Positions 1-64,000 of a DNA stretch of 64,000 bases are shown here, piece after piece. The translations under genes and the position numbers were made by a program. Every line of letters starts with the position of its first letter. The first letter of the stretch is position 1. The DNA is from Hyphomicrobium sp. CS1GBMeth3 (GTDB taxonomy: Bacteria > Pseudomonadota > Alphaproteobacteria > Rhizobiales > Hyphomicrobiaceae), in NCBI RefSeq assembly GCF_900117455.1, contig NZ_FPHO01000003.1, positions 1,702,501-1,766,500 on the forward strand. The letters run 5' to 3'. The notes beneath the pieces are model-generated. The model ran no database searches. It saw only the letters and a list, made by a program, of their open reading frames with translations, and was not told the origin of the DNA.

Positions 1-5
1 CCATA

Positions 6-25
6 CCTCTCGCGTTCGGGAGAGG
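6..25 (-). terminator. Possible weak terminator hairpin after dnaN
   Basis: A 6-bp inverted repeat (CCTCTC / GAGAGG) lies just downstream of the leftward dnaN gene. No T-run follows it on the minus strand, so termination is only a guess. The first 113 bases show no coding signal. In particular, no recF start is visible next to dnaN within the window. Confidence 0.25.
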
Positions 26-113
26 TCGGAAGCGATCGGTCATGGCGGAGCCATGCTTCGCATTGACTTCGCTTCCGGATGAGGGAACGCGAGACGCTGC
101 CGGCGCCTGCCGC

Positions 114-1232
114 CTAGACGCGCATTGGCATCAGCACGTAAAGCGCGTTGTCGTCCTCGGCGCTGCGGATCATCGTTGGCGACCCGGGGTCGGCAAGAAG
201 GAACCGCGCCTCGTCCCCTTCGAGCTGGCCGGCGATATCGAGCAGATATTTCGCGTTGAAGCCGATTTCGAGCGGCGTCGACGAATAGTTGACGCCAATC
301 TCTTCTGTCGCGCTGCCGCCTTCCGGGTTGTTGACCGAGAGCACGAGCTTGTCGCTGGCGAGGTTGAGCTTCACCGCGCGGCCGCGCTCGCTGGCAATCG
401 TGGAGACGCGATCGACGGCGCTCATGAAGTCGGCGTTGGCAACGCGCAGCTCCTTGTCGTTCCCCTGCGGTATGACGCGGCCGTAGTCGGGGAAAGTGCC
501 GTCGATGAGCTTCGACGTCAGCGTCACCGAGCCGATCTCGAAGCGCACCTTCGAAGTAGAGACAGCAACCGTGACGGTCTCGGCGCTCTCTTCGATCAGG
601 CGTTGCAACTCGTGCACCGTCTTGCGCGGGATGATGACACCCGGCATCGATTCCGCGCTCGGCGGACGCGGCAGCTCGGCCTGCGCCAGCCGGTGACCGT
701 CGGTGGCGACAGCGCGCAGCACCGGTGCCTTTCCGGTCTCGGCAATGTGCAGATAGATGCCGTTGAGGTAGTAGCGTGTCTCCTCGGTCGAGATCGCAAA
801 GCGCGTCTTGTCGATGAGCCGCTTGAGATCCTTGGCGGCGATCTCGAACGAGGTGCCGAGATCGCCGGCATTGAGATCCGGAAAATCTTCGGGCCCGAGT
901 GTCTGCAGCGCGAAGCGGGCCTGCCCGGCGGCGAGCGTCAGGCGCTCCTTCTCGGCGTCGCGGCGGATATCGATCTGGCTGCCTTCCGGGAGCTTGCGAA
1001 CGATGTCGTGCAGAATGTGGGCCGGCACGGTGACGGCGCCAGGCGCCCCAACCTCGGCCCGCACCTCCTCGATGACCTCGCGCTCAAGGTCCGTAGCCTT
1101 GAGCTCGAGCGCCTGTCCGGACGCCCTGAGCAGCACGTTGGAGAGAATCGGAATGGTCGTGCGGCGTTCGACGACGCTTGCCACATGTCCGAGCGCCCTC
1201 AGAAGTTCACCGCGTTCGATCACAAGCCTCAT
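114..1232 (-). CDS. dnaN: DNA polymerase III beta subunit (sliding clamp)
   Basis: DnaN is the ring-shaped dimeric processivity clamp that holds DNA polymerase III and many repair proteins on DNA. The 372-residue product has the usual bacterial length for three tandem clamp folds. It starts MRLVIERGELLRALGHV and ends in LMPMRV, matching the family's conserved C-terminal MPM[RL] tail. The ATG is preceded by GAGGCTACAG, which gives a GAG ribosome site at suitable spacing. It lies downstream of dnaA on the same strand, separated by about 350 bases, as in most bacteria. Confidence is very high. Confidence 0.98.
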   Translation of the reverse strand: MRLVIERGELLRALGHVASVVERRTTIPILSNVLLRASGQALELKATDLEREVIEEVRAEVGAPGAVTVPAHILHDIVRKLPEGSQIDIRRDAEKERLTLAAGQARFALQTLGPEDFPDLNAGDLGTSFEIAAKDLKRLIDKTRFAISTEETRYYLNGIYLHIAETGKAPVLRAVATDGHRLAQAELPRPPSAESMPGVIIPRKTVHELQRLIEESAETVTVAVSTSKVRFEIGSVTLTSKLIDGTFPDYGRVIPQGNDKELRVANADFMSAVDRVSTIASERGRAVKLNLASDKLVLSVNNPEGGSATEEIGVNYSSTPLEIGFNAKYLLDIAGQLEGDEARFLLADPGSPTMIRSAEDDNALYVLMPMRV

Positions 1233-1580
1233 CTGTAGCCTCGAAGTTGACGATCCCGCCTCTGGGCGGGGTCAAAGGTGGGAGAAGTGTAGCCCGTCGG
1301 TCCTCCGCTCAGCAGAGGGGTGCAGAAACTCAGCCTTCTTCATGGATGAAAGCAATGGCGTGCGAGCACAACTTGCCCCGATCACGCCTTGGATTTCAAG
1401 GGGGCGCAGGCCCTTCTAAGGGGTTTGCGCCCCAAAGCCGTGCTTTTTCTGTCCTGGCCCGATGAGACTTCGGGAGCGGTATCCGAAGACGCCGCTCCCG
1501 CCCCGCTCGAACGTGGCGCCGATCTCCCTCGAAACGCCACGCTCCTTGCTCAAACTCTGTGGCTTATCAGCCTGTTGGAA
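1233..1580 (-). other. dnaA-dnaN intergenic region with two hairpins
   Basis: This 348-base gap holds no credible gene. It has two strong inverted repeats: GGGGCGCA (1401-1408) with TGCGCCCC (1426-1433), and GGGAGCGG (1472-1479) with CCGCTCCC (1492-1499). Neither is followed by a T-run on the minus strand. They may be Rho-assisted 3' structures of the dnaA message or sites controlling dnaN. The dnaN promoter presumably lies between 1233 and about 1400. No consensus DnaA box was found here. Confidence 0.4.
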
Positions 1581-3122
1581 TTAGTGGCTAATAAGCTTCT
1601 TCAGCTCGTCGATCTCGTCGCGCAGGCTGGCATCATCGGCGATCACGCCCTCAATCTTGCGGATGGCGTGCAGAACCGTGGTGTGATCGCGATTTCCGAA
1701 GCGGCGCCCGATCTCGGGCAGCGACCGGTGCGTGAGCTGCTTGGCGAGATACATGCCGATCTGGCGCGGCCACACCACCGAGCGATGACGGCGCTGCGAC
1801 AGCAGATCTCCCTTCGAGACGCCGAAATGGCGCGAGATGATGCGCAGGATGTCCTCGATCTTGATCCGGCGCGGCTCGACACCCTGGTAGAGGTCACGCA
1901 CCACCGTCTCGGCGATGTCCGGCGTGATCGGCGCCCGCATATGCTGCCACGTGAGGTAGAGGCGGTTGATCGCGCCTTCGAGCTCGCGCCCGCTTTCGGT
2001 GAGACGGCTCGCGAGGATTTCCACGACTTCGCGCGACAGCTCGAAGCCCGGATCCTGCGCCCGCTTCTCAGCAAGCCGCTGATCGAGTACGCGGCAGCGC
2101 AACTCGCAGTCGAAGCTGCCGATCTCGGCGACGAGGCCGCGCTGCAGACGCGAGCGCATGCGCTCGTTCAAGCGCTCGATCTGCGCCGGATGACGGGCCG
2201 AGGCAACCACGACCTGACGGCCACCATCGAGTAACGCGTTGATGATGTGATCGAATTCCTGCTCGGTCTTCTCGCCCTGCATGAACTCGAGATCGTCGAT
2301 GAGCAGCATGTTGATCGAGCGGAACTTCTCCTTGAAGGAGAGCGAGTCCTGCGCGCGCAGCGCCTCGACGAACTGATAGCGGAAGCGCTCAGCCGTGAGA
2401 TAGAGCACCTGCGCGTTCTCGGCGCGACGCTTCACCTCCCAGGCGATGGCCTGCAGGAGATGCGTCTTGCCCATGCCGACGGACGAATAGAGATATAGCG
2501 GATTAAAGGCCGGGCTATCGGTGAGCACGGTCTCGGCAACCTGAATGGCGCCGGCGTGCGCCATGCGGTTCGACGCGCCGACCACGAAGTTGTCGAACGT
2601 ATGATGCGGATCGAGCGGCGAGCCCTCGAAACCGTCGACGCTGGTGCGGCCCGCAACCGGACGGATCACCGGCATGCGCACGGGCTCGATCTGTCCGAGA
2701 GCACGCGGCTCCGAGGCCTCACGCGCCAGCTTCTGAGCCTCGGCCTCGCGGGCGACGGTGCGCGCAGGGGGCGAGCCGGGCTGGCGCAAAGTAACGTCGA
2801 CGAGCTCTGCCGTCTTGAACTCCGCCTTGCAGCACCGAAGTAGCTCGTCCATGTAGTGAGACTGGATCCACTTGCGCAGGAAGACGACGGGGACAGAGAC
2901 CTTCACAGTCTTGCCGTCGAAGCTTTCGAACTCGAGTGCTTTGAACCAGCTCGTATAGATGTCCTCGCCGAGCCGGGCACGCAGCAATGCACGCACCTTC
3001 GCGCCCTTGCCTTCCGCGCTCTCGGCCGCAGGAGCGACGGCAACAACAGCCTCGCTTGGCCCCCGGTGCACGGCGCGACCGGGTGCAGTTAGAGACAGCT
3101 CCGCTTTCGAAATGGCTTGCAT
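1581..3122 (-). CDS. dnaA: Chromosomal replication initiator protein DnaA
   Basis: DnaA is the AAA+ initiator that binds DnaA boxes and melts the origin. From the ATG at 3122 the product is 513 residues. It has an N-terminal domain I (ALLRARLGEDIYTSWF), a linker, a Walker A loop (VGMGKTHLLQA, about residue 215), a Walker B (LLIDDLEF), and a C-terminal DnaA-box-binding signature (RDHTTVLHAIRKIE). The start at 3122 is preferred to an upstream start at 3194 because DnaA homology begins after it. The upstream 24 residues are not DnaA-like. The first glycine position of the P-loop is Ser (YSSVGMGKT) instead of the YGGVGLGKT seen in many DnaA proteins. Divergent P-loop starts occur in alphaproteobacteria, so function is not in doubt. 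Confidence 0.98.
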   Translation of the reverse strand: MQAISKAELSLTAPGRAVHRGPSEAVVAVAPAAESAEGKGAKVRALLRARLGEDIYTSWFKALEFESFDGKTVKVSVPVVFLRKWIQSHYMDELLRCCKAEFKTAELVDVTLRQPGSPPARTVAREAEAQKLAREASEPRALGQIEPVRMPVIRPVAGRTSVDGFEGSPLDPHHTFDNFVVGASNRMAHAGAIQVAETVLTDSPAFNPLYLYSSVGMGKTHLLQAIAWEVKRRAENAQVLYLTAERFRYQFVEALRAQDSLSFKEKFRSINMLLIDDLEFMQGEKTEQEFDHIINALLDGGRQVVVASARHPAQIERLNERMRSRLQRGLVAEIGSFDCELRCRVLDQRLAEKRAQDPGFELSREVVEILASRLTESGRELEGAINRLYLTWQHMRAPITPDIAETVVRDLYQGVEPRRIKIEDILRIISRHFGVSKGDLLSQRRHRSVVWPRQIGMYLAKQLTHRSLPEIGRRFGNRDHTTVLHAIRKIEGVIADDASLRDEIDELKKLISH

Positions 3123-3221
3123 TTTTTGTACCCCGCACTTGCTAAGCCTGCCTTCCGCAAGGCAGACGATCCATGGCGTTGCTCGTTCGCCCAAACGAGC
3201 CGCGCCAGTCCCTCAGACGCT

Positions 3222-3677
3222 CTATCCTTGCCGCCAAGGCAGGCCGGCTGCTTTCCAGCCTGCGACCTGTCCTCGCTTTTGGGTGGCATCGAGAGGGCCC
3301 TCGAAGCCATCCGCGACGTTGCGGCTGCGCGTATAGCCGGCGTCTGCCATTGCAGCGGCAGCCGCACGGCTGCGCGCCCCTGACCGGCAGATGAAGAACA
3401 GCTCAGCGTCCTTCGATACGCCGGCCCCCTCGAGCAGCCCGCTCAACTTTTCCACAAAATCCGGGTCAACCCGATTGTCTGGAAAAGCCTGCCACTCGAT
3501 GGCCTGTACACGCTTGTTCAGCGTGCTGAGATCCGGCAGTCCAACGAACGTCCACTCTGCTCGAGTCCGCACATCGACCAGAACGGCGTCGGCGTCAGCT
3601 TGAAGGCGGGCCCATGTTTCTTCCACAGGCACATCTTCAATTTTGACGCTGTTGGACAAACCCTTACCCTCGACCAC
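3222..3677 (-). CDS. Rhodanese-like domain protein
   Basis: This is a single rhodanese domain of 151 residues. The active-site loop is FICRSGARS with the persulfide-forming Cys at residue 97, and VLVDVRTRAEW is the conserved CH2 motif at about residues 32-42. Family members transfer sulfane sulfur or act in thiol and redox chemistry; the substrate cannot be told from sequence. It lies 100 bases upstream of dnaA on the same strand and could share transcripts with it. A DnaA-box-like 9-mer, TTTTCCACA, lies inside the gene at 3448-3456, and a GAGTC site lies at 3563. Both may belong to the adjacent candidate origin. Confidence 0.85.
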   Translation of the reverse strand: MVEGKGLSNSVKIEDVPVEETWARLQADADAVLVDVRTRAEWTFVGLPDLSTLNKRVQAIEWQAFPDNRVDPDFVEKLSGLLEGAGVSKDAELFFICRSGARSRAAAAAMADAGYTRSRNVADGFEGPLDATQKRGQVAGWKAAGLPWRQG

Positions 3678-4213
3678 TTACCCGGCCCGACCAGAAAAAT
3701 TCCCAAGTCGGAACGGTTAACCAAAGTAAAAAGTCAGCAATGATCCAGCATTACGCATCGGCATCCCGTGAAATCCTACGGGATACTTACGCTCAACTGA
3801 AAAACTGAAGATTCCAGGATGACGCTACGCAACAAAAACCCAGAGTCTCGGGCGGGGATATACTGGGCATTACAGCCCTCGGGCCCCGTCGCGCTGACAA
3901 GGACTCTTTTAACGGACCGGTAACCTCTTCGCAAGCGTCGCGATGGGTGGAGAAGGCGCTGGCGAGGCACTGGATGAGCGGTGCGTGCAACGTGGAAAAC
4001 TTGAGTCCTCTCCACAGGTGCAGTGGGGAAACTCGTTGAGGCCAAAGCCAATTCGACGACGGTCGTGTGATGGCAATTTTAAATTACGGCGTTCCTGTGA
4101 CACGTCCCAAAGGGGTGCTTTTTTGTTTGCCGCCTCGACTCGCGATCGAGAGCCGAAAAATCCGAGTCCGGAGCACCCGTTCGGACAGCCTCAAAAATCC
4201 GTCACTTAGAAGC
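3678..4213. other. Candidate chromosomal replication origin (oriC) region
   Basis: This long non-coding gap sits between rpsT and the rhodanese-dnaA unit. It is visibly less GC-rich than its surroundings (for example TTTTAAATTACGG near 4078). GANTC sites (CcrM methylation) are dense: 3902, 4003, 4137 and 4164 here, with 4230 and 4300 just beyond and 3563 just before. A near-consensus CtrA site, TTAA-N7-GTAA, lies at 3909-3923. Imperfect DnaA boxes are TGATCCAGC (3741-3749) and CTCTCCACA (4008-4016), plus TTTTCCACA at 3448 in the adjacent gene. A perfect 7-bp inverted repeat, ATCCCGT/ACGGGAT, lies at 3763-3784. The combination resembles alphaproteobacterial origins, but no box is perfect. It could instead be only a regulated promoter region. 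Confidence 0.42.
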
Positions 4214-4250
4214 AAAAAGGAAGGCCGGCGACTCCGTCGCGCGGCCTTCC
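4214..4250 (-). terminator. Rho-independent terminator of rpsT
   Basis: Read on the minus strand, a GC-rich hairpin (arms GGAAGGCC...GGCCTTCC with extended inner pairing and one bulge) is followed directly by TTTTT. It lies about 70 bases after the rpsT stop codon, which fits an intrinsic terminator. Confidence 0.85.
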
Positions 4251-4317
4251 CTGTGGCGAACACAGCACACTCTCGCGGCTGACAATCAGTTTTGCAAAAG
4301 AGTCTGTGCGAAAGTGG

Positions 4318-4581
4318 TCAGGCCATCGCCTTCACGCGCTGCGAGAGGCGCGAAACCTTGCGGCTTGCAGTGCGCGGATGCATGACGCCCTTCTGCGCCG
4401 TGCGAACGAGCGAGGGCTCGGCAGCCTTGAGAGCGGCCGTCGCGGCGGCCTTGTCGCCCGAGGCGATCGCCTCTTCGACCTTGCGTACGCTGCTCTTCAC
4501 CGCCGAGCGGCGGCTCTTGTTGACTTCCGTACGGCGCACGGTCTGACGCGCCGCCTTCTTTGCCGACTTGGTGTTGGCCAT
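4318..4581 (-). CDS. rpsT: 30S ribosomal protein S20
   Basis: The 87-residue product begins [17 protein letters not shown] and is Lys/Arg-rich throughout, as expected for S20, which binds 16S rRNA early in small-subunit assembly. A good ribosome site (AGAAGGAAAG) precedes the ATG. Its place just upstream of dnaA is conserved in Hyphomicrobiales. A clear terminator follows, so it is probably a single-gene transcript. Confidence 0.98.
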
Positions 4582-4906
4582 TGAGGCTTTCCTTCTGTTC
4601 GAAAGCTTTCCCGGCGCCGGGCACGCTTTCTGACGTTGCTCAGAAATGATGACAATTGCGTCTGCGCTTTTGCGAAGCCTTGCCCTGCGTCGGTGGCGGG
4701 TCGGCCGCGCGGAGAAAGCGCAAGCTCAAATGCATTGACCGCCCGAAACCTGCGTTCCGAGCGGGCTGACGATGAGACCGACGGTCACGTCTGAGCCGTT
4801 AAGACCCGAGCCGGCCGGGGTCGGTGGCCCCGTCTATAGCGGTGGGGGCCGTCCGCGGTCAACGGATTTGGCCGGCTGGCTGGGCTCTTGGGAGGGGCCT
4901 TCGGCC
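4582..4906. other. Intergenic region upstream of rpsT
   Basis: These 325 bases hold no ORF with family resemblance. They should contain the leftward rpsT promoter. The segment next to the redoxin gene (about 4890-4920) has a short GGCC-rich repeat (GGGGCCTTCGGCCTC) that could form a small hairpin. Nothing else stands out. Confidence 0.4.
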
Positions 4907-5461
4907 TCAGGCGGCCTTCCATTTGATCGAGCAGCCCAGAGACGGCACCTGCTCTAGAGGCCCGCGGCCGGTTTCGGCCACCGCCTTCATGGCCTCGAAG
5001 GGGCCCCGCCGCACCCCCGCCGGCGCTGGATTGCGGCCGCTGGCGTCGATCCGGCCCCGGTACTGGAGCTCGAGATCACGGTTAAAGCCGAAGAAGTCCG
5101 GCGTGCAGACCGCCCCATAGAGGCGTGCGACGTCTTGGCTCTCGTCATAGAGATACGGGAACGGGAAGCCGTGCTCATCCGCCGCTTCCTTCATGCGCGG
5201 AAAGCTGTCCTCCGGATAGGTCGCCGCGTCGTTCGAGGAGATCGCGACCGTCGCCACCCCGAGCCGCGCGAGGTCCTCGGCGTCACGCACGATGCGATCC
5301 AGCACCGCCTGCACGTAGGGGCAGTGATTGCAGATGAACATGACGAGCGTGCCGTTCGGCCCCTTGAGCTCGTCGAGCGTGTAGGTCTTGCCGTCTGTCG
5401 CCGGCAGCCGGAAATCCGGTGCCTTCCAGCCGAAATCGCAAATCGGGGTGGCTTCGGCCAT
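4907..5461 (-). CDS. Thioredoxin-fold redoxin (peroxiredoxin-like, AhpC/TSA type)
   Basis: This 184-residue cytosolic protein has the AhpC/TSA-like start (DFGWKAPDFRLPATDGKTYTLDEL). The active-site loop CNHCPYVQAV gives a CxxC pair at about residues 44-47. A second conserved region, YGAVCTPDFFGF, follows at about residue 117. The family is annotated as thioredoxin family or PRX-like and probably reduces peroxides or disulfides; the physiological partner is unknown. The start follows CGGAGATAGGCGAG. No signal peptide is visible. It is transcribed alone, divergent from the channel gene. Confidence 0.85.
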   Translation of the reverse strand: MAEATPICDFGWKAPDFRLPATDGKTYTLDELKGPNGTLVMFICNHCPYVQAVLDRIVRDAEDLARLGVATVAISSNDAATYPEDSFPRMKEAADEHGFPFPYLYDESQDVARLYGAVCTPDFFGFNRDLELQYRGRIDASGRNPAPAGVRRGPFEAMKAVAETGRGPLEQVPSLGCSIKWKAA

Positions 5462-5581
5462 CTCGCCTATCTCCGTTGACCGCGCGGCCGCAGCGCGCTT
5501 GCCGAGCTAAGCTGGGCCGAGACAGTATCGGGTTGCGGGGCTAGACTTCAACCCGTGGCATGGGGAGGGGGTCTTCTCAAC

Positions 5582-6850
5582 ATGGATCACGACCGCGGAA
5601 TCCCAGTCGGCGAGTTCTCCCCGGATGGACCGGCCATGCGCCTGCGAGCGCTCGCGGGCCTCGCCGCCGTGCGGCGCGCCCTTCACGGGAGCTCGTCGTG
5701 GCGCGCACGGATCTTCGAGATCATCGAATTCGGCCATGGTGGAAGCCGGGCGAGTCGGGTCTTCGACAGCGTCATCATCAGTCTCATCCTGCTCAACATC
5801 GCCGCCTTCGTGGCCGAGACAGTGCCGTCGCTATCGGCCGCGTACGGCTCCTATTTCACCGCCTTCGAGGTTCTGTCGGTAGCGATCTTCACCGTCGAAT
5901 ACGCCCTGCGCCTGTGGACCGCCGTCGAGGTGCCGTTCCTAAAGTCCTTTCCCCCCTGGAAAGCTCGGCTAAAGTTTGCATTGCGCCCCGCACTTCTCAT
6001 CGATCTGGCCGCGATCCTTCCATTCTATATCGCCATGCTGGTCACGATCGATCTCAGAGTCCTTCGGGCTCTCAGGCTGCTGCGCTTCTTCAAGCTCTCG
6101 CGCTATTCGCCGGCGATGCACACGTTGCTGCGAGTGCTCGTCAACGAGCGGCGGTCGCTGATCGGTGCCGGACTTCTCCTCCTCACGGTTGTGCTGTTTG
6201 CCTCGACCGGCATCTACTACATAGAAGGTCATGCTCAGCCCGAAAGCTTCGGAAGCGTGCCCGATGCAGCATGGTGGGCGATCGCCACGCTGACAACGGT
6301 AGGCTATGGCGACGTTGCGCCCATCACGTCGCTCGGCAAGACGTTCGGCTCGATCGTCATGGTCACGGGGCTCTGCATCCTGGCGTTGCCCGTGGCGATC
6401 ATCTCTGCCGGGTTTGCGCAGGAGCTTGCGCGGCGCGACTTCGTCGTCACTTGGTCACTCATGTCGCGCATCCCCCTGTTTGCTGAGCTGGACGCGCGCT
6501 CGGTCGAGAAGATCATGCCGCTCCTCCATGCCCACAATCTGCCACCGAACCTGGAGGTCCAGAGTGAGGGCGCGGCGGGACGCGCCATGTATTTCATCGC
6601 ATCCGGGCAAGTCGTGCACCATCTGGCATCGGGCGACCGCATTTATGCCAAGGGGGACTTTTTCGGCGTCTCCGAAATGCTTGAGCTGGAGCAGATGCAG
6701 GGCTCATTCGTGACGGCCTCGAAATGCCGGCTTCTCAAGCTACACAGCGAGGACTTCCATCGGCTCGAGGTCGCAAGCCCGGAGATCGGCAGCCACCTGC
6801 GGTGCAAGACTCGCAAGAAAGATGCGGCCGAGGCAACATCGAAGGCGTGA
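5582..6850 (+). CDS. Voltage-gated-type K+ channel with degenerate cyclic-nucleotide-binding domain
   Basis: This is a six-TM potassium channel of about 422 residues resembling the Mesorhizobium MloK1 class. Visible parts are S1 (VIISLILLNIAAFVAET), S2, S3, and an S4 with regularly spaced arginines (LRVLRALRLLRFFKLSR). A pore helix with the K+ selectivity filter TTVGYGD and S6 (ILALPVAIISAGFAQEL) follow. The C-terminal 130 residues have a cNMP-binding fold, but the phosphate-binding cassette is altered. Where MloK1-type proteins have FGE(M/I)AL followed by an RSA/RTA arginine, this one has FFGVSEMLELEQMQGSFVTA with no arginine. The ATG at 5582 is preferred over a GTG at 5555 because a GGGGAGGGGG ribosome site precedes it. 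Confidence 0.88.
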   Translation: MDHDRGIPVGEFSPDGPAMRLRALAGLAAVRRALHGSSSWRARIFEIIEFGHGGSRASRVFDSVIISLILLNIAAFVAETVPSLSAAYGSYFTAFEVLSVAIFTVEYALRLWTAVEVPFLKSFPPWKARLKFALRPALLIDLAAILPFYIAMLVTIDLRVLRALRLLRFFKLSRYSPAMHTLLRVLVNERRSLIGAGLLLLTVVLFASTGIYYIEGHAQPESFGSVPDAAWWAIATLTTVGYGDVAPITSLGKTFGSIVMVTGLCILALPVAIISAGFAQELARRDFVVTWSLMSRIPLFAELDARSVEKIMPLLHAHNLPPNLEVQSEGAAGRAMYFIASGQVVHHLASGDRIYAKGDFFGVSEMLELEQMQGSFVTASKCRLLKLHSEDFHRLEVASPEIGSHLRCKTRKKDAAEATSKA

Positions 6851-6858
6851 CGCATTCG

Positions 6859-7716
6859 TCAAACTTCAAGGCGCTCGAAGGTGAGGCCTTCGCCCGCGAA
6901 CACACGCGCCCGCGCACTCGCTTCAGCGGGATCGCCGGTGGTGAGCAGCACCCGGCGCGGCGTCTCGACCGTCTCACCCTTGTAACGCGGATGCCGCTGC
7001 AGATAGTCCTCGAGACTGTCAGCGACCACCTCTGGCTGCGAAAGAATGCGTGTCGCTTGAGGCAGATGGCGCCGGAACAGGTGCTCGACAAGGGGGAAAT
7101 GCGTGCACCCCAGGATGGCGCGGTGAGGCGGCTCGCCGCCGGCCTGAGCCATGGCGCCGGCAATGCCCGTCTCCACGAGGCGTTCGAGTTCGGCTTTGCC
7201 CGCGCCATGCTCGATGGCACCGGCAAGCTCCGAGCACACCTGCTGCACCAAGGTGACTTTCGGGCAGCGCTTGCGGATCTCCTCCGCATAGACGTTGGAG
7301 GCGATGGTGCGCGTGGTGCCGAACACGGCGATGCGATCGGTCAGGAATTTCTGCGGATACTGCGGCGTGGTCACGGCCCAAGGCGTTTGCGTCGCGGCTT
7401 CGACCGTTGGCGCGACAATGCCGATGACGTTGTGGCCTAGCGCCGTCCACGGCGTCTCGGGAAGCCAGCTTGTTTGCAAACGCCGAGCGGCGACCGCTGT
7501 CGCCGTGTTGCAGCCGAGCAGAACGAGCTTGCACCCGACCCCGAAAAGGCGCTCGACGGACGCGCGCGTAAGCTCGATGATCTCCTCGGAAGGGCGGTTG
7601 CCATACGGCACGTTCGCATGGTCTCCGAGGTAGACGAACGAAACCTCGGGAAACCTCTGCGTCAGCGCGGCAAGGACCGTGAGCCCCCCAAGTCCGGAAT
7701 CGAAGACACCAATCAT
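6859..7716 (-). CDS. murI: Glutamate racemase
   Basis: MurI converts L-Glu to D-Glu for peptidoglycan precursors. The 285-residue protein has the N-terminal signature MIGVFDSGLGGLTV. The two catalytic cysteines sit in LLGCNTATAVA and LGCTHFPLV, and there is a YLGDHANVPYG loop. Length and motifs are complete. It follows fabI by about 80 bases on the same strand and may be transcribed with the fab genes. The gene ends only 8 bases from the stop of the convergent channel gene. Confidence 0.96.
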   Translation of the reverse strand: MIGVFDSGLGGLTVLAALTQRFPEVSFVYLGDHANVPYGNRPSEEIIELTRASVERLFGVGCKLVLLGCNTATAVAARRLQTSWLPETPWTALGHNVIGIVAPTVEAATQTPWAVTTPQYPQKFLTDRIAVFGTTRTIASNVYAEEIRKRCPKVTLVQQVCSELAGAIEHGAGKAELERLVETGIAGAMAQAGGEPPHRAILGCTHFPLVEHLFRRHLPQATRILSQPEVVADSLEDYLQRHPRYKGETVETPRRVLLTTGDPAEASARARVFAGEGLTFERLEV

Positions 7717-7796
7717 GACGGCCTTGTTTGCCGGTCGGCGCCTTCCAGGTCAATCGGCGAGCTTTCGTCTCGATCGATACGGCGGCTGTTTGGCTG

Positions 7797-8672
7797 CTAT
7801 TCCGCGGCTTCGGGCGGCGAGCGCCCAGCAGCGGCGGCGGTTGCTTCCTGGTCCGCCGTCTTGAGCGCATCGAGGCTCGGCATCGAGATGGTGCTGTAGC
7901 CGCAGTCCACGAAGTGCACTTCGCCCGTCACCGCGCCCGAGAGTTCCGACAGCAGATAGAGTGCCGACCCGCCGACGTCGTTGAGGCTTGGCGTACGCCG
8001 CAACGGCGCGTGCTCTTTCTGGAAGTTGAAGATGACGCGCGCATCCGACACGCCGGCGCCGGACAGCGTGCGCATGGGGCCGGCTGAAAGCGCGTTGACG
8101 CGGATGTTCTGCGACCCGAGGTCGGCGGCGAGGTAGCGCACGGAGGCTTCGAGCGCCGCCTTGGCAACGCCCATCACGTTGTAGGACGGGACCGAGCGCG
8201 TCGCGCCGCCGTAGCTCAGCGTCAGAAGCGAGCCGCCGTTCGGCATCAGCTCCATGGCGCGCTGCGCGATCTCGGTGAACGAGAAGCAGGAGATCACCAT
8301 TGTGTTGGTGAAGTTGTCGCGCGTCGTGTTCACGTAGCGGCCGGCAAGCTCGCGCGGATCCGAGAAGGCCAGCGCGTGTACGACGAAGTCGAGACTGCCC
8401 CAGACCTCCTTCACTTTCGCGAAGACGTTGTCGACGGTCTTGAGGTCGAGCACATTGCACGGCTCGATGATCTCGGCACCGATTGACTGCGCGAGCGGAA
8501 CAGCGCGGCGCCCGAACGCGCCGTCCTGATAGCTGAACGCCAGCTTGGCGCCGTGCCCGTGCAGGGCGCGCGCGATACCCCAGGCGATCGAGCGATCGTT
8601 GGCGACGCCCATGATCAGGCCGCGCTTGCCCGCCATCAGCGGGCCGGGGTTGGTGACATCAAATTCGGCCAT
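7797..8672 (-). CDS. fabI: Enoyl-[acyl-carrier-protein] reductase (NADH), FabI
   Basis: FabI performs the last reduction of the fatty-acid elongation cycle. The 291-residue product starts MAEFDVTNPGPLMAGKRG. It has the FabI nucleotide-binding segment GLIMGVANDRSIAWGIA and the catalytic Tyr-x6-Lys (SYNVMGVAKAALE). The start at 8672 is chosen because the upstream in-frame 38 residues have no FabI similarity. It lies downstream of fabA-fabB, the arrangement of the rhizobial unsaturated fatty-acid gene set. The C-terminus is extended and Ala/Glu-rich. Confidence 0.96.
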   Translation of the reverse strand: MAEFDVTNPGPLMAGKRGLIMGVANDRSIAWGIARALHGHGAKLAFSYQDGAFGRRAVPLAQSIGAEIIEPCNVLDLKTVDNVFAKVKEVWGSLDFVVHALAFSDPRELAGRYVNTTRDNFTNTMVISCFSFTEIAQRAMELMPNGGSLLTLSYGGATRSVPSYNVMGVAKAALEASVRYLAADLGSQNIRVNALSAGPMRTLSGAGVSDARVIFNFQKEHAPLRRTPSLNDVGGSALYLLSELSGAVTGEVHFVDCGYSTISMPSLDALKTADQEATAAAAGRSPPEAAE

Positions 8673-8797
8673 AGACGACCTCACACTCACACCAAATCTG
8701 CGGCCAGTGTCGAACCAGCCGCGTCCGTTTTCATAAACCTTCATGCCAAGCCGTCTCCGTGAGGCGGGTGCCTCACCAGCCGGCAACTTGCAGCACC

Positions 8798-10030
8798 TCA
8801 GCCATCGTATCGGTTAAAAATAAGAGTGGCATTTGTTCCACCGAAACCGAAACTGTTCGACATGACACAGTTAAGCTCGGCGTTGTCGATACGATTGCGG
8901 ACGATCGGCATGTCTTCGAACGCCGGATCCAATTCCTTAATATTAGCACTCTCGCAGATGAATCCGTTGTTCATCATCAATAGCGAGAAGATGCTTTCTT
9001 GCACGCCAATCGCGCCCAGCGAATGTCCCGTGAGGGACTTGGTGGCAGAAATTTTGGGGATTTCGCGGCCCGCGAACACCTCGCGGATGGCCTCGATCTC
9101 CTTCTGGTCGCCGACCGGCGTCGCCGTCGCGTGCGGATTGATGTAGTCAACCTTCTCGATCGGACGGCCGTTCAGGCCCTTCATGGCGAGCTTCATGCAG
9201 CGCGCTGCGCCCTCGCCCGACGGTGCGACCATGTCGAAGCCGTCGGAAGTGGCACCGTAGCCCGTGACCTCGGCATAGATCTTGGCCCCGCGCGCCTTGG
9301 CGTGCTCCAGCTCCTCGAGGACGAGAACGCCCGCGCCGCCCGCGATCACGAAGCCGTCGCGATTCTTGTCATAGGCGCGGCTGGCGACGGCGGGGGTGTC
9401 GTTGAAGTGGGTGGACATGGCGCCCATGGCGTCGAAAAGGACGGACAGCGTCCAGTCCAGCTCCTCGCAACCGCCAGCGAACATGACGTCCTGCTTGCCC
9501 CACTGGATCAGCTCGGCGGCATTGCCAATGCAGTGCGCCGACGTGGAGCAGGCCGACGAGATCGAATAGTTGACGCCCTTGATCTGGAAGCTGGTGGCAA
9601 GCACGGCGGACGGGCCTGAGCACATGCCCTTCGGGACCTCGAACGGCCCGACCTTCTTCGGATCCTTCTCGCGCGCAGTGTCGGCCGACCAGACGATGGC
9701 GCGCGTCGAGGGGCCGCCGGAGCCCATGACGATGCCGGTGCGCTCGTTGACGACGTCGCCTGTTTCGAGACCGGCATCGCGGATGGCCTGATCCATGGCG
9801 ATGTAGTTCCAGCCGACGCCCGCTTCCATGAAGCGTTTGGGCTTGCGCGGAACCTGGGATTCCCAGTCGAGCTGCGGATCGCCGTGCACCTGGCAACGGA
9901 AGCCGAGCTCGGCGTATTTCTCGGCACGCACGATGCCGGACTTGCCCTCTCTGAGGGAGGCGAGCACCTCTTGGGTCGTGTTCCCGATCGAGGACACGAT
10001 ACCCATGCCGGTGACGACCACACGTCTCAT
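8798..10030 (-). CDS. fabB: 3-oxoacyl-[acyl-carrier-protein] synthase I
   Basis: FabB is the condensing enzyme needed to elongate unsaturated acyl chains. The 410-residue protein starts [16 protein letters not shown]. It has the catalytic Cys in [10 protein letters not shown] and the two His residues in [11 protein letters not shown] and [10 protein letters not shown]. The ATG at 10030 follows GAAGGGG with 6-base spacing and is preferred over an in-frame TTG two codons upstream. It lies about 60 bases from fabA on the same strand, so the two almost certainly form one transcript. Confidence 0.96.
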
Positions 10031-10090
10031 CGACAACCCCTTCTTCGCCCGCCTGCCGTCATCCAGAACGCCATCTTATCCCGCTATGGC

Positions 10091-10627
10091 TTATCCGGCG
10101 GCAGGGGCCTCCCCCGCCTCGAATAGACCGACGCGCAGATCGGTCGCGGTGTAGATCACCTCGCCGTCCGCCTTCAGCGTGCCGTCCGCGATGGCGAGCT
10201 TCAGCCGCCGCAGAATCACGCGCTTGAGATCCACCACATACTCGACCTTCTTGACCGAAGGCAGGACCATGCCGGTGAACTTGACCTCTCCCACGCCGAG
10301 CGCCCGGCCCCGTCCGGGGGCGCCGAGCCAGCCGAGGAAGAAGCCCGTGAGCTGCCAGAGGGCGTCGAGCCCCAGGCACCCCGGCATCACCGGATCGCCG
10401 TGGAAATGGCACTTGAAGAACCAATCCACCTGCGGGTTCCCGGCCACTGCCAGCTCGGCCACGACCTGACCCTTCTCGTGGGCCCCTTCGGTATCGGAAA
10501 TATGCGCGATGCGGTCGAACATCAACATGGGAGGGAGCGGCAACTGGGCGTTGCCGGGTCCGAACAGCTCTCCGCGTCCGCAGGCCAGCAAGTCCTCGTA
10601 ATCGTAGCTAGAACGGCGCTCGGCCAT
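10091..10627 (-). CDS. fabA: 3-hydroxydecanoyl-ACP dehydratase/isomerase
   Basis: FabA dehydrates 3-hydroxyacyl-ACP and isomerises the C10 trans-2 product to cis-3, which begins unsaturated fatty-acid synthesis. The 178-residue hot-dog-fold protein has the active-site segment [18 protein letters not shown], with the catalytic His and, further on, LGLDALWQ carrying the Asp. It is the first gene of fabA-fabB-fabI and is divergent from irr, a gene order typical of Hyphomicrobiales. Confidence 0.97.
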
Positions 10628-11031
10628 CGATCAGCATTGTCCTTGTGTCAGTGTCCGTCCCCCGGCGCCCGGAGGCGCCTTGCCCCGACCCGCCGGATAC
10701 CCGTGGGGAACAAGCCCGGCCGTCCTTCCGAGGGATGATGCTCGCCAACGCACGCAAGCCGCGTTGTCCTAGCACATCCGGCTGCCGTTCAAACTATAAT
10801 CGGCAGCACCGTCAAGTCGCGGCTTGGAAAAGGTGACGTATTGTCCGATGAACAGAGCGCCCTGGAGTGCGCGAGCGAAGGGGCGTTCGGGCGGAATTTC
10901 TGCCGTTAACAGCGGCTTGGCAGCGGGTTGCGGCGCGGGGGCGGTGCTTCTATACTGAGGCAGTTGGATAATTCGGTATCGACTGCCTGCGCCACGGCCT
11001 GGGCAGAGAGCCTTTCGGGTTGCGATCGAGA
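10628..11031. promoter_or_regulatory. fabA-irr divergent promoter region
   Basis: This 404-base gap between divergent genes must hold the promoters of fabA (left) and irr (right). I looked for an Irr/ICE-type palindrome (TTTAGAA-N-TTCTAAA) and found no convincing match. The AT-richer stretch 10950-10980 (CTTCTATACTG...GGATAATTCGG) is the likeliest irr promoter. No gene is supported in this interval. Confidence 0.5.
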
Positions 11032-11496
11032 ATGAGCGAAGACGTTTCCGACGACCTTCTGACCACCGAGGACACATTGGCCGGCGGGCTGCCGTCTGCA
11101 ATCGCCAATCGTCTTCGTGACGCGGGGCTGCGCCCGACACGCCAGCGCGTGGCACTCGGGATGCTCCTGTTCGGCGGCGAGGACCGGCACGTCTCGGCCG
11201 AGATTCTGCACGCCGAGGCCTTGATGGCCGGCGAGCAGGTGTCACTCGCTACGGTTTACAATACGTTGCACCAGTTCACCGGCGCCGGGCTTCTGAGGGA
11301 GCTCGCGATCGACGGCGGCAAGGCCTACTTCGACACCAACACCTCGAATCACAGCCACTTCTTTATCGAATCCGAAGGCGAGCTGATGGATATCCCAGGC
11401 GATTCGATCCGGGTCGCCGGCGTACCCGAGCCGCCAGAGGGCATGCGCGTAAGCCACATCGACGTCGTCGTGCGCCTAGTCCCAAAGGGAAAATAA
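11032..11496 (+). CDS. irr: Fur-family iron response regulator Irr
   Basis: Irr is the alphaproteobacterial Fur-family repressor/activator that senses haem status and controls iron and haem genes. The 154-residue product has the winged-helix (GLRPTRQRVALGMLLF, then VSLATVYNTLHQFTGAGLL). The C-terminal dimer domain includes the Irr-type YFDTNTSNHSHFFIE. Two differences stand out. There is no N-terminal Cys haem regulatory motif, and the usual HHH haem/metal site is HSH. Irr proteins lacking the N-terminal motif are known, for example in Rhizobium. The ATG at 11032 is preferred over a TTG at 11020. Confidence 0.93.
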   Translation: MSEDVSDDLLTTEDTLAGGLPSAIANRLRDAGLRPTRQRVALGMLLFGGEDRHVSAEILHAEALMAGEQVSLATVYNTLHQFTGAGLLRELAIDGGKAYFDTNTSNHSHFFIESEGELMDIPGDSIRVAGVPEPPEGMRVSHIDVVVRLVPKGK

Positions 11497-11517
11497 GGGC
11501 AATTTGCCCATCGTTCC

Positions 11518-12087
11518 CTATTTGACGACCTCGTTTTCGTAGACTCCCCAGAGCTGCTTTTGCGGCATGTATCCGCGGAAGCGGTCGATCGTGATGCGAC
11601 ACCAGCGCCCATCGCAGGAATGGATGTTGGCGATGACGCCCGCTTCCACTACGGCGACCGTGCGGGAGCGCTCGCTGTCGCTGTTGCGCACCTCCACCTG
11701 CGGCGCGGACTGGCCTGCTTTGAGGTCCCACGGCGTGACGAGCGCCGTTCGTCGCCCGGAAAGCAGCGACTGCAGCACCCAGCCGGTCGCGCCCTCCGCA
11801 TCGCGCACTTGCCGCCAGGTCTCGTATTCGCTGATGACCTCCACCGGCAGGCCCGCGCGCCGATAGACCCAGGACGTCGGATAGTCGGTGCCGGGCCCCG
11901 CGCGCAGGTTCACTCGGTCGGCCTTGAGGCTGACAAACCGCGGCAGCGGAAGCCCACTCGAGGATGCAGCCGGCGACGAGGCGGGAGGCGCCTGCTGCTC
12001 TGCGCCGCCGGCCAGCGCCGTTCCGGCCCAAACTGCAAGCACGGCAAGCGCCGTTCCAGCCACCAAACCCCGGCAATTCAATCGCAT
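11518..12087 (-). CDS. Exported bacterial SH3-domain protein
   Basis: This 189-residue protein has a Sec signal peptide (MRLNCRGLVAGTALAVLAVWAGTALA). Two SH3-like (SH3b/DUF1058) repeats follow, with typical motifs VNLRAGPGTDYPTSWVYRRAGLPVEVI and VIANIHSCDGRWCRI. Such proteins bind cell-wall peptides or act as envelope scaffolds; no catalytic residues are seen. The start at 12087 follows GGGGAACTTGG and is preferred to an upstream in-frame ATG at 12135. It converges with irr, with only 21 bases between the stop codons. Confidence 0.85.
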   Translation of the reverse strand: MRLNCRGLVAGTALAVLAVWAGTALAGGAEQQAPPASSPAASSSGLPLPRFVSLKADRVNLRAGPGTDYPTSWVYRRAGLPVEVISEYETWRQVRDAEGATGWVLQSLLSGRRTALVTPWDLKAGQSAPQVEVRNSDSERSRTVAVVEAGVIANIHSCDGRWCRITIDRFRGYMPQKQLWGVYENEVVK

Positions 12088-12210
12088 CCAAGTTCCCCGC
12101 AAAGCCTGCCCCGTATTTCTCCCGCCGCCACACAATCCATCACTTTGTCACGGGCATGACCTTCTGTTAGACACTGCCCCGAGACCGTGGATCCCGCCTG
12201 TGGAAGAGAT

Positions 12211-13209
12211 ATGCCCAACCCCCCGAAGAAGCCAGTCGTCATCGTCACGCGCAAGCTGCCGGATGTGGTCGAAACCCGCATGCGCGAGCTCTTCGATGCG
12301 AGGCTCAACACCGACGACACGCCCCTGACGCAGGCGCAGCTCGCAGACGCTGTCAGAAGTGCCGACGTTCTCGTACCCACCGTGACCGATCGCATCGACC
12401 GTGCCGTCATTTCGCAGGCGGGACCGCAACTGCGGCTGATCGCCAACTTCGGGACCGGCGTCGACAACATCGATCTCGACACCGCACGCAACCGCGCCAT
12501 CACGGTCACCAACACGCCAGGGGTGCTGACCGAGGACACCGCCGACATGACCATGGCGCTGATTCTCGCAGTGCCGCGTCGCGTTGCCGAGGGTGCCGCT
12601 TACCTCAAGGACCCAAAGAGCAAATGGGCCGGGTGGTCACCGACCTGGATGCTCGGCCATCGCATCTTCGGAAGGCGACTCGGAATTGTCGGCATGGGCC
12701 GCATCGGCCAGGCGGTGGCGCAGCGCGCCAAGGCGTTCGGCCTGCAGATCCACTATCACAACCGCAAGCGCGTTACCGTGGATATAGAGGAGGAGCTGGA
12801 GGCCACCTACTGGGAGAGCCTCGACCAGATGCTCTCGCGCATGGACATCGTCTCCATAAACTGTCCGCATACGCCGGCGACCTACCATCTGATCTCGGCG
12901 CGGCGGCTGAAGCTCCTGAAGCCCTCGGCCTACATCGTGAACACCGCGCGCGGCGAGGTGATTGACGAGAACGAGCTGGCCCGCCTGATCGAGGCCGGCT
13001 CCATCGCTGGCGCGGGTCTCGACGTCTTTGAGCACGAGCCGGCGATCAACCCGAAGCTGCTTGCGTCCGAGCGCGTGGTCGCACTTCCGCACATGAGCAG
13101 CGCCACCATCGAAGGGCGCATCGACATGGGCGAGAAGGTGATCATCAACATCAAGGCCTTCCTCGACGGACATGTGCCGCCGGACAAGGTGCACCCTGCG
13201 ATGTTCTGA
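12211..13209 (+). CDS. D-isomer-specific 2-hydroxyacid dehydrogenase (glyoxylate/hydroxypyruvate reductase-like)
   Basis: This 332-residue NAD(P)-dependent oxidoreductase probably reduces glyoxylate or hydroxypyruvate, or oxidises D-glycerate. It has the NAD-binding motif GIVGMGRIGQAVAQRA at about residue 155. The catalytic Arg-Glu-His triad maps to NTARGEVIDE, LDVFEHEPAIN and LPHMSSAT. The start at 12211 follows GGAAGAG at 6 bases and is better than a GTG at 12187. It is divergent from the SH3 gene. Exact substrate is uncertain within this large family. Confidence 0.88.
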   Translation: MPNPPKKPVVIVTRKLPDVVETRMRELFDARLNTDDTPLTQAQLADAVRSADVLVPTVTDRIDRAVISQAGPQLRLIANFGTGVDNIDLDTARNRAITVTNTPGVLTEDTADMTMALILAVPRRVAEGAAYLKDPKSKWAGWSPTWMLGHRIFGRRLGIVGMGRIGQAVAQRAKAFGLQIHYHNRKRVTVDIEEELEATYWESLDQMLSRMDIVSINCPHTPATYHLISARRLKLLKPSAYIVNTARGEVIDENELARLIEAGSIAGAGLDVFEHEPAINPKLLASERVVALPHMSSATIEGRIDMGEKVIINIKAFLDGHVPPDKVHPAMF

Positions 13210-13274
13210 AACAATTGGCCCTGATGCGGGCGTCGCGCTCGCATTGGGGCGCAGACCCGGTCTCGATGCAGAAG

Positions 13275-14114
13275 CTAAGCCGCCGGCCGTGCCGATTGCG
13301 CGCCCGCGTCGGTGACCTCGTCCGTCCAGACCTTGAACGACTTCAGGAGATGCGGGCCGAAGCTATGGATCAGCGGCACGTCGGTCGCGTCGCGGCCATG
13401 CGCGACAGCGATGCGTCCGATGCGCGGCCTGTTATGGCGGGCATCGAACGTGCACCAGCGGCCGCCCAGGTAGACCTCGCACCAGGCGCTGAAATCCATC
13501 GCCGCCGGATCCGGCGGCACGCCGATATCGCCAAGGTAGCCGTTTACGTATCGGGCCGGGATGTTGAGACAGCGGCAAAGCGCGATGGTGAGATGCGCGA
13601 AGTCGCGGCAAACGCCGACGCGCTCGTAGAACGCGTCGGCAGCCGTACGCGTCGCCCGTGCGTGCTGGTAGCCGAACGTCAGATGATCGTGCACGAAATC
13701 GACAATTGTCTGCACGCGCGTCCAGCCTGGCGGCAAAGATCCGAACCGGTCCCAGGCCAGTTCGCTGAGCCTATCGGTTTCGCAATAACGGCTGCCGAGC
13801 AGGTAGACGAGAACGTCGTCTGGCAATTCTGGAATCGGAATCTCGGCGAGACTTTCATCGACAAGGTCGGACTTGCCCGAGTCGCGGATCGTCCCGCTGA
13901 GCGTCAGACGGAACTCACCCGCGGGCGCCACCAGGCGCCGGCAGATATTTCCGAACTGGTCGCGGTACTTTGAAACCGCCACCTCGGGTGTGGTGACGAA
14001 TGGGCCTTCGCCGGTGATGTCACCGCGTCGTTCGGCGCGGATGTCGAGAAGCGTAATGAGCGGCGTGGATTGAGCAGCGGTGATGGAAATGTCGAAGCCG
14101 TAATTGATGAGCAT
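13275..14114 (-). CDS. Transglutaminase-like cysteine protease family protein
   Basis: This 279-residue protein has an N-terminal beta-rich region (MLINYGFDISITAAQSTPLI) and a transglutaminase-like core. The nucleophile region is RVGVCRDFAHLTIALCR and the catalytic His/Asp region is CTFDARHNRPRIG. Bacterial members are thought to be peptidases or amide-modifying enzymes of unknown substrate. The ATG at 14114 follows an excellent GGAGGCGATTTC. The 100 residues upstream in frame lack similarity. It has no signal peptide and is divergent from pip. Confidence 0.85.
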   Translation of the reverse strand: MLINYGFDISITAAQSTPLITLLDIRAERRGDITGEGPFVTTPEVAVSKYRDQFGNICRRLVAPAGEFRLTLSGTIRDSGKSDLVDESLAEIPIPELPDDVLVYLLGSRYCETDRLSELAWDRFGSLPPGWTRVQTIVDFVHDHLTFGYQHARATRTAADAFYERVGVCRDFAHLTIALCRCLNIPARYVNGYLGDIGVPPDPAAMDFSAWCEVYLGGRWCTFDARHNRPRIGRIAVAHGRDATDVPLIHSFGPHLLKSFKVWTDEVTDAGAQSARPAA

Positions 14115-14249
14115 GAAATCGCCTCCGTATACGAAAAATAACGCCGAAGGCAGCGCGTGCGTTCCGCGCTGTTGATGCCCGAAAATTAAGCACTTGAATG
14201 CGCGGGCTCGCTGCCGCACGGTGCCAGTTCTGAATTGGATTTTCCACCA

Positions 14250-15206
14250 ATGTCTTCGCATGCTGCCAAGCGCGAGCCGCCGCGCCCCTTCGATGCCATC
14301 ATGCTCGCCGTCGGCGACGGACACTGGCTTTATGTCGAGGAGGTTGGCGCGCGCGGCGGCATCCCGGCACTCTTTCTGCACGGCGGACCTGGCAGCGGCT
14401 CGCAGCACCATCACCGACTGCTATTCGAGCCCGACCGTTTCCACGCTGTGCTGTTCGATCAGCGCGGCGCCGGCCGCAGCCATCCCTATCTGTCGACGCA
14501 TGCCAACACCACGCAACATCTCGTGGCCGACATCGAGCGCATCCGCGAGCACATGGGCTTCGATCGGATGCTGATCGTCGGTGGCTCGTGGGGCTCGACG
14601 CTGGCGCTCGCGTATGCAGAAGCTCATCCGGAGCGAGTGTCGGGGCTCGTGTTGCGCGCTGTGTTCCTCGGCACCGACGATGAGGTCGATTGGGCGTTTC
14701 GCCGTGGGCCTGCCGAGTTGCGCCCCGATCTCTACGAAAGCTTCGTCACGGCGCTGCCGGAGGAAGAGCGCGTCGACCCGCTGCGCGCGTACGTTGCCCG
14801 CCTCACCGGAGCAGACACCGAGGCCCGTGACGCCGCGGCGCGCGCGTGGTTCCAGTTCGAGCGTACGCTGTCGGAATTTGCGCCGGCGACGGAGACGCTG
14901 CCCAACGGCCTGCCCGCGCACGGGCGCGTGCCGACGACGCCGATCCTCGAGGCGCACTACATCGCAAACAGCTTTTTCCTTGCGCCGAATGCCCTTCTTG
15001 ACGGCGCAAGCCGGCTGGGTTCAATTCCCGGCGTGATCGTGCAGGGTCGTTACGATCTCTTGTGTCCGCCGCGTGCGGCCTATGAGCTCGCCAGGCGCTG
15101 GCCCGGCGCACGCCTCGAGATCGCACCCGCAGCCGGCCATGCCATGAGCGAGCCCGGCATCTTCGATGGCATGAAGCGCGCGGTCGATAAGCTTTCAGGA
15201 CTATAA
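14250..15206 (+). CDS. pip: Proline iminopeptidase
   Basis: This alpha/beta-hydrolase (318 residues) removes N-terminal proline from peptides. The oxyanion loop HGGPGSG and DQRGAGRSHP are present. The nucleophile elbow VGGSWGSTLALAYA and the C-terminal His in PAAGHAMSE complete the triad with an Asp (GRYDLLCP). The set matches peptidase family S33. The start at 14250 is preferred over a TTG at 14235. It is followed by trhO within 8 bases, so the two are probably co-transcribed. Confidence 0.93.
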   Translation: MSSHAAKREPPRPFDAIMLAVGDGHWLYVEEVGARGGIPALFLHGGPGSGSQHHHRLLFEPDRFHAVLFDQRGAGRSHPYLSTHANTTQHLVADIERIREHMGFDRMLIVGGSWGSTLALAYAEAHPERVSGLVLRAVFLGTDDEVDWAFRRGPAELRPDLYESFVTALPEEERVDPLRAYVARLTGADTEARDAAARAWFQFERTLSEFAPATETLPNGLPAHGRVPTTPILEAHYIANSFFLAPNALLDGASRLGSIPGVIVQGRYDLLCPPRAAYELARRWPGARLEIAPAAGHAMSEPGIFDGMKRAVDKLSGL

Positions 15207-15213
15207 GTCGGCG

Positions 15214-16017
15214 ATGCCCGTCACAGTCTCGACATTCTATAAGTTTGCGGCCGTCGCGGAGCCCGCCGTCCTGCGGGAAAGCCTGCTTGCAGTCGCGCGC
15301 GAGCAGGAGATCAAGGGCACGATCCTCATCGCGCCGGAAGGCATCAACGCGACCATCGCCGGCCCCGACGCGGGCGTGCGCAACGTCCTTGCCTGGCTTC
15401 GCGCCGACGCGCGGTTCGCCGATCTGACGAGCAAGGAATCCTACACGGATGAGATGCCGTTCGGACGTCTCAAGGTGAGGCTCAAGCGCGAGATCGTCAC
15501 TCTGCGCCGGCCCGAGGCAGATCCGTCTGAGCGCGTTGGCACCTACGTCAAGCCGGCCGATTGGAACGCTCTGATCGCAGATCCCGACGTCCTCGTCGTC
15601 GACACCCGCAACGCCTACGAGGTCGGTATCGGGACGTTCCCTGGCGCGATCGACCCCGAGACGCGCACCTTCGGCGAGTTCCCGGACTTCGTCGCGCGCA
15701 ATCTTGATCCCGCAAAGCACAAGCGCGTCGCCATGTTCTGCACGGGCGGCATCCGCTGCGAGAAGGCCTCGGCCTTCATGCTGTCGCAAGGCTTTCCGGA
15801 GGTCTACCACCTCGAAGGCGGCATCCTGAAATACCTCGAGACGGTCGCGCCGGAGGAAAGCCTGTGGCAGGGCGAATGCTTCGTCTTCGACGAGCGTGTG
15901 GCGCTGGAGCACGGCGTAAAGCCCGGCTCGCACTTTATGTGCAAAGCGTGTGGCGCACCCATCCCGGCTGGGGATGAGCACGCACACGCCGCACGCTGCC
16001 CGCGCCTCAGTCGGTGA
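15214..16017 (+). CDS. trhO: tRNA uridine(34) hydroxylase TrhO (rhodanese-type)
   Basis: TrhO (formerly YceA) makes 5-hydroxyuridine at tRNA position 34, an oxygen-dependent step toward 5-oxyacetyl/methoxyuridine. The 267-residue protein has the N-terminal acylphosphatase-like domain (GTILIAPEGINATIAG). The rhodanese loop MFCTGGIRCEK carries the catalytic Cys at residue 176. A C-terminal Cys/His cluster (CKACGAPIPAGDEH...C) follows. Motifs and length are complete. Its stop region overlaps the 3' end of the convergent SMR gene by 11 bases. Confidence 0.94.
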   Translation: MPVTVSTFYKFAAVAEPAVLRESLLAVAREQEIKGTILIAPEGINATIAGPDAGVRNVLAWLRADARFADLTSKESYTDEMPFGRLKVRLKREIVTLRRPEADPSERVGTYVKPADWNALIADPDVLVVDTRNAYEVGIGTFPGAIDPETRTFGEFPDFVARNLDPAKHKRVAMFCTGGIRCEKASAFMLSQGFPEVYHLEGGILKYLETVAPEESLWQGECFVFDERVALEHGVKPGSHFMCKACGAPIPAGDEHAHAARCPRLSR

Positions 16018-16324
16018 CGAGCTTCAGCCCGGCGAGTGACGCAATCAACAGGGCGAGAAACGCGAGACGCGCCACCGTGACTGGCTCGTCGAAGTAGAGG
16101 ATGCCGGTCACGACAGTGCCGACTGCGCCGAGCCCACCCCAGACCGCGTAGGCCGTGCCGAGCGGGATCGTTGCCGTGGACTTCGCAACGCAGAAGAAGC
16201 TGACGCCGGCCAGAGCCAGAACGAGCAAGGTCGGTCCTAGTTTCGTGAAGCCGTCCGTGTAGCGGATGGCGGTGGTGAAGGCGACCTCGATGACGCCTGC
16301 AATCATAAGGTAGATCCAGCTCAA
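16007..16324 (-). CDS. Small multidrug resistance (SMR) family transporter, copy 1
   Basis: This 105-residue, four-TM drug/metabolite exporter subunit has the essential membrane Glu in TM1 (AGVIEVAFTTAIRYTDGF, residue 13). The SMR signature is in TM3 (GTAYAVWGGLGAVGTV). SMR proteins act as antiparallel dimers exporting cations such as quaternary amines or guanidinium; the substrate is not predictable here. A very close paralog lies at 21586-21903. It ends inside the last codons of the convergent trhO gene. Confidence 0.93.
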   Translation of the reverse strand: MSWIYLMIAGVIEVAFTTAIRYTDGFTKLGPTLLVLALAGVSFFCVAKSTATIPLGTAYAVWGGLGAVGTVVTGILYFDEPVTVARLAFLALLIASLAGLKLVTD

Positions 16325-16341
16325 ACCCGCCCCCTAACTTG

Positions 16342-16491
16342 TCAGCGGTAAGCCGCCCAGCGGTGATCTTCTGCGTCCATCTCACCGTTATCATTGGCAG
16401 CGTACCACGGTGGCGGGTCGGGCTCCTTGAGGCGGGTGGTGACAAGCAACTCCTCGAAGAAGCGGACCAAGCTCTCGATTGCGAACAGCAT
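16342..16491 (-). CDS. Small hypothetical protein (49 aa)
   Basis: A short reading frame starts MLFAIESLVRFFEELLVTTRLKEP and ends EDHRWAAYR. The ATG at 16491 follows GGAGAGCGTC, a good ribosome site, while the longer in-frame starts do not. The N-terminal half is an amphipathic, possibly membrane-associated helix; the C-terminal half is polar with a PPPWYAANDN segment. Function is unknown. It lies 17 bases upstream of SMR copy 1 on the same strand and may be co-transcribed with it. Confidence 0.55.
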   Translation of the reverse strand: MLFAIESLVRFFEELLVTTRLKEPDPPPWYAANDNGEMDAEDHRWAAYR

Positions 16492-16595
16492 GACGCTCTC
16501 CATCAGCTCGTGTGTTGAGCCGACAGTGCGCCGTGCGGAGCAGCGGCACAAACGCCTTTGCTTTACATAAGGTGTAAGATTTTGTTACATATCCC

Positions 16596-17540
16596 ATGGC
16601 TCGTAACCTCCCTCCGCTCAATGCCTTAAAGGCGTTCGAAGCTGCCGCGCGTCACGAAAGCTTCACGGCTGCTGCGCGCGAGCTGAACGTCACCCATGCC
16701 GCCATCAGCCGCCACATTCGCGAGCTTGAAGGCTGGCTCGGCGGCAAGCTATTCGTACGCACGGGCCGCGGCGTCGAGCTGACGGAGCGCGGCCGCGGTT
16801 ACGCCTCAGAGCTGACGCGTGGCTTCGACGTCATCGCACAGGCGACGGAGAGCGTGTCGGGGCGGCGTCGCCGCCGGCGCCAGAAGCTCGCGGTCAGCGT
16901 CGAGCCGTCTCTGGCTGCGCTGTGGTTGGTGCCGAGGCTCGGCCGCTTCACCGCCGCCAATCCCGACGTCGATCTTGTCCTGGACTCGACGAGCCGCTTA
17001 GTCGACTTCGCACGCGACGAGGCAGACGTCGGCATCCGCTACGGCCGCGGCGGCTGGCCGGGCGTCACCGCCGATCTTTTGACCGGAACACATCTGACGC
17101 CGGTCGCGAGCCCGGCGCTGCTTGAGACCAAGAGAATCCGAACGCCGGCGGAGCTGCCGCCGGGCCTCCTCTTGCAGGAAGAGTCGCGCCGCTACTGGGA
17201 TGAATGGCTGACCGCCGCCCGCGTTGCCGATCGCGTATCGCCCGAGGGGCCGACGCTCGGCCTCCACCTCACCATTCCCGCCGCCGAGGCTTGCCAGGGC
17301 TTTGCGCTCGCCGACGAGGTGATTGCAGGAGACGCGCTGGTCGGCGGTCGTCTCGTGCGGCCGTTCGGAATTGCGGTCGAAAGCTATGGCTACTTTCTCG
17401 TGCGCGGCGCGGAACGCAAGGAAACGCGCGCCATGGCAGCGTTTCATGCCTGGGTCGCGGCCGAGATTGCCGATACGCTCGAGGCCGTGGCCAAAACAAA
17501 CGCTCTGTCCGTCGCGAGCGGCAAGCGCCGCACTGGCTAG
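16596..17540 (+). CDS. LysR-family transcriptional regulator, GcvA-like
   Basis: This 314-residue regulator has an N-terminal winged helix-turn-helix (LNALKAFEAAARHESFTAAARELNVTHAAISRHIRELE) typical of the GcvA subgroup. A LysR substrate-binding domain follows (DVDLVLDSTSRLVDF, DVGIRYGRG). An unusual run of nine basic residues broken by one Gln (GRRRRRRQK, about residue 90) links the two domains. It is divergent from the small ORF/SMR pair, which may therefore be its target. That link rests on position alone. Confidence 0.9.
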   Translation: MARNLPPLNALKAFEAAARHESFTAAARELNVTHAAISRHIRELEGWLGGKLFVRTGRGVELTERGRGYASELTRGFDVIAQATESVSGRRRRRRQKLAVSVEPSLAALWLVPRLGRFTAANPDVDLVLDSTSRLVDFARDEADVGIRYGRGGWPGVTADLLTGTHLTPVASPALLETKRIRTPAELPPGLLLQEESRRYWDEWLTAARVADRVSPEGPTLGLHLTIPAAEACQGFALADEVIAGDALVGGRLVRPFGIAVESYGYFLVRGAERKETRAMAAFHAWVAAEIADTLEAVAKTNALSVASGKRRTG

Positions 17541-17550
17541 CGCTCCGTGC

Positions 17551-17766
17551 TTAACGCTTGCTCCAGCGCAGCGCCAGCCAAAGGCCCGCGATGAGACCGA
17601 CAAGCCCACCGACGGGGCCGATGCCGAACACCGCCGTCATGCTCCGCTCGCCCTCGAACTCCGTCAGCCCGAAAGCGCCGCCGAATGCGATCGTGGCGCA
17701 CGCAGCAATAACCCATCCTGCAACGGTGCCGAGGAGCCCGGCGACGAGAACGATAACAGCTCTCAT
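17551..17766 (-). CDS. Small two-TM membrane protein
   Basis: A 71-residue protein starts MRAVIVLVAGLLGTVAGWVIAAC. It has two predicted hydrophobic helices (the first 25 residues and GIGPVGGLVGLIAGLWLALRW) and a short polar loop. No family is recognised. The ATG at 17766 is chosen because the hydrophobic segment starts there; the 28 residues upstream in frame are Arg/Ser-rich and unlikely. It ends 10 bases from the LysR stop on the opposite strand and lies downstream of the WD40 gene. Confidence 0.6.
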   Translation of the reverse strand: MRAVIVLVAGLLGTVAGWVIAACATIAFGGAFGLTEFEGERSMTAVFGIGPVGGLVGLIAGLWLALRWSKR

Positions 17767-17859
17767 GAAAGATCCACGTTGAAACGCGCGGGGCCCCGAC
17801 GCGCCGCATACCGATGATAACGGCTCGCGCGCGCGGTGTCGCCCGCGCAAATCGCGGGT

Positions 17860-18987
17860 TTACTTCTCCGCCTGGGCTCCGGTCGGCACCGGCCACACCT
17901 TGATCAGCCCATCGAACGAGCTCGTCAGCACATGCGTGCCGTCCGGGCTGATCTCGGCAGTGTCGACCTCCTTCGTATGCTCCGCCAGCACGCCGAGCGG
18001 CGCGCCCGTCGCCGCGTCCCACACGCGCGCGGTCTTGTCGTGCGCGGCGGTCAGAACCAGCCGCCCATCGCGGCTGAACTGCACAACCGAGAGGATGCGC
18101 TTGTGCCCGCTGTCGAGCGTCAACAGAAGCTCGCCGGTTTTGCTGTCCCAGATTTTCGCGAGCTTGTCGGCGGCGCCGGTGATGACGCGCGTCCCATCCG
18201 GGCTGAACGCGACGCGCAGCACCGCGCGCTTGTGGCCGGTATCGATGGTGCGCAGGAGCTCGCCGCTCTTTGCGTCCCAGATCTTGGCCGTCTTATCGGT
18301 GGAGCCGGTGATGATCCGTGCCCCATCGGGACTGAAAGCGGCAAAGCTCACCATGCCGGTGTGGCCGGTAAGCGTTGCCAGCGGCGCGCCAGTTTTTCCG
18401 TCCCAGACGCGTGCGGTCTCGTCGCTCGCCGCCGTCAGCAGAAGGCTCGAATCCGCGCTGAATGCACCCCACGTCATGTAGGCTTCGTGCCCGACGAGAT
18501 CCGCGATCGGTGCGCCGGTCTTGCCGTCCCAGAGCTTCGCGGTCTTGTCGTGCGGTATGGTGACGAGGCGCGTCCCATCCGGGCTGAACTCCACGTGCTC
18601 GACCATGAGCTCGTGACCGCCGAGCACGGCGATCTCTTTGCCGCTCGCCGCGTGCCAGAGCCGCGCCGTGCCGTCGCGCGAGCCCGTGGCGATCAGCGTT
18701 GAATCGGCATTGTAGGTTGCGTGGCGCACGGCTTCGGTATGGCCCGAGAGGCGGAGCAGCTCCTTGCCCGTCCTCGCGTCCCACACGCGCGCTGTCCGGT
18801 CGGCAGAGGCGGTCAGGATGCGGCCGCCGTCGACGCTGTAGGTGGCCGACCAGACATCCGCATCGTGCTCCGAGATGGTCAGCACGGAAGCGATCTTGGC
18901 GTCCTCGGCTTCAGCGCCGGCATGCAGCGCCAGCACGATCGAGACGACGGCCGCGCCGAGCGCCGTGCCGCGGAAAATTCGAGCCAT
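17860..18987 (-). CDS. Exported WD40-repeat beta-propeller protein
   Basis: This 375-residue protein has a Sec signal peptide (MARIFRGTALGAAVVSIVLALHAGAEA). Eight consecutive WD40 repeats of about 42 residues fill the rest. Each begins with a conserved His in GH or EH and most end in WD (ARVWD, AKIWD, IKVWP). Repeats 5-7 are especially alike, for example AKIWDAKSGELL and AKIWDSKTGELL, which suggests recent internal duplication. There is no catalytic or kinase domain, so it is a stand-alone periplasmic propeller, probably a protein-interaction scaffold. The partner is unknown. Confidence 0.9.
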   Translation of the reverse strand: MARIFRGTALGAAVVSIVLALHAGAEAEDAKIASVLTISEHDADVWSATYSVDGGRILTASADRTARVWDARTGKELLRLSGHTEAVRHATYNADSTLIATGSRDGTARLWHAASGKEIAVLGGHELMVEHVEFSPDGTRLVTIPHDKTAKLWDGKTGAPIADLVGHEAYMTWGAFSADSSLLLTAASDETARVWDGKTGAPLATLTGHTGMVSFAAFSPDGARIITGSTDKTAKIWDAKSGELLRTIDTGHKRAVLRVAFSPDGTRVITGAADKLAKIWDSKTGELLLTLDSGHKRILSVVQFSRDGRLVLTAAHDKTARVWDAATGAPLGVLAEHTKEVDTAEISPDGTHVLTSSFDGLIKVWPVPTGAQAEK

Positions 18988-19179
18988 CCCGCGCTCCTCC
19001 GGTATGTTTTATTATATCGTTACTTTTAATCAGTCGTCGGACGCGAGCAAGACGTTTCGAACATTCCTCGCGGGATGATTTCGCCGCGTATTCGGGATGT
19101 TTTACCCGCTTCAAAGCGCGCGCACGCCGAAGCGCGCACCATTTGGTGCGCTCCTGAAACTCTGCAGGCGAAATGGTCG

Positions 19180-20493
19180 TCAGAGGATGAACTTGGAGAG
19201 ATCCGCGTTCTTCGCCAGCTCGCCGACCCGGCTCGTGACGTAGCCGGCGTCGATAGTGACCGTATCGCCGTGGCGGTCGGAAGCCTCGAACGAGATCTCG
19301 TCGAGCACGCGCTCCATCACCGTCTGCAACCGCCGAGCGCCGATGTTCTCGACGGTAGCGTTGACCAGCACGGCTGTATCCGCCAGCGCTTCGATCGCGT
19401 CCTCGGAGAAGTTGAGCGTCAGGCCCTCGGTCGCCATCAGCGCCGTGTACTGCTTGATGAGGCTCGCTTCCGGTTCCGTCAGGATGCGCCGGAAGTCCTC
19501 GCGCGTCAGCGCCTTGAGCTCGACGCGGATCGGCAGGCGCCCCTGCAGCTCGGGCAGCAGATCCGCAGGCTTCGCCACGTGGAACGCGCCCGACGCGATG
19601 AACAGCACGTGATCGGTCTTCACCGGCCCGTACTTGGTCGAGACGCTGGTGCCCTCGATCAGCGGCAGGAGATCGCGCTGCACCCCCTCGCGCGACACTT
19701 CGGCGCCCGAGCGCCCTGTCTCGCCGCGCGAGCAGATCTTGTCGATCTCGTCCAGGAACACGATGCCGTTCTCTTCCACGGCGCGGATCGCTTCGCTCGT
19801 GATCTGCTCGTTGTCGATCAGCTTGTCGCTCTCTTCTTGGATCAGGACCTTGTGGCTGTCCTTGACGGTGACGCGCCGTGGCTTCGTGCGCCCGCCCATC
19901 ATCTTGCCGAAGATGTCGCCGAGATTGACGGCGCCGACGGACGCGCCCGGCATCCCGGGAATGTCGAGCATCGGCAGGCCTGCACCCGTATCGGCAACCT
20001 GAACCTCGATGATCTTGTCGTTGAGCTCGTTGCCGCGCAGGCGCTTGCGGAAGGTCTCCCGCGTGCCGGGCGAGGCCGTCGGCCCGACGAGCGCATCGAG
20101 CACGCGCTCTTCTGCGTTCTTCTCGGCCTGTGCACGCACCTCCTTGCGCTTCGCTTCGCGCACGAGCTGCAGGCCGACTTCCACGAGATCGCGGATGATG
20201 CTCTCGACGTCGCGGCCCACGTAGCCGACTTCGGTGAACTTCGTCGCTTCGACCTTGAGGAACGGCGCGCCCGCGAGGCGCGCCAGCCGCCTCGCAATCT
20301 CCGTCTTGCCGACGCCGGTCGGCCCGATCATGAGAATGTTCTTCGGCAGCACCTCGTCCTTGAGCGACCCTTCGATCTGCTGGCGCCGCCAGCGGTTGCG
20401 AAGCGCGATGGCGACGGCGCGCTTGGCGTCGCCCTGACCGACGATAAAGCGGTCGAGCTCCGAGACGATTTCGCGCGGTGAGAATGTGGTCAT
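19180..20493 (-). CDS. hslU: ATP-dependent protease ATPase subunit HslU
   Basis: HslU is the AAA+ unfoldase of the HslVU protease. The 437-residue product starts [20 protein letters not shown]. It has the Walker [16 protein letters not shown], the pore motif ([13 protein letters not shown]), the intermediate I-domain, a Walker B (VFLDEIDKI), and the C-terminal tail ending LSKFIL that docks into HslV. It is the last gene of a four-gene leftward operon, 11 bases after the preceding membrane protein gene. hslV is the first gene. Confidence 0.97.
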
Positions 20494-20504
20494 GGAGGTT
20501 TCCG

Positions 20505-21557
20505 TCAGGCGGGAGGAATATAGGCTCGGAGCGAGCCGAGCGGCAGCAGCGGAAGGATGGCGCGGCGCAGCGACTTCCATCCCGCCGAGAGCCCGAGCAC
20601 GAGCACGGCCAGGAAAAGCAGCGTCAGCGAAAGGCCAAAGCCTTCCTCGACGCTCTGCGTGATGAGATATCCGATCGCGATGCCGGCATAAGTGAGACCG
20701 GAAACGAGCATTGCCCGCCGGTCTATGACGACGGCGACGATGCCGAGTAGCGTGAAGACGATGAGAATTGCGACCGCCTGCGCGGCACCCATCTCCCCGA
20801 CGTTGCCGGTCACGAGCGGCATCATGGCTTGCACGATCATCGGCGCGGCGAGAAGATGCAGCCAGAACGCGATGTCGGCGCGGCGCGTCTGCCGCAAGGG
20901 ATCGCTGGCGTCGAAGCGCACGGCCGTCGCAAAGACGCCGAGGCCGAACAGCGTCGTGACGGTCCAATTGAACCCCCCCTCGGCCCTCGGAGCCACGAGG
21001 TCGATTCCGCCGCTGATGACGCAGAACAGGCCCATCGCCGCGATCGCCACGTCGATGGGAACGCGAAAGCGCCATTCGTGCACAGCAGCGGCAATCGTAG
21101 CGCCGAGACCGAGAAGCAGAGCGAAGTACCCCCAGGAGGGATCGGCATCAGGGCTCAAGAAGAGGCTGCCGAGCGAGAACGCAGCAAGCGCGGCAGAGCC
21201 TGCGAACATGATCGCGAGCGCGATCGACGGCAGCGCGAGCCGCATACGCCGCGAGAAGATCTCCGCCAAGCCCCAGGCGGCGACCATGCCGAGGATTGAG
21301 AATCCGCCCCTGGCCCCGAAGGTCCCCGACAGCGCGAAGAGAGCCGAGATCAAGAGGCCGACGCCGATGGTGACGAACACGTCGTTGAAGCCGCCGATCA
21401 GGCGGAACTTCTCGTCGTCGGGATCGGGCGGCGCATCGGCGGAGAGAGCCGCGCCTGCAGAAGATGCCCCGCGCGCGATCTCGCGCAGGCGCGCGGCCTG
21501 ATCAGGCGTCAGAGCGCCTTCGGCTATCGCAGCCTCGATATGCTCGTCCCGGATCAT
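20505..21557 (-). CDS. Polytopic membrane protein (DUF2157-like)
   Basis: This 350-residue protein has a soluble N-terminus ([28 protein letters not shown]) resembling the start of DUF2157-type proteins. About ten hydrophobic segments follow. No catalytic motif is seen. It sits between SMR copy 2 (28 bases upstream) and hslU (11 bases downstream) in the hslV-hslU unit. In related bacteria that position is often empty or holds an acetyltransferase gene. Function is unknown; the family call is tentative. Confidence 0.75.
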
Positions 21558-21585
21558 GTCACCTCCCGAACCATGAGCGCCACCT

Positions 21586-21903
21586 CTACTCCGTGACCAG
21601 CTTCAACCCCACCAGGGAGATGATGAGCAGCGCCAGAAAGAACATGCGCCAGAAGGTCACCGGCTCGTTGAAGTAAAGGGCGCCGATGATAACGGTTCCC
21701 ACCGCACCGAGCCCACCCCAGAATGCGTAGGCCGTCCCAAGCGGGATCGTCTCTGTCGCCTTGGCGACGAGAAAAAAGCTGACGGCTGCGAGCGCGAGCA
21801 CCAGTGCCGTCGGCCACAGCCGAGTAAAGCCATCAGTGTAGCGGATGGTGGTCGTGAATGCGCACTCGATCACACCGGACAGCAACAGGTAGATCCAACC
21901 CAT
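21586..21903 (-). CDS. Small multidrug resistance (SMR) family transporter, copy 2
   Basis: This 105-residue SMR transporter is nearly colinear with copy 1 at 16007-16324. It shares the TM1 segment GVIE(C/V)AFTT(T/A)IRYTDGF, the GTAYA(F/V)WGGLGAVGTV motif and the GLKLVT(E/D) C-terminus. The essential Glu (residue 13) is kept. It is the second gene in the hslV-hslU operon, 55 bases after hslV. Two linked copies could form homo- or heterodimers, as some SMR pairs do. That is inference. Confidence 0.92.
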   Translation of the reverse strand: MGWIYLLLSGVIECAFTTTIRYTDGFTRLWPTALVLALAAVSFFLVAKATETIPLGTAYAFWGGLGAVGTVIIGALYFNEPVTFWRMFFLALLIISLVGLKLVTE

Positions 21904-21958
21904 ATGGGAAGCTCCAACGGAAGGCGGGAGCGACGAAGCGTTTCGCCGCGGACAGACG

Positions 21959-22528
21959 CTATTTCGAGGACGGCAGGCTTTCGACGACCAAGTTGGAGTT
22001 CGTGTAGACGCAGATATCGCCCGCGATGCCCATGGCGCGGCGCGCGATTTCCTCGGCGTCGAGGGGCTGGTCAAGCAGCGCTCGCGCGGCGGCAAGCGCA
22101 TACATGCCGCCCGAGCCGATGCCCATGATGTGGTGCTCGGGCTCGAGCACGTCGCCGGTGCCGGTCAACACCAGCGTGATGTCCCTGTCCGCCACGATCA
22201 TCATGGCTTCCAGTCGTCTGAGGAACCGGTCCATGCGCCAATCCTTGGCAAGCTCCACGGCCGCGCGCATGAGCTGGCCGGGGTACTGCTCGAGCTTCGC
22301 TTCGAGCCGCTCGAACAGGGTGAACGCGTCGGCGGTTGCACCCGCAAACCCGGCGATAACCCCGCCTTTACCGAGCTGGCGCACCTTGCGCGCGTTGGCC
22401 TTGATGATGGTGGCCCCGAGGCTCACCTGCCCGTCTCCGGCGATCACGACACGTCCATCCTTGCGTACGGTGAGGATAGTCGTCGCATGCCAGGGGGCGC
22501 CGGTGGGGCTGTGGGAGGGTTCTGTCAT
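21959..22528 (-). CDS. hslV: ATP-dependent protease peptidase subunit HslV
   Basis: HslV is the threonine protease of the HslVU complex. The 189-residue product has the N-terminal nucleophile segment [24 protein letters not shown]. The catalytic Thr (residue 16 or 17) is exposed by removal of a 15-residue leader, longer than in E. coli but usual in alphaproteobacteria. Lys and Ser active-site partners ([13 protein letters not shown]) are present. It is the first gene of the operon that ends with hslU and is divergent from hisB. Confidence 0.97.
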
Positions 22529-22646
22529 AGTCCTGTGCCGAAAAGGGGGACGTGGGGCAAGGCAGCGCTCTGGCCCAGGGTCCCCGAAGCTGATAAACGC
22601 TGGGGTTCGTTAAGGCAACCACGGCAGAGTGGTCGCCGTGCTTCCC

Positions 22647-22668
22647 GAAAAGTGGGGAACCGCTTTTC
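22647..22668. repeat. Intergenic palindrome of the rhizobial GAAAAGTGG...CCGCTTTTC type
   Basis: A 9-bp hairpin (GAAAAGTGG, loop GGAA, CCGCTTTTC, one G-U pair) lies in the 188-base gap between hslV and hisB. Sequences of the form TTCCCGAAAAGTGG-AACCGGTTTTCCG are scattered between genes in many Hyphomicrobiales. Fragments resembling it occur again near 36508 (CTTCCCGAAAAGGTG), and a related AGAGCATTCCGACGCAA stretch lies near 24572. The role is unknown; the family assignment is from memory of such repeats. Confidence 0.55.
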
Positions 22669-22716
22669 CGATAGCAAGCACGACGCGCGAACCAACCTGC
22701 CCCCAGAGGATGCACC

Positions 22717-23310
22717 GTGAAGCGGCAAGCCAGCATCGTCCGCAAGACCAAAGAGACGCAGATCAGCGCCACCGTCGATCTCGACGGCACCGGCGCGTCC
22801 GACATTTCGACTGGCATCGGCTTCCTGGATCATATGCTCGAGCAACTGGCCCGCCATGGTCTGTTCGACATCAAGCTCGAGGCCAAGGGCGACCTGCACA
22901 TCGATTTCCACCACACGACCGAGGACAGCGGCATCGTGCTTGGACAGGCCGTGGCCAAGGCGCTGGGCGACAAGCAGGGCATCGCGCGTTATGCCGACGT
23001 CCATCTGCCGATGGACGAGACGCTGACGCGCGTCGCCATCGACGTTTCCGGCCGGCCGTACCTCATCTGGAAGGTCGCGTTCTCGCAGCCGAAGATCGGC
23101 GACATGGACACCGAGCTGTTTCGTGAGTGGTTCCAGGCGTTCGCACAGAACGCCGGCATCACGCTGCACGTCGAGAACCTCTACGGCGAGAACAACCACC
23201 ACATCGCCGAGACCTGCTATAAAGGCTTGGCGCGCGCCCTGCGCGGCGCGGTGGCGTTGGATCCGCGGCAGGCTGGCCGCGTTCCCTCCACAAAAGGGAT
23301 GCTGGCCTGA
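22717..23310 (+). CDS. hisB: Imidazoleglycerol-phosphate dehydratase
   Basis: HisB dehydrates imidazole glycerol phosphate in histidine synthesis using two Mn ions. The 197-residue monofunctional enzyme has the metal-ligand motifs [26 protein letters not shown] and [12 protein letters not shown]. It heads the cluster hisB-DUF2628-hisH-pyrE and overlaps the next gene by one base (TGATG), implying translational coupling. Confidence 0.97.
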
Positions 23311-23861
23311 TGCTGCGATTGCTCTTCACAGGAACGGGACGCGTGGCTGCCTTCACCGTGCACGAGCCGCCTGATCCCGCTGGCACGAAGCTGGAGCGAG
23401 CCGAGCAGCTTCTGTTCGTCCGCGATGGCTTCTCCTGGCGCGCGGCACTGTTCGGTCCGTTCTATTTCCTGTTCCGGGCCGAGTGGCTGTCGCTGCTGAT
23501 CTATATCGTCGCCGCTGTCGTTCTGACCGTGCTGCTGCGCCTTCTCGGTGCGGGCGATCAGTGGACGGGCTGGACGATGCTGCTTTTGAATGTCATCGTA
23601 GGCTTCGAGGCCACCGACCTCAAGCGCTGGGCGCTCGCGCGCCGCGGATGGCACGAGATCGCGACCGTCGGCGGCCGCGACCAGGAGGATGCGGAGCGCC
23701 GCTTCTTCGAGGCATGGCTGCCGACCGCGCCGTCCGATCCCGCAGCCGAAGCGCACCACGGCACCGTGAACGCGCCGGGCGACGATATGACGTCGCGTAT
23801 CGAAGCCGCCACGCGCCGCCTGTCCGACCGTCTCCGCAGCCGCTTTGCGGTCAAAACCTGA
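23310..23861 (+). CDS. DUF2628 family membrane protein
   Basis: This 183-residue protein has a short N-terminal region and a central hydrophobic pair (FGPFYFLFRAEWLSLLIYIVAAVVLTVLL). The DUF2628-type motif FEATDLKRWALARRGW follows, then a polar C-terminal tail. DUF2628 genes occur inside histidine operons of many Hyphomicrobiales, but their function is not known. Its ATG overlaps the hisB stop (TGATG), and hisH begins 6 bases after its end, so it is firmly part of the his transcript. Confidence 0.85.
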   Translation: MLRLLFTGTGRVAAFTVHEPPDPAGTKLERAEQLLFVRDGFSWRAALFGPFYFLFRAEWLSLLIYIVAAVVLTVLLRLLGAGDQWTGWTMLLLNVIVGFEATDLKRWALARRGWHEIATVGGRDQEDAERRFFEAWLPTAPSDPAAEAHHGTVNAPGDDMTSRIEAATRRLSDRLRSRFAVKT

Positions 23862-23867
23862 GCCTTT

Positions 23868-24521
23868 ATGCAGCGCGTTGTCATCATCGATTATGGCTCC
23901 GGGAACCTTCACTCGGCCGCCAAGGCATTCGAGCGTGCGTCCCGTGAATCGGACGCGAACGCCGAGATCATCGTCAGCGCGCGCGCTGAGGATGTGCGCA
24001 CGGCAGACCGCGTCGTGCTGCCGGGCGTCGGCGCCTTCGCCGATTGCAAGCGCGGCCTCGAAGCGGTTCCCGGCATGCGCGAGGCCATGGAGGAAGCTGT
24101 GCACGGCCGTGGCCGTCCGTTCCTCGGCATCTGCGTCGGTATGCAGCTTCTGGCAAGCCGCGGCCTCGAATTCGAGATCACGGATGGCCTGGATTGGATC
24201 GAGGGAGAGGTGCGCGCGATCGAGCCGAACGATCCGGCGCTCAAGATCCCGCACATGGGCTGGAACACGCTGGAAGCCCGGCGCGAGCACGCGCTTTTGT
24301 CCAGCATTCCGACCGGACCGAGCGGATTGCACGCCTATTTCGTGCATTCGTACCACTTCGTTCCGCAGGATCGCTCCGTGGTCGTTGCCGAGACCGACTA
24401 CGGCGGGCCGGTGACGGCCGTGATTGCCAAGGGCAACGTCGCGGGCACCCAGTTCCATCCGGAGAAGAGCCAAACGCTCGGCCTCGCGCTCCTCGCCAAC
24501 TTCCTCAAGTGGCAGCCGTAA
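23868..24521 (+). CDS. hisH: Imidazole glycerol phosphate synthase, glutaminase subunit
   Basis: HisH hydrolyses glutamine and passes ammonia to HisF. The 217-residue class I amidotransferase has the oxyanion strand PGVGAFADC, the catalytic Cys in [15 protein letters not shown], and the His-Glu pair in [10 protein letters not shown]. It follows the DUF2628 gene by 6 bases. Its partner hisF is at 28901, 4.4 kb away on the same strand. Confidence 0.97.
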
Positions 24522-24606
24522 TCCAACTTTAAAACCGGGAGGGCGGGTGGACGCGCCGCCTCGCGCCGTCTAAGAGCATTCCGACGCAATTTCCGGATCA
24601 TCGCTC

Positions 24607-25164
24607 ATGACAGACGCGGTCGGCGCGAAGACGCGCCTCTTCGAGATCATCAAATCGAAATCGTTCGTGCGCGGTCACGTCGTGCTCGCCTCCGGCAAGG
24701 AGAGCGACCATTACTTCGACATGAAGCCCACGATGTTCGATCCTGAAGGCGCCGAGCTGCTCGCCGAGCTGATCTTTGCTGACATCGCCAGGACGGACGC
24801 CGATATCGTCGGCGGTCTCGAGATGGGCGCCGTGCCGCTGATCACGCCGGTCTCGATTGCAGCGCGCCGCGCCGGCCGCGCGCTGCCGGGCTTCTTCGTG
24901 CGCAAGACGGTCAAGGATCACGGCACCAAAAAACTGGTCGAGGGTCTGAGCGGTGTCGGGGGCAAGCGCGTCGCCATCGTCGAGGACGTGACGACCACCG
25001 GCGGATCGGCCATGAAAGCCGTCGAGGCACTCAAGGCCGCTGGCGCCACGATCGCGCTCGTGATCTCGATCCTCGATCGCGAGGAGGGCGCCACAAAGTT
25101 GTACGCTGACGCCGGCATTCCGTTTGCGTCCCTGTTCAAGGCCAGCGAGTTTTTGAGCAGCTGA
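24607..25164 (+). CDS. pyrE: Orotate phosphoribosyltransferase
   Basis: PyrE joins orotate and PRPP to give OMP in pyrimidine synthesis. The 185-residue enzyme has the PRPP-binding motif VAIVEDVTTTGGSAMKAV, the catalytic loop FVRKTVKDHGTKK, and an N-terminal GHVVLASGKESDHYFD segment. It lies 85 bases after hisH on the same strand, so a PRPP-using pyrimidine enzyme is embedded in the histidine cluster. The ribosome site before the ATG is weak. Confidence 0.95.
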   Translation: MTDAVGAKTRLFEIIKSKSFVRGHVVLASGKESDHYFDMKPTMFDPEGAELLAELIFADIARTDADIVGGLEMGAVPLITPVSIAARRAGRALPGFFVRKTVKDHGTKKLVEGLSGVGGKRVAIVEDVTTTGGSAMKAVEALKAAGATIALVISILDREEGATKLYADAGIPFASLFKASEFLSS

Positions 25165-25189
25165 CCGTTGCTTCGCCGTGGGCTTGTTT

Positions 25190-25203
25190 CTGATCAAGAT
25201 CAG
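25190..25203. promoter_or_regulatory. Putative FNR/FixK-type binding site
   Basis: CTGATCAAGATCAG is a perfect 6-2-6 palindrome close to the anaerobox consensus TTGAT-N4-ATCAA, with one mismatch in each outer base. It lies 25 bases after the pyrE stop and 211 bases before the hypothetical gene at 25414. Chance palindromes of this length are possible. No FixK/Fnr gene is in the window. Confidence 0.35.
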
Positions 25204-25413
25204 GCTCGGCAAGATGAGTCACACACGTTACGGAAGCGGCGGTTGGGTGTAGCGGTTGGGGCGTAAACCGTGAACGCCTTGGGGTGAGCGCCGCCGCTTC
25301 TTATCCTGACCGCAGGATCCTCCCGACAGTGGTAAAGCGACCACCGCGCGAACGGCCTGACTCTGCTATGATTCCCAGCGAATCATGGGGGCCGCGCAAC
25401 GTCGGGGAGGCAG

Positions 25414-25815
25414 ATGTCGGGCGATTGCCGACTGGTCATCATCCGCTGGCAGGACAGCCGCCAGCCTTGCGGCAAGTGGCGCTATCTGTCGGATCTGTCC
25501 GAGCCGAAGCCGGTGGAGGTCGCGTCCGTTGGCTGGCTGGTGCGGGACACCGACGAGGTCAAGGTGCTGTGCCAGAACATTGGCGATTTGGGCTCCCCCG
25601 ATAACGCGCAAGCGAGCGGGATCATGACGATACCCACTCGCTGCGTGCTCTCGATCGAAAAACTGACGGAAGAAGCCGGGCCAGCTACCGTCTTTGCTGG
25701 GACGACTGATTTTGCTGGCCACCGCGCTGGTTCTGCGGGTCTTGCTGCTGCTGCCGATTGCGATCGGACTGATTCAGAACCGACGCCGCAAGCGCTTGAA
25801 TCTCTTCAGGCGTAA
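25414..25815 (+). CDS. Hypothetical protein with GWLVRD...ASGIMTIPTR motif
   Basis: This 133-residue protein follows a strong ribosome site (GGGGAGGCAG). Its first 85 residues (for example ASVGWLVRDTDEVKVLCQNIGDL and GIMTIPTRCVLSIEKL) resemble short conserved hypothetical proteins seen in alphaproteobacteria and phages. The last 45 residues are low complexity and overlap an opposite-strand gene. No signal peptide or membrane helix is visible. Function is unknown. The upstream 249-base gap contains the FixK-like palindrome. Confidence 0.65.
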   Translation: MSGDCRLVIIRWQDSRQPCGKWRYLSDLSEPKPVEVASVGWLVRDTDEVKVLCQNIGDLGSPDNAQASGIMTIPTRCVLSIEKLTEEAGPATVFAGTTDFAGHRAGSAGLAAAADCDRTDSEPTPQALESLQA

Positions 25816-25888
25816 CGGACTTTGGATTCTGCTGGGCACGTTGAGCGATGGCCGAGACTTGGGCCGACGTTTTCTCATTGGATGCCAT
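25685..25888 (-). CDS. Small Gln-rich hypothetical protein (67 aa)
   Basis: The protein begins MASNEKTSAQVSAIAQRAQQNPKS followed by VTPEEIQALAASVLNQ, and ends in a Gln/Asn/Arg-rich low-complexity tail. The N-terminal motif (V-T-x-E-E-I-x-x-L-A-A-S-V-L) resembles small proteins common in Hyphomicrobiales. The ATG has a GAGGAG ribosome site 10-11 bases upstream. It overlaps the 3' end of the plus-strand hypothetical gene by 131 bases, tail to tail. Function is unknown. Confidence 0.62.
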   Translation of the reverse strand: MASNEKTSAQVSAIAQRAQQNPKSVTPEEIQALAASVLNQSDRNRQQQQDPQNQRGGQQNQSSQQRR

Positions 25889-25969
25889 AGGGAAAGTACT
25901 CCTCTACTTGACCAAACGAGCCGCGCAATAGCGTAATCGTCGGCGCGGCAAGGCATCTAGCGCCTTGCA

Positions 25970-26005
25970 GAGTTGCCGCTTCAAGTTAAAGCGGTGAGGC
26001 AACTC
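25970..26005. repeat. Inverted repeat upstream of the Gln-rich small gene
   Basis: GAGTTGCC (25970-25977) pairs with GGCAACTC (25998-26005); an inner CCGCT/AGCGG pair lengthens the hairpin. It sits in the gap between two leftward genes (26066 end and 25888 start), immediately beside a perfect DnaA box. No T-run follows on either strand, so an operator or structured leader is more likely than a terminator. Confidence 0.5.
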
Positions 26006-26007
26006 CC

Positions 26008-26016
26008 TTATCCACA
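26008..26016 (+). promoter_or_regulatory. Perfect DnaA box TTATCCACA
   Basis: TTATCCACA matches the E. coli high-affinity DnaA box exactly. It is the only perfect copy I found in an intergenic part of the window and lies 3 bases from the inverted repeat 25970-26005. It may be a DnaA-regulated promoter site or a DnaA-titration site. No second box is nearby, so an origin here is unlikely. Confidence 0.45.
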
Positions 26017-26065
26017 AGTTTGCGCCAAGCGCTAAATTTGTGCCCAAGTTCTGGGCACGCGTTTG

Positions 26066-26485
26066 TCAGGATTTTTTCTCCGCGCCGTTGATGCCCAGCT
26101 CCCGGAAGCGGTCCATGGACTCGAGCGGTCCGAAATCCTCAAGCTCGTAAAGCCGCCTGAGTTCGATCTCGCAGTCCGCATTGTGCGGGTTCGGGAAGCG
26201 CTTGAACCAGCCAAGCGCCTCTTCGGTCGATGTGACCTTGATAATCGTGTATCCGGCGATGATCTCCTTCGTCTCTGTGAAGGGACCATCGATCAGTATG
26301 CGCTTGTCGCCCTGATATTTCAGGCGATAGCCAGCCGAGGTGGGACGCAGGCCATTGCCGTCGACGAGCACGCCGGCCTTCGCCATCTCCTCGTGATAAT
26401 CGGCCATCGGCCCGGCCAGCTCCTCGGTCGGCATGGTGCCGGCTTCGCTATCGACAGTGGCCTTCACCAGGATCACGTAACGCAT
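26066..26485 (-). CDS. YCII/DGPF-domain protein
   Basis: This 139-residue protein of the YCII-related (DGPF) family starts MRYVILVKATVDSEAGTMP. It shows the family's DGPFTETKEIIAGYTII motif and the later GWFKRFPNPH segment. The ferredoxin-like fold often carries a His-Asp pair; some relatives are sigma-factor-associated or degrade small aromatics. Function here is unknown. The ATG at 26485 follows AGGGAGAG. Upstream in-frame sequence is not conserved in appearance. Confidence 0.85.
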   Translation of the reverse strand: MRYVILVKATVDSEAGTMPTEELAGPMADYHEEMAKAGVLVDGNGLRPTSAGYRLKYQGDKRILIDGPFTETKEIIAGYTIIKVTSTEEALGWFKRFPNPHNADCEIELRRLYELEDFGPLESMDRFRELGINGAEKKS

Positions 26486-26583
26486 CGGTTCTCTCCCTGG
26501 ACGAGTTTGCATGGCGCTCTGCCCGAACGACGAATGGGCGTGCGCGCGGCCGACATTTTTTCCTTGAGAGCCATCGCAAGAAA

Positions 26584-26609
26584 AAAGGGAGGCCAAAAGG
26601 CCTCCCTTT
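26584..26609 (-). terminator. Strong Rho-independent terminator
   Basis: An 11-bp perfect stem (AAAGGGAGGCC / GGCCTCCCTTT) with an AAAA loop is followed on the minus strand by TTTTTT. It lies downstream of the Cas2-like gene at 26704-27063 and separates it from the YCII gene. Confidence 0.92.
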
Positions 26610-26703
26610 CAGGAGCAACGCCGGCACGGGGGATGGGGGGAGAACCGGGGTTCGCTCTACGCAGGGACGCAACAGACGCAACGAACGCGACGCGTACGAA
26701 ACT

Positions 26704-27063
26704 TCAGCAGGCCTCCGCGAACGGCAGCTCCGGCTCGTCCGTGACGGGCTTCGTCATCGGGAAGGCGATGATGTTGGTGTCGCCGCCGGTCTCGACGCCG
26801 GCCTGGCGCCGCTTGAACCAGCGAATCGAGGTGTTGGTGAGGATCGCCTCGTCCTTGACGCGCTGGATCAAGAGCCCGTCCTCGGAATCGAGAATGCGCG
26901 TCAATTTGGCCTCCAGCGCCTCTTCGCTCTCCTCCGAGCGCACGTACCAGGTCTGCTCGAGCGGGCGGGCCCAGCTCTGGCCGGCGGCCATGATGGCCTG
27001 GGCAACGACGTGCTTGATGAGGTGCGGTTTCGCGAGGTCGTAGGAGATCAGATAGGTGCGCAT
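26704..27063 (-). CDS. Cas2/SinR-like small protein
   Basis: This 119-residue protein starts MRTYLISYDLAKP, a beta-strand plus YDL motif. A middle region (LEQTWYVRSEESEEALEAKLTRIL) and a late strand (DGLLIQRVKDEA) complete a ferredoxin-like layout seen in Cas2, VapD and SinR-type proteins. The C-terminal 30 residues are extra. Stand-alone members are not part of CRISPR; some Cas2-fold relatives are nucleases or toxins. No cas1, repeats or antitoxin gene is nearby. The ATG at 27063 follows GGAGAGC. The fold assignment rests on pattern only. Confidence 0.6.
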   Translation of the reverse strand: MRTYLISYDLAKPHLIKHVVAQAIMAAGQSWARPLEQTWYVRSEESEEALEAKLTRILDSEDGLLIQRVKDEAILTNTSIRWFKRRQAGVETGGDTNIIAFPMTKPVTDEPELPFAEAC

Positions 27064-27319
27064 GGGGGCTCTCCGTGGGCGAGAAGAGTTGAAGGACGCG
27101 GTGAGAACGTAGAGAGAACGTGGCATGAGTCGTTCACCACGTCTAGAGTCCGTTCGAATTTTGTTCTCTTGAGGGTCGGGGCGCGGTGAGTCCAAGGCGG
27201 AGGTTGCGGGCACAAACCCTCGATTTGCCGCCTGACGGACCGCAAAATCAACAAAACATGCTAAGAAATTCAAAGCAATAAGTCATATTGCTGCATGTAG
27301 AACTTGTGACCCGCAACCG

Positions 27320-27631
27320 CTAGTCGAAAAGGCTGAGCTGGGCAGGATGCGCGGTCTTTGAGACGCGGACGTGCGGCCCTGGATCGATGCGGTCCGCGAA
27401 GGCCGGGTGGCGTGCCTTGAACGCCGCGAGCGCCTTCGTGCGGCTCCCCGGAAAGCGATCCTCCTGCCAGATCTCGTAGAGGCGGCGCGGGTCGCATCGA
27501 TAGCGGCGGATGAGGTCGATCGGGCGCACCTTGAGCCACCGCGCGATCCAGATGTCGATGGCATCCGCCTCCGTCAGGGATTGCGCCACCAGGGGATGGG
27601 GAGGTTTGCGGAAAGGACGCACGGACGGCAT
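27320..27631 (-). CDS. Conserved small hypothetical protein (103 aa)
   Basis: The protein starts MPSVRPFRKPPHPLVAQSL. Its core (DIWIARWLKVRPIDLIRRY, CDPRRLYEIWQEDRFPGSR) looks like a small helical alphaproteobacterial protein, perhaps a helix-turn-helix-like fold given the RRYRCDPRRLYEIW region. The C-terminus (AHPAQLSLFD) resembles a beta-clamp-binding QLxLF motif, a notable feature for a small protein. That motif suggests contact with DnaN. This is inference from a six-residue pattern. Confidence 0.6.
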   Translation of the reverse strand: MPSVRPFRKPPHPLVAQSLTEADAIDIWIARWLKVRPIDLIRRYRCDPRRLYEIWQEDRFPGSRTKALAAFKARHPAFADRIDPGPHVRVSKTAHPAQLSLFD

Positions 27632-27796
27632 ATGTTATGACTCGGACTTGACGCTCGACGACAAACTCTATTGATCGGGCAGGACCAAAGCAAACTGATG
27701 GCGGCGCACGCTGCCAAGGCGGCATGCCGACGGATCGCAACGGCCGCCACCATCTCAACACATCGACGCCACTGAGCGGGCTGAGGGGGAAGCCGA

Positions 27797-28525
27797 GTGA
27801 TCCTATTTCCTGCCATCGATCTTAAGGACGGAAAGTGTGTCCGTCTGAAGCTCGGCGACATGAACGAGGCGACGGTCTTCAACGAGGATCCGGTCGCGCA
27901 GGCGCGCACGTTCGAGCGGCAGGGGTTCAAGTATCTGCATATCGTTGACCTGAACGGCGCCTTCGCCGGCAAGCCGGTCAATGCCACGGCGGTGGAAGGC
28001 ATCCTGAAGGCCATCACCATGCCTGCGCAGCTCGGCGGCGGCATCCGCGATCTGATCACCATCGAGACTTGGCTCGCGCGCGGCATTCGCCGCGTGATCT
28101 TGGGAACCGTCGCGGTACGCGACCCTGCCCTCGTGCGCGAAGCTTGCAAGAACTTCCCGGGCCGCATCGCTGTCGGCATTGACGCCAAGGGCGGCAAGGT
28201 TGCAGTCGAGGGGTGGGCCGAAACCTCGGAGCTGTCTGCGATCGAGCTTGCCCGCCGCTTCGAGGATGTCGGCGTCGCCGCCATCATCTACACGGACATC
28301 GAGCGCGACGGCGTCTTGAAGGGCCTCAACCTGCCGGCCACGGCCGAGCTCGCGCGCGCGACGACGATCCCTGTCGTGGCATCGGGTGGCCTGGCTTCGA
28401 TCGACGACGTGAAGGCCCTTCTCGCGCCGGAATATGCGATGCTGGAAGGCGCGATCACGGGCCGCGCGCTTTACGATGGCCGCCTGGATCCGAAAGAGGC
28501 GCTAGCTGTGTTGTCTGCGGCGTAA
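27797..28525 (+). CDS. hisA: Phosphoribosylformimino-5-aminoimidazole carboxamide ribotide isomerase
   Basis: HisA is the (beta/alpha)8 isomerase of histidine synthesis. The 242-residue product starts (GTG) [17 protein letters not shown]. It has the catalytic Asp residues in PAIDLKDG and [12 protein letters not shown], and phosphate-binding loops QLGGGIRD and [12 protein letters not shown]. The GTG start follows GGGGGAAG. It reads in the same direction as hisB-hisH-pyrE but is separated from them by about 2.6 kb of small accessory genes. Confidence 0.96.
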
Positions 28526-28534
28526 CGGGCAAGG

Positions 28535-28801
28535 TCAATCGCCTCCGCCACCACCGCCGTCGCCACCACCGCCGTCCGAGCCTCCATGAACATCGCCGCC
28601 GGCGTCGGCGTGCGTGTCTTTGCTCGGCCTGGATGGCGCGCCGTCATAGGCCGCATAGGTCCCATCGCCCTGATAACCGCTTGTGTCTTGCCCGCGCCGC
28701 CGCGAGCCTTGGCGCGCGCGCTTGCGTCTGAGGAGGAAAGCGGCACCGACGAAAAGCACCAGAAGAAGCGGCCACGCGGGATACGGATCGAGGAAGCTCA
28801 T
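28535..28801 (-). CDS. Small single-TM protein with Gly/Asp-rich tail
   Basis: The 88-residue product has an N-terminal membrane helix (YPAWPLLLVLFVGAAFLL), a basic stretch (RRKRARQGSRRRGQ), and a tail that becomes nearly pure Gly/Asp (DGGGGDGGGGGGD). It is antisense to the his transcripts, wedged between hisA and hisF. Tail composition suggests a disordered region. No family is recognised and it could be spurious, but the TM-basic-disordered layout is orderly. Confidence 0.5.
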   Translation of the reverse strand: MSFLDPYPAWPLLLVLFVGAAFLLRRKRARQGSRRRGQDTSGYQGDGTYAAYDGAPSRPSKDTHADAGGDVHGGSDGGGGDGGGGGGD

Positions 28802-28900
28802 GTGCTAAAAGGCCCGTTCTTGTGGCATTGCACCAGAATATGCTACCGGGCGAGGCAAACGGCAAACAGTGTCGTGCGATTGTTGGCGAGCTGAGACCTT

Positions 28901-29674
28901 ATGCTGAAGACCCGCATCATTCCCTGCCTCGACGTCAAGGATGGCCGCGTCGTCAAAGGCGTGAACTTCGTCGATCTGATCGATGCCGGCGACCCCGTCG
29001 AAGCCGCCGCGGCCTATGATGCTGCCGGCGCCGACGAGCTCTGCTTCCTCGACATCACCGCCTCGCACGAGGATCGCGACGTCATCTTCGACGTCGTCGA
29101 GCGCACGGCCGAGCGCTGCTTCATGCCGCTGACCGTCGGAGGCGGCGTGCGCACGCTGGACGACATCCGCAAGCTGCTCGAAGCAGGCGCCGACAAGGTC
29201 TCGATCAACACCGCTGCCGTCTCCAACCGCGAGTTCGTGAAAGAGGCGTCGGAAAAGTTCGGCGCCCAATGCATCGTCGTCGCCATCGATGCCAAGCGAG
29301 TCTCGGGCGAAAGCGAGCCGCCGCGCTGGGAGATCTTCACCCACGGCGGGCGCAAGCCGACCGGCATCGACGCCATCGACTACGCGCGCGAGGTTGTGGC
29401 GCTTGGCGCGGGCGAGATTTTGCTCACGTCTATGGATCGAGACGGCACCAAGGCAGGATTCGATATCGAGCTGACGCGCGCCGTGTCTGATGCCGTGCAC
29501 GTGCCGGTGATTGCGTCAGGCGGCGTCGGAACGCTGGATCACTTGGTGGATGGCGTGAAGGAAGGGCACGCTAGCGCCGTGCTCGCGGCCTCGATCTTCC
29601 ACTTCGGCACCTACACGATCGGCGAAGCCAAGCGGCACATGGCCGAGGCGGGTATCGCTATCCGCAGCACCTAA
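28901..29674 (+). CDS. hisF: Imidazole glycerol phosphate synthase, cyclase subunit
   Basis: HisF closes the imidazole ring using ammonia from HisH. The 257-residue (beta/alpha)8 protein starts [23 protein letters not shown]. It has the catalytic Asp pair (CLDVKDG and [14 protein letters not shown]) and phosphate loops ([22 protein letters not shown]). hisE, often the next gene in rhizobia, is not present. Downstream a convergent GGDEF-EAL gene ends within 80 bases. Confidence 0.97.
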
Positions 29675-29750
29675 TCCGGCTGTTCGCTCAACCCTCCCGT
29701 CGGGGAGAGATGGATGGCGAACGCAGTGGCCAGCGTGTGATTTCCAGACA

Positions 29751-31670
29751 TCAGGAGGCGGAAAGGCTGGCGACATCGTGGCTCCGCGAAAGCCGGGTGA
29801 CGCAGCCTTCCAGCGCCGCCTCGAGATCGACCGAGGGCACAGGTTGGCTGAAATAAAACCCCTGCATCTCTTCGCATCCGGCGACGGCGACGCCCTCGAG
29901 CTGCTTGAGGCCTTCGATCCCCTCGGCCACCGGCCCCATGCCGAGCGTTTTCGCCAGCTCCGTGACGGAATTGAAGATCGCCCGGCTGTCGTGGCAGTTG
30001 GCCATCTCGCTGATGAATGACTGATCGATCTTGAGTTTGTCGAAGGTGAACGAGTGGAGGTGATTGAGTGAGGCGAAGCCGCTACCGAAGTCATCAAGTA
30101 CAACGCGGACCCCGAGTCCCCGAATCTGCTCCAGCGTTCCGAGCGTGCGGGCCGCGTCATGCAGGAACGCCCGCTCCGTGAGTTCGATCTCGAGCCGCCA
30201 CGCGTCGAGACCGGAATCGTCGAGGGCTCTCTGTACGCGCGTCGCGAGGTCGCACTGATCGAGTTCCACGGCGGACATGTTGACAGAGACCGGGATGTCG
30301 GAGGGCCAGCCCGCGGCGTCGTGGCAGGCCTGACGCAACGCCCAGTCGCCCATGGCGACGATCAGGCCCGATCTCTCTGCGATCGGAATGAAGGTCGCAG
30401 GCGGCACCATGCCGAGCTGCGGATGACACCAGCGCATAAGCGCCTCGCATCCCGTTACCGTACCGGCTTTGACGTCGACGATGGGCTGGTAGTGCAGCCC
30501 GAGCTCCCGCCGCGCGAGCGCCTCCCTGAGGGCACCGCTGAGCTCCATACGCTCGAGCGCAAGCGCTTCGATTTCCGCCGAGTAGACATGATGGCTGCTC
30601 CGACGCCCGCATCTCTTGGCACGATGGAGCGCCATGCCGGCCTTGCGAAACAGCGTGTCGTGGTCGCTACCGTGATCGGGCGCAAAGGAGGTGCCCACGC
30701 TGGCGCCGATTTCCACGTTGGAGCCAAGCACACGGTACGGCGCGTTGAGGGTCTCCACGATCCGGCGTGCGAAAGTCACGGCATCGTCGGGCCCGGCAAT
30801 ATCGAGTTGGATGATCGCGAACTCGTCGCCGCCGACGCGGCCAACGAGGTCGTTTTCACGCAGCGCGCTGAGCATGCGTTTTGCGGCGGCCTTCAGAACG
30901 GTATCGCCCGAAGCGTGGCCCTTCGCATCGTTGACCTGCTTGAAGAGGTCGAGGCCGATCAGGTGGACGGCAAGCTTACGGCCGGGTCCGAGCTGTGGGA
31001 TCGACTCTTCGAGCCTCTCGCGCAGATGGAAGCGATTTGCGATTTCAGTCAGCGGGCAGTGGCGTGCGAGCCAGGTCATGCGTTCTCGCGCCGCCATCTT
31101 CTCGGTGACGTCCTCCTGAAGGTCGACCCAGCCTCCGTCTTGAAGGGGCTGAATGGTGACGTGTATGAAGCGCCCGTTTTCAAGCTTGTGCGTGTGGCTG
31201 AATATCTCGCCGTGCTTCAGCTCTGAGAGGTAGCGCGCGATCCAGCTTTGCTGTCGCTTAAGCTCGGAGGCGCTGCCTGAGCGGCCTTCTTTCGCAGCGT
31301 GATAGGCGATTATCCTCGAGAATGGCGTTCCGTCGAGCGTGAGCTCTTCGGGCAGGTCGTAGGTCTGACGGTAGAGCTCGTTGCAGACGATGAGGTTGCC
31401 ATCGGCATCAAACATCGAGAGCCCGCGCGTCATAGTGTTGAGGGCGATCTCGAAGCGCGCGTTTAGCTGCGCAAGTTTGTGCATCTGCTCGAGAAGTTGG
31501 TAAGTGTCGATGCCCGCATCTGTTTGCACCGGGACGGTGTTGGCCAGCACGGGCTTGGGGCCAGTGAGGTTCAAAGGGATTGCTCCAGAAACGCCACACA
31601 CTGCCGGGCAACAAGGTCGAACTTCTACGAGGAAGCCCATGTACGCGCAATTAATCTGCGGCCAAACCAT
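29751..31670 (-). CDS. PAS-GGDEF-EAL cyclic-di-GMP protein
   Basis: This 639-residue c-di-GMP turnover protein has a PAS-like N-terminal sensor (ALNTMTRGLSMFDADGNLIVCNELY). The GGDEF domain has an intact catalytic site (VGRVGGDEFAII) and an inhibitory I-site RxxD five residues upstream (REND). A complete EAL domain follows (GCEALMRW, LDDFGSGFAS, VAEGIE). Both making and breaking c-di-GMP are possible. The usual HDxLTGLPNR at the GGDEF start is altered to HCPLTEIANRF. No membrane helix is evident. An alternative ATG is at 31640. Confidence 0.92.
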   Translation of the reverse strand: MVWPQINCAYMGFLVEVRPCCPAVCGVSGAIPLNLTGPKPVLANTVPVQTDAGIDTYQLLEQMHKLAQLNARFEIALNTMTRGLSMFDADGNLIVCNELYRQTYDLPEELTLDGTPFSRIIAYHAAKEGRSGSASELKRQQSWIARYLSELKHGEIFSHTHKLENGRFIHVTIQPLQDGGWVDLQEDVTEKMAARERMTWLARHCPLTEIANRFHLRERLEESIPQLGPGRKLAVHLIGLDLFKQVNDAKGHASGDTVLKAAAKRMLSALRENDLVGRVGGDEFAIIQLDIAGPDDAVTFARRIVETLNAPYRVLGSNVEIGASVGTSFAPDHGSDHDTLFRKAGMALHRAKRCGRRSSHHVYSAEIEALALERMELSGALREALARRELGLHYQPIVDVKAGTVTGCEALMRWCHPQLGMVPPATFIPIAERSGLIVAMGDWALRQACHDAAGWPSDIPVSVNMSAVELDQCDLATRVQRALDDSGLDAWRLEIELTERAFLHDAARTLGTLEQIRGLGVRVVLDDFGSGFASLNHLHSFTFDKLKIDQSFISEMANCHDSRAIFNSVTELAKTLGMGPVAEGIEGLKQLEGVAVAGCEEMQGFYFSQPVPSVDLEAALEGCVTRLSRSHDVASLSAS

Positions 31671-31723
31671 CGCTTCACCCGCGACTTTGGTTGACTTGGC
31701 GTTAAAGCGCGACGCACGCCGGG

Positions 31724-32482
31724 CTAGACGGTCTTGTCCGGATAGCGGCAGATGTCATTGATGAGGCAGGCGGGACACGCCGGCCGCCTCGCCTTGCACG
31801 TATAGCGCCCGTGCAGGATCAGCCAGTGGTGCGCATGCACGCCGTATTCCGGCGGAACCTTCGCGAGCAAGTCTGCTTCGACCTGCAGCGGCGTTTTGCC
31901 GGTCGAGAGACCGATCCTGTTAGAGACGCGCAACACGTGCGTATCGACAGCCATCGTCGGCTCGCCAAAAGCGACGTTCATCACCACGTTCGCCGTCTTG
32001 CGTCCGACGCCGGGCAATGTCTCGAGCGCGTCGCGGTCGCGCGGCACTTCGCTGCCGAACTCGCGGATCAGTCTGTCGCTGAGTAGAATGACGTTCTTTG
32101 CCTTGGCGCGGAAAAGTCCGATCGACTTGATGTGATCGCGCACGGCCTCCTCGCCGAGCGCGAGCATTTTTTGCGGCGTATCGGCTTTTTTGAAGAGCGC
32201 CCGCGTTGCCTTGTTCACGCCCGCGTCCGTCGCCTGCGCGGAGAGCACCACGGCAACCAGCAGAGTGAAGGGGTTGGTATGCTCGAGCTCGCCCTTGGGC
32301 TCCGGGTTGGCGGCGGCGAAGCGACGGAAAATCTCTTCGATTTCAGCGGACGAGAGACCACGCGGCGTCCGAGGCTTAGACGGGCTCTTGCCCCGCACGG
32401 TCGCGGCGGCAGGAGTGACGGAACGGTCTTCGGAGGAAAGGCGCTTTGACAAGATTGAACCCGAAGCTAGGTTTAAGTCCAT
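31724..32482 (-). CDS. nth: Endonuclease III
   Basis: Nth is a DNA glycosylase/AP-lyase that removes oxidised pyrimidines. The 252-residue product has the helix-hairpin-helix LPGVGRKTANVV with the catalytic Lys, the catalytic Asp in AVDTHVLRVSNR, and the 4Fe-4S cluster motif C-x6-C-x2-C-x5-C (CKARRPACPACLINDIC). The N-terminus carries about 40 extra Ser/Pro/Lys-rich residues. The ATG at 32482 overlaps the start of the divergent DUF2244 gene, so a GTG at 32398, still before the Nth core, is a real alternative. Confidence 0.93.
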   Translation of the reverse strand: MDLNLASGSILSKRLSSEDRSVTPAAATVRGKSPSKPRTPRGLSSAEIEEIFRRFAAANPEPKGELEHTNPFTLLVAVVLSAQATDAGVNKATRALFKKADTPQKMLALGEEAVRDHIKSIGLFRAKAKNVILLSDRLIREFGSEVPRDRDALETLPGVGRKTANVVMNVAFGEPTMAVDTHVLRVSNRIGLSTGKTPLQVEADLLAKVPPEYGVHAHHWLILHGRYTCKARRPACPACLINDICRYPDKTV

Positions 32483-32978
32483 GGACGATAGCGGACCTCA
32501 AACCCCCGACGCGAGAGTCTTTCGCGCCATTCTCCACCCCCATCGCTCGCTTTCGCCGCGGGGGTTCCTGATTTTGATGCTCGCCATCGGCGGTGTGAGC
32601 TTCGTCTCGGGCATGGCTTTTCTGATGATGGGCGCCTGGCCGGTGATGGGCTTCTTCGGCCTCGACGTGCTGCTCGTCTACATCGCCTTCAAGCTGAACT
32701 ACCGCGCTGGGCGCGCCTACGAGGAGGTCGAGCTGACCCCGCGGACGCTGACCCTGACGCAGGTGGCCCCGTCCGGAAAAAGCAAAAGCTTCGAGTTCAA
32801 CCCCTATTGGGTACGGCTGCTGTTCACCGAGCGCCCCGACGGCGGCAACCACCTCAAGATCGCCTCTCATGGCCAGGAGCTGGAATTCGCACGCCTCCTG
32901 AACGACGATGAGCGTCGCGACTTTGCCGAAGCCTTGCGCCGAGCCCTCGACGCTGGCCGCATGAGCTATTCCGCCTGA
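32481..32978 (+). CDS. DUF2244 family membrane protein
   Basis: This 165-residue protein begins MDDSGPQTPDARVFRAILHPHRSLSPRGF. It has two TM helices (LMLAIGGVSFVSGMAFLMMGA and VMGFFGLDVLLVYIAFKLNY) and a C-terminal soluble domain (EVELTPRTLTLTQVAP, FEFNPYWVRLLF, GQELEFARLLNDDER), the DUF2244 layout. Relatives are often linked to cytochrome oxidase or DNA-repair genes; function is unknown. Its ATG shares the CCATGG sequence with the nth start on the other strand. Confidence 0.88.
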   Translation: MDDSGPQTPDARVFRAILHPHRSLSPRGFLILMLAIGGVSFVSGMAFLMMGAWPVMGFFGLDVLLVYIAFKLNYRAGRAYEEVELTPRTLTLTQVAPSGKSKSFEFNPYWVRLLFTERPDGGNHLKIASHGQELEFARLLNDDERRDFAEALRRALDAGRMSYSA

Positions 32979-33010
32979 GCGACTCCCCCGGCACGAACGG
33001 CACCGCCGGA

Positions 33011-33051
33011 AAAAACGAAGGTCGGACACGCCCCCCGGTGTGCCCGACCTT
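33011..33051 (-). terminator. Terminator of gcrA
   Basis: On the minus strand, arms AAGGTCGGGCAC and GTGTCCGACCTT form a stem with minor mismatch, followed by CGTTTTTT. It lies 27 bases past the gcrA stop. In the other direction it may also stop transcripts from DUF2244. Confidence 0.82.
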
Positions 33052-33077
33052 CCCCCCGCGTAGCTCGTTGCGCGGCT

Positions 33078-33635
33078 TTATGCGTCCGCAGGCTCTTCCT
33101 TGCCCGAAGCCAGAGCCGGAATGCGCGGCTCTTGAATCTCACGCTCGCGGCGGCGCGGCTGCGGCGGCTGGAAGGCACGGCGAGCGTGGAACTCGCAATA
33201 CGGCAGACCCGTAACCTTGGTCTTGCCGCAGAAATGGAACTCGGCGTCCTGCGGGTCGCCGATCGGCCAGCGGCAGGAGCATTCGGTCAGCGTCTGGATC
33301 GTGCGGCGCTCCTTGAGCGGAATGACGAGCTCCTCGACAGACGGCGTGAAGGGTTCGGCCTCAGGCTGGTAGAGCGCACGCAGCGCCGGATTACCCTGCT
33401 GGGCGAAGCGGGGCTTCTGCTGCATACGTGCGCGCGCCGTGGTGGCAGCCCGTGCCCGCGGGCGATGCGATTTCATGCGCGAGGTCGTGGCGCGGCCGGA
33501 AAGGCCAAGCCGGTGAACCTTGCCGATCACGGCATTGCGGGTGACGCCGCCGAGGCGCCCCGCAATCTGGCTAGCGCTAAGCCCCTCTGACCAGAGCTTT
33601 TTCAAAAGCTCAACCCGTTCATCGTTCCAGGCCAT
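33078..33635 (-). CDS. gcrA: Cell-cycle regulator GcrA
   Basis: GcrA binds sigma-70 RNA polymerase and activates promoters carrying GANTC sites methylated by CcrM. It controls S-phase genes in alphaproteobacteria. The 185-residue product starts MAWNDERVELLKKLWSEGLSASQIA, the GcrA helix-turn-helix. A basic linker follows, then the C-terminal CRWPIGDP...FHFCG...YCEFHARRAF signature. The start at 33635 is chosen because GcrA proteins begin MAWNDE; upstream residues are not family-like. A terminator follows the gene. Confidence 0.97.
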   Translation of the reverse strand: MAWNDERVELLKKLWSEGLSASQIAGRLGGVTRNAVIGKVHRLGLSGRATTSRMKSHRPRARAATTARARMQQKPRFAQQGNPALRALYQPEAEPFTPSVEELVIPLKERRTIQTLTECSCRWPIGDPQDAEFHFCGKTKVTGLPYCEFHARRAFQPPQPRRREREIQEPRIPALASGKEEPADA

Positions 33636-34208
33636 GATCGTGCTCCCCATAAGCATGGGCCATCCGGGCCGAAGACCCGGAAAGCGGAGGCGCGCGAGAG
33701 GTCAGGGGCGGGCCACGCGATTGGCGAAACACACGCCAAGCGTGAGCAGAGCCACACCCTACTCGCAACGCAAACTGAAGATGACGCAGAGAACTAGAGC
33801 GGACCGGTGGGCAGAAACCCGAGACGATACAAAGGGTCCGAACGCAGGCCAGACAGGCAACACATGAGGGCCGCAATACAACGCGACATCTCGTGTCTGG
33901 ACGGGATTAACCTACAATAACTTGATTTTCCTGTACAAGCGGCCCCCACGCACGCCGGGGGATTGACAGGGGACGCGTGGCTCGCTCGCCACAGAGTGAG
34001 TCGTGTGGCCCCAGCAAGTACGGGCAGTCCCGACTTTCCCCGAAATTATTGCTGACGCTCGCGGCACAATGATGACCCCCAAGCTTCCGCGGCGTTCGAG
34101 CCCGAAAATCACGCTGCAACGCTCGTTGACTTTACCACCCGGCGCGCGTATCACCCCTGCTTCGCGTGGCCGCCGGGAGGGCGGCTTTCGTCATTTTTGG
34201 GGAGCGGG
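33636..34208. promoter_or_regulatory. gcrA-argD divergent intergenic region
   Basis: This is one of the longest non-coding gaps in the window (573 bases) and should contain both promoters. One GAGTC (GANTC) site lies at 33998. A TTAACC half-site in TTAACCTACAATAAC (33907) resembles CtrA half-sites but lacks the correct TTAA-N7-TTAA spacing. Several GC-rich self-complementary stretches occur (CGGCCCCCACGC...GCCGGGGG, 33940-33962). A small RNA cannot be excluded. No ORF is convincing. Confidence 0.45.
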
Positions 34209-35453
34209 ATGGGCGCTATGTCCAAACCCCTCACAGGTAAGGCCGGCCCGACCACGCGCCCCGCAGGGGGCTCGTCGCCAGCCGTCATGGCCACCTACGC
34301 GCGCCAGGACATTGTTTTCGCGCGCGGCGAAGGCTGCTGGCTTGAGACCGAGGCCGGCGAGCGCTATCTGGATTTCGGCTCCGGGGTCGCCGTCAACGCA
34401 TTGGGTCATGCCCATCCGTATCTGGTCGCGGCTCTGACGGAGCAGGCCGGCAAGCTCTGGCACACTTCGAACCTCTATCGCGTTGCCGGCCAGGAGAAGC
34501 TGGCCGAGCGCCTTGTCGCAACGACGTTCGCTGACCGTGTTTTCTTCTGCAATTCCGGGGCGGAGGCATGCGAGGGCGCCATCAAGGCAGCCCGCCGCTA
34601 TCATTTCGTCGCCGGAAACACCGAGCGCACGCGCATCATCACGTTCCATGGTGCTTTCCACGGGCGCACGCTGACGACGCTCGCGGCCGCCGGAAACTCC
34701 AAGTACCTCGAAGGCTTCGGCCCTGAATCGCCGGGCTTCGATCACGTCCCCTTCGGCGACCTCGAAGCCGTGCGCGCCGCGATCGGACCCGAGACGGCCG
34801 CCATCATGATCGAGCCTGTGCAGGGCGAGGGCGGCGTGCACGTCGCGACCGCGGAGTTTCTTCAGGCCCTGCGCACCCTCTGCGACGAGGCGGGGCTTCT
34901 TCTCGTGCTCGACGAGGTTCAGACCGGCGTCGGACGCACGGGCAAGCTGTTCTCGCACGAATGGACCGGCATCACGCCGGACGTCATGGCCGTTGCCAAG
35001 GGCATCGGCGGCGGGTTCCCGCTCGGCGCCATACTGGCGACGGAAGCCGCTGCGGCGGGCATGACGGCGGGCACCCACGGCTCGACCTTCGGCGGCAACC
35101 CGCTGGCGACGGCTGTCGGCCAGGCAGTCCTCGACGTTGTTCTCGAGCCCGGATTCATCGAGGCCGTGCAGCAGAAAGCGCTACGCTTGCGCCAGGGTCT
35201 CGCGCGCCTCAAGGACCAGTTCCCCGATCTCGTGACAGAGATCCGCGGGCAGGGTCTGCTGACCGGCATCAAGGTCACGGCTGCGCCGGCCGATGTCGTC
35301 GCCGCGGCACGCGAGCAGCGGCTCTTGCTCGTCGGCGCAGGCGACAACGTGGTGCGCGTTCTGCCGCCACTGATCGTCGCCGACCATGAGATCAGCGAAG
35401 CTGTCGAACGCCTGTCGCGCGCGCTCGCCAACATTTCCGAGCCCAAAACCTGA
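34209..35453 (+). CDS. argD: Acetylornithine aminotransferase
   Basis: ArgD is a PLP enzyme that makes N-acetylornithine in arginine synthesis; it often also serves lysine synthesis. The 414-residue product has the class III aminotransferase features: [18 protein letters not shown], the PLP Asp/Gln region [18 protein letters not shown], the Schiff-base Lys in [16 protein letters not shown], and [11 protein letters not shown]. Starts at 34209 and 34218 are both plausible; GGGGAG precedes them. argF follows after 34 bases. Confidence 0.95.
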
Positions 35454-35487
35454 ACTTCAACCCCGGATCTGGAGCCGGCCGCAGGCC

Positions 35488-36423
35488 ATGGCCAAAGCAA
35501 CCGCTATTCGACATTTCCTGGATCTCGACGAGATCGACGCCAAGACGCTGCGGCGCATCATCGATGCGGCCCACGCCATGAAGGCCGCAGGCAAGCGCGT
35601 CCCCGTCAAGCTGCGGCCGAAGGGCATCGAGGACGATGTCCTGGTTCTGATCTTCGAGAAGCCGTCGACGCGCACGCGCGTCTCGTTTGACATCGCCATG
35701 CGTCAGCTGGGCGGCCAGGCGATCATGCTGAACCAGAACGATCTGCAGCTCGGCCGCGGCGAAAGCATCGCCGACACAGCGCGCGTCCTGTCGCGCTACG
35801 CCGACGCCATCATGATCCGCGCCAACAAGCACGAGACGCTTCTCGACCTTGCCAAGCACGCGACGATCCCGGTCATCAACGGTCTGACGGACAAGACGCA
35901 CCCGTGTCAGATCATGGCCGACATCATGACCTTCGAGGAACACATCGGCCCTATTAAAGGGCGGACGGTCGCGTGGGTGGGCGATGGCAACAACGTCGCC
36001 GCATCGTGGATGCAGGCGGCGGCGAAGTTCGGCTTCGCGTTGCGCGTGGCCTGTCCCGAGCAGCTGGCGCCGAAGGATGACATCGTCGACTGGGTACGCC
36101 GCGAGAAGGCGGACGTTGCGGTCATGACCGATCCGGCAAAGGCCGTGCGCGGCGTCGACTGCATCGTGACCGACACCTGGGTCTCGATGGGCGATACGGA
36201 CGGTGCGCGCAGAAAGCATCTTCTGAAACCCTACGCGGTGAACGATGCCTTGATGGCCAAGGCCGCCAAGGGTGCCATCTTCATGCACTGCCTACCGGCC
36301 TACCGTGGCAACGAGGTTTCGGAATCCGTGCTCGAGGGGCCGCAGTCGGTAGTCTTTGACGAGGCCGAGAACCGCCTCCACGCGCAGAAGGCCATTCTGG
36401 CTTGGTGCCTCGGCGCCGGCTGA
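35488..36423 (+). CDS. argF: Ornithine carbamoyltransferase
   Basis: ArgF makes citrulline from ornithine and carbamoyl phosphate. The 311-residue enzyme has the carbamoyl-phosphate loop [12 protein letters not shown], the [12 protein letters not shown] motif, the ornithine loop [12 protein letters not shown], and the catalytic [11 protein letters not shown]. The ATG at 35488 is chosen over an in-frame upstream start inside argD. It is the second gene of argD-argF; the usual downstream hslO is absent. Confidence 0.97.
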
Positions 36424-36462
36424 ACCACCTCCGGTCGAGCACCGCGTGGCGATGTGGCGAGC

Positions 36463-36483
36463 CCGTACGCTCAGAGCGTACGG
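36463..36483. repeat. Hairpin in the argF-downstream gap
   Basis: A 9-bp stem (CCGTACGCT / AGCGTACGG) with a 3-base loop lies 40 bases after argF. It is followed by a second small stem (GTGCT-GTAAG-AGCAC, 36519-36533) and a fragment like the CTTCCCGAAAAG intergenic repeat. No T-run is present. These may be repeat remnants or a Rho-type 3' end. Confidence 0.4.
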
Positions 36484-36565
36484 AGGGAGCCCGATTGCTT
36501 CCCAGCTTCCCGAAAAGGTGCTGTAAGAGCACGCGGGACGCACGCACGGGGAGGAACGCTCTGAA

Positions 36566-37159
36566 ATGACCGTCTATTCCATTGTCGGCCTGGCGCTCGT
36601 GCTGGGCCTCGGGCTGGTTGGTGTCCTCTATTCTGCCGGCGCCGCCGAGCCGCTCGGCCTGCTCGCCGCGGTCGCCATCGTCAACCTGCTGTTGTTTGCC
36701 GTCGCTGCTAGCGAGCGCCGATCGTTGCGGGCCTCGGGCGCCTCGCGCAGCCTCGTCGAGAGCGCAACGGCACGCGGCATGGGGCTGATATGGCTGTGGG
36801 GCGCCGCCGCTCTGGTGCTGATCTACACAACCGTGCTGTCCTGGCGCGAGTGGACACACTTCTCGGCCGCGTTTGCCGGCGCCGGCCTCCTCTGCCTCGG
36901 CTTTTCGGCGCTGCTGGCCAAGGACGCGCGCCAGGGCCGCGAGGACGCAACGCTCCTGCGCCTCGGCCGCTATTTCGCCATCGCTCAGTTGGTCGGCATG
37001 ATCGCGACCCTGATCGGCCTAGTCGTCGATCCCGACAAGGAGATTCTTTACGCCACCGATAACGACTGGGCCGGCAACGGCATTTTCCTGTTTGGCGCCG
37101 TGGCGTTGGCGCTTGTCTCGGCCTACGCCTTGATTGACGCCAGGAAGGATTCCCCCTAG
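36566..37159 (+). CDS. Membrane protein, tandem pair member 1
   Basis: This 197-residue protein has about six hydrophobic helices and no recognised family. The last helix region reads DNDWAGNGIFLFGAVALALVSAYAL. The neighbouring gene encodes a protein of similar length and layout with a matching KGDWAANEVFLWGSLAIVAL, so they look like ancient tandem duplicates. A GGGGAGGAACG ribosome site precedes the ATG. Function is unknown. Confidence 0.72.
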   Translation: MTVYSIVGLALVLGLGLVGVLYSAGAAEPLGLLAAVAIVNLLLFAVAASERRSLRASGASRSLVESATARGMGLIWLWGAAALVLIYTTVLSWREWTHFSAAFAGAGLLCLGFSALLAKDARQGREDATLLRLGRYFAIAQLVGMIATLIGLVVDPDKEILYATDNDWAGNGIFLFGAVALALVSAYALIDARKDSP

Positions 37160-37171
37160 TCAGGGGCTCGC

Positions 37172-37810
37172 ATGAGCCTCAATCAGCACGGGCGCCCCTA
37201 CGCGCCAGGAATCTCGCTGCGACCGCTTCTTCCTTGGTTGCTGCTGGCCTCCGCCTTGGGCATCACCATGATGGTGCTCGGCGCCGGGCGCGGCGACCGG
37301 GTTCTGCCGTCGCTGTCCGCGGGGCTTCTGATCGCGTTCGTCGTCGGCACCGGGCTCGGCGTCAACGCTCCCCTCTGGTCGAAGAGCACGGGCTCCGCCG
37401 CCCAGCCCGACGGGCTGACCTCCATCCGCGAAGCCCTGAGGTGCAATGTCTGGCTCGCGGCCTTGGTTTATGCGTGGGGCGCGTCGGCTCTCTTTGCCAT
37501 CTATTCGCTGTCCGATCTGGTGTGGCGCCACGCCTTTCAGTACGCCTCCGGCGCCGCCGTCTTCGCAGCAGGCATCGGTCTCTACGCCTTGTGGCTTGGG
37601 CGATCCAGCAACCGGCATGTCCCGCCGTTGGCGCTGACGATCGTGCACGGCATCGCGGCCGCAGGCGGTCTCGCCTATCTCATCGGTGCCGACAAGCTAG
37701 CGACCGTAAAAGGAGACTGGGCCGCCAACGAGGTGTTCCTGTGGGGCAGCCTCGCCATCGTCGCGCTCTGCATCATGTCGCTCGTGACGCAGACGCGCAT
37801 CAAAGCATAA
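37172..37810 (+). CDS. Membrane protein, tandem pair member 2
   Basis: This 212-residue polytopic membrane protein begins 12 bases after member 1 and shares its topology and the DWAxNxxFLxG motif near the C-terminus. The N-terminus is longer and Pro-rich (GRPYAPGISLRPLLPW). No catalytic motif is seen. Probably co-transcribed with member 1. It converges with echA. Confidence 0.7.
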   Translation: MSLNQHGRPYAPGISLRPLLPWLLLASALGITMMVLGAGRGDRVLPSLSAGLLIAFVVGTGLGVNAPLWSKSTGSAAQPDGLTSIREALRCNVWLAALVYAWGASALFAIYSLSDLVWRHAFQYASGAAVFAAGIGLYALWLGRSSNRHVPPLALTIVHGIAAAGGLAYLIGADKLATVKGDWAANEVFLWGSLAIVALCIMSLVTQTRIKA

Positions 37811-37827
37811 CGCCCAGCCATCCCGCT

Positions 37828-38601
37828 TTAGCTGTTTTTGAAAGCGGCGCGCCGCTTCTCGAGAAAGGCCGCCATGCCTTCCTTCTGGTCGTGCGTCGCG
37901 AACAGAGCGTGGAACGTACGCCGCTCGTAGCGCATGCCCTCGGCAAGCGTCGTCTCGTAAGCGCGGTTCACGCAGTCCTTGGTCATCATCGCCGCCGTGA
38001 GCGACATCGACGCGATGGTCTCCGCGGTCTTGAGCGCGTCGTCCAAAAGCTCGGCAGCTGGCACTACGCGCGCGACGAGCCCTGCCCGCTCGGCTTCGGT
38101 GGCGTCCATCAGGCGCCCCGTCAAACAAAGCTCCATCGCTTTCGATTTGCCCACCGCACGGATGAGCCGCTGCGTGCCGCCCGCGCCTGGCATGATGCCA
38201 AGCTTGATTTCGGGCTGGCCGAACTTCGCACTGTCCGCGGCAATGATGAGATCGCAGCTCATGGCGAGCTCGCATCCGCCGCCGAGCGCAAAGCCCGCCA
38301 CCGCCGCGATCACGGGCTTGCGGGCGCGCGATATGCGCTCCCAGCTGCCGATGAAATCCTCTTTGTAGGCCTCGATGTAGGTCTTGGCCTGCATCTCCTT
38401 GATGTCGGCGCCGGCCGCGAAGGCCTTCTCCGACCCCGTGACGACGATGGTGCCGATGGCTTCATCCGCCTCGAAGGTGTCGATGGCCTGGTTCAGCTCC
38501 CCGATCAGCTGGTCGTTGAGGGCGTTGAGCTGGGGCGGGCGGTTGAGCGTAATAAGTCCGACGCGACCGCGCGTCTCGACGAGGATCGTGTCATAAGCCA
38601 T
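37828..38601 (-). CDS. Enoyl-CoA hydratase
   Basis: This 257-residue crotonase-fold enzyme hydrates 2-enoyl-CoA. It has the oxyanion segments AAGADIKEM and [20 protein letters not shown], plus the catalytic Glu pair region [20 protein letters not shown]. Length and motifs match short-chain enoyl-CoA hydratases. In many relatives this gene lies directly between mutM and rpsT-dnaA. Here it follows mutM by 22 bases, but rpsT is 33 kb away. Confidence 0.94.
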
Positions 38602-38623
38602 AGGCACCGGCTCCTGTTGTCTG

Positions 38624-39511
38624 TCAGCGCTGGCACACCGGACAGAAGAAGCTCGATCGCCCGGCTTGGGTGCTGCGTCGCACAATGCCCCGGCAGCCGG
38701 GCCGGATGCAAGGCTCGCCCTCGCGATCGTAGACGCGGAACGTGTTCTGGAACGCGCCCGCCTGCCCGTCGGCCTGGCGATAATCGCGCAGCGTCGATCC
38801 GCCGGCCGCGATGGCGGCCCGGAGCACGGTCTTGATGCTCGCAACGAGGCGCGTCGCGTGCGCCGTGGGCTTGCCGCCCGCCGTCGCCAGCACGGACGCT
38901 TGCCGCGTGGGCTTGAGCTCGGCGCGGAAAAGCGCCTCACACACGTAGATGTTGCCGAGCCCGGCCACGATCCGTTGATCCATGAGGAAGGCCTTGAGAT
39001 CACTGCGTCGGCCTTGCGAGCGCGTGGCGAGATAGGCGGGTGTCAGATCGTCCGAGAGCGGCTCGACGCCGAGCCCACGCATCATTGCGTGCTGGGCAAG
39101 CTCGGCTTCCGGCACCAGCAGCATGTAGCCGAAGCGGCGCGGATCGGCATAGGTCACGCGCCCGCCGCCGCGCATGTCGAACACGGCGTGCATGTGTTTC
39201 GGCGCGGTGCCCGCGTCATACTCGTAGTCGCCGAGCAGGTGTGCCTCGGCTTCTCCCGGTGCCTGCACATGAAAGCGTCCCGTCATGCCCAGGTGCATGA
39301 GGAGCGCTTCCCCCGTCGAAAGATGCGCGATGAGATACTTCGCTCGCCGTTCGAGGCGCTCGACACGCGCACCCGTGAGCCGCCGCGCGAAATTTTCGGG
39401 GAACGGAAAGCGCAGGTCCGCGCGGTGCGTCGTGACACGCTGGAACGTACCGCCGAGCAGCACGGGCTCGAGTCCCATGCGCACCGTCTCGACCTCGGGA
39501 AGTTCGGGCAT
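38624..39511 (-). CDS. mutM: Formamidopyrimidine-DNA glycosylase
   Basis: MutM (Fpg) excises 8-oxoguanine and formamidopyrimidines. The 295-residue product starts [17 protein letters not shown], giving the catalytic Pro2-Glu3 N-terminus. A helix-two-turn-helix region ([12 protein letters not shown]) and the C-terminal zinc finger C-x4-C-x16-C-x2-C (last 28 residues) are intact. The start at 39511 is fixed by the need for Pro2. Confidence 0.97.
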
Positions 39512-39592
39512 CTCGCATTCCAACCAGTGGACGGCGAGCTAGTAGCGGGCCCGATGCGGCGGGACAAGCTTCGTTTGACGCGGCACGGAGAC

Positions 39593-40474
39593 CTAGCGCA
39601 CCAAGAACAGCGGCCCGTCGAGCCCCTCTGCGAAGGGCGCCACATGCTCTTCGGAGGGCGTCAGCAGGCCGCCGAAGCGCGTGATGACGAAGCCGGCGCC
39701 AGCGCGCCGCAAGAGCGCCGCCACGCTATGCGGCGTGTGCGTCGCCATATCCAGAACTTCGAGCTTGAGCCGCGAGGTGGCGCCGAGCGCCAGCCGGATC
39801 TGGCCTTCGAGCCACTCCTGCCGCGTCTGGCTCTGCTCGAGAAGCCAAAGACGCGCATCGCCCCCTGTGGCGGTCGCAATCCGTTGCGCGGCGCGCATCA
39901 TCGGCACCGCGCGATCCAACTCTTCGACGATGGCGATAACGGGCCCCGCCGTGCGCTGTGCCTTGGGACCCGCAACGACGACGCCTGTCGTCGCATGCAC
40001 GGCCTCGAACACTTCCGCGAGCCCGGCGCCCAGATGGCCGGTGCCCGTGCCGTTGCGCACCGTCGTGCCAACGGCGACGACGTTCCACGGGCCCTTTTCG
40101 GCACAGACCTCGGCCAGCGCCTGCGCAGGCTCCGCGCGCACCACGCGGGCAAGTGCCTTCACCTCCGCCGCCCTTGCACGGGCAAGCACCTGGCGCTGCA
40201 TCGCAGAGGCATGCGCCTTGAGATCGCGCGCCAAGGCATCTGCTGACATCGTGCGCGTCTGTCGCCCCGAAAGCGAGACCTCGCGCGCAAACGGCAGCGA
40301 GGCGATGTCGAACAGCTGCCGATCCTCGATGAACAGGCTCTCGACCTCGGACTCGAATGCCTGCGCCAGCCGCAGCGCCGCATCGACCGCCGCCTCCTGG
40401 ATCTCGCCTCCGCCGCCCAGCCATAGCACCACGCGGCCGCGTTGCTCCTCGGCGTTGGCGACGTGCGCGATCAT
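39593..40474 (-). CDS. Hypothetical protein, possibly universal-stress-like, in an operon with a Lon-like protease
   Basis: This 293-residue soluble protein has an N-terminal region (GRVVLWLGGGGEIQEAAVDAALRLAQAF, VESLFIEDRQLFDI) that resembles the start of universal stress protein domains. There is also a repeated ATTGVVVAG and GPLFLVR pattern like USP C-termini. The resemblance is weak. The ATG at 40474 overlaps the stop of the Lon-like gene (ATGA, 40471-40474), so it is translationally coupled to it and probably shares its function. Confidence 0.65.
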   Translation of the reverse strand: MIAHVANAEEQRGRVVLWLGGGGEIQEAAVDAALRLAQAFESEVESLFIEDRQLFDIASLPFAREVSLSGRQTRTMSADALARDLKAHASAMQRQVLARARAAEVKALARVVRAEPAQALAEVCAEKGPWNVVAVGTTVRNGTGTGHLGAGLAEVFEAVHATTGVVVAGPKAQRTAGPVIAIVEELDRAVPMMRAAQRIATATGGDARLWLLEQSQTRQEWLEGQIRLALGATSRLKLEVLDMATHTPHSVAALLRRAGAGFVITRFGGLLTPSEEHVAPFAEGLDGPLFLVR

Positions 40475-42993
40475 TGCGAGCCTGCGGTGTTTGTCGTCGT
40501 GCCGGCACCGGAGAAGGCGCGGGCCCGCTCGGCGAAAGTCTTGAGCCGCGCCGCCACACGCCCGCTGACCGTGTCGGCGCCGAAGCGCCCCTCTGAGTTC
40601 TTCTCGCCTGCATCGAGACCGGTGAGCAGCGAGATGCCCTCGTCCACCGTCTTGATCGCATAGACCGAGAAGCGGCCTTCGCGCACGGCCGCCACGACAT
40701 CCTCGCGCAGCATGAGGTTCTGCCGATTGGCCTCGGGGATCAGGATGCCCTGCGTGCCGGTGAGCCCGCGCGCGGCGCAGACGTCGAAGAAACCTTCGAT
40801 CTTCTCGTTGACCCCGCCCACGGCCTGCACTTCGCCGAGCTGGTTCACCGAGCCCGTCACCGCAAGTTCCTGCCGGAGCGGAACGTCGGCCAGCGCCGAC
40901 ATCAGCGCGAACAGCTCGGCCGCCGAGGCGCTGTCGCCTTCGATCGTGTCGTAGGATTGCTCGAACACCAGCGTGGCTGCGAGCGCGAGCGGCACCTCCT
41001 GCGCGAAGCGTCCCGCGAGGAAGCCCCACAGGATCATGACGCCCTTGGAATGCACCGGTCCGCCGAGCGCCACCTCGCGCTCGATGTCGGTTACGCGCCC
41101 CTGCCCGATATGCACGCGCGCAGTGATGCGCGCCGGCCGGCCGAACACGAGCTGACCTTTCTGCACGAGCGAGAGCGCGTTGATCTGCCCGGCTTTCTTG
41201 CCTGCCGTATCGACCAGCACGATCCCGCGCTCGACAGATTCCTGCACCTGCTCGCGCAGCCTGTCCGTGCGCCGCGCCCGCTCCTTCAGCGCCCGCGCGA
41301 TGTCGGTAGCGGTGGTGACCTTGCGGTTGTCGGCCTCGGCCCAGTAGTCGGCTTCCCGCATCAGATCGCCGATCCGCCCCGCATCGATCGAGAGCTTGTC
41401 GCGATCCTCGGCGACGCGCTGGGCCTCTTCCATCAGGCGTGCGACGCCGCTCGCGTCCACGGCCTTCAGTCCGTGCTGCTTGACGATCGAAGCCACGAGG
41501 CCGGCGTAGGTTCGGTCGGATTCCGCGCTCCGCGCGAGGCTGTCGTCTAGATCCGCTTGCACTTTGAACAGTTGCGGAAAATCGGGGTCGGTATGCTCCA
41601 GCGTGAGCAGTGCGTCGCTGTCGACGAGCAGCACGATTTTGATGACGAGCGGAATGGGATCCGGCTCGAGCGTCTCGACCTTGATCCCGTCCGGCTGCAA
41701 CGCGTTTTGCGCGATGCGGATCTCGCCCGTCTCAAGCGCGCGCTTGAGGCTCTCCCAGGCACCCTGCATGCCGAGCAGGCGGCGGGCTTCGATCATCAGT
41801 GCGCCGCCGTTGGCGTGGTGCAAAGCGCCCGGGCGGATGGAAAGGAAATCGGCGACCAGATCGCCAGCCTGCGCCGCGTAGCTGACGGTGCCGACGAGGT
41901 TGTGAAGCGTCGGGTTGCTCGCCTCGCGAACGGGCGCACCGGCCTTGTCGGAGTTGCTGGTGACGAGCACGTTGACGAGATAGCGGCGAAACCGGGGCAC
42001 GTGCTCAGCCGGATCGACCGTAGCCGCGACCGCGCGTTCCTCCACCTCGGTGGCGAGCAGTGCCGCGTTGCGGATCAGGTCCTTTTCGACGTCGGCGAGG
42101 TACGAGGCCACGTCGGAAACATCGGAGAATGCCGACGAGAGCGCATCCAGCGTCTCTTCGACGACATGGCGCGCCACCTCGTCATTGAGGTCTGTGAGCT
42201 GCTGGCGCCGCCGCTTCTCAGCTTTCGGCGCGCTGGCGAGGATCGCTTCGAGCTCCGTCTGCAGCGCCGTAATGCGGGTTTCGACATCGCGCCGCATGGC
42301 CTCGGGAAGCTGGCTGAACACCTCCGAGCGCACGACCTTGCCGTCGTGCATCGGCGCCATGCCGAAGCCAAGAGGCGTGCGCAGCACGGCGATGTTCTGT
42401 TGGGCGGCTCGCGCGTAGAGGGCTTCGAGCGCGTCCTCCTGTCCGCCGCGGAACTCCTCGTCAATGGCGCGTCGCCGCGCCCGATAGTCCTCGGAGGAAA
42501 ATGCAGCCGGCAGTGCCGAGACGAGCTCCGCCACCACAGCGCGCATGCCGTCCGCGAGCTTGGGCCCGCGCCCCGGTGGCAGCGAGATGGCACGCGGCCG
42601 GCGCGGGTCCGCGAAATTGTTCACATAGATCCAGTCGGAGGGAGTCTGCGAGGCCGCCGCGACCTTGGCCAGATGCATCCGCACCGCGCCGCTTTTCGCG
42701 GAAGAGGGTGACCCCACGACGAAGATGTTGAAGTCCCGCGCCCGCATGCTGAGGCCGAAATCGATGGCCGCCAGTGCGCGCTCCTGGCCGACGAGCCCGC
42801 CGACCGGCTCGAGGTCCGCGGTCGTCTTGAAGCCGAGCGACTTTCCGTCCACGCTTCGCCGCAACTCCGTCGCCGCAAGCGGTTGAACGCCCGATTTGAC
42901 CTCGATGACCGGGCCGGTCTTACTGGGTCGGTCGTCGGTTTCGACCGACGGGTGGGGCGCGGATTTGCTCTTTGTGAGCCGTTTGAAGAACAT
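40471..42993 (-). CDS. Lon-related (LonB/AAA_32-type) ATP-dependent protease
   Basis: This 840-residue protein has an N-terminal ATPase-like region with a degenerate P-loop (VGSPSSAKSGAV, an Ala where Walker A has Gly). Long helical insertions follow, then a C-terminal Lon-type Ser-Lys protease domain. The catalytic Ser688 is in TIEGDSASAAEL and Lys731 in GGVNEKIEGFF. It matches the lon-related putative protease family (AAA_32/Lon_C), not the classical Lon. The substrate is unknown. Its last codon overlaps the start of the downstream hypothetical gene. Confidence 0.9.
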   Translation of the reverse strand: MFFKRLTKSKSAPHPSVETDDRPSKTGPVIEVKSGVQPLAATELRRSVDGKSLGFKTTADLEPVGGLVGQERALAAIDFGLSMRARDFNIFVVGSPSSAKSGAVRMHLAKVAAASQTPSDWIYVNNFADPRRPRAISLPPGRGPKLADGMRAVVAELVSALPAAFSSEDYRARRRAIDEEFRGGQEDALEALYARAAQQNIAVLRTPLGFGMAPMHDGKVVRSEVFSQLPEAMRRDVETRITALQTELEAILASAPKAEKRRRQQLTDLNDEVARHVVEETLDALSSAFSDVSDVASYLADVEKDLIRNAALLATEVEERAVAATVDPAEHVPRFRRYLVNVLVTSNSDKAGAPVREASNPTLHNLVGTVSYAAQAGDLVADFLSIRPGALHHANGGALMIEARRLLGMQGAWESLKRALETGEIRIAQNALQPDGIKVETLEPDPIPLVIKIVLLVDSDALLTLEHTDPDFPQLFKVQADLDDSLARSAESDRTYAGLVASIVKQHGLKAVDASGVARLMEEAQRVAEDRDKLSIDAGRIGDLMREADYWAEADNRKVTTATDIARALKERARRTDRLREQVQESVERGIVLVDTAGKKAGQINALSLVQKGQLVFGRPARITARVHIGQGRVTDIEREVALGGPVHSKGVMILWGFLAGRFAQEVPLALAATLVFEQSYDTIEGDSASAAELFALMSALADVPLRQELAVTGSVNQLGEVQAVGGVNEKIEGFFDVCAARGLTGTQGILIPEANRQNLMLREDVVAAVREGRFSVYAIKTVDEGISLLTGLDAGEKNSEGRFGADTVSGRVAARLKTFAERARAFSGAGTTTNTAGSQ

Positions 42994-43165
42994 GCGAATG
43001 TCAGTCTCACGGTATCATTGAAACGTGGAGCGAGGCAGCCCCTGGTATGGCCTCTGATGACATGCCTGGCCAGCAAACGGCGGCCGGTAGAATACGATCA
43101 ACAGGCAAGGCGTAGCCACAACGGGAAGCTAGGATGGCAATGTTTCGCGCCCTAATGGCAGATCG

Positions 43166-43696
43166 ATGACCGACTCAGAGGACGATGTGGACAACGCGGT
43201 TAACCGCCTGGAATACCCGCAAACCTCCCTCGGTGGGCCGCAGTCCGCGGCGGCGCGCGAGATCTGCCGCGGCGTCGTGCGGGTGCTTGCGGCGCACGGA
43301 CTGACGGCCATCGCCGAGCTGCCGCTTCCGAACGGCCGCCGGGCTGACGTTGTCGGACTGGGTGCCGACGGCATGATCTGGATTGTCGAGATCAAGTCAT
43401 GCCTCGAGGATTTCCGCTGTGACCGCAAGTGGCCCGAGTATCGCGACTATTCCGACAGACTGCTGTTTGCCGTGGCGCCGGAGTTTCCCCTCGAGATCCT
43501 GCCCGACGACACCGGGCTGATCGTGGCCGATCGTTACGGCGGAGAGATTCTGCGTCCCGCGCCGGAGATCCGGCTTACGGCGCCCAAGCGCAAGGTGATG
43601 ACGCTGCGCATCGCCCGCGCGTCCGCGTCACGCCTGTGCACGCTGCTGGACCCCACGCTCCCGGCCGCCGTCGGCCTCAATATCTCGGACGCGTGA
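43166..43696 (+). CDS. mmcB: MmcB family DNA repair protein
   Basis: This 176-residue alphaproteobacterial protein has a PD-(D/E)xK-like core: IAELPLPNGRRADVVGLGADGMIWIVEIKSC contains the R-A-D and E-I-K nuclease-type residues. MmcB in Caulobacter is an SOS gene linked to imuB/dnaE2 mutagenic repair and mitomycin C survival. I found no clear GTTC-N7-GTTC LexA site upstream. It converges with regA. Confidence 0.9.
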   Translation: MTDSEDDVDNAVNRLEYPQTSLGGPQSAAAREICRGVVRVLAAHGLTAIAELPLPNGRRADVVGLGADGMIWIVEIKSCLEDFRCDRKWPEYRDYSDRLLFAVAPEFPLEILPDDTGLIVADRYGGEILRPAPEIRLTAPKRKVMTLRIARASASRLCTLLDPTLPAAVGLNISDA

Positions 43697-43706
43697 GCAA
43701 AAGCAA

Positions 43707-43728
43707 GCGCGCTCCGGAAGGAGCGCGC
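43707..43728 (-). terminator. Terminator between mmcB and regA
   Basis: A perfect 9-bp stem (GCGCGCTCC / GGAGCGCGC) with a GGAA or TTCC loop lies between convergent genes. On the minus strand it is followed by TTGCTTTTGC, a U-rich tail fitting termination of regA transcripts. Confidence 0.7.
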
Positions 43729-43758
43729 GATGCTCGCAAGGGCTTGGCAGTCGCGCGC

Positions 43759-44325
43759 CTACTTCGGCGCGCGCTTGGCGAGGATACGCTGCAGCGTACG
43801 ACGATGCATGTTGAGCCGGCGCGCCGTCTCCGAGACGTTGCGGTTGCACAGCTCGTACACGCGCTGGATATGCTCCCAACGGACGCGGTCCGCCGACATC
43901 GGGTTCTCTGGCGGCGCGGCCTTGGCGTTATGCGGCGCGAGCAGCGCGTCGGTGACGTCGTCGGCATCGGCAGGCTTGGCGAGATAGTCGACGGCGCCGA
44001 GCTTCACCGCTGACACGGCGGTCGCGATGTTGCCATATCCGGTGAGAACGATGATGCGTGTATCCGGCCTGACCCGCGTCAGCTCGGCAATGACGTCGAG
44101 CCCGTTTCCGTCCTCGAGCCGCATGTCGACGACGGCGAAGGCGGGGGCCTGCTGCTTGATCAGGTCGATGCCCTCGGCGATCGAGTGCGCGCTGCGAACC
44201 TCGAAACCGCGCAGCTCCATGGCGCGCGCCAGCCGCTGCAGGAACGGGCGGTCGTCATCGACGATGATGAGCGAGCGGTCTTCCGGCAGCTCGTCTTTCT
44301 GGAATGATAGGTCTTCGGTTACCAC
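43759..44325 (-). CDS. regA: Redox response regulator RegA/ActR/PrrA
   Basis: This 188-residue response regulator is partner of RegB and controls photosynthesis, CO2/N2 fixation, respiration and acid tolerance genes depending on species. It has the receiver domain (LIIVDDDRPFLQRL, phospho-Asp in AVVDMRLEDGNG about residue 67, LTGYGNIATAVSAVKLGA). The almost invariant Fis-type DNA-binding helix follows (NVSETARRLNMHRRTLQRIL). A GTG start at 44325 (VVTEDLS) follows CGGGAGGTGTGCC and is preferred over an ATG at 44373. The genus name could equally be actR. Confidence 0.95.
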   Translation of the reverse strand: MVTEDLSFQKDELPEDRSLIIVDDDRPFLQRLARAMELRGFEVRSAHSIAEGIDLIKQQAPAFAVVDMRLEDGNGLDVIAELTRVRPDTRIIVLTGYGNIATAVSAVKLGAVDYLAKPADADDVTDALLAPHNAKAAPPENPMSADRVRWEHIQRVYELCNRNVSETARRLNMHRRTLQRILAKRAPK

Positions 44326-44482
44326 GGCACACCTCCCGAGCTTGCAAATATAATAGCCGAGAACGGTTCGCAAACATCACCTGCATAAAAAGGCACCGTG
44401 AGTAGGGTGAATTTTGGCGTTGTGGATACAGTGTTTACGCGGGCAAAACGCGCGAGGCGGGGCGAAAAAACAGCTAACTAGC

Positions 44483-45913
44483 TCAAATCAAATCGGAAAT
44501 TGGATCATTTGGGCCCGGTGGCTCGACCCTGCGCGCCGGACGCGGAATTTCCGTCTCTCGATTGGCGATCGGAGCCTCGAAAGCGGCCCTTGGCCAGGAG
44601 ATGCGTACGATCGCCCCGTGCTCGGGCAGCGCGCGGTTCTCGAGGTTGAGGCGGGCGCCGGACCGCTCGAGCAGGGTTTTGGCGATAAAGAAGCCTAATC
44701 CCATGCCGGCCACCTTGGTGCCGCTCCTGCGCTCTTTGCGCCCATCCGACCGCGTCGTGACGTAGGGCTCGCCGAGGGTATCGATGACGTCCGGCTTGAA
44801 CCCCGGACCGTCGTCCGCGATCACGACGGTGACGGACTGCCCGTCCCACTCGCTGCTGATGTCGACGCGCGCCTGAGCATAATCGGCCGCGTTCTCGATG
44901 ATATTGCCGAGGCCATAGATCACCCCGGGACGGCGGCTGGCAAGCGGATGGCGTGCGTCTGGCCCGGTCGCGGTCTCGGCGGGCGCGGTACGGATCTTGA
45001 TCGAGGCGGCGCCGTCCATATAGGGCGCCGCCGCCTCGTGCAGCATTTCCTTGACCGTCAGGCTCCCATGCAGCGGATCCTCGTCCGGCGGATGGCGCGT
45101 GAGCTTCTGCAGGATCTCGCGGCAGCGTTGGGCCTGGCTGCGCAAGAGCAGGATGTCGTCGCGGTGCGGGTTATCCTTGGCGATCTGCCGGTCGAGTTCG
45201 TTGGTGACCAGCGTGATCGTGGAAAGAGGTGTGCCGAGCTCGTGTGCGGCCGCTGCCGCGAGTCCATCGAGCGCGTGTAGCTTTTGCTCGCGCGCCAGCA
45301 CGAGCTCCGTCGCCGCAAGCGCGGCCGACATCTGGCGGCCCTCTTGCGTCAGGCGCCACACATAGATCGCGAGGAACGGCATCGAGGCCGTGACCGCCGC
45401 CAGGATGCCGATCTTGTAGAGGAATGGCAACGCGAAGGGCGGCTCCACATACCAAGGCAAGGGCATGGAGTGGAAAGCGAGCAGCCACGTGCACGCCAGG
45501 GCCAGAAGCCCAAGGCCGACCGTATAGACGAGCGGCAACGTCGCAGCCGAGACCGTCACCGGGGCGACGATCAGCATGGTGAATGGGTTATCGATGCCGC
45601 CCGTGAGGTAGAGCAGCGAGGCGAGCTGGATGATGTCGTAGGCCAGCAGTCCGGTCGCGAAGTTCACCGACAGGCGGTGGCGCGCCGGGTAGCGGATGGC
45701 GAGGAACACATTGACCCACGCCGAGACCGCGATCACGGTCAGGCAGGGGCCGATCGGGAGGTCGAACCCGAACCAGAAATAGACGACGCAGAGCGCCAGG
45801 ATCTGCCCGATGACGCCGACCCACCTGAGGCGCACGATCGTCTGCAGCCTCAGCTGGCTGTCGCCGCTGAACATGAATTTGGCTTCGAGCGCTCTGTTGA
45901 GACGTGAGGGCAC
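44483..45913 (-). CDS. regB: Redox sensor histidine kinase RegB/ActS/PrrB
   Basis: This 476-residue membrane histidine kinase has six TM helices and the ubiquinone-binding loop GGIDNPF (residues 105-111) in the sensor domain. The phospho-acceptor His224 is in AAAHELGTPLSTI. The redox-active Cys264 is in QRCREILQKL, and a full ATP-binding domain follows (NIIENAADYA, IADDGPGF, GMGLGFFIA). His224 and Cys264 lie at nearly the same positions as in Rhodobacter RegB (225 and 265). It lies 158 bases upstream of regA on the same strand and is divergent from sco. Confidence 0.95.
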   Translation of the reverse strand: MPSRLNRALEAKFMFSGDSQLRLQTIVRLRWVGVIGQILALCVVYFWFGFDLPIGPCLTVIAVSAWVNVFLAIRYPARHRLSVNFATGLLAYDIIQLASLLYLTGGIDNPFTMLIVAPVTVSAATLPLVYTVGLGLLALACTWLLAFHSMPLPWYVEPPFALPFLYKIGILAAVTASMPFLAIYVWRLTQEGRQMSAALAATELVLAREQKLHALDGLAAAAAHELGTPLSTITLVTNELDRQIAKDNPHRDDILLLRSQAQRCREILQKLTRHPPDEDPLHGSLTVKEMLHEAAAPYMDGAASIKIRTAPAETATGPDARHPLASRRPGVIYGLGNIIENAADYAQARVDISSEWDGQSVTVVIADDGPGFKPDVIDTLGEPYVTTRSDGRKERRSGTKVAGMGLGFFIAKTLLERSGARLNLENRALPEHGAIVRISWPRAAFEAPIANRETEIPRPARRVEPPGPNDPISDLI

Positions 45914-46059
45914 GGGCGGCTTTCTTCTCTCGGTATCCTGCTGCCTGAAAGATCGGCAACTCTAGCACGGCTTGCAAGCGGGCGTGGTATCGTCCAGATA
46001 GGGGAAGACGGAGCAGGAGCGGATGCAACTAGCGCCACATGCCGACCGCGGGAGACCGG

Positions 46060-46725
46060 ATGACCAAGGACACCAGCCGACCGAAGATCGCAGGCGCCTC
46101 ACGCCGCACGCTGCTTTTGGCCCTTTTATTCGGCCTCGCGGCAGGCGTCATGACGGCCGTGCTGTTGGCGGCCATACCTTCGGGCACGTCCACGGTGCAG
46201 ACGACGGGCAAGGCGCTGGTCGGTGGCCCGTTTACCCTGACCGACGGTTCTGGCAAGCGCGTGACGGAGAAGGACTACGCGGGCCGTCCGCTGCTCGTCT
46301 ATTTCGGCTTCACCCATTGTCCTGACGTGTGCCCCGCGGGTCTGCAGGTCATCGCCGCGGCGCTCGACAAGCTCGGCGACAGGGCGAAGAGCATAACGGC
46401 CGTCTTCATCACCGTCGATCCCGAGCGCGATACGCCGGAGGTGATCGGAAAATATGTGGCGAGCTTCCACAAGGACATTGTCGGCCTCTCGGGCACGCGC
46501 GAGGATGTTGCCGCCGTCAACAAGGCCTACCGCGTCTATGCCAAGAAAGTTCCCGACGCTGAGAACCCGGGCGAGTACAACGTCGACCACAGCTCCTTCA
46601 TGTATCTGATGGACGGAAACGGCGAGTATGTGCGCCACTTCCCGCACAGCGTTGATGCAACTGATCTTGCCGACACGCTGTCGAAGGCGATAGACAACCC
46701 GACAGCGCCCAGTCCTGGCGCTTAG
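46060..46725 (+). CDS. senC: SCO1/SenC copper chaperone
   Basis: This 221-residue protein has an N-terminal membrane anchor (RRTLLLALLFGLAAGVMTAVLLAA) and a thioredoxin-fold periplasmic domain. The copper-binding CxxxC is in FGFTHCPDVCPAG and the distal His in NVDHSSFMYL. Sco proteins deliver copper to cytochrome oxidase CuA. The start at 46060 follows GGGAGACCGG; an ATG at 46039 is less well placed. It is divergent from regB, the classical regB-senC arrangement. Confidence 0.94.
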   Translation: MTKDTSRPKIAGASRRTLLLALLFGLAAGVMTAVLLAAIPSGTSTVQTTGKALVGGPFTLTDGSGKRVTEKDYAGRPLLVYFGFTHCPDVCPAGLQVIAAALDKLGDRAKSITAVFITVDPERDTPEVIGKYVASFHKDIVGLSGTREDVAAVNKAYRVYAKKVPDAENPGEYNVDHSSFMYLMDGNGEYVRHFPHSVDATDLADTLSKAIDNPTAPSPGA

Positions 46726-46904
46726 TCAGATGCCTCGAATCAGTGCATTCTGACGATGGGGGAGAAAATCAAGAACCCAGCAAATACGGCCTGGGCGGCT
46801 TTTCGCCGCGCTTCCGTCGGTACGATTTGGCCTCCTCGCGCGTTATGGGCAGGGACTGGTACTGGCGGTCAGATGCTGACTGCACGAGATCGGAGCAAGC
46901 GATC

Positions 46905-48305
46905 GTGCTTTATCACCTCTACGAGCTGAGCCATGCCGCGATGAAGCCGGCCCGCGCCGCGGCCGAGCATCTGCGGCTGCTTATCGAGAGTCCGTTCAAC
47001 CCAATTTCGCATACGCCGGCGGGACGCCACGCGTCCGCCGCGTTCCAGGTCTTCGAGCGCACCACGCGTCGCTACGAGAAGCCGGAGTTCAATCTTCCAA
47101 CCACGCGCATCGGCTATCGCACCGTTGCCGTAACGGAGGAGGTAGTCTGGCAGCGCCCTTTTTGCCGGCTCATCCATTTCCGGCGTGACATGCCGATGGC
47201 GCAGCGCGCCGCCGATCCGAAAATCCTCCTCGTCGCGCCGATGTCGGGCCACTTCGCGACGCTCCTGCGCGGCACGGTCGAGGCGCTGCTGCCCAATCAT
47301 GAGGTCTACATCACCGATTGGCAGGATGCGCGTTCCGTGTCGCCTTCTGCCGGGCGCTTCGGTCTCGACGACTATGTCGACTACGTGCGCGGCATGCTCG
47401 CCGCCTTCCAGGGCGACGTGCACGTTTTCGCCGTCTGCCAGTCGGCTGTGCCGGTGCTGGCCGCCGTCTCGCTGATGGAGGAGGACGGCGATCCGGCCTC
47501 GCCGCTGAGCATGATCTTCGCCGGTGGTCCGATCGACACGCGTATGAGCCCCACCGCCGTCAACGACGTTGCGGTCTCGCGCGGCACCGATTGGTTTGCA
47601 CGCCACGTCATCACCAGCGTGCCGTGGGGATACGAAGGCGCCGGGCGCGAGGTCTATCCGGGCTTTCTGCAGCTCTCGGGATTCATGTCCATGAACCTCG
47701 ACCGCCACGCCAAGGCCCACAAGGACCTCTTCTTCCATCTGGTCGACGGCGACGGCGACTCGGCGGAGAAGCACCGCGCTTTCTACGATGAGTATCTCGC
47801 CGTTATGGATCTCACGGCCGAGTTCTATCTCGAGACCATCGATCAGATCTTCGTGCGCCATGCGCTGCCGCAGGGCGAGATGATGCATCGCGGACGGCGC
47901 GTCAATCCGGGCGCCATCCGCCGCCCGTCGCTGATGACGATCGAAGGCGAGAAGGACGACATCACCGGCCTCGGCCAGTGTCGTGCCGCCATCGACCTCT
48001 GCACGGGGCTGCCGATCGAGAAGAAGATGCACATCGAGTGCGAAGGCGTCGGGCATTATGGCATCTTCAACGGCTCGCGCTTCCGCACCGAGATCGCGCC
48101 GCGCATCGCCCAGTTCGTGCGCCTCTTCGATCCGCGCTCGGCACTGATCCTGACGCGTCCCGTTACGCCGCGCCGCGGCCTCGTTGCCAAGCTGGTTGGC
48201 GGCTACGATCCGTCAGCGGTGGCCTTCACCTTTGCGGCGGCCGTTGCCAACGACCAGGGACTTACGCCGCAGCCGGCGGGCACGGCGGGTGTCGGATTGC
48301 CGTAG
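46905..48305 (+). CDS. phaZ: Intracellular polyhydroxyalkanoate depolymerase (PhaZ)
   Basis: This PhaZa1-type enzyme mobilises intracellular PHB granules. The 466-residue product starts (GTG) VLYHLYELSHAAMKPARA, as this family does. It has the nucleophile Cys178 in HVFAVCQSAVPVLAAV and the C-terminal GVGHYGIFNGSRFRTEI with the catalytic His. The GTG at 46905 follows a GGAG site; an upstream start at 46743 adds 54 residues of unrelated sequence. It stops 2 bases before the stop of the convergent methyltransferase gene. Confidence 0.93.
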   Translation: MLYHLYELSHAAMKPARAAAEHLRLLIESPFNPISHTPAGRHASAAFQVFERTTRRYEKPEFNLPTTRIGYRTVAVTEEVVWQRPFCRLIHFRRDMPMAQRAADPKILLVAPMSGHFATLLRGTVEALLPNHEVYITDWQDARSVSPSAGRFGLDDYVDYVRGMLAAFQGDVHVFAVCQSAVPVLAAVSLMEEDGDPASPLSMIFAGGPIDTRMSPTAVNDVAVSRGTDWFARHVITSVPWGYEGAGREVYPGFLQLSGFMSMNLDRHAKAHKDLFFHLVDGDGDSAEKHRAFYDEYLAVMDLTAEFYLETIDQIFVRHALPQGEMMHRGRRVNPGAIRRPSLMTIEGEKDDITGLGQCRAAIDLCTGLPIEKKMHIECEGVGHYGIFNGSRFRTEIAPRIAQFVRLFDPRSALILTRPVTPRRGLVAKLVGGYDPSAVAFTFAAAVANDQGLTPQPAGTAGVGLP

Positions 48306-48307
48306 CG

Positions 48308-49246
48308 TTACGGAATCCAACCCTTGTCGAGGTCCATGGCTTGGCGGGCTTTCGAGGCGCCGTCGCGGTCGAACAGCACCGCTGTCCAAGCCAGGTGTGT
48401 TCCCGCCTCTTCCGACGAGCGCGAGCGCAGTGTCACGAGCAGGCTTTCGCCGGCCTCGACACGCACGGGCGCGCGTAGCGGAAAATAAAGCTGCTCCCAA
48501 TGCGTCTTCGGCGCGTTGGGCGCCGTCGAGAGCATGATGCCCTCGGCGAGATCCGCTTCCCACCAGTAGGCGATGCCGTAGATGGTTTCGGAAGCATCCA
48601 GCTTCCAGGAAACCTCGCCCTTGCGCGTGCCCTTCCTGTCGGAGCCGAGCGTGACCGTATCCCACACCTTGGCCGCGCCGCCGCCCGCGAGAAGCTCGTC
48701 CGGCGAGAAGCTTCTCACGTAGACATTGTTGAGGCTCATCTCGCGCGCGTCCGAGAGATCGACGCAGAACCCTACCTCGTCCCACACCGTGAGCTCACGA
48801 TGGATGCGATCCGAAATCACCGGCACGGCGAATTGCCGGATGCGGGCCGGGATCATCACGCCGCCGTCCTTGAGATGACGCAGCTGCGCATCCGCCAGCG
48901 TGTCGATGATATTCTCCTCGAACGCATAGTTGCCGAGCGTCTCCGAGACCACGACGTCCACCCGCGGCGGATCCTCCATCTCGGTCGAGTGGCAGGGCAT
49001 GAGATGGCACGCGCGAGCGCGGTTCTTCTTGATCGTCTGGGCGGCGACGCCGGCGACTTCCGCCGCTTCGTACAGGAGCACTTCCGGCGCGCCGAGCTTC
49101 GCCGCCATGAGTCCGATCAGCCCCGTACCGGCGCCGATGTCGGCAACCGTCGTCTCGCCCGGCTTGATCACGCGCTTGAGCGCGTCATGGAAGGCTTGGT
49201 TGCGCACGCGATCCGCGATCAGCGTGCGATGGTATTCGATGCGCAT
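48308..49246 (-). CDS. Protein arginine methyltransferase (PRMT)-like SAM methyltransferase
   Basis: This 312-residue class I SAM methyltransferase carries the PRMT hallmarks: motif I VADIGAGTGLIGLMAAKLGA (residues 34-53), post-I YEAAE, a double-E loop SETLGNYAFEE (101-111), and a THW-loop equivalent THWEQLYFPL followed by a beta-barrel-like C-terminal domain. Eukaryotic PRMTs have SExMGYxxxxE and THWKQ, a close parallel. The start at 49246 begins the conserved domain. It lies 43 bases downstream of a GMC oxidoreductase gene and is probably in its operon. Real substrate is unknown. Confidence 0.82.
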   Translation of the reverse strand: MRIEYHRTLIADRVRNQAFHDALKRVIKPGETTVADIGAGTGLIGLMAAKLGAPEVLLYEAAEVAGVAAQTIKKNRARACHLMPCHSTEMEDPPRVDVVVSETLGNYAFEENIIDTLADAQLRHLKDGGVMIPARIRQFAVPVISDRIHRELTVWDEVGFCVDLSDAREMSLNNVYVRSFSPDELLAGGGAAKVWDTVTLGSDRKGTRKGEVSWKLDASETIYGIAYWWEADLAEGIMLSTAPNAPKTHWEQLYFPLRAPVRVEAGESLLVTLRSRSSEEAGTHLAWTAVLFDRDGASKARQAMDLDKGWIP

Positions 49247-49289
49247 GCGGCGTCTCTCGACTGGAACACCCTGCGGAGCCCTTGAGTGT

Positions 49290-50951
49290 TCAGGCTGCGG
49301 CGGCTGGGGAAACGGGTGCCGTTGTGTAGCTGAGACCGTGGTCCTGCGCAAAGTGCAGCATCGCCCGCTCGGCGAGCGCCGTGATGGTCAGCAGCGGATT
49401 GACGCCCAGAGAGCGCGGGATCACCGCGCCGTCGATGACGTAGAGGCCGTCATGCACGCCGGTTTCGTCCGCGCCGGGCGAGCCGTCGAAGACCCGGCAC
49501 TTGTGATCCACCACGCCCTCGCCGCGCTCGCGCCCCATGCCGCAGCCGCCGAGCGGATGCGCCGTTGCCGGCTGATGCCCCATGACCGTACCCGCCAGCG
49601 GGTTCTTGACGTATGAACCGCCGCTCGCCGCCACGAGCTCGGAAAGGATGGCGTCGAGCCGCGCGTAGACGGGCTCGTCCTTGGCGCCCGGCCAGGCCAG
49701 CGCCAGCCGATCATCCTCGAGCGCGAAACGGCCCGAGGCGCTGTCGTGCGAGACGGCGAAGAACGTCTGCAGATGCGCGAACGGCCCTTTGTAGACGCCG
49801 CTGACGAGACTCGACAGCGCGCCGAGCAGACGCCCGTTCGGCAGGAACATAACCGGCAGCACGGAGGCGAACGCCGACGGCAGCGCACCCTCCTGCACGT
49901 GGAGCTGATTGGCCAGCGTCTCCGCGTCGCGGAACTCGAGCTGTCCGGATACTGCCACGCCGACGTCGAGCCCCTCCAACTTCGCCGGATGACCGACGCC
50001 CACGGCGTTGACGACAGGCTTCGCGCCATAGCCGAAGGCGATGATGTCGCCGTTGGCGGAGAAGCGATGACCGAGCTTGTCCGAGAGCTTGAGGCCCGCC
50101 GCGCGTGCGCGCAGCAGGATCTCCGTCGAGCCGAGCGTGCCGGCGGCGAGCACGACGACCGGCGCCTCGATCGTAACCTCCGGGATACTGCGGTCAGGTC
50201 CCACGGCTTTTGCCGCGACCTGCCAGATGCCGTCCGCGCCCTTGCGCACGACATCGACCTTGAAACCGGTGAAGAGCTCGGCCCCATGCCGTGCCGCATC
50301 CGGCAGATAGGTCATCGCCACGGTGTTCTTTGCGCCGACGTTGCAGCCAGCACAGCAGTCGCCGCACCGCGTGCAGGCCGGCTGCGAGAGGCCGGCGGGA
50401 TTGAGCGTTTCCTCGAAGCTCACGGCGACTGGCGAAGCCACCGGATCGCCGTCCATGCCGCGCCCGGCCGCTTCGAGCACGGAGAATTTCGTCATCTCGC
50501 GGAACCGCGGATCGGTCGCGGGACGGATCCACTGCCGGGCGCGCCGGAACCCTTCATCGAGCGTGCCGTCCTGCACGATCTGCCCCGGCCATGCTTCGTC
50601 CGCGAACACGCGCCGGTCCGGCACCAGCGACACGCCGGCGTTGACGAGCGAGCCGCCACCGAGCCCGCAGCCCACCAGCACGTGCATGTCGCGGCCGAGA
50701 CGCACGTCATAGATCGCCTGCTCGGATCCGGTGCGGAAGTTCTGGCCCGTGACCTGGAACTCGTTCTTGAGCTCGGAGAATTTCTGCGGAAACGCCCCGG
50801 TCTCGATCTCGCGCCCGCGTTCGAGCACGGCGACACGCTTGCCCGCGCGCGCAAGACGCGAGGCCGTGACACCGCCGCCGTAACCCGAGCCGACGACGAT
50901 CACGTCGTAGCGCTGCTTCAGCGCGCTGCCAGGCAGGCTTAATCTCGGCAT
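49290..50951 (-). CDS. GMC-family FAD oxidoreductase with a five-cysteine cluster
   Basis: This 553-residue flavoprotein has the ADP-binding VIVVGSGYGGGVTASRLA at residues 17-34, an FAD-contact region (GCGLGGGSLVNAG), and a C-terminal GMC domain (ATAHPLGGCGMG, GLYVIDGAVIPRSLGVNPLLTI). A CxxCxxCCxxC cluster at residues 193-203 (ACTRCGDCCAGCN) is typical of a cholesterol-oxidase/dehydrogenase-like subgroup and could bind iron-sulfur or other metal. Substrate is probably a sterol-like or other alcohol, uncertain. The start at 50951 is preferred; the in-frame upstream 82 residues look random. Confidence 0.88.
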   Translation of the reverse strand: MPRLSLPGSALKQRYDVIVVGSGYGGGVTASRLARAGKRVAVLERGREIETGAFPQKFSELKNEFQVTGQNFRTGSEQAIYDVRLGRDMHVLVGCGLGGGSLVNAGVSLVPDRRVFADEAWPGQIVQDGTLDEGFRRARQWIRPATDPRFREMTKFSVLEAAGRGMDGDPVASPVAVSFEETLNPAGLSQPACTRCGDCCAGCNVGAKNTVAMTYLPDAARHGAELFTGFKVDVVRKGADGIWQVAAKAVGPDRSIPEVTIEAPVVVLAAGTLGSTEILLRARAAGLKLSDKLGHRFSANGDIIAFGYGAKPVVNAVGVGHPAKLEGLDVGVAVSGQLEFRDAETLANQLHVQEGALPSAFASVLPVMFLPNGRLLGALSSLVSGVYKGPFAHLQTFFAVSHDSASGRFALEDDRLALAWPGAKDEPVYARLDAILSELVAASGGSYVKNPLAGTVMGHQPATAHPLGGCGMGRERGEGVVDHKCRVFDGSPGADETGVHDGLYVIDGAVIPRSLGVNPLLTITALAERAMLHFAQDHGLSYTTAPVSPAAAA

Positions 50952-51290
50952 CCCTCTATCCCGTAACGACTTTCGGCCTCGGCCGGCTTTGCTCTCCGCT
51001 CTGCAGCGTGCCGACCCCCCGCAGCCGCTCGCTGTCCCGGACGTAACGCTCCGTTGGGGTACTCCGCCGGCCCACGGCGCGCAACGCGGAGCCGCACGTT
51101 GCGAACAATCGAGTGCGGGATGAGGCTTTCGCGTAACGATCGGCAGCGGTTTCGCAGGGCGGGAATGGAATTCCGCCCCAATCGGCTGTTTACTCACGGC
51201 CTCCTGATCGGCGCCATGTGTCCGGGCTCGCCGAGACCCGGCTGGCGCGCACCGCCTTGCGGCCGCGTGTTCCGCGTCGACTGGGAATCT
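50952..51290. promoter_or_regulatory. Intergenic region between the GMC gene and tRNA-like genes
   Basis: These 339 bases separate the leftward GMC gene and the rightward tRNA-like pair and should contain both promoters. I checked the GC-rich stretch 51235-51285 for a sigma-54 element and found GG and GC with the wrong spacing. No gene is convincing: the longest plus-strand frame runs on into the tRNA-like sequence and has no family features. Confidence 0.45.
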
Positions 51291-51363
51291 GAGGCTGTAG
51301 CTCAGCGGCAGAGCGCCCGGCCATGCCGGGAGGTCGAGGGTTCGAGTCCCTTTAGCTTCTCCA
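51291..51363 (+). tRNA. tRNA-like RNA 1 (Gly-like body, 5-nt anticodon loop)
   Basis: The sequence folds as a tRNA. It has a 7-bp acceptor (GAGGCTG/TAGCTTC, two G-U pairs), T8-A9, and a D-arm GCTC-AGCGGCA-GAGC with GG and A21. The T-arm is GAGGG-TTCGAGT-CCCTT, the discriminator is T73, and the 3' CCA is encoded. The anticodon arm is abnormal: a perfect CCCGG/CCGGG stem closes a loop of only five bases (CCATG), or four bp plus GCCATGC with no U33. U73 and the AGGTC variable loop resemble tRNA-Gly. It cannot decode normally and is either a pseudo-tRNA or a tRNA-like RNA with another job. Confidence 0.7.
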
Positions 51364-51441
51364 AACGGCTAGCTCAGTGGGTAGAGCACGAGACTGTTAA
51401 TCTCGCTGTGATGGGTTCGATCCCCATGCCAATCGCCTCCA
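51364..51441 (+). tRNA. tRNA-like RNA 2 (Asn GTT anticodon, damaged acceptor stem)
   Basis: Directly abutting the first, this has T8-A9 at 51370-51371 and a D-arm GCTC-AGTGGGTA-GAGC. A normal anticodon arm follows (CGAGA-CTGTTAA-TCTCG, anticodon GTT), then a variable loop CTGTG and a T-arm ATGGG-TTCGATC-CCCAT. The acceptor strands (AACGGC before T8; GCCAATCGCC after the T-arm) pair only over GGC/GCC plus scattered bases. The TCCA ending is three bases later than expected. It may be a decayed tRNA-Asn, or the 3' part of a joint transcript with tRNA-like 1. Confidence 0.6.
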
Positions 51442-51771
51442 AGCGATCTCGACTTCTGGGAGCCGGTCGTTGTTCCTGCCCAAGCATCGTCATCAAGGCT
51501 TCGGCCGAGATGGCGGGGCGGCGGCAAGCGGCGAAGCGCTCCGTGCCCCGCGCGGATATCGCCTCGCGGCGAAGCCGGAGCGGCGCGTATCGGAGGCGGG
51601 CCTGCGGGCTTGCCCGAGAGCATGTCGCGGAAGGCCGAGCCGCGTGGCTGAAGCGGGGGCCCGCGTCATCGTTGTGGAAGAGCGGCCGGCGACCTGCTGG
51701 CCCTAACTAAGAACGAAAAGGAGGGGCACGCTCAGAGTGCCCTGACTGCCAACAGGTATCCGGAGTTTCCC
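51442..51771 (+). promoter_or_regulatory. Leader between tRNA-like genes and slipin gene
   Basis: This 330-base, GC-rich stretch has no credible ORF. Near its end is an inverted repeat GGGCAC (51724-51729) / GTGCCC (51737-51742) just upstream of the slipin ribosome site (CCGGAG, about 51760). The hairpin could be a regulator of slipin translation or a terminator for the tRNA-like RNAs, though the T-run is missing. Confidence 0.4.
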
Positions 51772-52935
51772 ATGTCCCGCCTGAGCTTTTGGACCACGGC
51801 AATCGTGAAGGACGAAGAGCGCGCCTTCCTCTACCGTGACGGGCGCTTCGTGCGCCTGCTCGAGCCGGGCCGTTTCGTCGAGTTCGATCCGTTCCGCCAA
51901 GCGTCCGTCGAGATCGTGAAGGTCCTGCGTGCCGAAATTGCGCCGGAGCGCGCACGCATGTTCGCCAAGACGGAGCCGGATCTCGCGGACGAGAATTTTG
52001 CGATCGTGCAGACGGGGCCGACCGAGGTCGCCATCGTCTCGCTCGACGGCGAGCCGAAGCACCTCGTGCTGCCGAACACCACGCGCGCGTTCTGGAAGAC
52101 GCTGACGGCTGTCGATGTCGAGGTCATAGACACCGCGTCGACATGGCGCGTCGAGAAGCGCCACCTGGACAGACTGGATGCGGCGCGCGCCGGCGGCGCG
52201 CTCGTGACGACGGTCGTCGAGGCGAGCGAAGCGGGCCTTCTGTTTGTCGACGGTGTTTTGACGGAGCGGCTTGTACCGGGCCGGTACGGGTTCTGGTCCG
52301 TCGGTCGTCAGGTGCGCATCGTCAAGATGGACCTGCGCCCGCAGCCGCTCGAGGTAACGGCACAAGAGATACTGACCAAGGATCGCGTCGGCATCCGCGT
52401 GACGTTGACGGCTTTCGCGCGCATCGTCGATCCGGAGAAGGCAGCGCTTGCCGCGCCCGACGTCAACGCCACGCTCTACCGCTTGATCCAGTTCGCGATC
52501 CGCGAGGCTGTTGCCGCGCGCACGCTCGACGAGATTCTGGCCGCGCGCGATACCATCGACCGCGAGGTGCGCGCCTACGTGACCGAGCGCGCCGCAGATC
52601 TCGGCGCCGAGGTCGGAGAGATCGGTGTCAAGGACGTGATCCTGCCGGGTGACGTGCGCGAGCTTTTGAACAAGGTCGTGGAGGCTGAGCGTGTCGCCAA
52701 GGCGAACATCATTCGCCGCCAGGAGGAGACGGCCGCCACGCGGTCGCTCTTGAACACGGCGAAGCTGATGGAGAACAACTCGCTGCTGTTGCGTCTGAAG
52801 GAGCTCGAGGCGCTGGAAAAGCTCGTCGAGAAGGTCGGCCGCATCGATCTGCACACGGGCTCAGGAGCGGGCGGCTTCGACGCGCTGCTCTCGAACCTCT
52901 ACAAGCTCGGCGAGAAAGCTGCCGACGGAAAATAG
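51772..52935 (+). CDS. Slipin family (SPFH/band-7) protein
   Basis: This 387-residue protein has no membrane helix at its start (MSRLSFWTTAIVKDEERAFLYRDGRF). It has two related N-terminal segments, then the SPFH domain (VRIVKMDLRPQPLEVTAQEILTKDRVGIRVTL, ALYRLIQFAIREAVAARTLDEIL, EVGEIGVKDVILPG) and a C-terminal coiled-coil-like helix (LLLRLKELEALEKLVEKV). Soluble slipins of this kind have been noted in gene neighbourhoods of RtcB/RtcR RNA-repair systems. No rtc gene is in this window. It reads in the same direction as the two tRNA-like genes 330 bases upstream. Confidence 0.88.
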   Translation: MSRLSFWTTAIVKDEERAFLYRDGRFVRLLEPGRFVEFDPFRQASVEIVKVLRAEIAPERARMFAKTEPDLADENFAIVQTGPTEVAIVSLDGEPKHLVLPNTTRAFWKTLTAVDVEVIDTASTWRVEKRHLDRLDAARAGGALVTTVVEASEAGLLFVDGVLTERLVPGRYGFWSVGRQVRIVKMDLRPQPLEVTAQEILTKDRVGIRVTLTAFARIVDPEKAALAAPDVNATLYRLIQFAIREAVAARTLDEILAARDTIDREVRAYVTERAADLGAEVGEIGVKDVILPGDVRELLNKVVEAERVAKANIIRRQEETAATRSLLNTAKLMENNSLLLRLKELEALEKLVEKVGRIDLHTGSGAGGFDALLSNLYKLGEKAADGK

Positions 52936-53281
52936 CGTGAGGAAAGAGCTCTGGTTTTCTCGCCGGTTTTGCGGGGCACTCGGTCGTCGCGGGCAAGCGC
53001 TTCTGGGGGCCGCGGCCTGACGATCCCGCCCCCCTGTTCCGACACGGGTAGTGGGGCATCTGGCAGTATCACAAACGCGGCCGCCGCTTGGGCCGTCGAG
53101 GGCGATCTCGATCTCAACGTTTTTCGCGGAACGCAAGCAGAATTCGACACGTTCGCTCAGGGCGTGAAGCCGCAATTAACTCCCCGGAAGGTGCGGCTCT
53201 AAACGCCGTTGAAATTCATGCCTCCCGGGCCGATATCACGTCCTGCGCAAACCCCCGCGCGAGACCGGAGGAAGAACACCG
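52936..53281. other. Intergenic region between slipin and glcG-like genes
   Basis: This 346-base region has no supported gene. Small frames on both strands lack ribosome sites and family features. The AT-rich stretch near 53115-53180 may hold the promoter of the following gene. No hairpin with a T-run was found after the slipin stop. Confidence 0.4.
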
Positions 53282-53716
53282 ATGCATGTCACAATCGACG
53301 ACGCAAAGAAGATCATCGAAGCCGCCCGCAAGGAGGCGGAAAAAACCAAGACAAAAATGTGTATCGCCGTCGTCGACAGCGGCGCTAACCTGAAGGCGTT
53401 TCACCGCATGGATGACGCGTGGGTGGGCTCCATCGACATTGCCATCAAGAAGGCGAAAACGGCGGTGTTCTTCGGTATGCCAACGGGCCAGATCGGCAAG
53501 CTCTCGCAGCCGGGCGGTCCACTGTTCGGCATCGAGCATTCGAACGATGGACTGATCACCTTCCCGGGCGGCCTGCCGATCGTCGACAAGGAAGGCGTGC
53601 TGATCGGCGCCATCGGCGTGTCGGGCAGCTCGGTGGAGAACGACCATCAGGTGGCTGCGGCCGGCATCAAGCCAGTCGGTGTCTCGGAGCTTCCGGAGCA
53701 TCCCTGGCGCACTTGA
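53282..53716 (+). CDS. GlcG/HbpS-family protein (haem-degrading domain family)
   Basis: This 144-residue protein of the GlcG/HbpS fold starts [21 protein letters not shown]. Family motifs are [40 protein letters not shown] and [18 protein letters not shown]. Family members bind haem or cobalamin-related ligands or sit in glycolate operons; the role here is unknown. The ATG follows GGAGGAAGAACACCG. It is a single-gene unit ending at a terminator. Confidence 0.88.
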
Positions 53717-53744
53717 TCGCTTTCAGTTTCTGCGTGGTTTCGGG

Positions 53745-53780
53745 ACCCCTTTCGCCGTGAAGGCGGGAGGGGTTCTTTGT
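53745..53780 (+). terminator. Terminator of the glcG-like gene
   Basis: ACCCCT (53745-53750) pairs with AGGGGT (53768-53773), with an inner CGCC/GGCG stem; TTCTTTGTGT follows. It lies about 30 bases after the stop codon, consistent with intrinsic termination despite a broken T-run. Confidence 0.7.
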
Positions 53781-54114
53781 GTCGCCCACCGTGTTGACGA
53801 TCCGCTAACCATAAAACCAAGAATCCGGAAAATTCATTGAATGCAAAGCGTTTGAGCAACGCAAAACAATTTGTAAACGGTCGGCCTACTGATAACGGCT
53901 GGTAAACGGACAAAATAGACCAAACCGGAGTCAACAGTTGCGCGGACGTTACCGGACGACTCCTTTCGCGACTGTCAGGTGCTCAAGTGCCGGGCATTGT
54001 TTAAGCCATGTTTTTGATATGGAACCATTTTGTCAGATGTCTGAGAAGGAGGTCATTAATTAGCCGCCCGGAATACTCACGCCTGTACAAAGTGTTGGGT
54101 AGTGGGTTTCGGCA
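53781..54114 (+). promoter_or_regulatory. AT-rich upstream region of the PAS-GGDEF-EAL gene
   Basis: This 334-base gap is unusually AT-rich for the window (runs such as AAAACAATTTGTAAACGG). The 8-mer GTAAACGG occurs twice in direct orientation, at 53873-53880 and 53902-53909, 29 bases apart (about three helical turns). That spacing suits a DNA-binding protein operator. The promoter of the downstream gene presumably lies here. No RNA gene was recognised. Confidence 0.4.
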
Positions 54115-56322
54115 ATGAAGCGGCGGACGACAGAGAAGCGAACGAGTATGCGCGGGCGGTGGCCCTTGCGCGCCGCGCTCAAGGTTTTGAAGGGCGATGC
54201 CGCCATCCGGCACGGTGCCCCCGCTTCGGCTGCTGCCGAATCCACGGAGGTGGAGCGCGCGCTGAAGCTCGCACGCAGCGCAGTTGAACAGGCCCGGACA
54301 GCCAATTCGCGCCTGCGCGAAGCAATCGAGATCCTTCCGCAAGGTATCGTATTCCTCGATGGTGAAGGCCGCTACGTGCTCTGGAACGAGCAGTACGCAC
54401 GCATCTACCATCGCTCCGCAGACCTCTTCAAAGTAGGCGTCAAGCTTGAGGACACGTTGCGCATCGGCGTCAGCCGCGGCGACTATCCCGCAGCGAAGGG
54501 GCGCGAGGAGGAATGGATCGCCGAACGTCTCGCCCAGCTCAGGCAGCCGCGCGAGCGCCACGAGCAATGGCTCTCTGATGGCCGCTGCCTGATGATCGAG
54601 GAGCGGCGCACGAGCGACGGCGGAGTGATCGGCATTCGCGTCGACATCACGGAGCTCAAGGAGCGCGAGGCTTCGTTCCGCCTGCTGTTCGAGGCCAACC
54701 CGGTACCGATGTTCGTCGTTGCCGATTCCGACAAGCGCATTCTGTCTGCCAACGCCTCTGCGCGTGATCATTACGGCTATCCGGATGATGATCTCATCGG
54801 CAAGCCGGTTCAGGCTTTGCATCGCGACACGGATTCGGGCCGGATCGGGCAGCTCTACAGCGCTGATCCCGGTATCATGGCTGGACATGTATGGACGCAC
54901 CTCAAGCGTGACGGAACCGCTATCGAGGTCGCGATCTTTTCTCAATCGATTGTCCATGATCGCACGCCCGCCATCCTGGTTGCGGCGGTCGACATCACGG
55001 AGCGTCGGCGTGCCGAGGCGCAGGTAGCTTACCTCGCGCGCCACGACTCGCTGACCGGCCTCGCCAACCGCGCGGCTCATCTCAAGCATGCCGAGAAGAT
55101 GCTGACTGGACTCAAGGCCAAGGGCGGCCTGGGTGCGTCCTTGTGCTTGGGGCTCGACAACTTCAAGTCCGTGAACGAGACGATGGGGCCGGGTGCCGGC
55201 GACCTGTTGCTTCAGGCCGTCGCGCGGCGCATCGCCAACACGCTACGCCAGGAAGCCACGCCCGCACGTCTCGGCGGCGACGAGTTCGGCATCATCATGC
55301 GCGATGTCTCGGACCCCGAGGAGGTGAGCGCCGTCGCGCGCAGGCTGATCGATGTGGTCAGCACGCCCTTCAAGATCCAGGGCCAGGAGGTCACGATCGG
55401 AGCCAGCATCGGCATCGCGGTTGCGCCGGGCGACGGCGAGGACGCCGAGAAGCTCTTGAAGAACGCCAACCTCGCGCTGTCACAGGTCAAGCTGCGCGGC
55501 AAGGGCTCGTTCCGCTACTTCGAAGCGGAGATGAACGCGCGCGCACAGGAGCGCCGCAGCCTGGAAGCCGATCTGCGCCAGGCCATCGAGCGCGGAACGC
55601 TCGACGTGCACTACCAGCCGCTGGTCTCGCTGAAGACGGGGCGCATCACGGCAGCCGAGGCGCTGGTGCGCTGGTCGCACGAGGGGCGCGGCTTCGTCTC
55701 TCCGGCGGAATTCATTCCCATAGCCGAAGAAGCAGGCCTGATCTGGGCGCTCGGAGAGTTCGTTCTGCGCCGCGCCTGCCGCGACGCGGTCACCTGGCCG
55801 CAGGATGTGCGGGTGGCCGTCAACCTGTCGCCGATGCAGTTCCGCTGCGGCAACGTGCGCGAGATGGTCGAGAGCGCGCTGACGCTGACCGGTCTCGCAC
55901 CGGACCGCCTCGAGCTCGAGATCACAGAATCCCTATTTCTCGATCGGTCGACCCACGTGCTCGACACGCTGGCAGAGCTGCGCAATCTCGGCGCGCGCAT
56001 CGCTATGGACGACTTCGGCACCGGCTATTCGTCGCTGGGCTATCTCTGCAGCTTCCCTTTCGACAAGATCAAGATCGATCGGTCGTTCGTGGAAGGTATC
56101 GCAAGCAACGTTGAGAAGCAGGCGGTGGTGCGCGCGATTGTCGGTCTCGGAGAGACGCTCGGCAAGGCGACGACCGCCGAGGGTATCGAGACGGACGCGG
56201 AACTCGCTTGCCTGCGCAGCATCGGCTGCGAGCAGGGTCAGGGCTACCTGTTCAGCAAGGCGCGCCCGCAGGAAGCCCTGCTGCCGTTCCTGACCAAGCG
56301 CAAGCCCCGCCGCGTCGCCTGA
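54115..56322 (+). CDS. PAS-PAS-GGDEF-EAL cyclic-di-GMP protein
   Basis: This 735-residue regulator has two PAS-like domains (AIEILPQGIVFLDGEGRYVLWNEQY and LFEANPVPMFVVADSDKRILSANA, with a DITERRRAEAQ linker). A GGDEF domain follows with an intact catalytic motif (ARLGGDEFGII) and standard HDSLTGLANR entry. The EAL domain (AAEALVRW, MDDFGTGYSSLGYL, TAEGIE) is complete. The inhibitory RxxD is absent; RQEA stands at that place. No membrane segments are seen, so it is cytosolic. The start may be 36 bases later (54148). Confidence 0.93.
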   Translation: MKRRTTEKRTSMRGRWPLRAALKVLKGDAAIRHGAPASAAAESTEVERALKLARSAVEQARTANSRLREAIEILPQGIVFLDGEGRYVLWNEQYARIYHRSADLFKVGVKLEDTLRIGVSRGDYPAAKGREEEWIAERLAQLRQPRERHEQWLSDGRCLMIEERRTSDGGVIGIRVDITELKEREASFRLLFEANPVPMFVVADSDKRILSANASARDHYGYPDDDLIGKPVQALHRDTDSGRIGQLYSADPGIMAGHVWTHLKRDGTAIEVAIFSQSIVHDRTPAILVAAVDITERRRAEAQVAYLARHDSLTGLANRAAHLKHAEKMLTGLKAKGGLGASLCLGLDNFKSVNETMGPGAGDLLLQAVARRIANTLRQEATPARLGGDEFGIIMRDVSDPEEVSAVARRLIDVVSTPFKIQGQEVTIGASIGIAVAPGDGEDAEKLLKNANLALSQVKLRGKGSFRYFEAEMNARAQERRSLEADLRQAIERGTLDVHYQPLVSLKTGRITAAEALVRWSHEGRGFVSPAEFIPIAEEAGLIWALGEFVLRRACRDAVTWPQDVRVAVNLSPMQFRCGNVREMVESALTLTGLAPDRLELEITESLFLDRSTHVLDTLAELRNLGARIAMDDFGTGYSSLGYLCSFPFDKIKIDRSFVEGIASNVEKQAVVRAIVGLGETLGKATTAEGIETDAELACLRSIGCEQGQGYLFSKARPQEALLPFLTKRKPRRVA

Positions 56323-56346
56323 GCACGCGGCGGAGCCTCAAGACCG

Positions 56347-56868
56347 CTAATGGCTGGCTTTACCGGAGATGCGATCGGAGAGCGCAAGCAGAACGCTCGA
56401 CACCACGAACACGACGTGCACCACGACCAGCCAGAAGATCTCGCGCTCCGAGACGTTCTGGATAGACATGAACTGCTTCAAAAGCTGGATCGCCGAGATG
56501 GCAACGATCGACGACAAGAGCTTCAGCTTGAGACCCGAGAAGTCGATGGTTCCCATCCACTCCGGCCAGTCCTTGTGCCCGCTGTGATCGATCTTGGAGA
56601 CGAAGTTCTCGTAGCCCGAGAAGATCACGATGATCAAAAGCGAGCCCATCAGCGTCAGGTCGACAAGGGCCAGCACGCCCAGAATGACCTCGCTCTCGGT
56701 GGATGAGAAAGCGTGCGCCGCGAGGTGGATCAGCTCGCCGATGAACTTGATGAAAACGATCACGATGGAAATGGCCAGGCCGAGATAGAACGGCGCCAGG
56801 ATCCAGCGGCTGGCGAAAATGGCCGTTTCCAGCGCCTTCTCGAGCTTTCCGCTCTGCGAGTCCGACAT
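56347..56868 (-). CDS. YqhA/UPF0114 family membrane protein
   Basis: This 173-residue protein has three or four TM segments (FASRWILAPFYLGLAISIVIVFIKFI, EVILGVLALVDLTLMGSLLIIVIFSGYENFV, REIFWLVVVHVVFVVSSVLLAL). It also has the family motif DWPEWMGTIDFSGLKLKL. It belongs to UPF0114 (E. coli YqhA), inner-membrane proteins of unknown function. It converges with the c-di-GMP gene, 24 bases apart. Confidence 0.9.
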   Translation of the reverse strand: MSDSQSGKLEKALETAIFASRWILAPFYLGLAISIVIVFIKFIGELIHLAAHAFSSTESEVILGVLALVDLTLMGSLLIIVIFSGYENFVSKIDHSGHKDWPEWMGTIDFSGLKLKLLSSIVAISAIQLLKQFMSIQNVSEREIFWLVVVHVVFVVSSVLLALSDRISGKASH

Positions 56869-56943
56869 TCCGGGTCACTCCCTCAAATTTCGCTCCTGAA
56901 CGAGGGGGTGTATGACACGCGCAAAGAGCGTGCGGCAAGCGCC

Positions 56944-57945
56944 TCAGCGCTGCGTGACAGTCTGCCCGTCGACCGGCGTGCGGTCGGTTGTCGCGGACGT
57001 CGTATGCTCTTTGCCATCCGCCGTGACGACCAGGGGCTCCGGACAGTGCGTCCTGAGCGCACCCAGCATCAACTCGCCACGAGCCCGTCCGCGGCGGCCA
57101 CGCTTTGCCTGCGGCTCCTCGGCGGCCGCCGCAGATTTCGGCAGCGCGTCCTCGACACGGTATTCCCCTTTGCAGACGCTGACCCGCGGCGGCCGCTTCG
57201 TGCGCTCGAACGACGCGTAGCCTTCCTTCAGCGTTGCCCAGAAATCGTGCCACGGGCTGTCGGCGCGCGCCGACAGCGCTGCGTCCGTCATGCGGAACGG
57301 AAACACGTGCACGGGAATATAGCGCTGGCCGTCGCCGATCGCCGCTTTCGCCAGTCCATGGATCTCGCTCATCACCGGGTTGGTCATGGCGAAGCACCCG
57401 ACCGAGGAACAGCCTCCGTGCATCAGGATATACGAGCCGTCGCGGTTATGCGCGCGATCGAATGTGTTCGGATACCCGAGATTGATGGCACGCGGCCACC
57501 GGCCGATATGGCGCAGTTGCCGGCTGTTGATCGCATAGAAGCCTTCCGGCGTCTGCTTGTCGCCTTCTCGCAGCTTGGGGCCGAGCGTCCCCGACCAGTG
57601 GCAGATCGGGTAAGTCGCGAACAGGTGGAAGCGGTCGCCCTTCTCGAGCCAGACCTCGAGCTCGCTCGTTTCCTTGAAGATGCGCATCAGCATCGGCGCG
57701 CCGGGTTTCACGCCGGCTTCTTGCAGGCGCTCGGCGAGACGGTCGACATCGGGAGTCCGGGAGAGTGGGATGCGACCGTCCGCAGCGGCCCGCTGGCGCT
57801 CGATGCGATCGGGCGCAACGTCCTTGAGCTCGATGGTGATCGCGTGGCTGTTGCCGAGGCCCCCGAGGAGAGTCACCGCGACGAGGCCGGCGCTGGCCGC
57901 CTGCCGTACAGCAAACCGTCTCAGTTTCCGCATCCCGCCAGCCAT
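56944..57945 (-). CDS. YafK/DpaA-family YkuD-domain protein 1 (signal peptide)
   Basis: This 333-residue envelope protein has a basic N-terminus and hydrophobic Sec-type signal (QAASAGLVAVTLLGGLGNSHA). The YkuD domain is of the YafK type: MRIFKETSELEVW, FATYPICHWSGTLGPKLREGDKQTPEGFY, and catalytic LMHGGCSSVGCFAMTN (last Cys the nucleophile). YafK/DpaA (LdtF) in E. coli is an amidase that detaches Braun lipoprotein from peptidoglycan. The C-terminus is Arg/Ala-rich. It is the third of a tandem set of three on the minus strand. Confidence 0.9.
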   Translation of the reverse strand: MAGGMRKLRRFAVRQAASAGLVAVTLLGGLGNSHAITIELKDVAPDRIERQRAAADGRIPLSRTPDVDRLAERLQEAGVKPGAPMLMRIFKETSELEVWLEKGDRFHLFATYPICHWSGTLGPKLREGDKQTPEGFYAINSRQLRHIGRWPRAINLGYPNTFDRAHNRDGSYILMHGGCSSVGCFAMTNPVMSEIHGLAKAAIGDGQRYIPVHVFPFRMTDAALSARADSPWHDFWATLKEGYASFERTKRPPRVSVCKGEYRVEDALPKSAAAAEEPQAKRGRRGRARGELMLGALRTHCPEPLVVTADGKEHTTSATTDRTPVDGQTVTQR

Positions 57946-58088
57946 TCCGCCCTGCCTAGAAAGCTTTGCAATTCAAAGCATGAGCGAAGCGGCGACGAAA
58001 GCCTGCCGTGGCGGTATCGATAATTCGGCATTGCCGGCGAACCCGTGAAGCCACAGTCGGCGATGCAAGATGTGGAAAACTGAAGACG

Positions 58089-58940
58089 TTAAGGCGCAGA
58101 CGTTGTCGCCGCGGGACAGCCCGCCCCGATCGGCGCCGAGCCGTCATTGCCTTCGCTGCCTGCCTGGAAGGCGTAGCGCTTGCCGCACACACTCACCTTA
58201 GGCGGTAGCTGGCTCGCTTCGAACAGATCATAGCCTGTCTTGAGGTCGGCCCAGAACGGCGCCAGCGATGAAGCCTCGTGCCGCCCCAGGTTGCGCTCCG
58301 TCATGCGGAACGGAAACACCTGCACCTGGAAGCGCTGCTGCCCACTCTTGAGTGCGCTCGTCACGAGCTGCCAGATCTCGTCTATGACGGGATTGGTCAT
58401 CGCATAGCATCCGATCGAGCCGCAGCCCCCGTGCACCATCAGGAACGATCCCGTGCGTGCGTGCGCGCGGTCGAAGGCGTTCGGAAATCCGAGGTTGAAG
58501 GAGCGATGCCAGGCGCTGTTCGGATTGAGCGCCGTCGCATCGACCGTATAGAAGCCTTCCGGCGCCTGCCGGTCGCCCGTCTTGAGCTTGGGACCGAGCT
58601 CCCCCGACCACTTGCAGATCGGGTAGGTCGCGAAGCGGTGGAAGCGGCCATCGCGCTTCATCCAGAGCTCGAGCTCGAACTCGCGCTTGAAGATGCGCAT
58701 GAAGATCGGGTCGCCGACTTTGAGTCCATGCGCGGCGAGGCGGCTGTCGAGATTAGCGAGGTCTGGCGTCCCCGGCAGCGCCACGCCATACGACGCGAGC
58801 ATCGAGCGCCAGTGCCGCTCGATACCGATCCAGACGCGCTCCGCCTCGACCGGGCGAACGGAAGCGAAGATTACGGCCGAGATGGCAAGCGCGACGACGA
58901 GCAGAAAAAGCGCACGCAGGATGCGCATCGCGGCCCGCAT
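58089..58940 (-). CDS. YafK/DpaA-family YkuD-domain protein 2 (N-terminal TM anchor)
   Basis: This 283-residue paralog starts MRAAMRILRALFLLVVALAISAVIFASV, a TM or signal-anchor segment without an evident cleavage site. The domain has MRIFKREFELELW, YPICKWSGELGPKLKTGDRQAPEGFY and VHGGCGSIGCYAMTN with the catalytic Cys. Its start codon overlaps the stop of paralog 3 (TAATG at 58940), so the two are translationally coupled. Paralog 1 lies 143 bases downstream. Confidence 0.9.
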   Translation of the reverse strand: MRAAMRILRALFLLVVALAISAVIFASVRPVEAERVWIGIERHWRSMLASYGVALPGTPDLANLDSRLAAHGLKVGDPIFMRIFKREFELELWMKRDGRFHRFATYPICKWSGELGPKLKTGDRQAPEGFYTVDATALNPNSAWHRSFNLGFPNAFDRAHARTGSFLMVHGGCGSIGCYAMTNPVIDEIWQLVTSALKSGQQRFQVQVFPFRMTERNLGRHEASSLAPFWADLKTGYDLFEASQLPPKVSVCGKRYAFQAGSEGNDGSAPIGAGCPAATTSAP

Positions 58941-59944
58941 TATGGATTGAAGCCGAGCGCCGAGGCGCCGGGCGGCATGCCGCTGAGCGTGGGCACGGAG
59001 CCTGTCGTGCTCGCGTAGGCAGGAACAGATTGCGCGCGCGTCGTGGATGCGACTTCCGAGGCGTCACGCGTCTTCGGGCCAGGCACGGCCAAGCGCTCCG
59101 AGGCGAGCTTCCACTCCGATGGCCGCGGCGTGAAGGCCTGCAGATTGGGCCGCAAGAAGCGCGGGCAACGACCCAGCGGATCGATCAGCTGCGGCTCCGC
59201 CAGCACGGCGTTAACGACGTAGCGGCGCTCGCAGACCGCGATCGCCGGCGGGATGCGGTTCGCCTCGAAGAAGTCGTAGCCTTCCTTGAGCGTCTTCCAG
59301 AAGGAGTACCACTGGTGCTTCTTGAAGCGGTCGAGCTTCTCCTGCGTCATGCGGAACGGGAACGCGTGCACCTCGAAGCTCTGCTGGCCGCTGCGGAAGG
59401 CATCGCGCGCCAGCGCATAGATCTCCTCCGCCAGCGCGTCGGTCATCGCATAGCAGCCGGCAGACTTGCATTTGCCGTGGATCATCAGCGCCTGCCCGGT
59501 GCGTCCGTGCGCGCGGTCGTAGGCGTTCGGATAGCCGAGGTTGAAAGCCAGATAGAACTTGGAGTTGGGGTTCATCTGCGTCTGGGCGATCGTGTAGAAG
59601 CCCTCCGGCGCCTGCTTGTCGCCTTCCTTGATCTTCGGCCCGAGATCGCCCGACCAGTTGCAGATCGGGTAGGTCTTGAAGTGATAGAAGCGCCCGTCGT
59701 CGCGCATCTTCCACACTTCGAGCTCGGATTCTTCTTTGAAGATGCGCACGAAGATGGGGGCGCCGGCCTGCATGCCCTTCTTGCCGATGAGCGAGACGGT
59801 CTCGGGCGTAAGCGGCTGCTCGGATGGCGGCAAAAGCGCGGGCACACTGGAGCAACCCGCGGCGACACACGCAAACCCCGCCGCAAGCGCGAGCTTGACG
59901 CGGGAGACAAGGGTGTCACCGAGGATGTCTAGACGCACACGCAT
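58940..59944 (-). CDS. YafK/DpaA-family YkuD-domain protein 3 (lipoprotein)
   Basis: This 334-residue paralog has a lipobox (LALAAGFACVAAGCSS), so it should be a lipoprotein with the acylated Cys at about residue 31. The domain has VRIFKEESELEVW, YPICNWSGDLGPKIKEGDKQAPEGFY and IHGKCKSAGCYAMTD; Lys replaces Gly between the His-Gly and Cys of the other copies. A long C-terminal Pro/Thr-rich tail follows. It is the first gene of the tandem set and overlaps the next start. Confidence 0.9.
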   Translation of the reverse strand: MRVRLDILGDTLVSRVKLALAAGFACVAAGCSSVPALLPPSEQPLTPETVSLIGKKGMQAGAPIFVRIFKEESELEVWKMRDDGRFYHFKTYPICNWSGDLGPKIKEGDKQAPEGFYTIAQTQMNPNSKFYLAFNLGYPNAYDRAHGRTGQALMIHGKCKSAGCYAMTDALAEEIYALARDAFRSGQQSFEVHAFPFRMTQEKLDRFKKHQWYSFWKTLKEGYDFFEANRIPPAIAVCERRYVVNAVLAEPQLIDPLGRCPRFLRPNLQAFTPRPSEWKLASERLAVPGPKTRDASEVASTTRAQSVPAYASTTGSVPTLSGMPPGASALGFNP

Positions 59945-60110
59945 TCCCCCCTTGGCGCATACGAACGACCATCCGACCGCAACCGTAAAGATTGCATTAA
60001 CGTTACGGATTCCTGAGACTTTTCAGGACGAACGCACGCAAAGTCAAGTCTTGCGACGGATTACGGCGCACATGCGGCGGTACGCGGACAATATACGGCT
60101 GAGGCCGATG

Positions 60111-61094
<984 letters not shown>

Positions 61095-61237
61095 GCGGGG
61101 GCCTCATGCGGGCAGCGAGGTACGCGGGCAGATTATCCGGAAAGCAGGCGGCACGTTGACCTCCTGGCGGATTTTCTGTCAACCCCCACCCAATTATTCG
61201 TAAATGGGCCGCAGCTCTGGTGGTTAAGTCCTGCGCG

Positions 61238-62182
61238 CTAGGAGCTTTTCTTCGCCAGGGGATGGTGCTCGGTGACAAGCCGCTTGAGCCGCTCCTCGAG
61301 CACATGGGTGTAGATCTCGGTGGTCGAGATGTCGGCATGCCCGAGCAGGCTCTGCACGCTACGGAGGTCGGCTCCCCGGTCGAGCAAATGGCTCGCGAAG
61401 GCATGTCGCAGCACGTGCGGGGAGACGCGCTCGGGATCCAGACCCGCCGCAAGCGCCGTGTCCTTGAGGTCCTGCGCGAACCGTTGCCGCGTCAGGTGAC
61501 CTTGGTCGCCGCGCGAGGGAAAGAGATAGCGCGTATGGATCATCGGCGCGACGCCGTCCTCGGGGGTGGAGCCAAGCGCCAGATACCGCGTCAGCGCCGT
61601 GCGTGCGTTTGCGTTGAGAGGCACGAGCCGCTCGCGTCCGCCCTTGCCACGGATCTGGAGCAGCCGCGGATCGCCCTTGAGCACGCTGCGCGGCAGCGAG
61701 ACCAGCTCGGAAACGCGCATGCCGGTAGCGTACAGCATCTCGAGCAGGCAGTGATGACGCACGGCGCGCACGAGGTCGCGCCCGGTGAGCCCCTCCACTG
61801 CGCCGGCCGCCGTCGCGATCAGGCGGTCCACCTCGTCGACGGAGAGCGTCTTCGGCAACGCACGCGCTTTGCCCGGTGCCTTGAGACCTTCCACCGGGCT
61901 CTCCGCAACGACGCCCTCGGCTTCGAGAAATTTGTACAGCTGGCGCACGGCGGAGAGCCGCCGCGCCCGCGAGGTAGCTTTCAGCCCTGCAACGGAAAGC
62001 TCCTGCAGATAACGCGACACCTCCGCCTTCCGCACATCCGCGATCTCGATGCCCGCGTTTGCGAGAAAAGAGGTGAAGTCGGCGAGGTCGCGGCGATAGG
62101 CGTCGAGCGTATTCGCCGCCGCGCCCTTCTCTGCGGCCATCATTTCGAGAAACGCCGCCACATGCTGCCGATCGTCTGTCAT
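61238..62182 (-). CDS. xerD: Site-specific tyrosine recombinase XerD
   Basis: XerD resolves chromosome dimers at dif with XerC and FtsK. The 314-residue product has the N-terminal SAM-like core-binding domain and a catalytic domain with Arg in YATGMRVSELVSL, Lys in RGKGGRERLVPL, His-x-x-Arg in SPHVLRHAFASHLLDRG, and His/Tyr in LLGHADISTTEIYTHV. The start (MTDDRQ) overlaps the stop of the upstream gene by ATGA. An upstream in-frame start at 62203 lies inside that gene and is unlikely. Confidence 0.95.
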   Translation of the reverse strand: MTDDRQHVAAFLEMMAAEKGAAANTLDAYRRDLADFTSFLANAGIEIADVRKAEVSRYLQELSVAGLKATSRARRLSAVRQLYKFLEAEGVVAESPVEGLKAPGKARALPKTLSVDEVDRLIATAAGAVEGLTGRDLVRAVRHHCLLEMLYATGMRVSELVSLPRSVLKGDPRLLQIRGKGGRERLVPLNANARTALTRYLALGSTPEDGVAPMIHTRYLFPSRGDQGHLTRQRFAQDLKDTALAAGLDPERVSPHVLRHAFASHLLDRGADLRSVQSLLGHADISTTEIYTHVLEERLKRLVTEHHPLAKKSS

Positions 62183-63888
62183 TGGCCCACCGTGCGCGGC
62201 CAAGCTTCAAACAGCGCTTCGAGCGCGAGCTGGCGTGCCTCGGCCTTGAGGCCCGCGCGCTGCAACGCCCGCAGCGCATCGCCGAGCGCAATCATGTGCG
62301 CGCCGTCCGCGCCTTGTGGCCCGATCGTGCGCATGACCAGGAGGACGGTGCGCCCGAACTGCTTCTTTGTCGAAGCATCCGCGAGCTCGGACAACACGCC
62401 TGTATCGGGAAGATGCCCGCCTGCGGGTTGCGGCGCACGCCCGGCAAAATCCCACAGCGGCATCGGCACGGCGATATCGAGCGCGTCGAGTACCGTCACG
62501 ATACGGTGCAAGAGATCGGGCGGAATCCGCCCCCGCGCGGCAAGCGTCTCGACGGCCGCGAGGCTACGCCCATGGCCGCTTGTCACGGCCGGATCGGCGA
62601 TATCTGCGAGCGCGATCCAATGCGCCAGCGGGTCTGAGGGACGGTTGGCTGTGTAAGGCGCGTCGATGAAGGCGGCCCAGCGTCGGGCGGCCTCGAAGTT
62701 GCCCGCCGACAGATTGACCTCGACGCCCGTCTCCGCGAACCAGCCGATCTCCGGTGCCGGTTCCAGCGATTGTGTCGGCCCCGCCATGAGCTGCAACGAC
62801 TGCCAATAGAAACCCGCGCGCCGCGCGTGATCGAGAAACGCGCGAATGAGGCGCGATTTCTTGAGCGGCGTCTGCTCACCCTCAGCCGACTTGAAGAGCC
62901 CCGCGCGTTCGATGGTGCCGGCGTCTCCGCCCGCTCCCTCCGCGCGATAGAGCGGCGACAGTTCCTGCGCGGGAAGCACATTGATCTTGGCAGCGGCTTC
63001 ACCTGCCGCGAGCCGCACGTCGGCCGCCACGCGTGGATCGTGCGCGAGCCCCGCGAGCAGCGCCGGCTGCGCTGCAGAAATAAGCGCCCCCGCGTCCGCC
63101 TCGCCTCCAAGCGCTGCGACGCGATAGTCGAGGAGCGTGAGAGGCGTATCTTTCGGGATCTCGGGCTTGAGCCCCCCGGCAATCGCGTCCAGGAGGTCGG
63201 CACCGACGAGCCCCAGATCGAGCTCCTTGAGGATGCCGGCCTGGATCGCGGCCGCGGCTTTGTCGCCCGACGCCACCGCGCAGATGCCGTTGATGAGGAT
63301 GACGTCGGCCTGCATCGGCTTCGGCAGTCCGGATTGCGCCGACCGCAATCCGCGCGCGATCTCGCAGCCGCGTTCCATGTTGCCGAGACCGATCTCGCTG
63401 CGCGCTGTCAGCGCCAGCAGAAGAGGATCGCTAGAGGCTTGAGGATCGCGCGCCAGAACGGCGGTCACTTCGTCGATAAGGCCGGAGCGCTCGAGCGCCT
63501 CGATACGCAACGCCGTGAAGCGCGCGCCATCGACACCCGAGACCGGAACCGTGTCTGATCCGATCAGCCGCCGCCACAGGCCCTGCAGCGTCGGCGACTT
63601 CGGCGGAAGCTGAAGACCGGCTATGGCTTCTGCGAAGGCTTCCGCGGAAAGCCCGTTCCAGAGCTCGTGCGGCAGCCCTGAGCCGTCCGCCGACATGACG
63701 GGGTCGAGCTCCTCGCGGATCACGCCGCGTGCTCGCTCCTCGTAGGCGGCCGGCGCCGCCAGGTCTTCGCGAAGGACAGTCGGCGCGCGCTCCTGCGCAG
63801 CTGCGGCTGCTGCCAGGGGAAGCAACAGGGCGGCCAGGGCCGGACGCAGCCAAATCGAAGGGCGGGGCGCGTGCGGCCAGCCGGTCAT
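62179..63888 (-). CDS. Exported hypothetical protein upstream of xerD
   Basis: This 569-residue protein begins with a signal peptide (WLRPALAALLLPLAAAAAAQERAP). Many Ala/Leu-rich helices with a TPR-like or solenoid look follow (for example LSAGNFEAARRWAAFID, ALERSGLIDEVTAVLARD). No catalytic motif is seen. Similar genes are found next to xerD in Hyphomicrobiales and are uncharacterised. It overlaps both neighbours by ATGA junctions (62179-62182 and 63885-63888), so it is translationally coupled in a tight operon. Confidence 0.8.
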   Translation of the reverse strand: MTGWPHAPRPSIWLRPALAALLLPLAAAAAAQERAPTVLREDLAAPAAYEERARGVIREELDPVMSADGSGLPHELWNGLSAEAFAEAIAGLQLPPKSPTLQGLWRRLIGSDTVPVSGVDGARFTALRIEALERSGLIDEVTAVLARDPQASSDPLLLALTARSEIGLGNMERGCEIARGLRSAQSGLPKPMQADVILINGICAVASGDKAAAAIQAGILKELDLGLVGADLLDAIAGGLKPEIPKDTPLTLLDYRVAALGGEADAGALISAAQPALLAGLAHDPRVAADVRLAAGEAAAKINVLPAQELSPLYRAEGAGGDAGTIERAGLFKSAEGEQTPLKKSRLIRAFLDHARRAGFYWQSLQLMAGPTQSLEPAPEIGWFAETGVEVNLSAGNFEAARRWAAFIDAPYTANRPSDPLAHWIALADIADPAVTSGHGRSLAAVETLAARGRIPPDLLHRIVTVLDALDIAVPMPLWDFAGRAPQPAGGHLPDTGVLSELADASTKKQFGRTVLLVMRTIGPQGADGAHMIALGDALRALQRAGLKAEARQLALEALFEAWPRTVGQ

Positions 63889-64000
63889 GGGGTTGTTTCA
63901 GGCTTTCGAATCTTGACCCCGGGTACCACTTTCACCACCTCGTGCTGCTCGGGCTCGAACTGGTGCGCAAGAATGTACAACCCGGTCGAGATCAGGGCCA
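63885..64000 (-). CDS. 3' end of a membrane protein gene (partial)
   Basis: The last 38 codons of a gene that continues past the right edge. Read on the minus strand it gives a hydrophobic segment ALISTGLYILAH followed by a polar tail (QFEPEQHEVVKVVPGVKIRK) and a TGA that overlaps the next ATG (ATGA). The overlap and good codon usage make it real. The family cannot be named from this fragment. Confidence 0.7.
   Translation of the reverse strand, partial: ALISTGLYILAHQFEPEQHEVVKVVPGVKIRKPETTP

Follow-up and report, generated by a model that had tools for sequence, protein, structure and literature searches.

The question raised by this locus of Hyphomicrobium is why two abnormal tRNA-like sequences should stand side by side directly upstream of a gene for a slipin. 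The answer reached here, from the window (the whole 64,000-nucleotide stretch of DNA that was analysed) and from the genomes of relatives, is that the two sequences, designated TL1 and TL2, together form, in tandem, the tRNA-like core of a single structured non-coding RNA of approximately 490 nt (about 51207-51695), which consists, in order, of a 5' domain, TL1, TL2 and a 3' domain and lies directly upstream of the slipin gene. This RNA is conserved, covarying, non-decoding and coupled to the slipin. A preliminary description of the window had treated the two sequences as separate genes, but they are really domains of one longer conserved stretch.

The placement of the two cloverleaves in that description is confirmed by ARAGORN and Rfam, which agree with each other. 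ARAGORN reports a tRNA-Met(cat) at 51291-51363 and a tRNA-Asn(gtt) at 51363-51437, and the Rfam tRNA family RF00005 matches TL1 (51291-51363, + strand) with 51.8 bits and TL2 (51363-51435, + strand) with 48.6 bits, both above the cut-off of 29; among the 45 Rfam tRNA matches in the genome, TL1 has the third-lowest score and TL2 the lowest. A cloverleaf parser identified these two as the only full cloverleaves of the window, both strands considered. TL1 has, as first described, a 5-nt anticodon loop, CCATG, on a CCCGG/CCGGG stem, together with an acceptor paired at 7/7 positions and a TCCA tail, and TL2 has an Asn-type GTT anticodon arm with the loop CTGTTAA and a shortened acceptor (GGC/GCC) paired at only 4/7. 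The terminal CCA that had been ascribed to both holds for TL1 but not for TL2, in which the “CCA” is no tRNA end but lies within the loop of a hairpin, ATCGC-CTCCAA-GCGAT (51432-51447, + strand), that is read from the sequence and absorbs the would-be 3' end of TL2; the AAGCGATCTC-type strand of this hairpin is conserved in the genus alignment. Compared with an elongator tRNA, both domains have the cloverleaf with D- and T-arms, TL1 has the 7-bp acceptor with CCA and lacks the 7-nt loop with U33, and TL2 has that loop and lacks that acceptor end. The reading of the domains as sole-copy decoding tRNAs is ruled out by the ordinary Asn, Gly and Met tRNA genes that the genome also contains (40 of the other 43 tRNA matches were read).

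The variation of these features was followed in 121 parsed sequences, of which 97 are pattern loci, ordinary tRNAs making up about half of these, and 24 are stretches upstream of slipin genes; together they yielded 45 tandem pairs. The 5-nt loop, which had been taken as a trait to look for in relatives, is not conserved as such: the TL1 loop ranges from 3 to 8 nt among distinct copies, and what is constant is that it is rarely 7 nt long (it has another length in 40/43), U33 being missing from all three of the 7-nt loops. The TL2 loop is 7 nt long in 35/41 distinct copies, 30 of these 35 having U33, and a CCA tail is present in 34/43 distinct TL1 copies versus 4/41 distinct TL2 copies. Ordinary tRNAs served as a control (40 were fetched), and the 19 that the parser could read all have the 7-nt loop, U33 and CCA. 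The stems are kept in the distinct relatives, with 284/301 TL1 acceptor pairs formed as against 187 after shuffling and 204/205 TL2 anticodon-stem pairs as against 133, where anticodon stems are slightly flattered because the parser chooses the best-pairing length of the variable region. The TL1 acceptors are diverse in sequence, 29 distinct ones occurring among 43 copies.

The genus alignment extends the conservation beyond TL1 and TL2, over about 250 nt downstream and, on the upstream side, over a block of some 70 nt that has GTGTTCCG at its end. The 5' domain (51207-51281, + strand) is composed of a closing stem, a hairpin GTCCGGGCTC/GAGACCCGGC and a small hairpin, carries a conserved CTGGCGCG (51242-51249, + strand) and an invariant GTGTTCCG (51267-51274, + strand), and is conserved in 8 sequences from the genus and in 30-33 from the Alphaproteobacteria; a motif of the GGCGCG-GTGTTCCG type is present in Planctomycetes and E. 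coli too. The 3' domain (51458-51695, + strand) has a long closing stem, GCCGG/CCGGC, and two conserved elements, GCGGATATCGCC (51552-51563, + strand; consensus GCGGATACCGCC) and GGCTGAAGC (51646-51654, + strand; consensus GGCTCAAGC). Both of these domains and both cloverleaves are recovered by RNAalifold from 30 alphaproteobacterial sequences, and Rfam 15 matches the RNA class only as “tRNA”.

The suggestion that these sequences are specialised and non-decoding, and not decayed genes, is borne out by the covariation of the stems. In the 30 sequences the proportion of paired cells, compared with that in shuffled controls, is 95% versus 70% for the TL1 acceptor, 93% versus 74% for its anticodon stem and 99% versus 85% for its T-stem; the corresponding values for TL2 are 86% versus 68%, 100% versus 68% and 100% versus 85%. 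The closing stem of the 5' domain is paired in 82% versus 64%, and inner helices of the 3' domain in 92% versus 74% and 82% versus 58%. Some outer helices of the 3' domain pair no more than the shuffles do, and the D-stems are near-invariant and hence uninformative on covariation. Two-sided (compensatory) changes are found at 19/33 pairs in the alignment of the 5' domain and TL1. Folding of the single sequence is no better than that of its shuffles (z -0.63), and the TL1 cloverleaf is not seen in its minimum-energy fold.

The gene that follows (51772-52935, + strand) encodes a 387-aa soluble protein of the SPFH/Band_7 type (Pfam PF01145, E 2e-28), in agreement with the soluble slipin noted earlier at a distance of 330 bases, its ATG at 51772 being 336 nt past TL2. 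No hydrophobic segment was found in the protein, the highest 19-residue Kyte-Doolittle mean being 1.37 and that of the N-terminal 40 residues 0.07. The protein begins with an additional beta region, some 140 residues long, which is followed by the SPFH domain and a long C-terminal helix; it differs from the SPFH proteins stomatin, QmcA and HflK in having this beta region and in lacking a membrane segment. Its AF2 model (pLDDT 83.8) resembles oligomeric SPFH proteins and the major vault protein: an SPFH shoulder and a long cap-type helix are present, and vault-type repeats in the N-terminus give a weak match. The eukaryotic vault consists of the major vault protein and vault RNA. Between the RNA and the slipin gene no terminator-like site was found on the + strand.

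The proposed tie between RNA and slipin is upheld by their co-occurrence in the genomes of the family and by their linkage across phyla. A 180-nt stretch of the RNA is present in 8/8 genus genomes, the source genome included, with 84-91% identity in the other 7, and blastn with the TL1-TL2 pair finds 32/103 family genomes at 1e-12. A comparison was made with the model R1, which represents the 5' domain and TL1 and whose training set includes loci from some of the tested family genomes; it scores 37 family genomes above 100 bits, with an ordinary-tRNA background of up to 84, and one further genome (G022, 87.5 bits) was counted as RNA-bearing because its RNA adjoins its slipin. A search for the slipin is positive in 38 of the 103 genomes. 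Both RNA and slipin occur in 37 genomes, neither in 64, the slipin only in 1 and the RNA only in 1 (Fisher p 1e-25, with genomes counted without correction for kinship). In the slipin-only genome (G087) the slipin starts 441 nt into its contig, and in the RNA-only genome (G088) the RNA reaches the end of its contig.

A search of a genome contig collection with a pattern of GTGTTCCG plus a D-arm returned the 97 stretches mentioned above, of which 47 have a same-strand slipin downstream, 5 more have the RNA motif and 45 are, by eye, ordinary-looking tRNA genes. The RNA is upstream of the slipin and on the same strand in 47/47 linked loci, with 428-955 nt from GTGTTCCG to the slipin match (428-656 nt in the alphaproteobacterial loci). 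Three of the loci that have the RNA motif and no slipin in reach (L112, L116 and L157) lie on contigs that end 651, 58 and 511 nt downstream; a fourth, L144, has the motif, yet no slipin within 4.6 kb downstream. Five loci of Planctomycetes share the RNA motif and the slipin, with a slipin identity of 33-39%. Among 397 Pseudomonadota genomes the slipin is found in 25 at 1e-40, and of the 24 slipins with enough upstream DNA all 24 are preceded by the T-loop motif and 22 by the tandem pair, the two members of Pseudomonadota pairs being 65-77 nt apart. In the genus a T-arm is found upstream of 6/6 slipin loci versus 0/24 non-slipin Band_7 loci, and among 5426 E. coli genomes 1624 have the RNA stretch and 1623 the slipin. 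A phage origin was rejected: a search of 50,697 phage records gave no slipin at 1e-10, and of the 7 viral contigs with a match to the pattern of the RNA, none carries a slipin.

Several loci depart from the tandem arrangement. In Chenggangzhangella (L122, the fifth of the loci that have the RNA motif and no slipin) the 5' block and the D-arm of TL1 are kept, TL1 is then broken and there is no slipin within 2.5 kb, possibly as a result of joint loss of RNA and slipin. Three loci of Planctomycetes (L105, L121 and L144) have an additional T-arm ahead of the GTGTTCCG block and a single tRNA-like sequence behind it, unlike the tandem pair. At a divergent locus (L185:1145-1400) the two tRNA-like sequences are nearly identical, their loops measuring 3 and 4 nt, and the slipin is nearer in type to that of the Planctomycetes. 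In a locus of gammaproteobacterial type (L219/L248), surrounded by RtcR, RtcB, RtcA and RlaP, the slipin is preceded by three successive tRNA-like sequences.

The neighbourhood of the locus bears on the earlier suggestion of a link with Rtc RNA repair, which stands for the beta- and gammaproteobacteria, in which RtcR, RtcB, RtcA and RlaP adjoin the unit, and is not supported for the source genome. Among 20 Pseudomonadota loci with flanks, RtcB is near the slipin in 12/13 beta/gamma loci (defined as belonging to the same phylum as the source genome but to another class) versus 0/7 alpha loci; RtcR is present in 7/20, and RtcA and RlaP in several, examples having been confirmed with Pfam. No match to RtcB was found at E 0.001 in the whole source genome, and rtc genes are absent from the window; RtcB is present in 5 of the 8 genus genomes. 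Exceptions among the Alphaproteobacteria are two Bradyrhizobium loci (L166 and L175, 2/80 tested loci of the contig collection), in which an RtcB-like match lies 2.8-4.2 kb ahead of the RNA. Reports that PaFlo8 of P. aeruginosa sits in an rtc locus (PMC13086221) and that a slipin gene rises together with rtcB in trcR mutants of Anabaena (PMC10272220) fit the same theme.

Sigma54-type sites with 11/12 matching positions lie upstream of the RNA in 7/17 beta/gamma loci, and a 10/12 site in an eighth (L219), whereas in 21 non-beta/gamma loci no such site scores above 9 of 12, a 10-of-12 sigma54-like site in L207 having been set aside because it is inside the RNA. Sigma54 control in the window was rejected on this absence of an 11-of-12 site from the 21 loci, and the loose sigma54 pattern matches the window at chance level (75 matches versus 65.6 expected). 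In E. coli, a locus with the slipin and a nucleotidyltransferase (L249:5454-7907) is situated between a DUF3811 gene and lysC in about 30% of genomes; upstream it carries GTGTTCCG, a single T-arm and a sigma54-type site, the RNA lying between this site and the slipin, and in this RNA stretch ARAGORN found no cloverleaf and Rfam no family match. Upstream of the RNA in the window, by about 40 nt, is a near-palindromic AATTCCGCCCCAATC (51169-51183), which is recognisable across many alphaproteobacterial relatives (for example as AATTCCGCCGGAATT in L170) and is possibly a promoter or operator in place of a sigma54 site. A divergent GMC oxidoreductase frame occupies 49290-51197; in most relatives similarity starts about 80 residues in, so that the frame probably begins in reality near 50950 and the region of the RNA is intergenic. 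The protein encoded at 48308-49351 has methyltransferase domains, among them the C-terminal one of arginine methyltransferases (PRMT_C), which by its name is unusual in a bacterium.

The kind of unit described here is already known, because it has two precedents. Burroughs & Aravind reportedly proposed in 2016 that the SPFH/Band-7 proteins of RNA-repair systems have a novel tRNA-like non-coding RNA as their partner. The other precedent, published in 2012, is Pcar_R0061 of Pelobacter carbinolicus, a “mutant tRNA” that has a divergent rtcR on one side and, on the other, a stomatin-like gene with rtcA and rtcB (PMC3543383). In view of these precedents the term “undescribed system”, for which the pair had been put forward as a candidate, is too strong. 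Pcar_R0061 has reciprocal stem changes, a lost U33 and a buried CCA; it was judged to be no pseudogene and was read as non-decoding and as a possible substrate or guide for RNA repair (PMC3543383). It resembles the present RNA in these features and in being a non-decoding tRNA-like sequence directly upstream of a stomatin-like gene, and differs in being a single gene in a single genome, accompanied by rtcR, rtcA and rtcB, with no second tRNA-like sequence or 5' or 3' domain described in the available part of the report (PMC3543383); at the present locus an abnormal tRNA-like sequence precedes the slipin on the same strand, and RtcB is absent. A large RNA with 5' and 3' domains, a systematic tandem form, a spread to the Planctomycetes and an rtc-free form were not found in the literature searched, outside which Burroughs & Aravind 2016 falls, and the large, rtc-free form of the known tRNA-like/slipin unit appears to be new. 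The bacterial Y RNA YrlA (RF02553) also has a tRNA-like module and belongs to a family known from rtc operons, but here there are two whole cloverleaves in the normal D-anticodon-T order, and the adjoining partner gene is the slipin. Membership in the YrlA family was rejected, since the weak match, which covers the T-arm of TL1 and the D-arm of TL2, scores 21.1 bits and the cut-off is 69.

The most likely reading, with about an even chance of being correct, is that the locus specifies a trans-acting slipin-RNA particle of a response to tRNA damage or translation stress. The RNA would be co-transcribed with the slipin, ahead of it, and the stable RNA would then act in trans, bound by an oligomeric ring or cage of slipin, so that its two tRNA elbows could dock proteins that handle tRNA, such as nucleases, ligases or modifying enzymes, while the abnormal loop of TL1 would prevent decoding, or cleavage as an anticodon loop. 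In this genus the particle would work without RtcB. Conservation, co-occurrence, covariation, the TL1 loops, the rtc context, the sigma54-type sites and the slipin model argue for the particle; single-sequence folding, L144 with its missing slipin, the single T-arm of E. coli and the 3-8 nt range of the TL1 loop weaken it. The role in tRNA damage is suggested by the rtc neighbourhood elsewhere, and as the source genome has no RtcB, a role in repair here is one by analogy. A more far-reaching version, and a rather improbable one, is a bacterial analogue of the vault, in which a slipin cage or ring and the ~490-nt RNA would capture or shield damaged tRNAs, the arrangement being ancient and common to Proteobacteria and Planctomycetes, with RtcB/RtcA as an optional repair module.

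The strict position of the RNA, upstream and on the same strand, makes a cis-acting 5' leader of the slipin mRNA a serious rival, and the main one, even if on balance it is unlikely. RNase P/Z would cut the tRNA-like domains, or tRNA-sensing factors would bind them, and slipin would be made when the processing or charging of tRNA fails; the position and spacing of the RNA in the 47 linked loci, the lack of a terminator-like site ahead of the slipin and the place of the E. coli RNA between a sigma54-type site and the slipin are all consistent with this. The RNA is nevertheless far above the size that a leader requires, with 5' and 3' domains conserved away from the gene, its motif occurs without a slipin in L144, and Y RNAs that act in trans are also found in rtc operons, according to the available part of one report (PMC7790460). 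If, alternatively, the tRNA-like domains were decoys or competitive inhibitors of tRNA-cutting nucleases, merely stored or positioned by the slipin, then their intact elbows, odd anticodon loops and Rtc neighbourhood would be accounted for, and the same source holds a proposal that YrlA is an inhibitor in Salmonella (PMC7790460); this is doubtful, because the TL1 loops are hypervariable in length and sequence and mimic no anticodon, and the large 5' and 3' domains are left unexplained.

Two further explanations concern the tRNA-like domains themselves. TL1 could be a dedicated aminoacyl donor, charged at its CCA end and feeding a non-ribosomal aminoacyl transferase, which would suit the CCA end and 7-bp acceptor of 34/43 distinct copies; the 9/43 that have no CCA, the 29 different acceptors in 43 copies and the failure to recognise a transferase gene among the neighbours examined make it very improbable. 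That the domains are tRNA pseudogenes in decay, or remnants of an integration site, would agree with their low Rfam tRNA scores, the odd loops and the weak acceptor of TL2, but is practically out of the question: decay is ruled out by the compensatory changes, by the conservation in all 8 genus genomes and beyond, and by the linkage to the slipin, together with which the RNA is lost.

The importance of the finding depends on whether the slipin does have a stable partner in the RNA. If so, a large branch of the SPFH proteins would gain a function outside membranes, and a class of structured RNA that Rfam 15 sees only as “tRNA” would be added to those known, with the warning that “tRNA-Met” and “tRNA-Asn” genes annotated in such places are no decoding tRNAs. 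The role of a tRNA mimic in bacterial RNA repair would also become testable without RtcB, in a genome where ligase and mimic are naturally apart.
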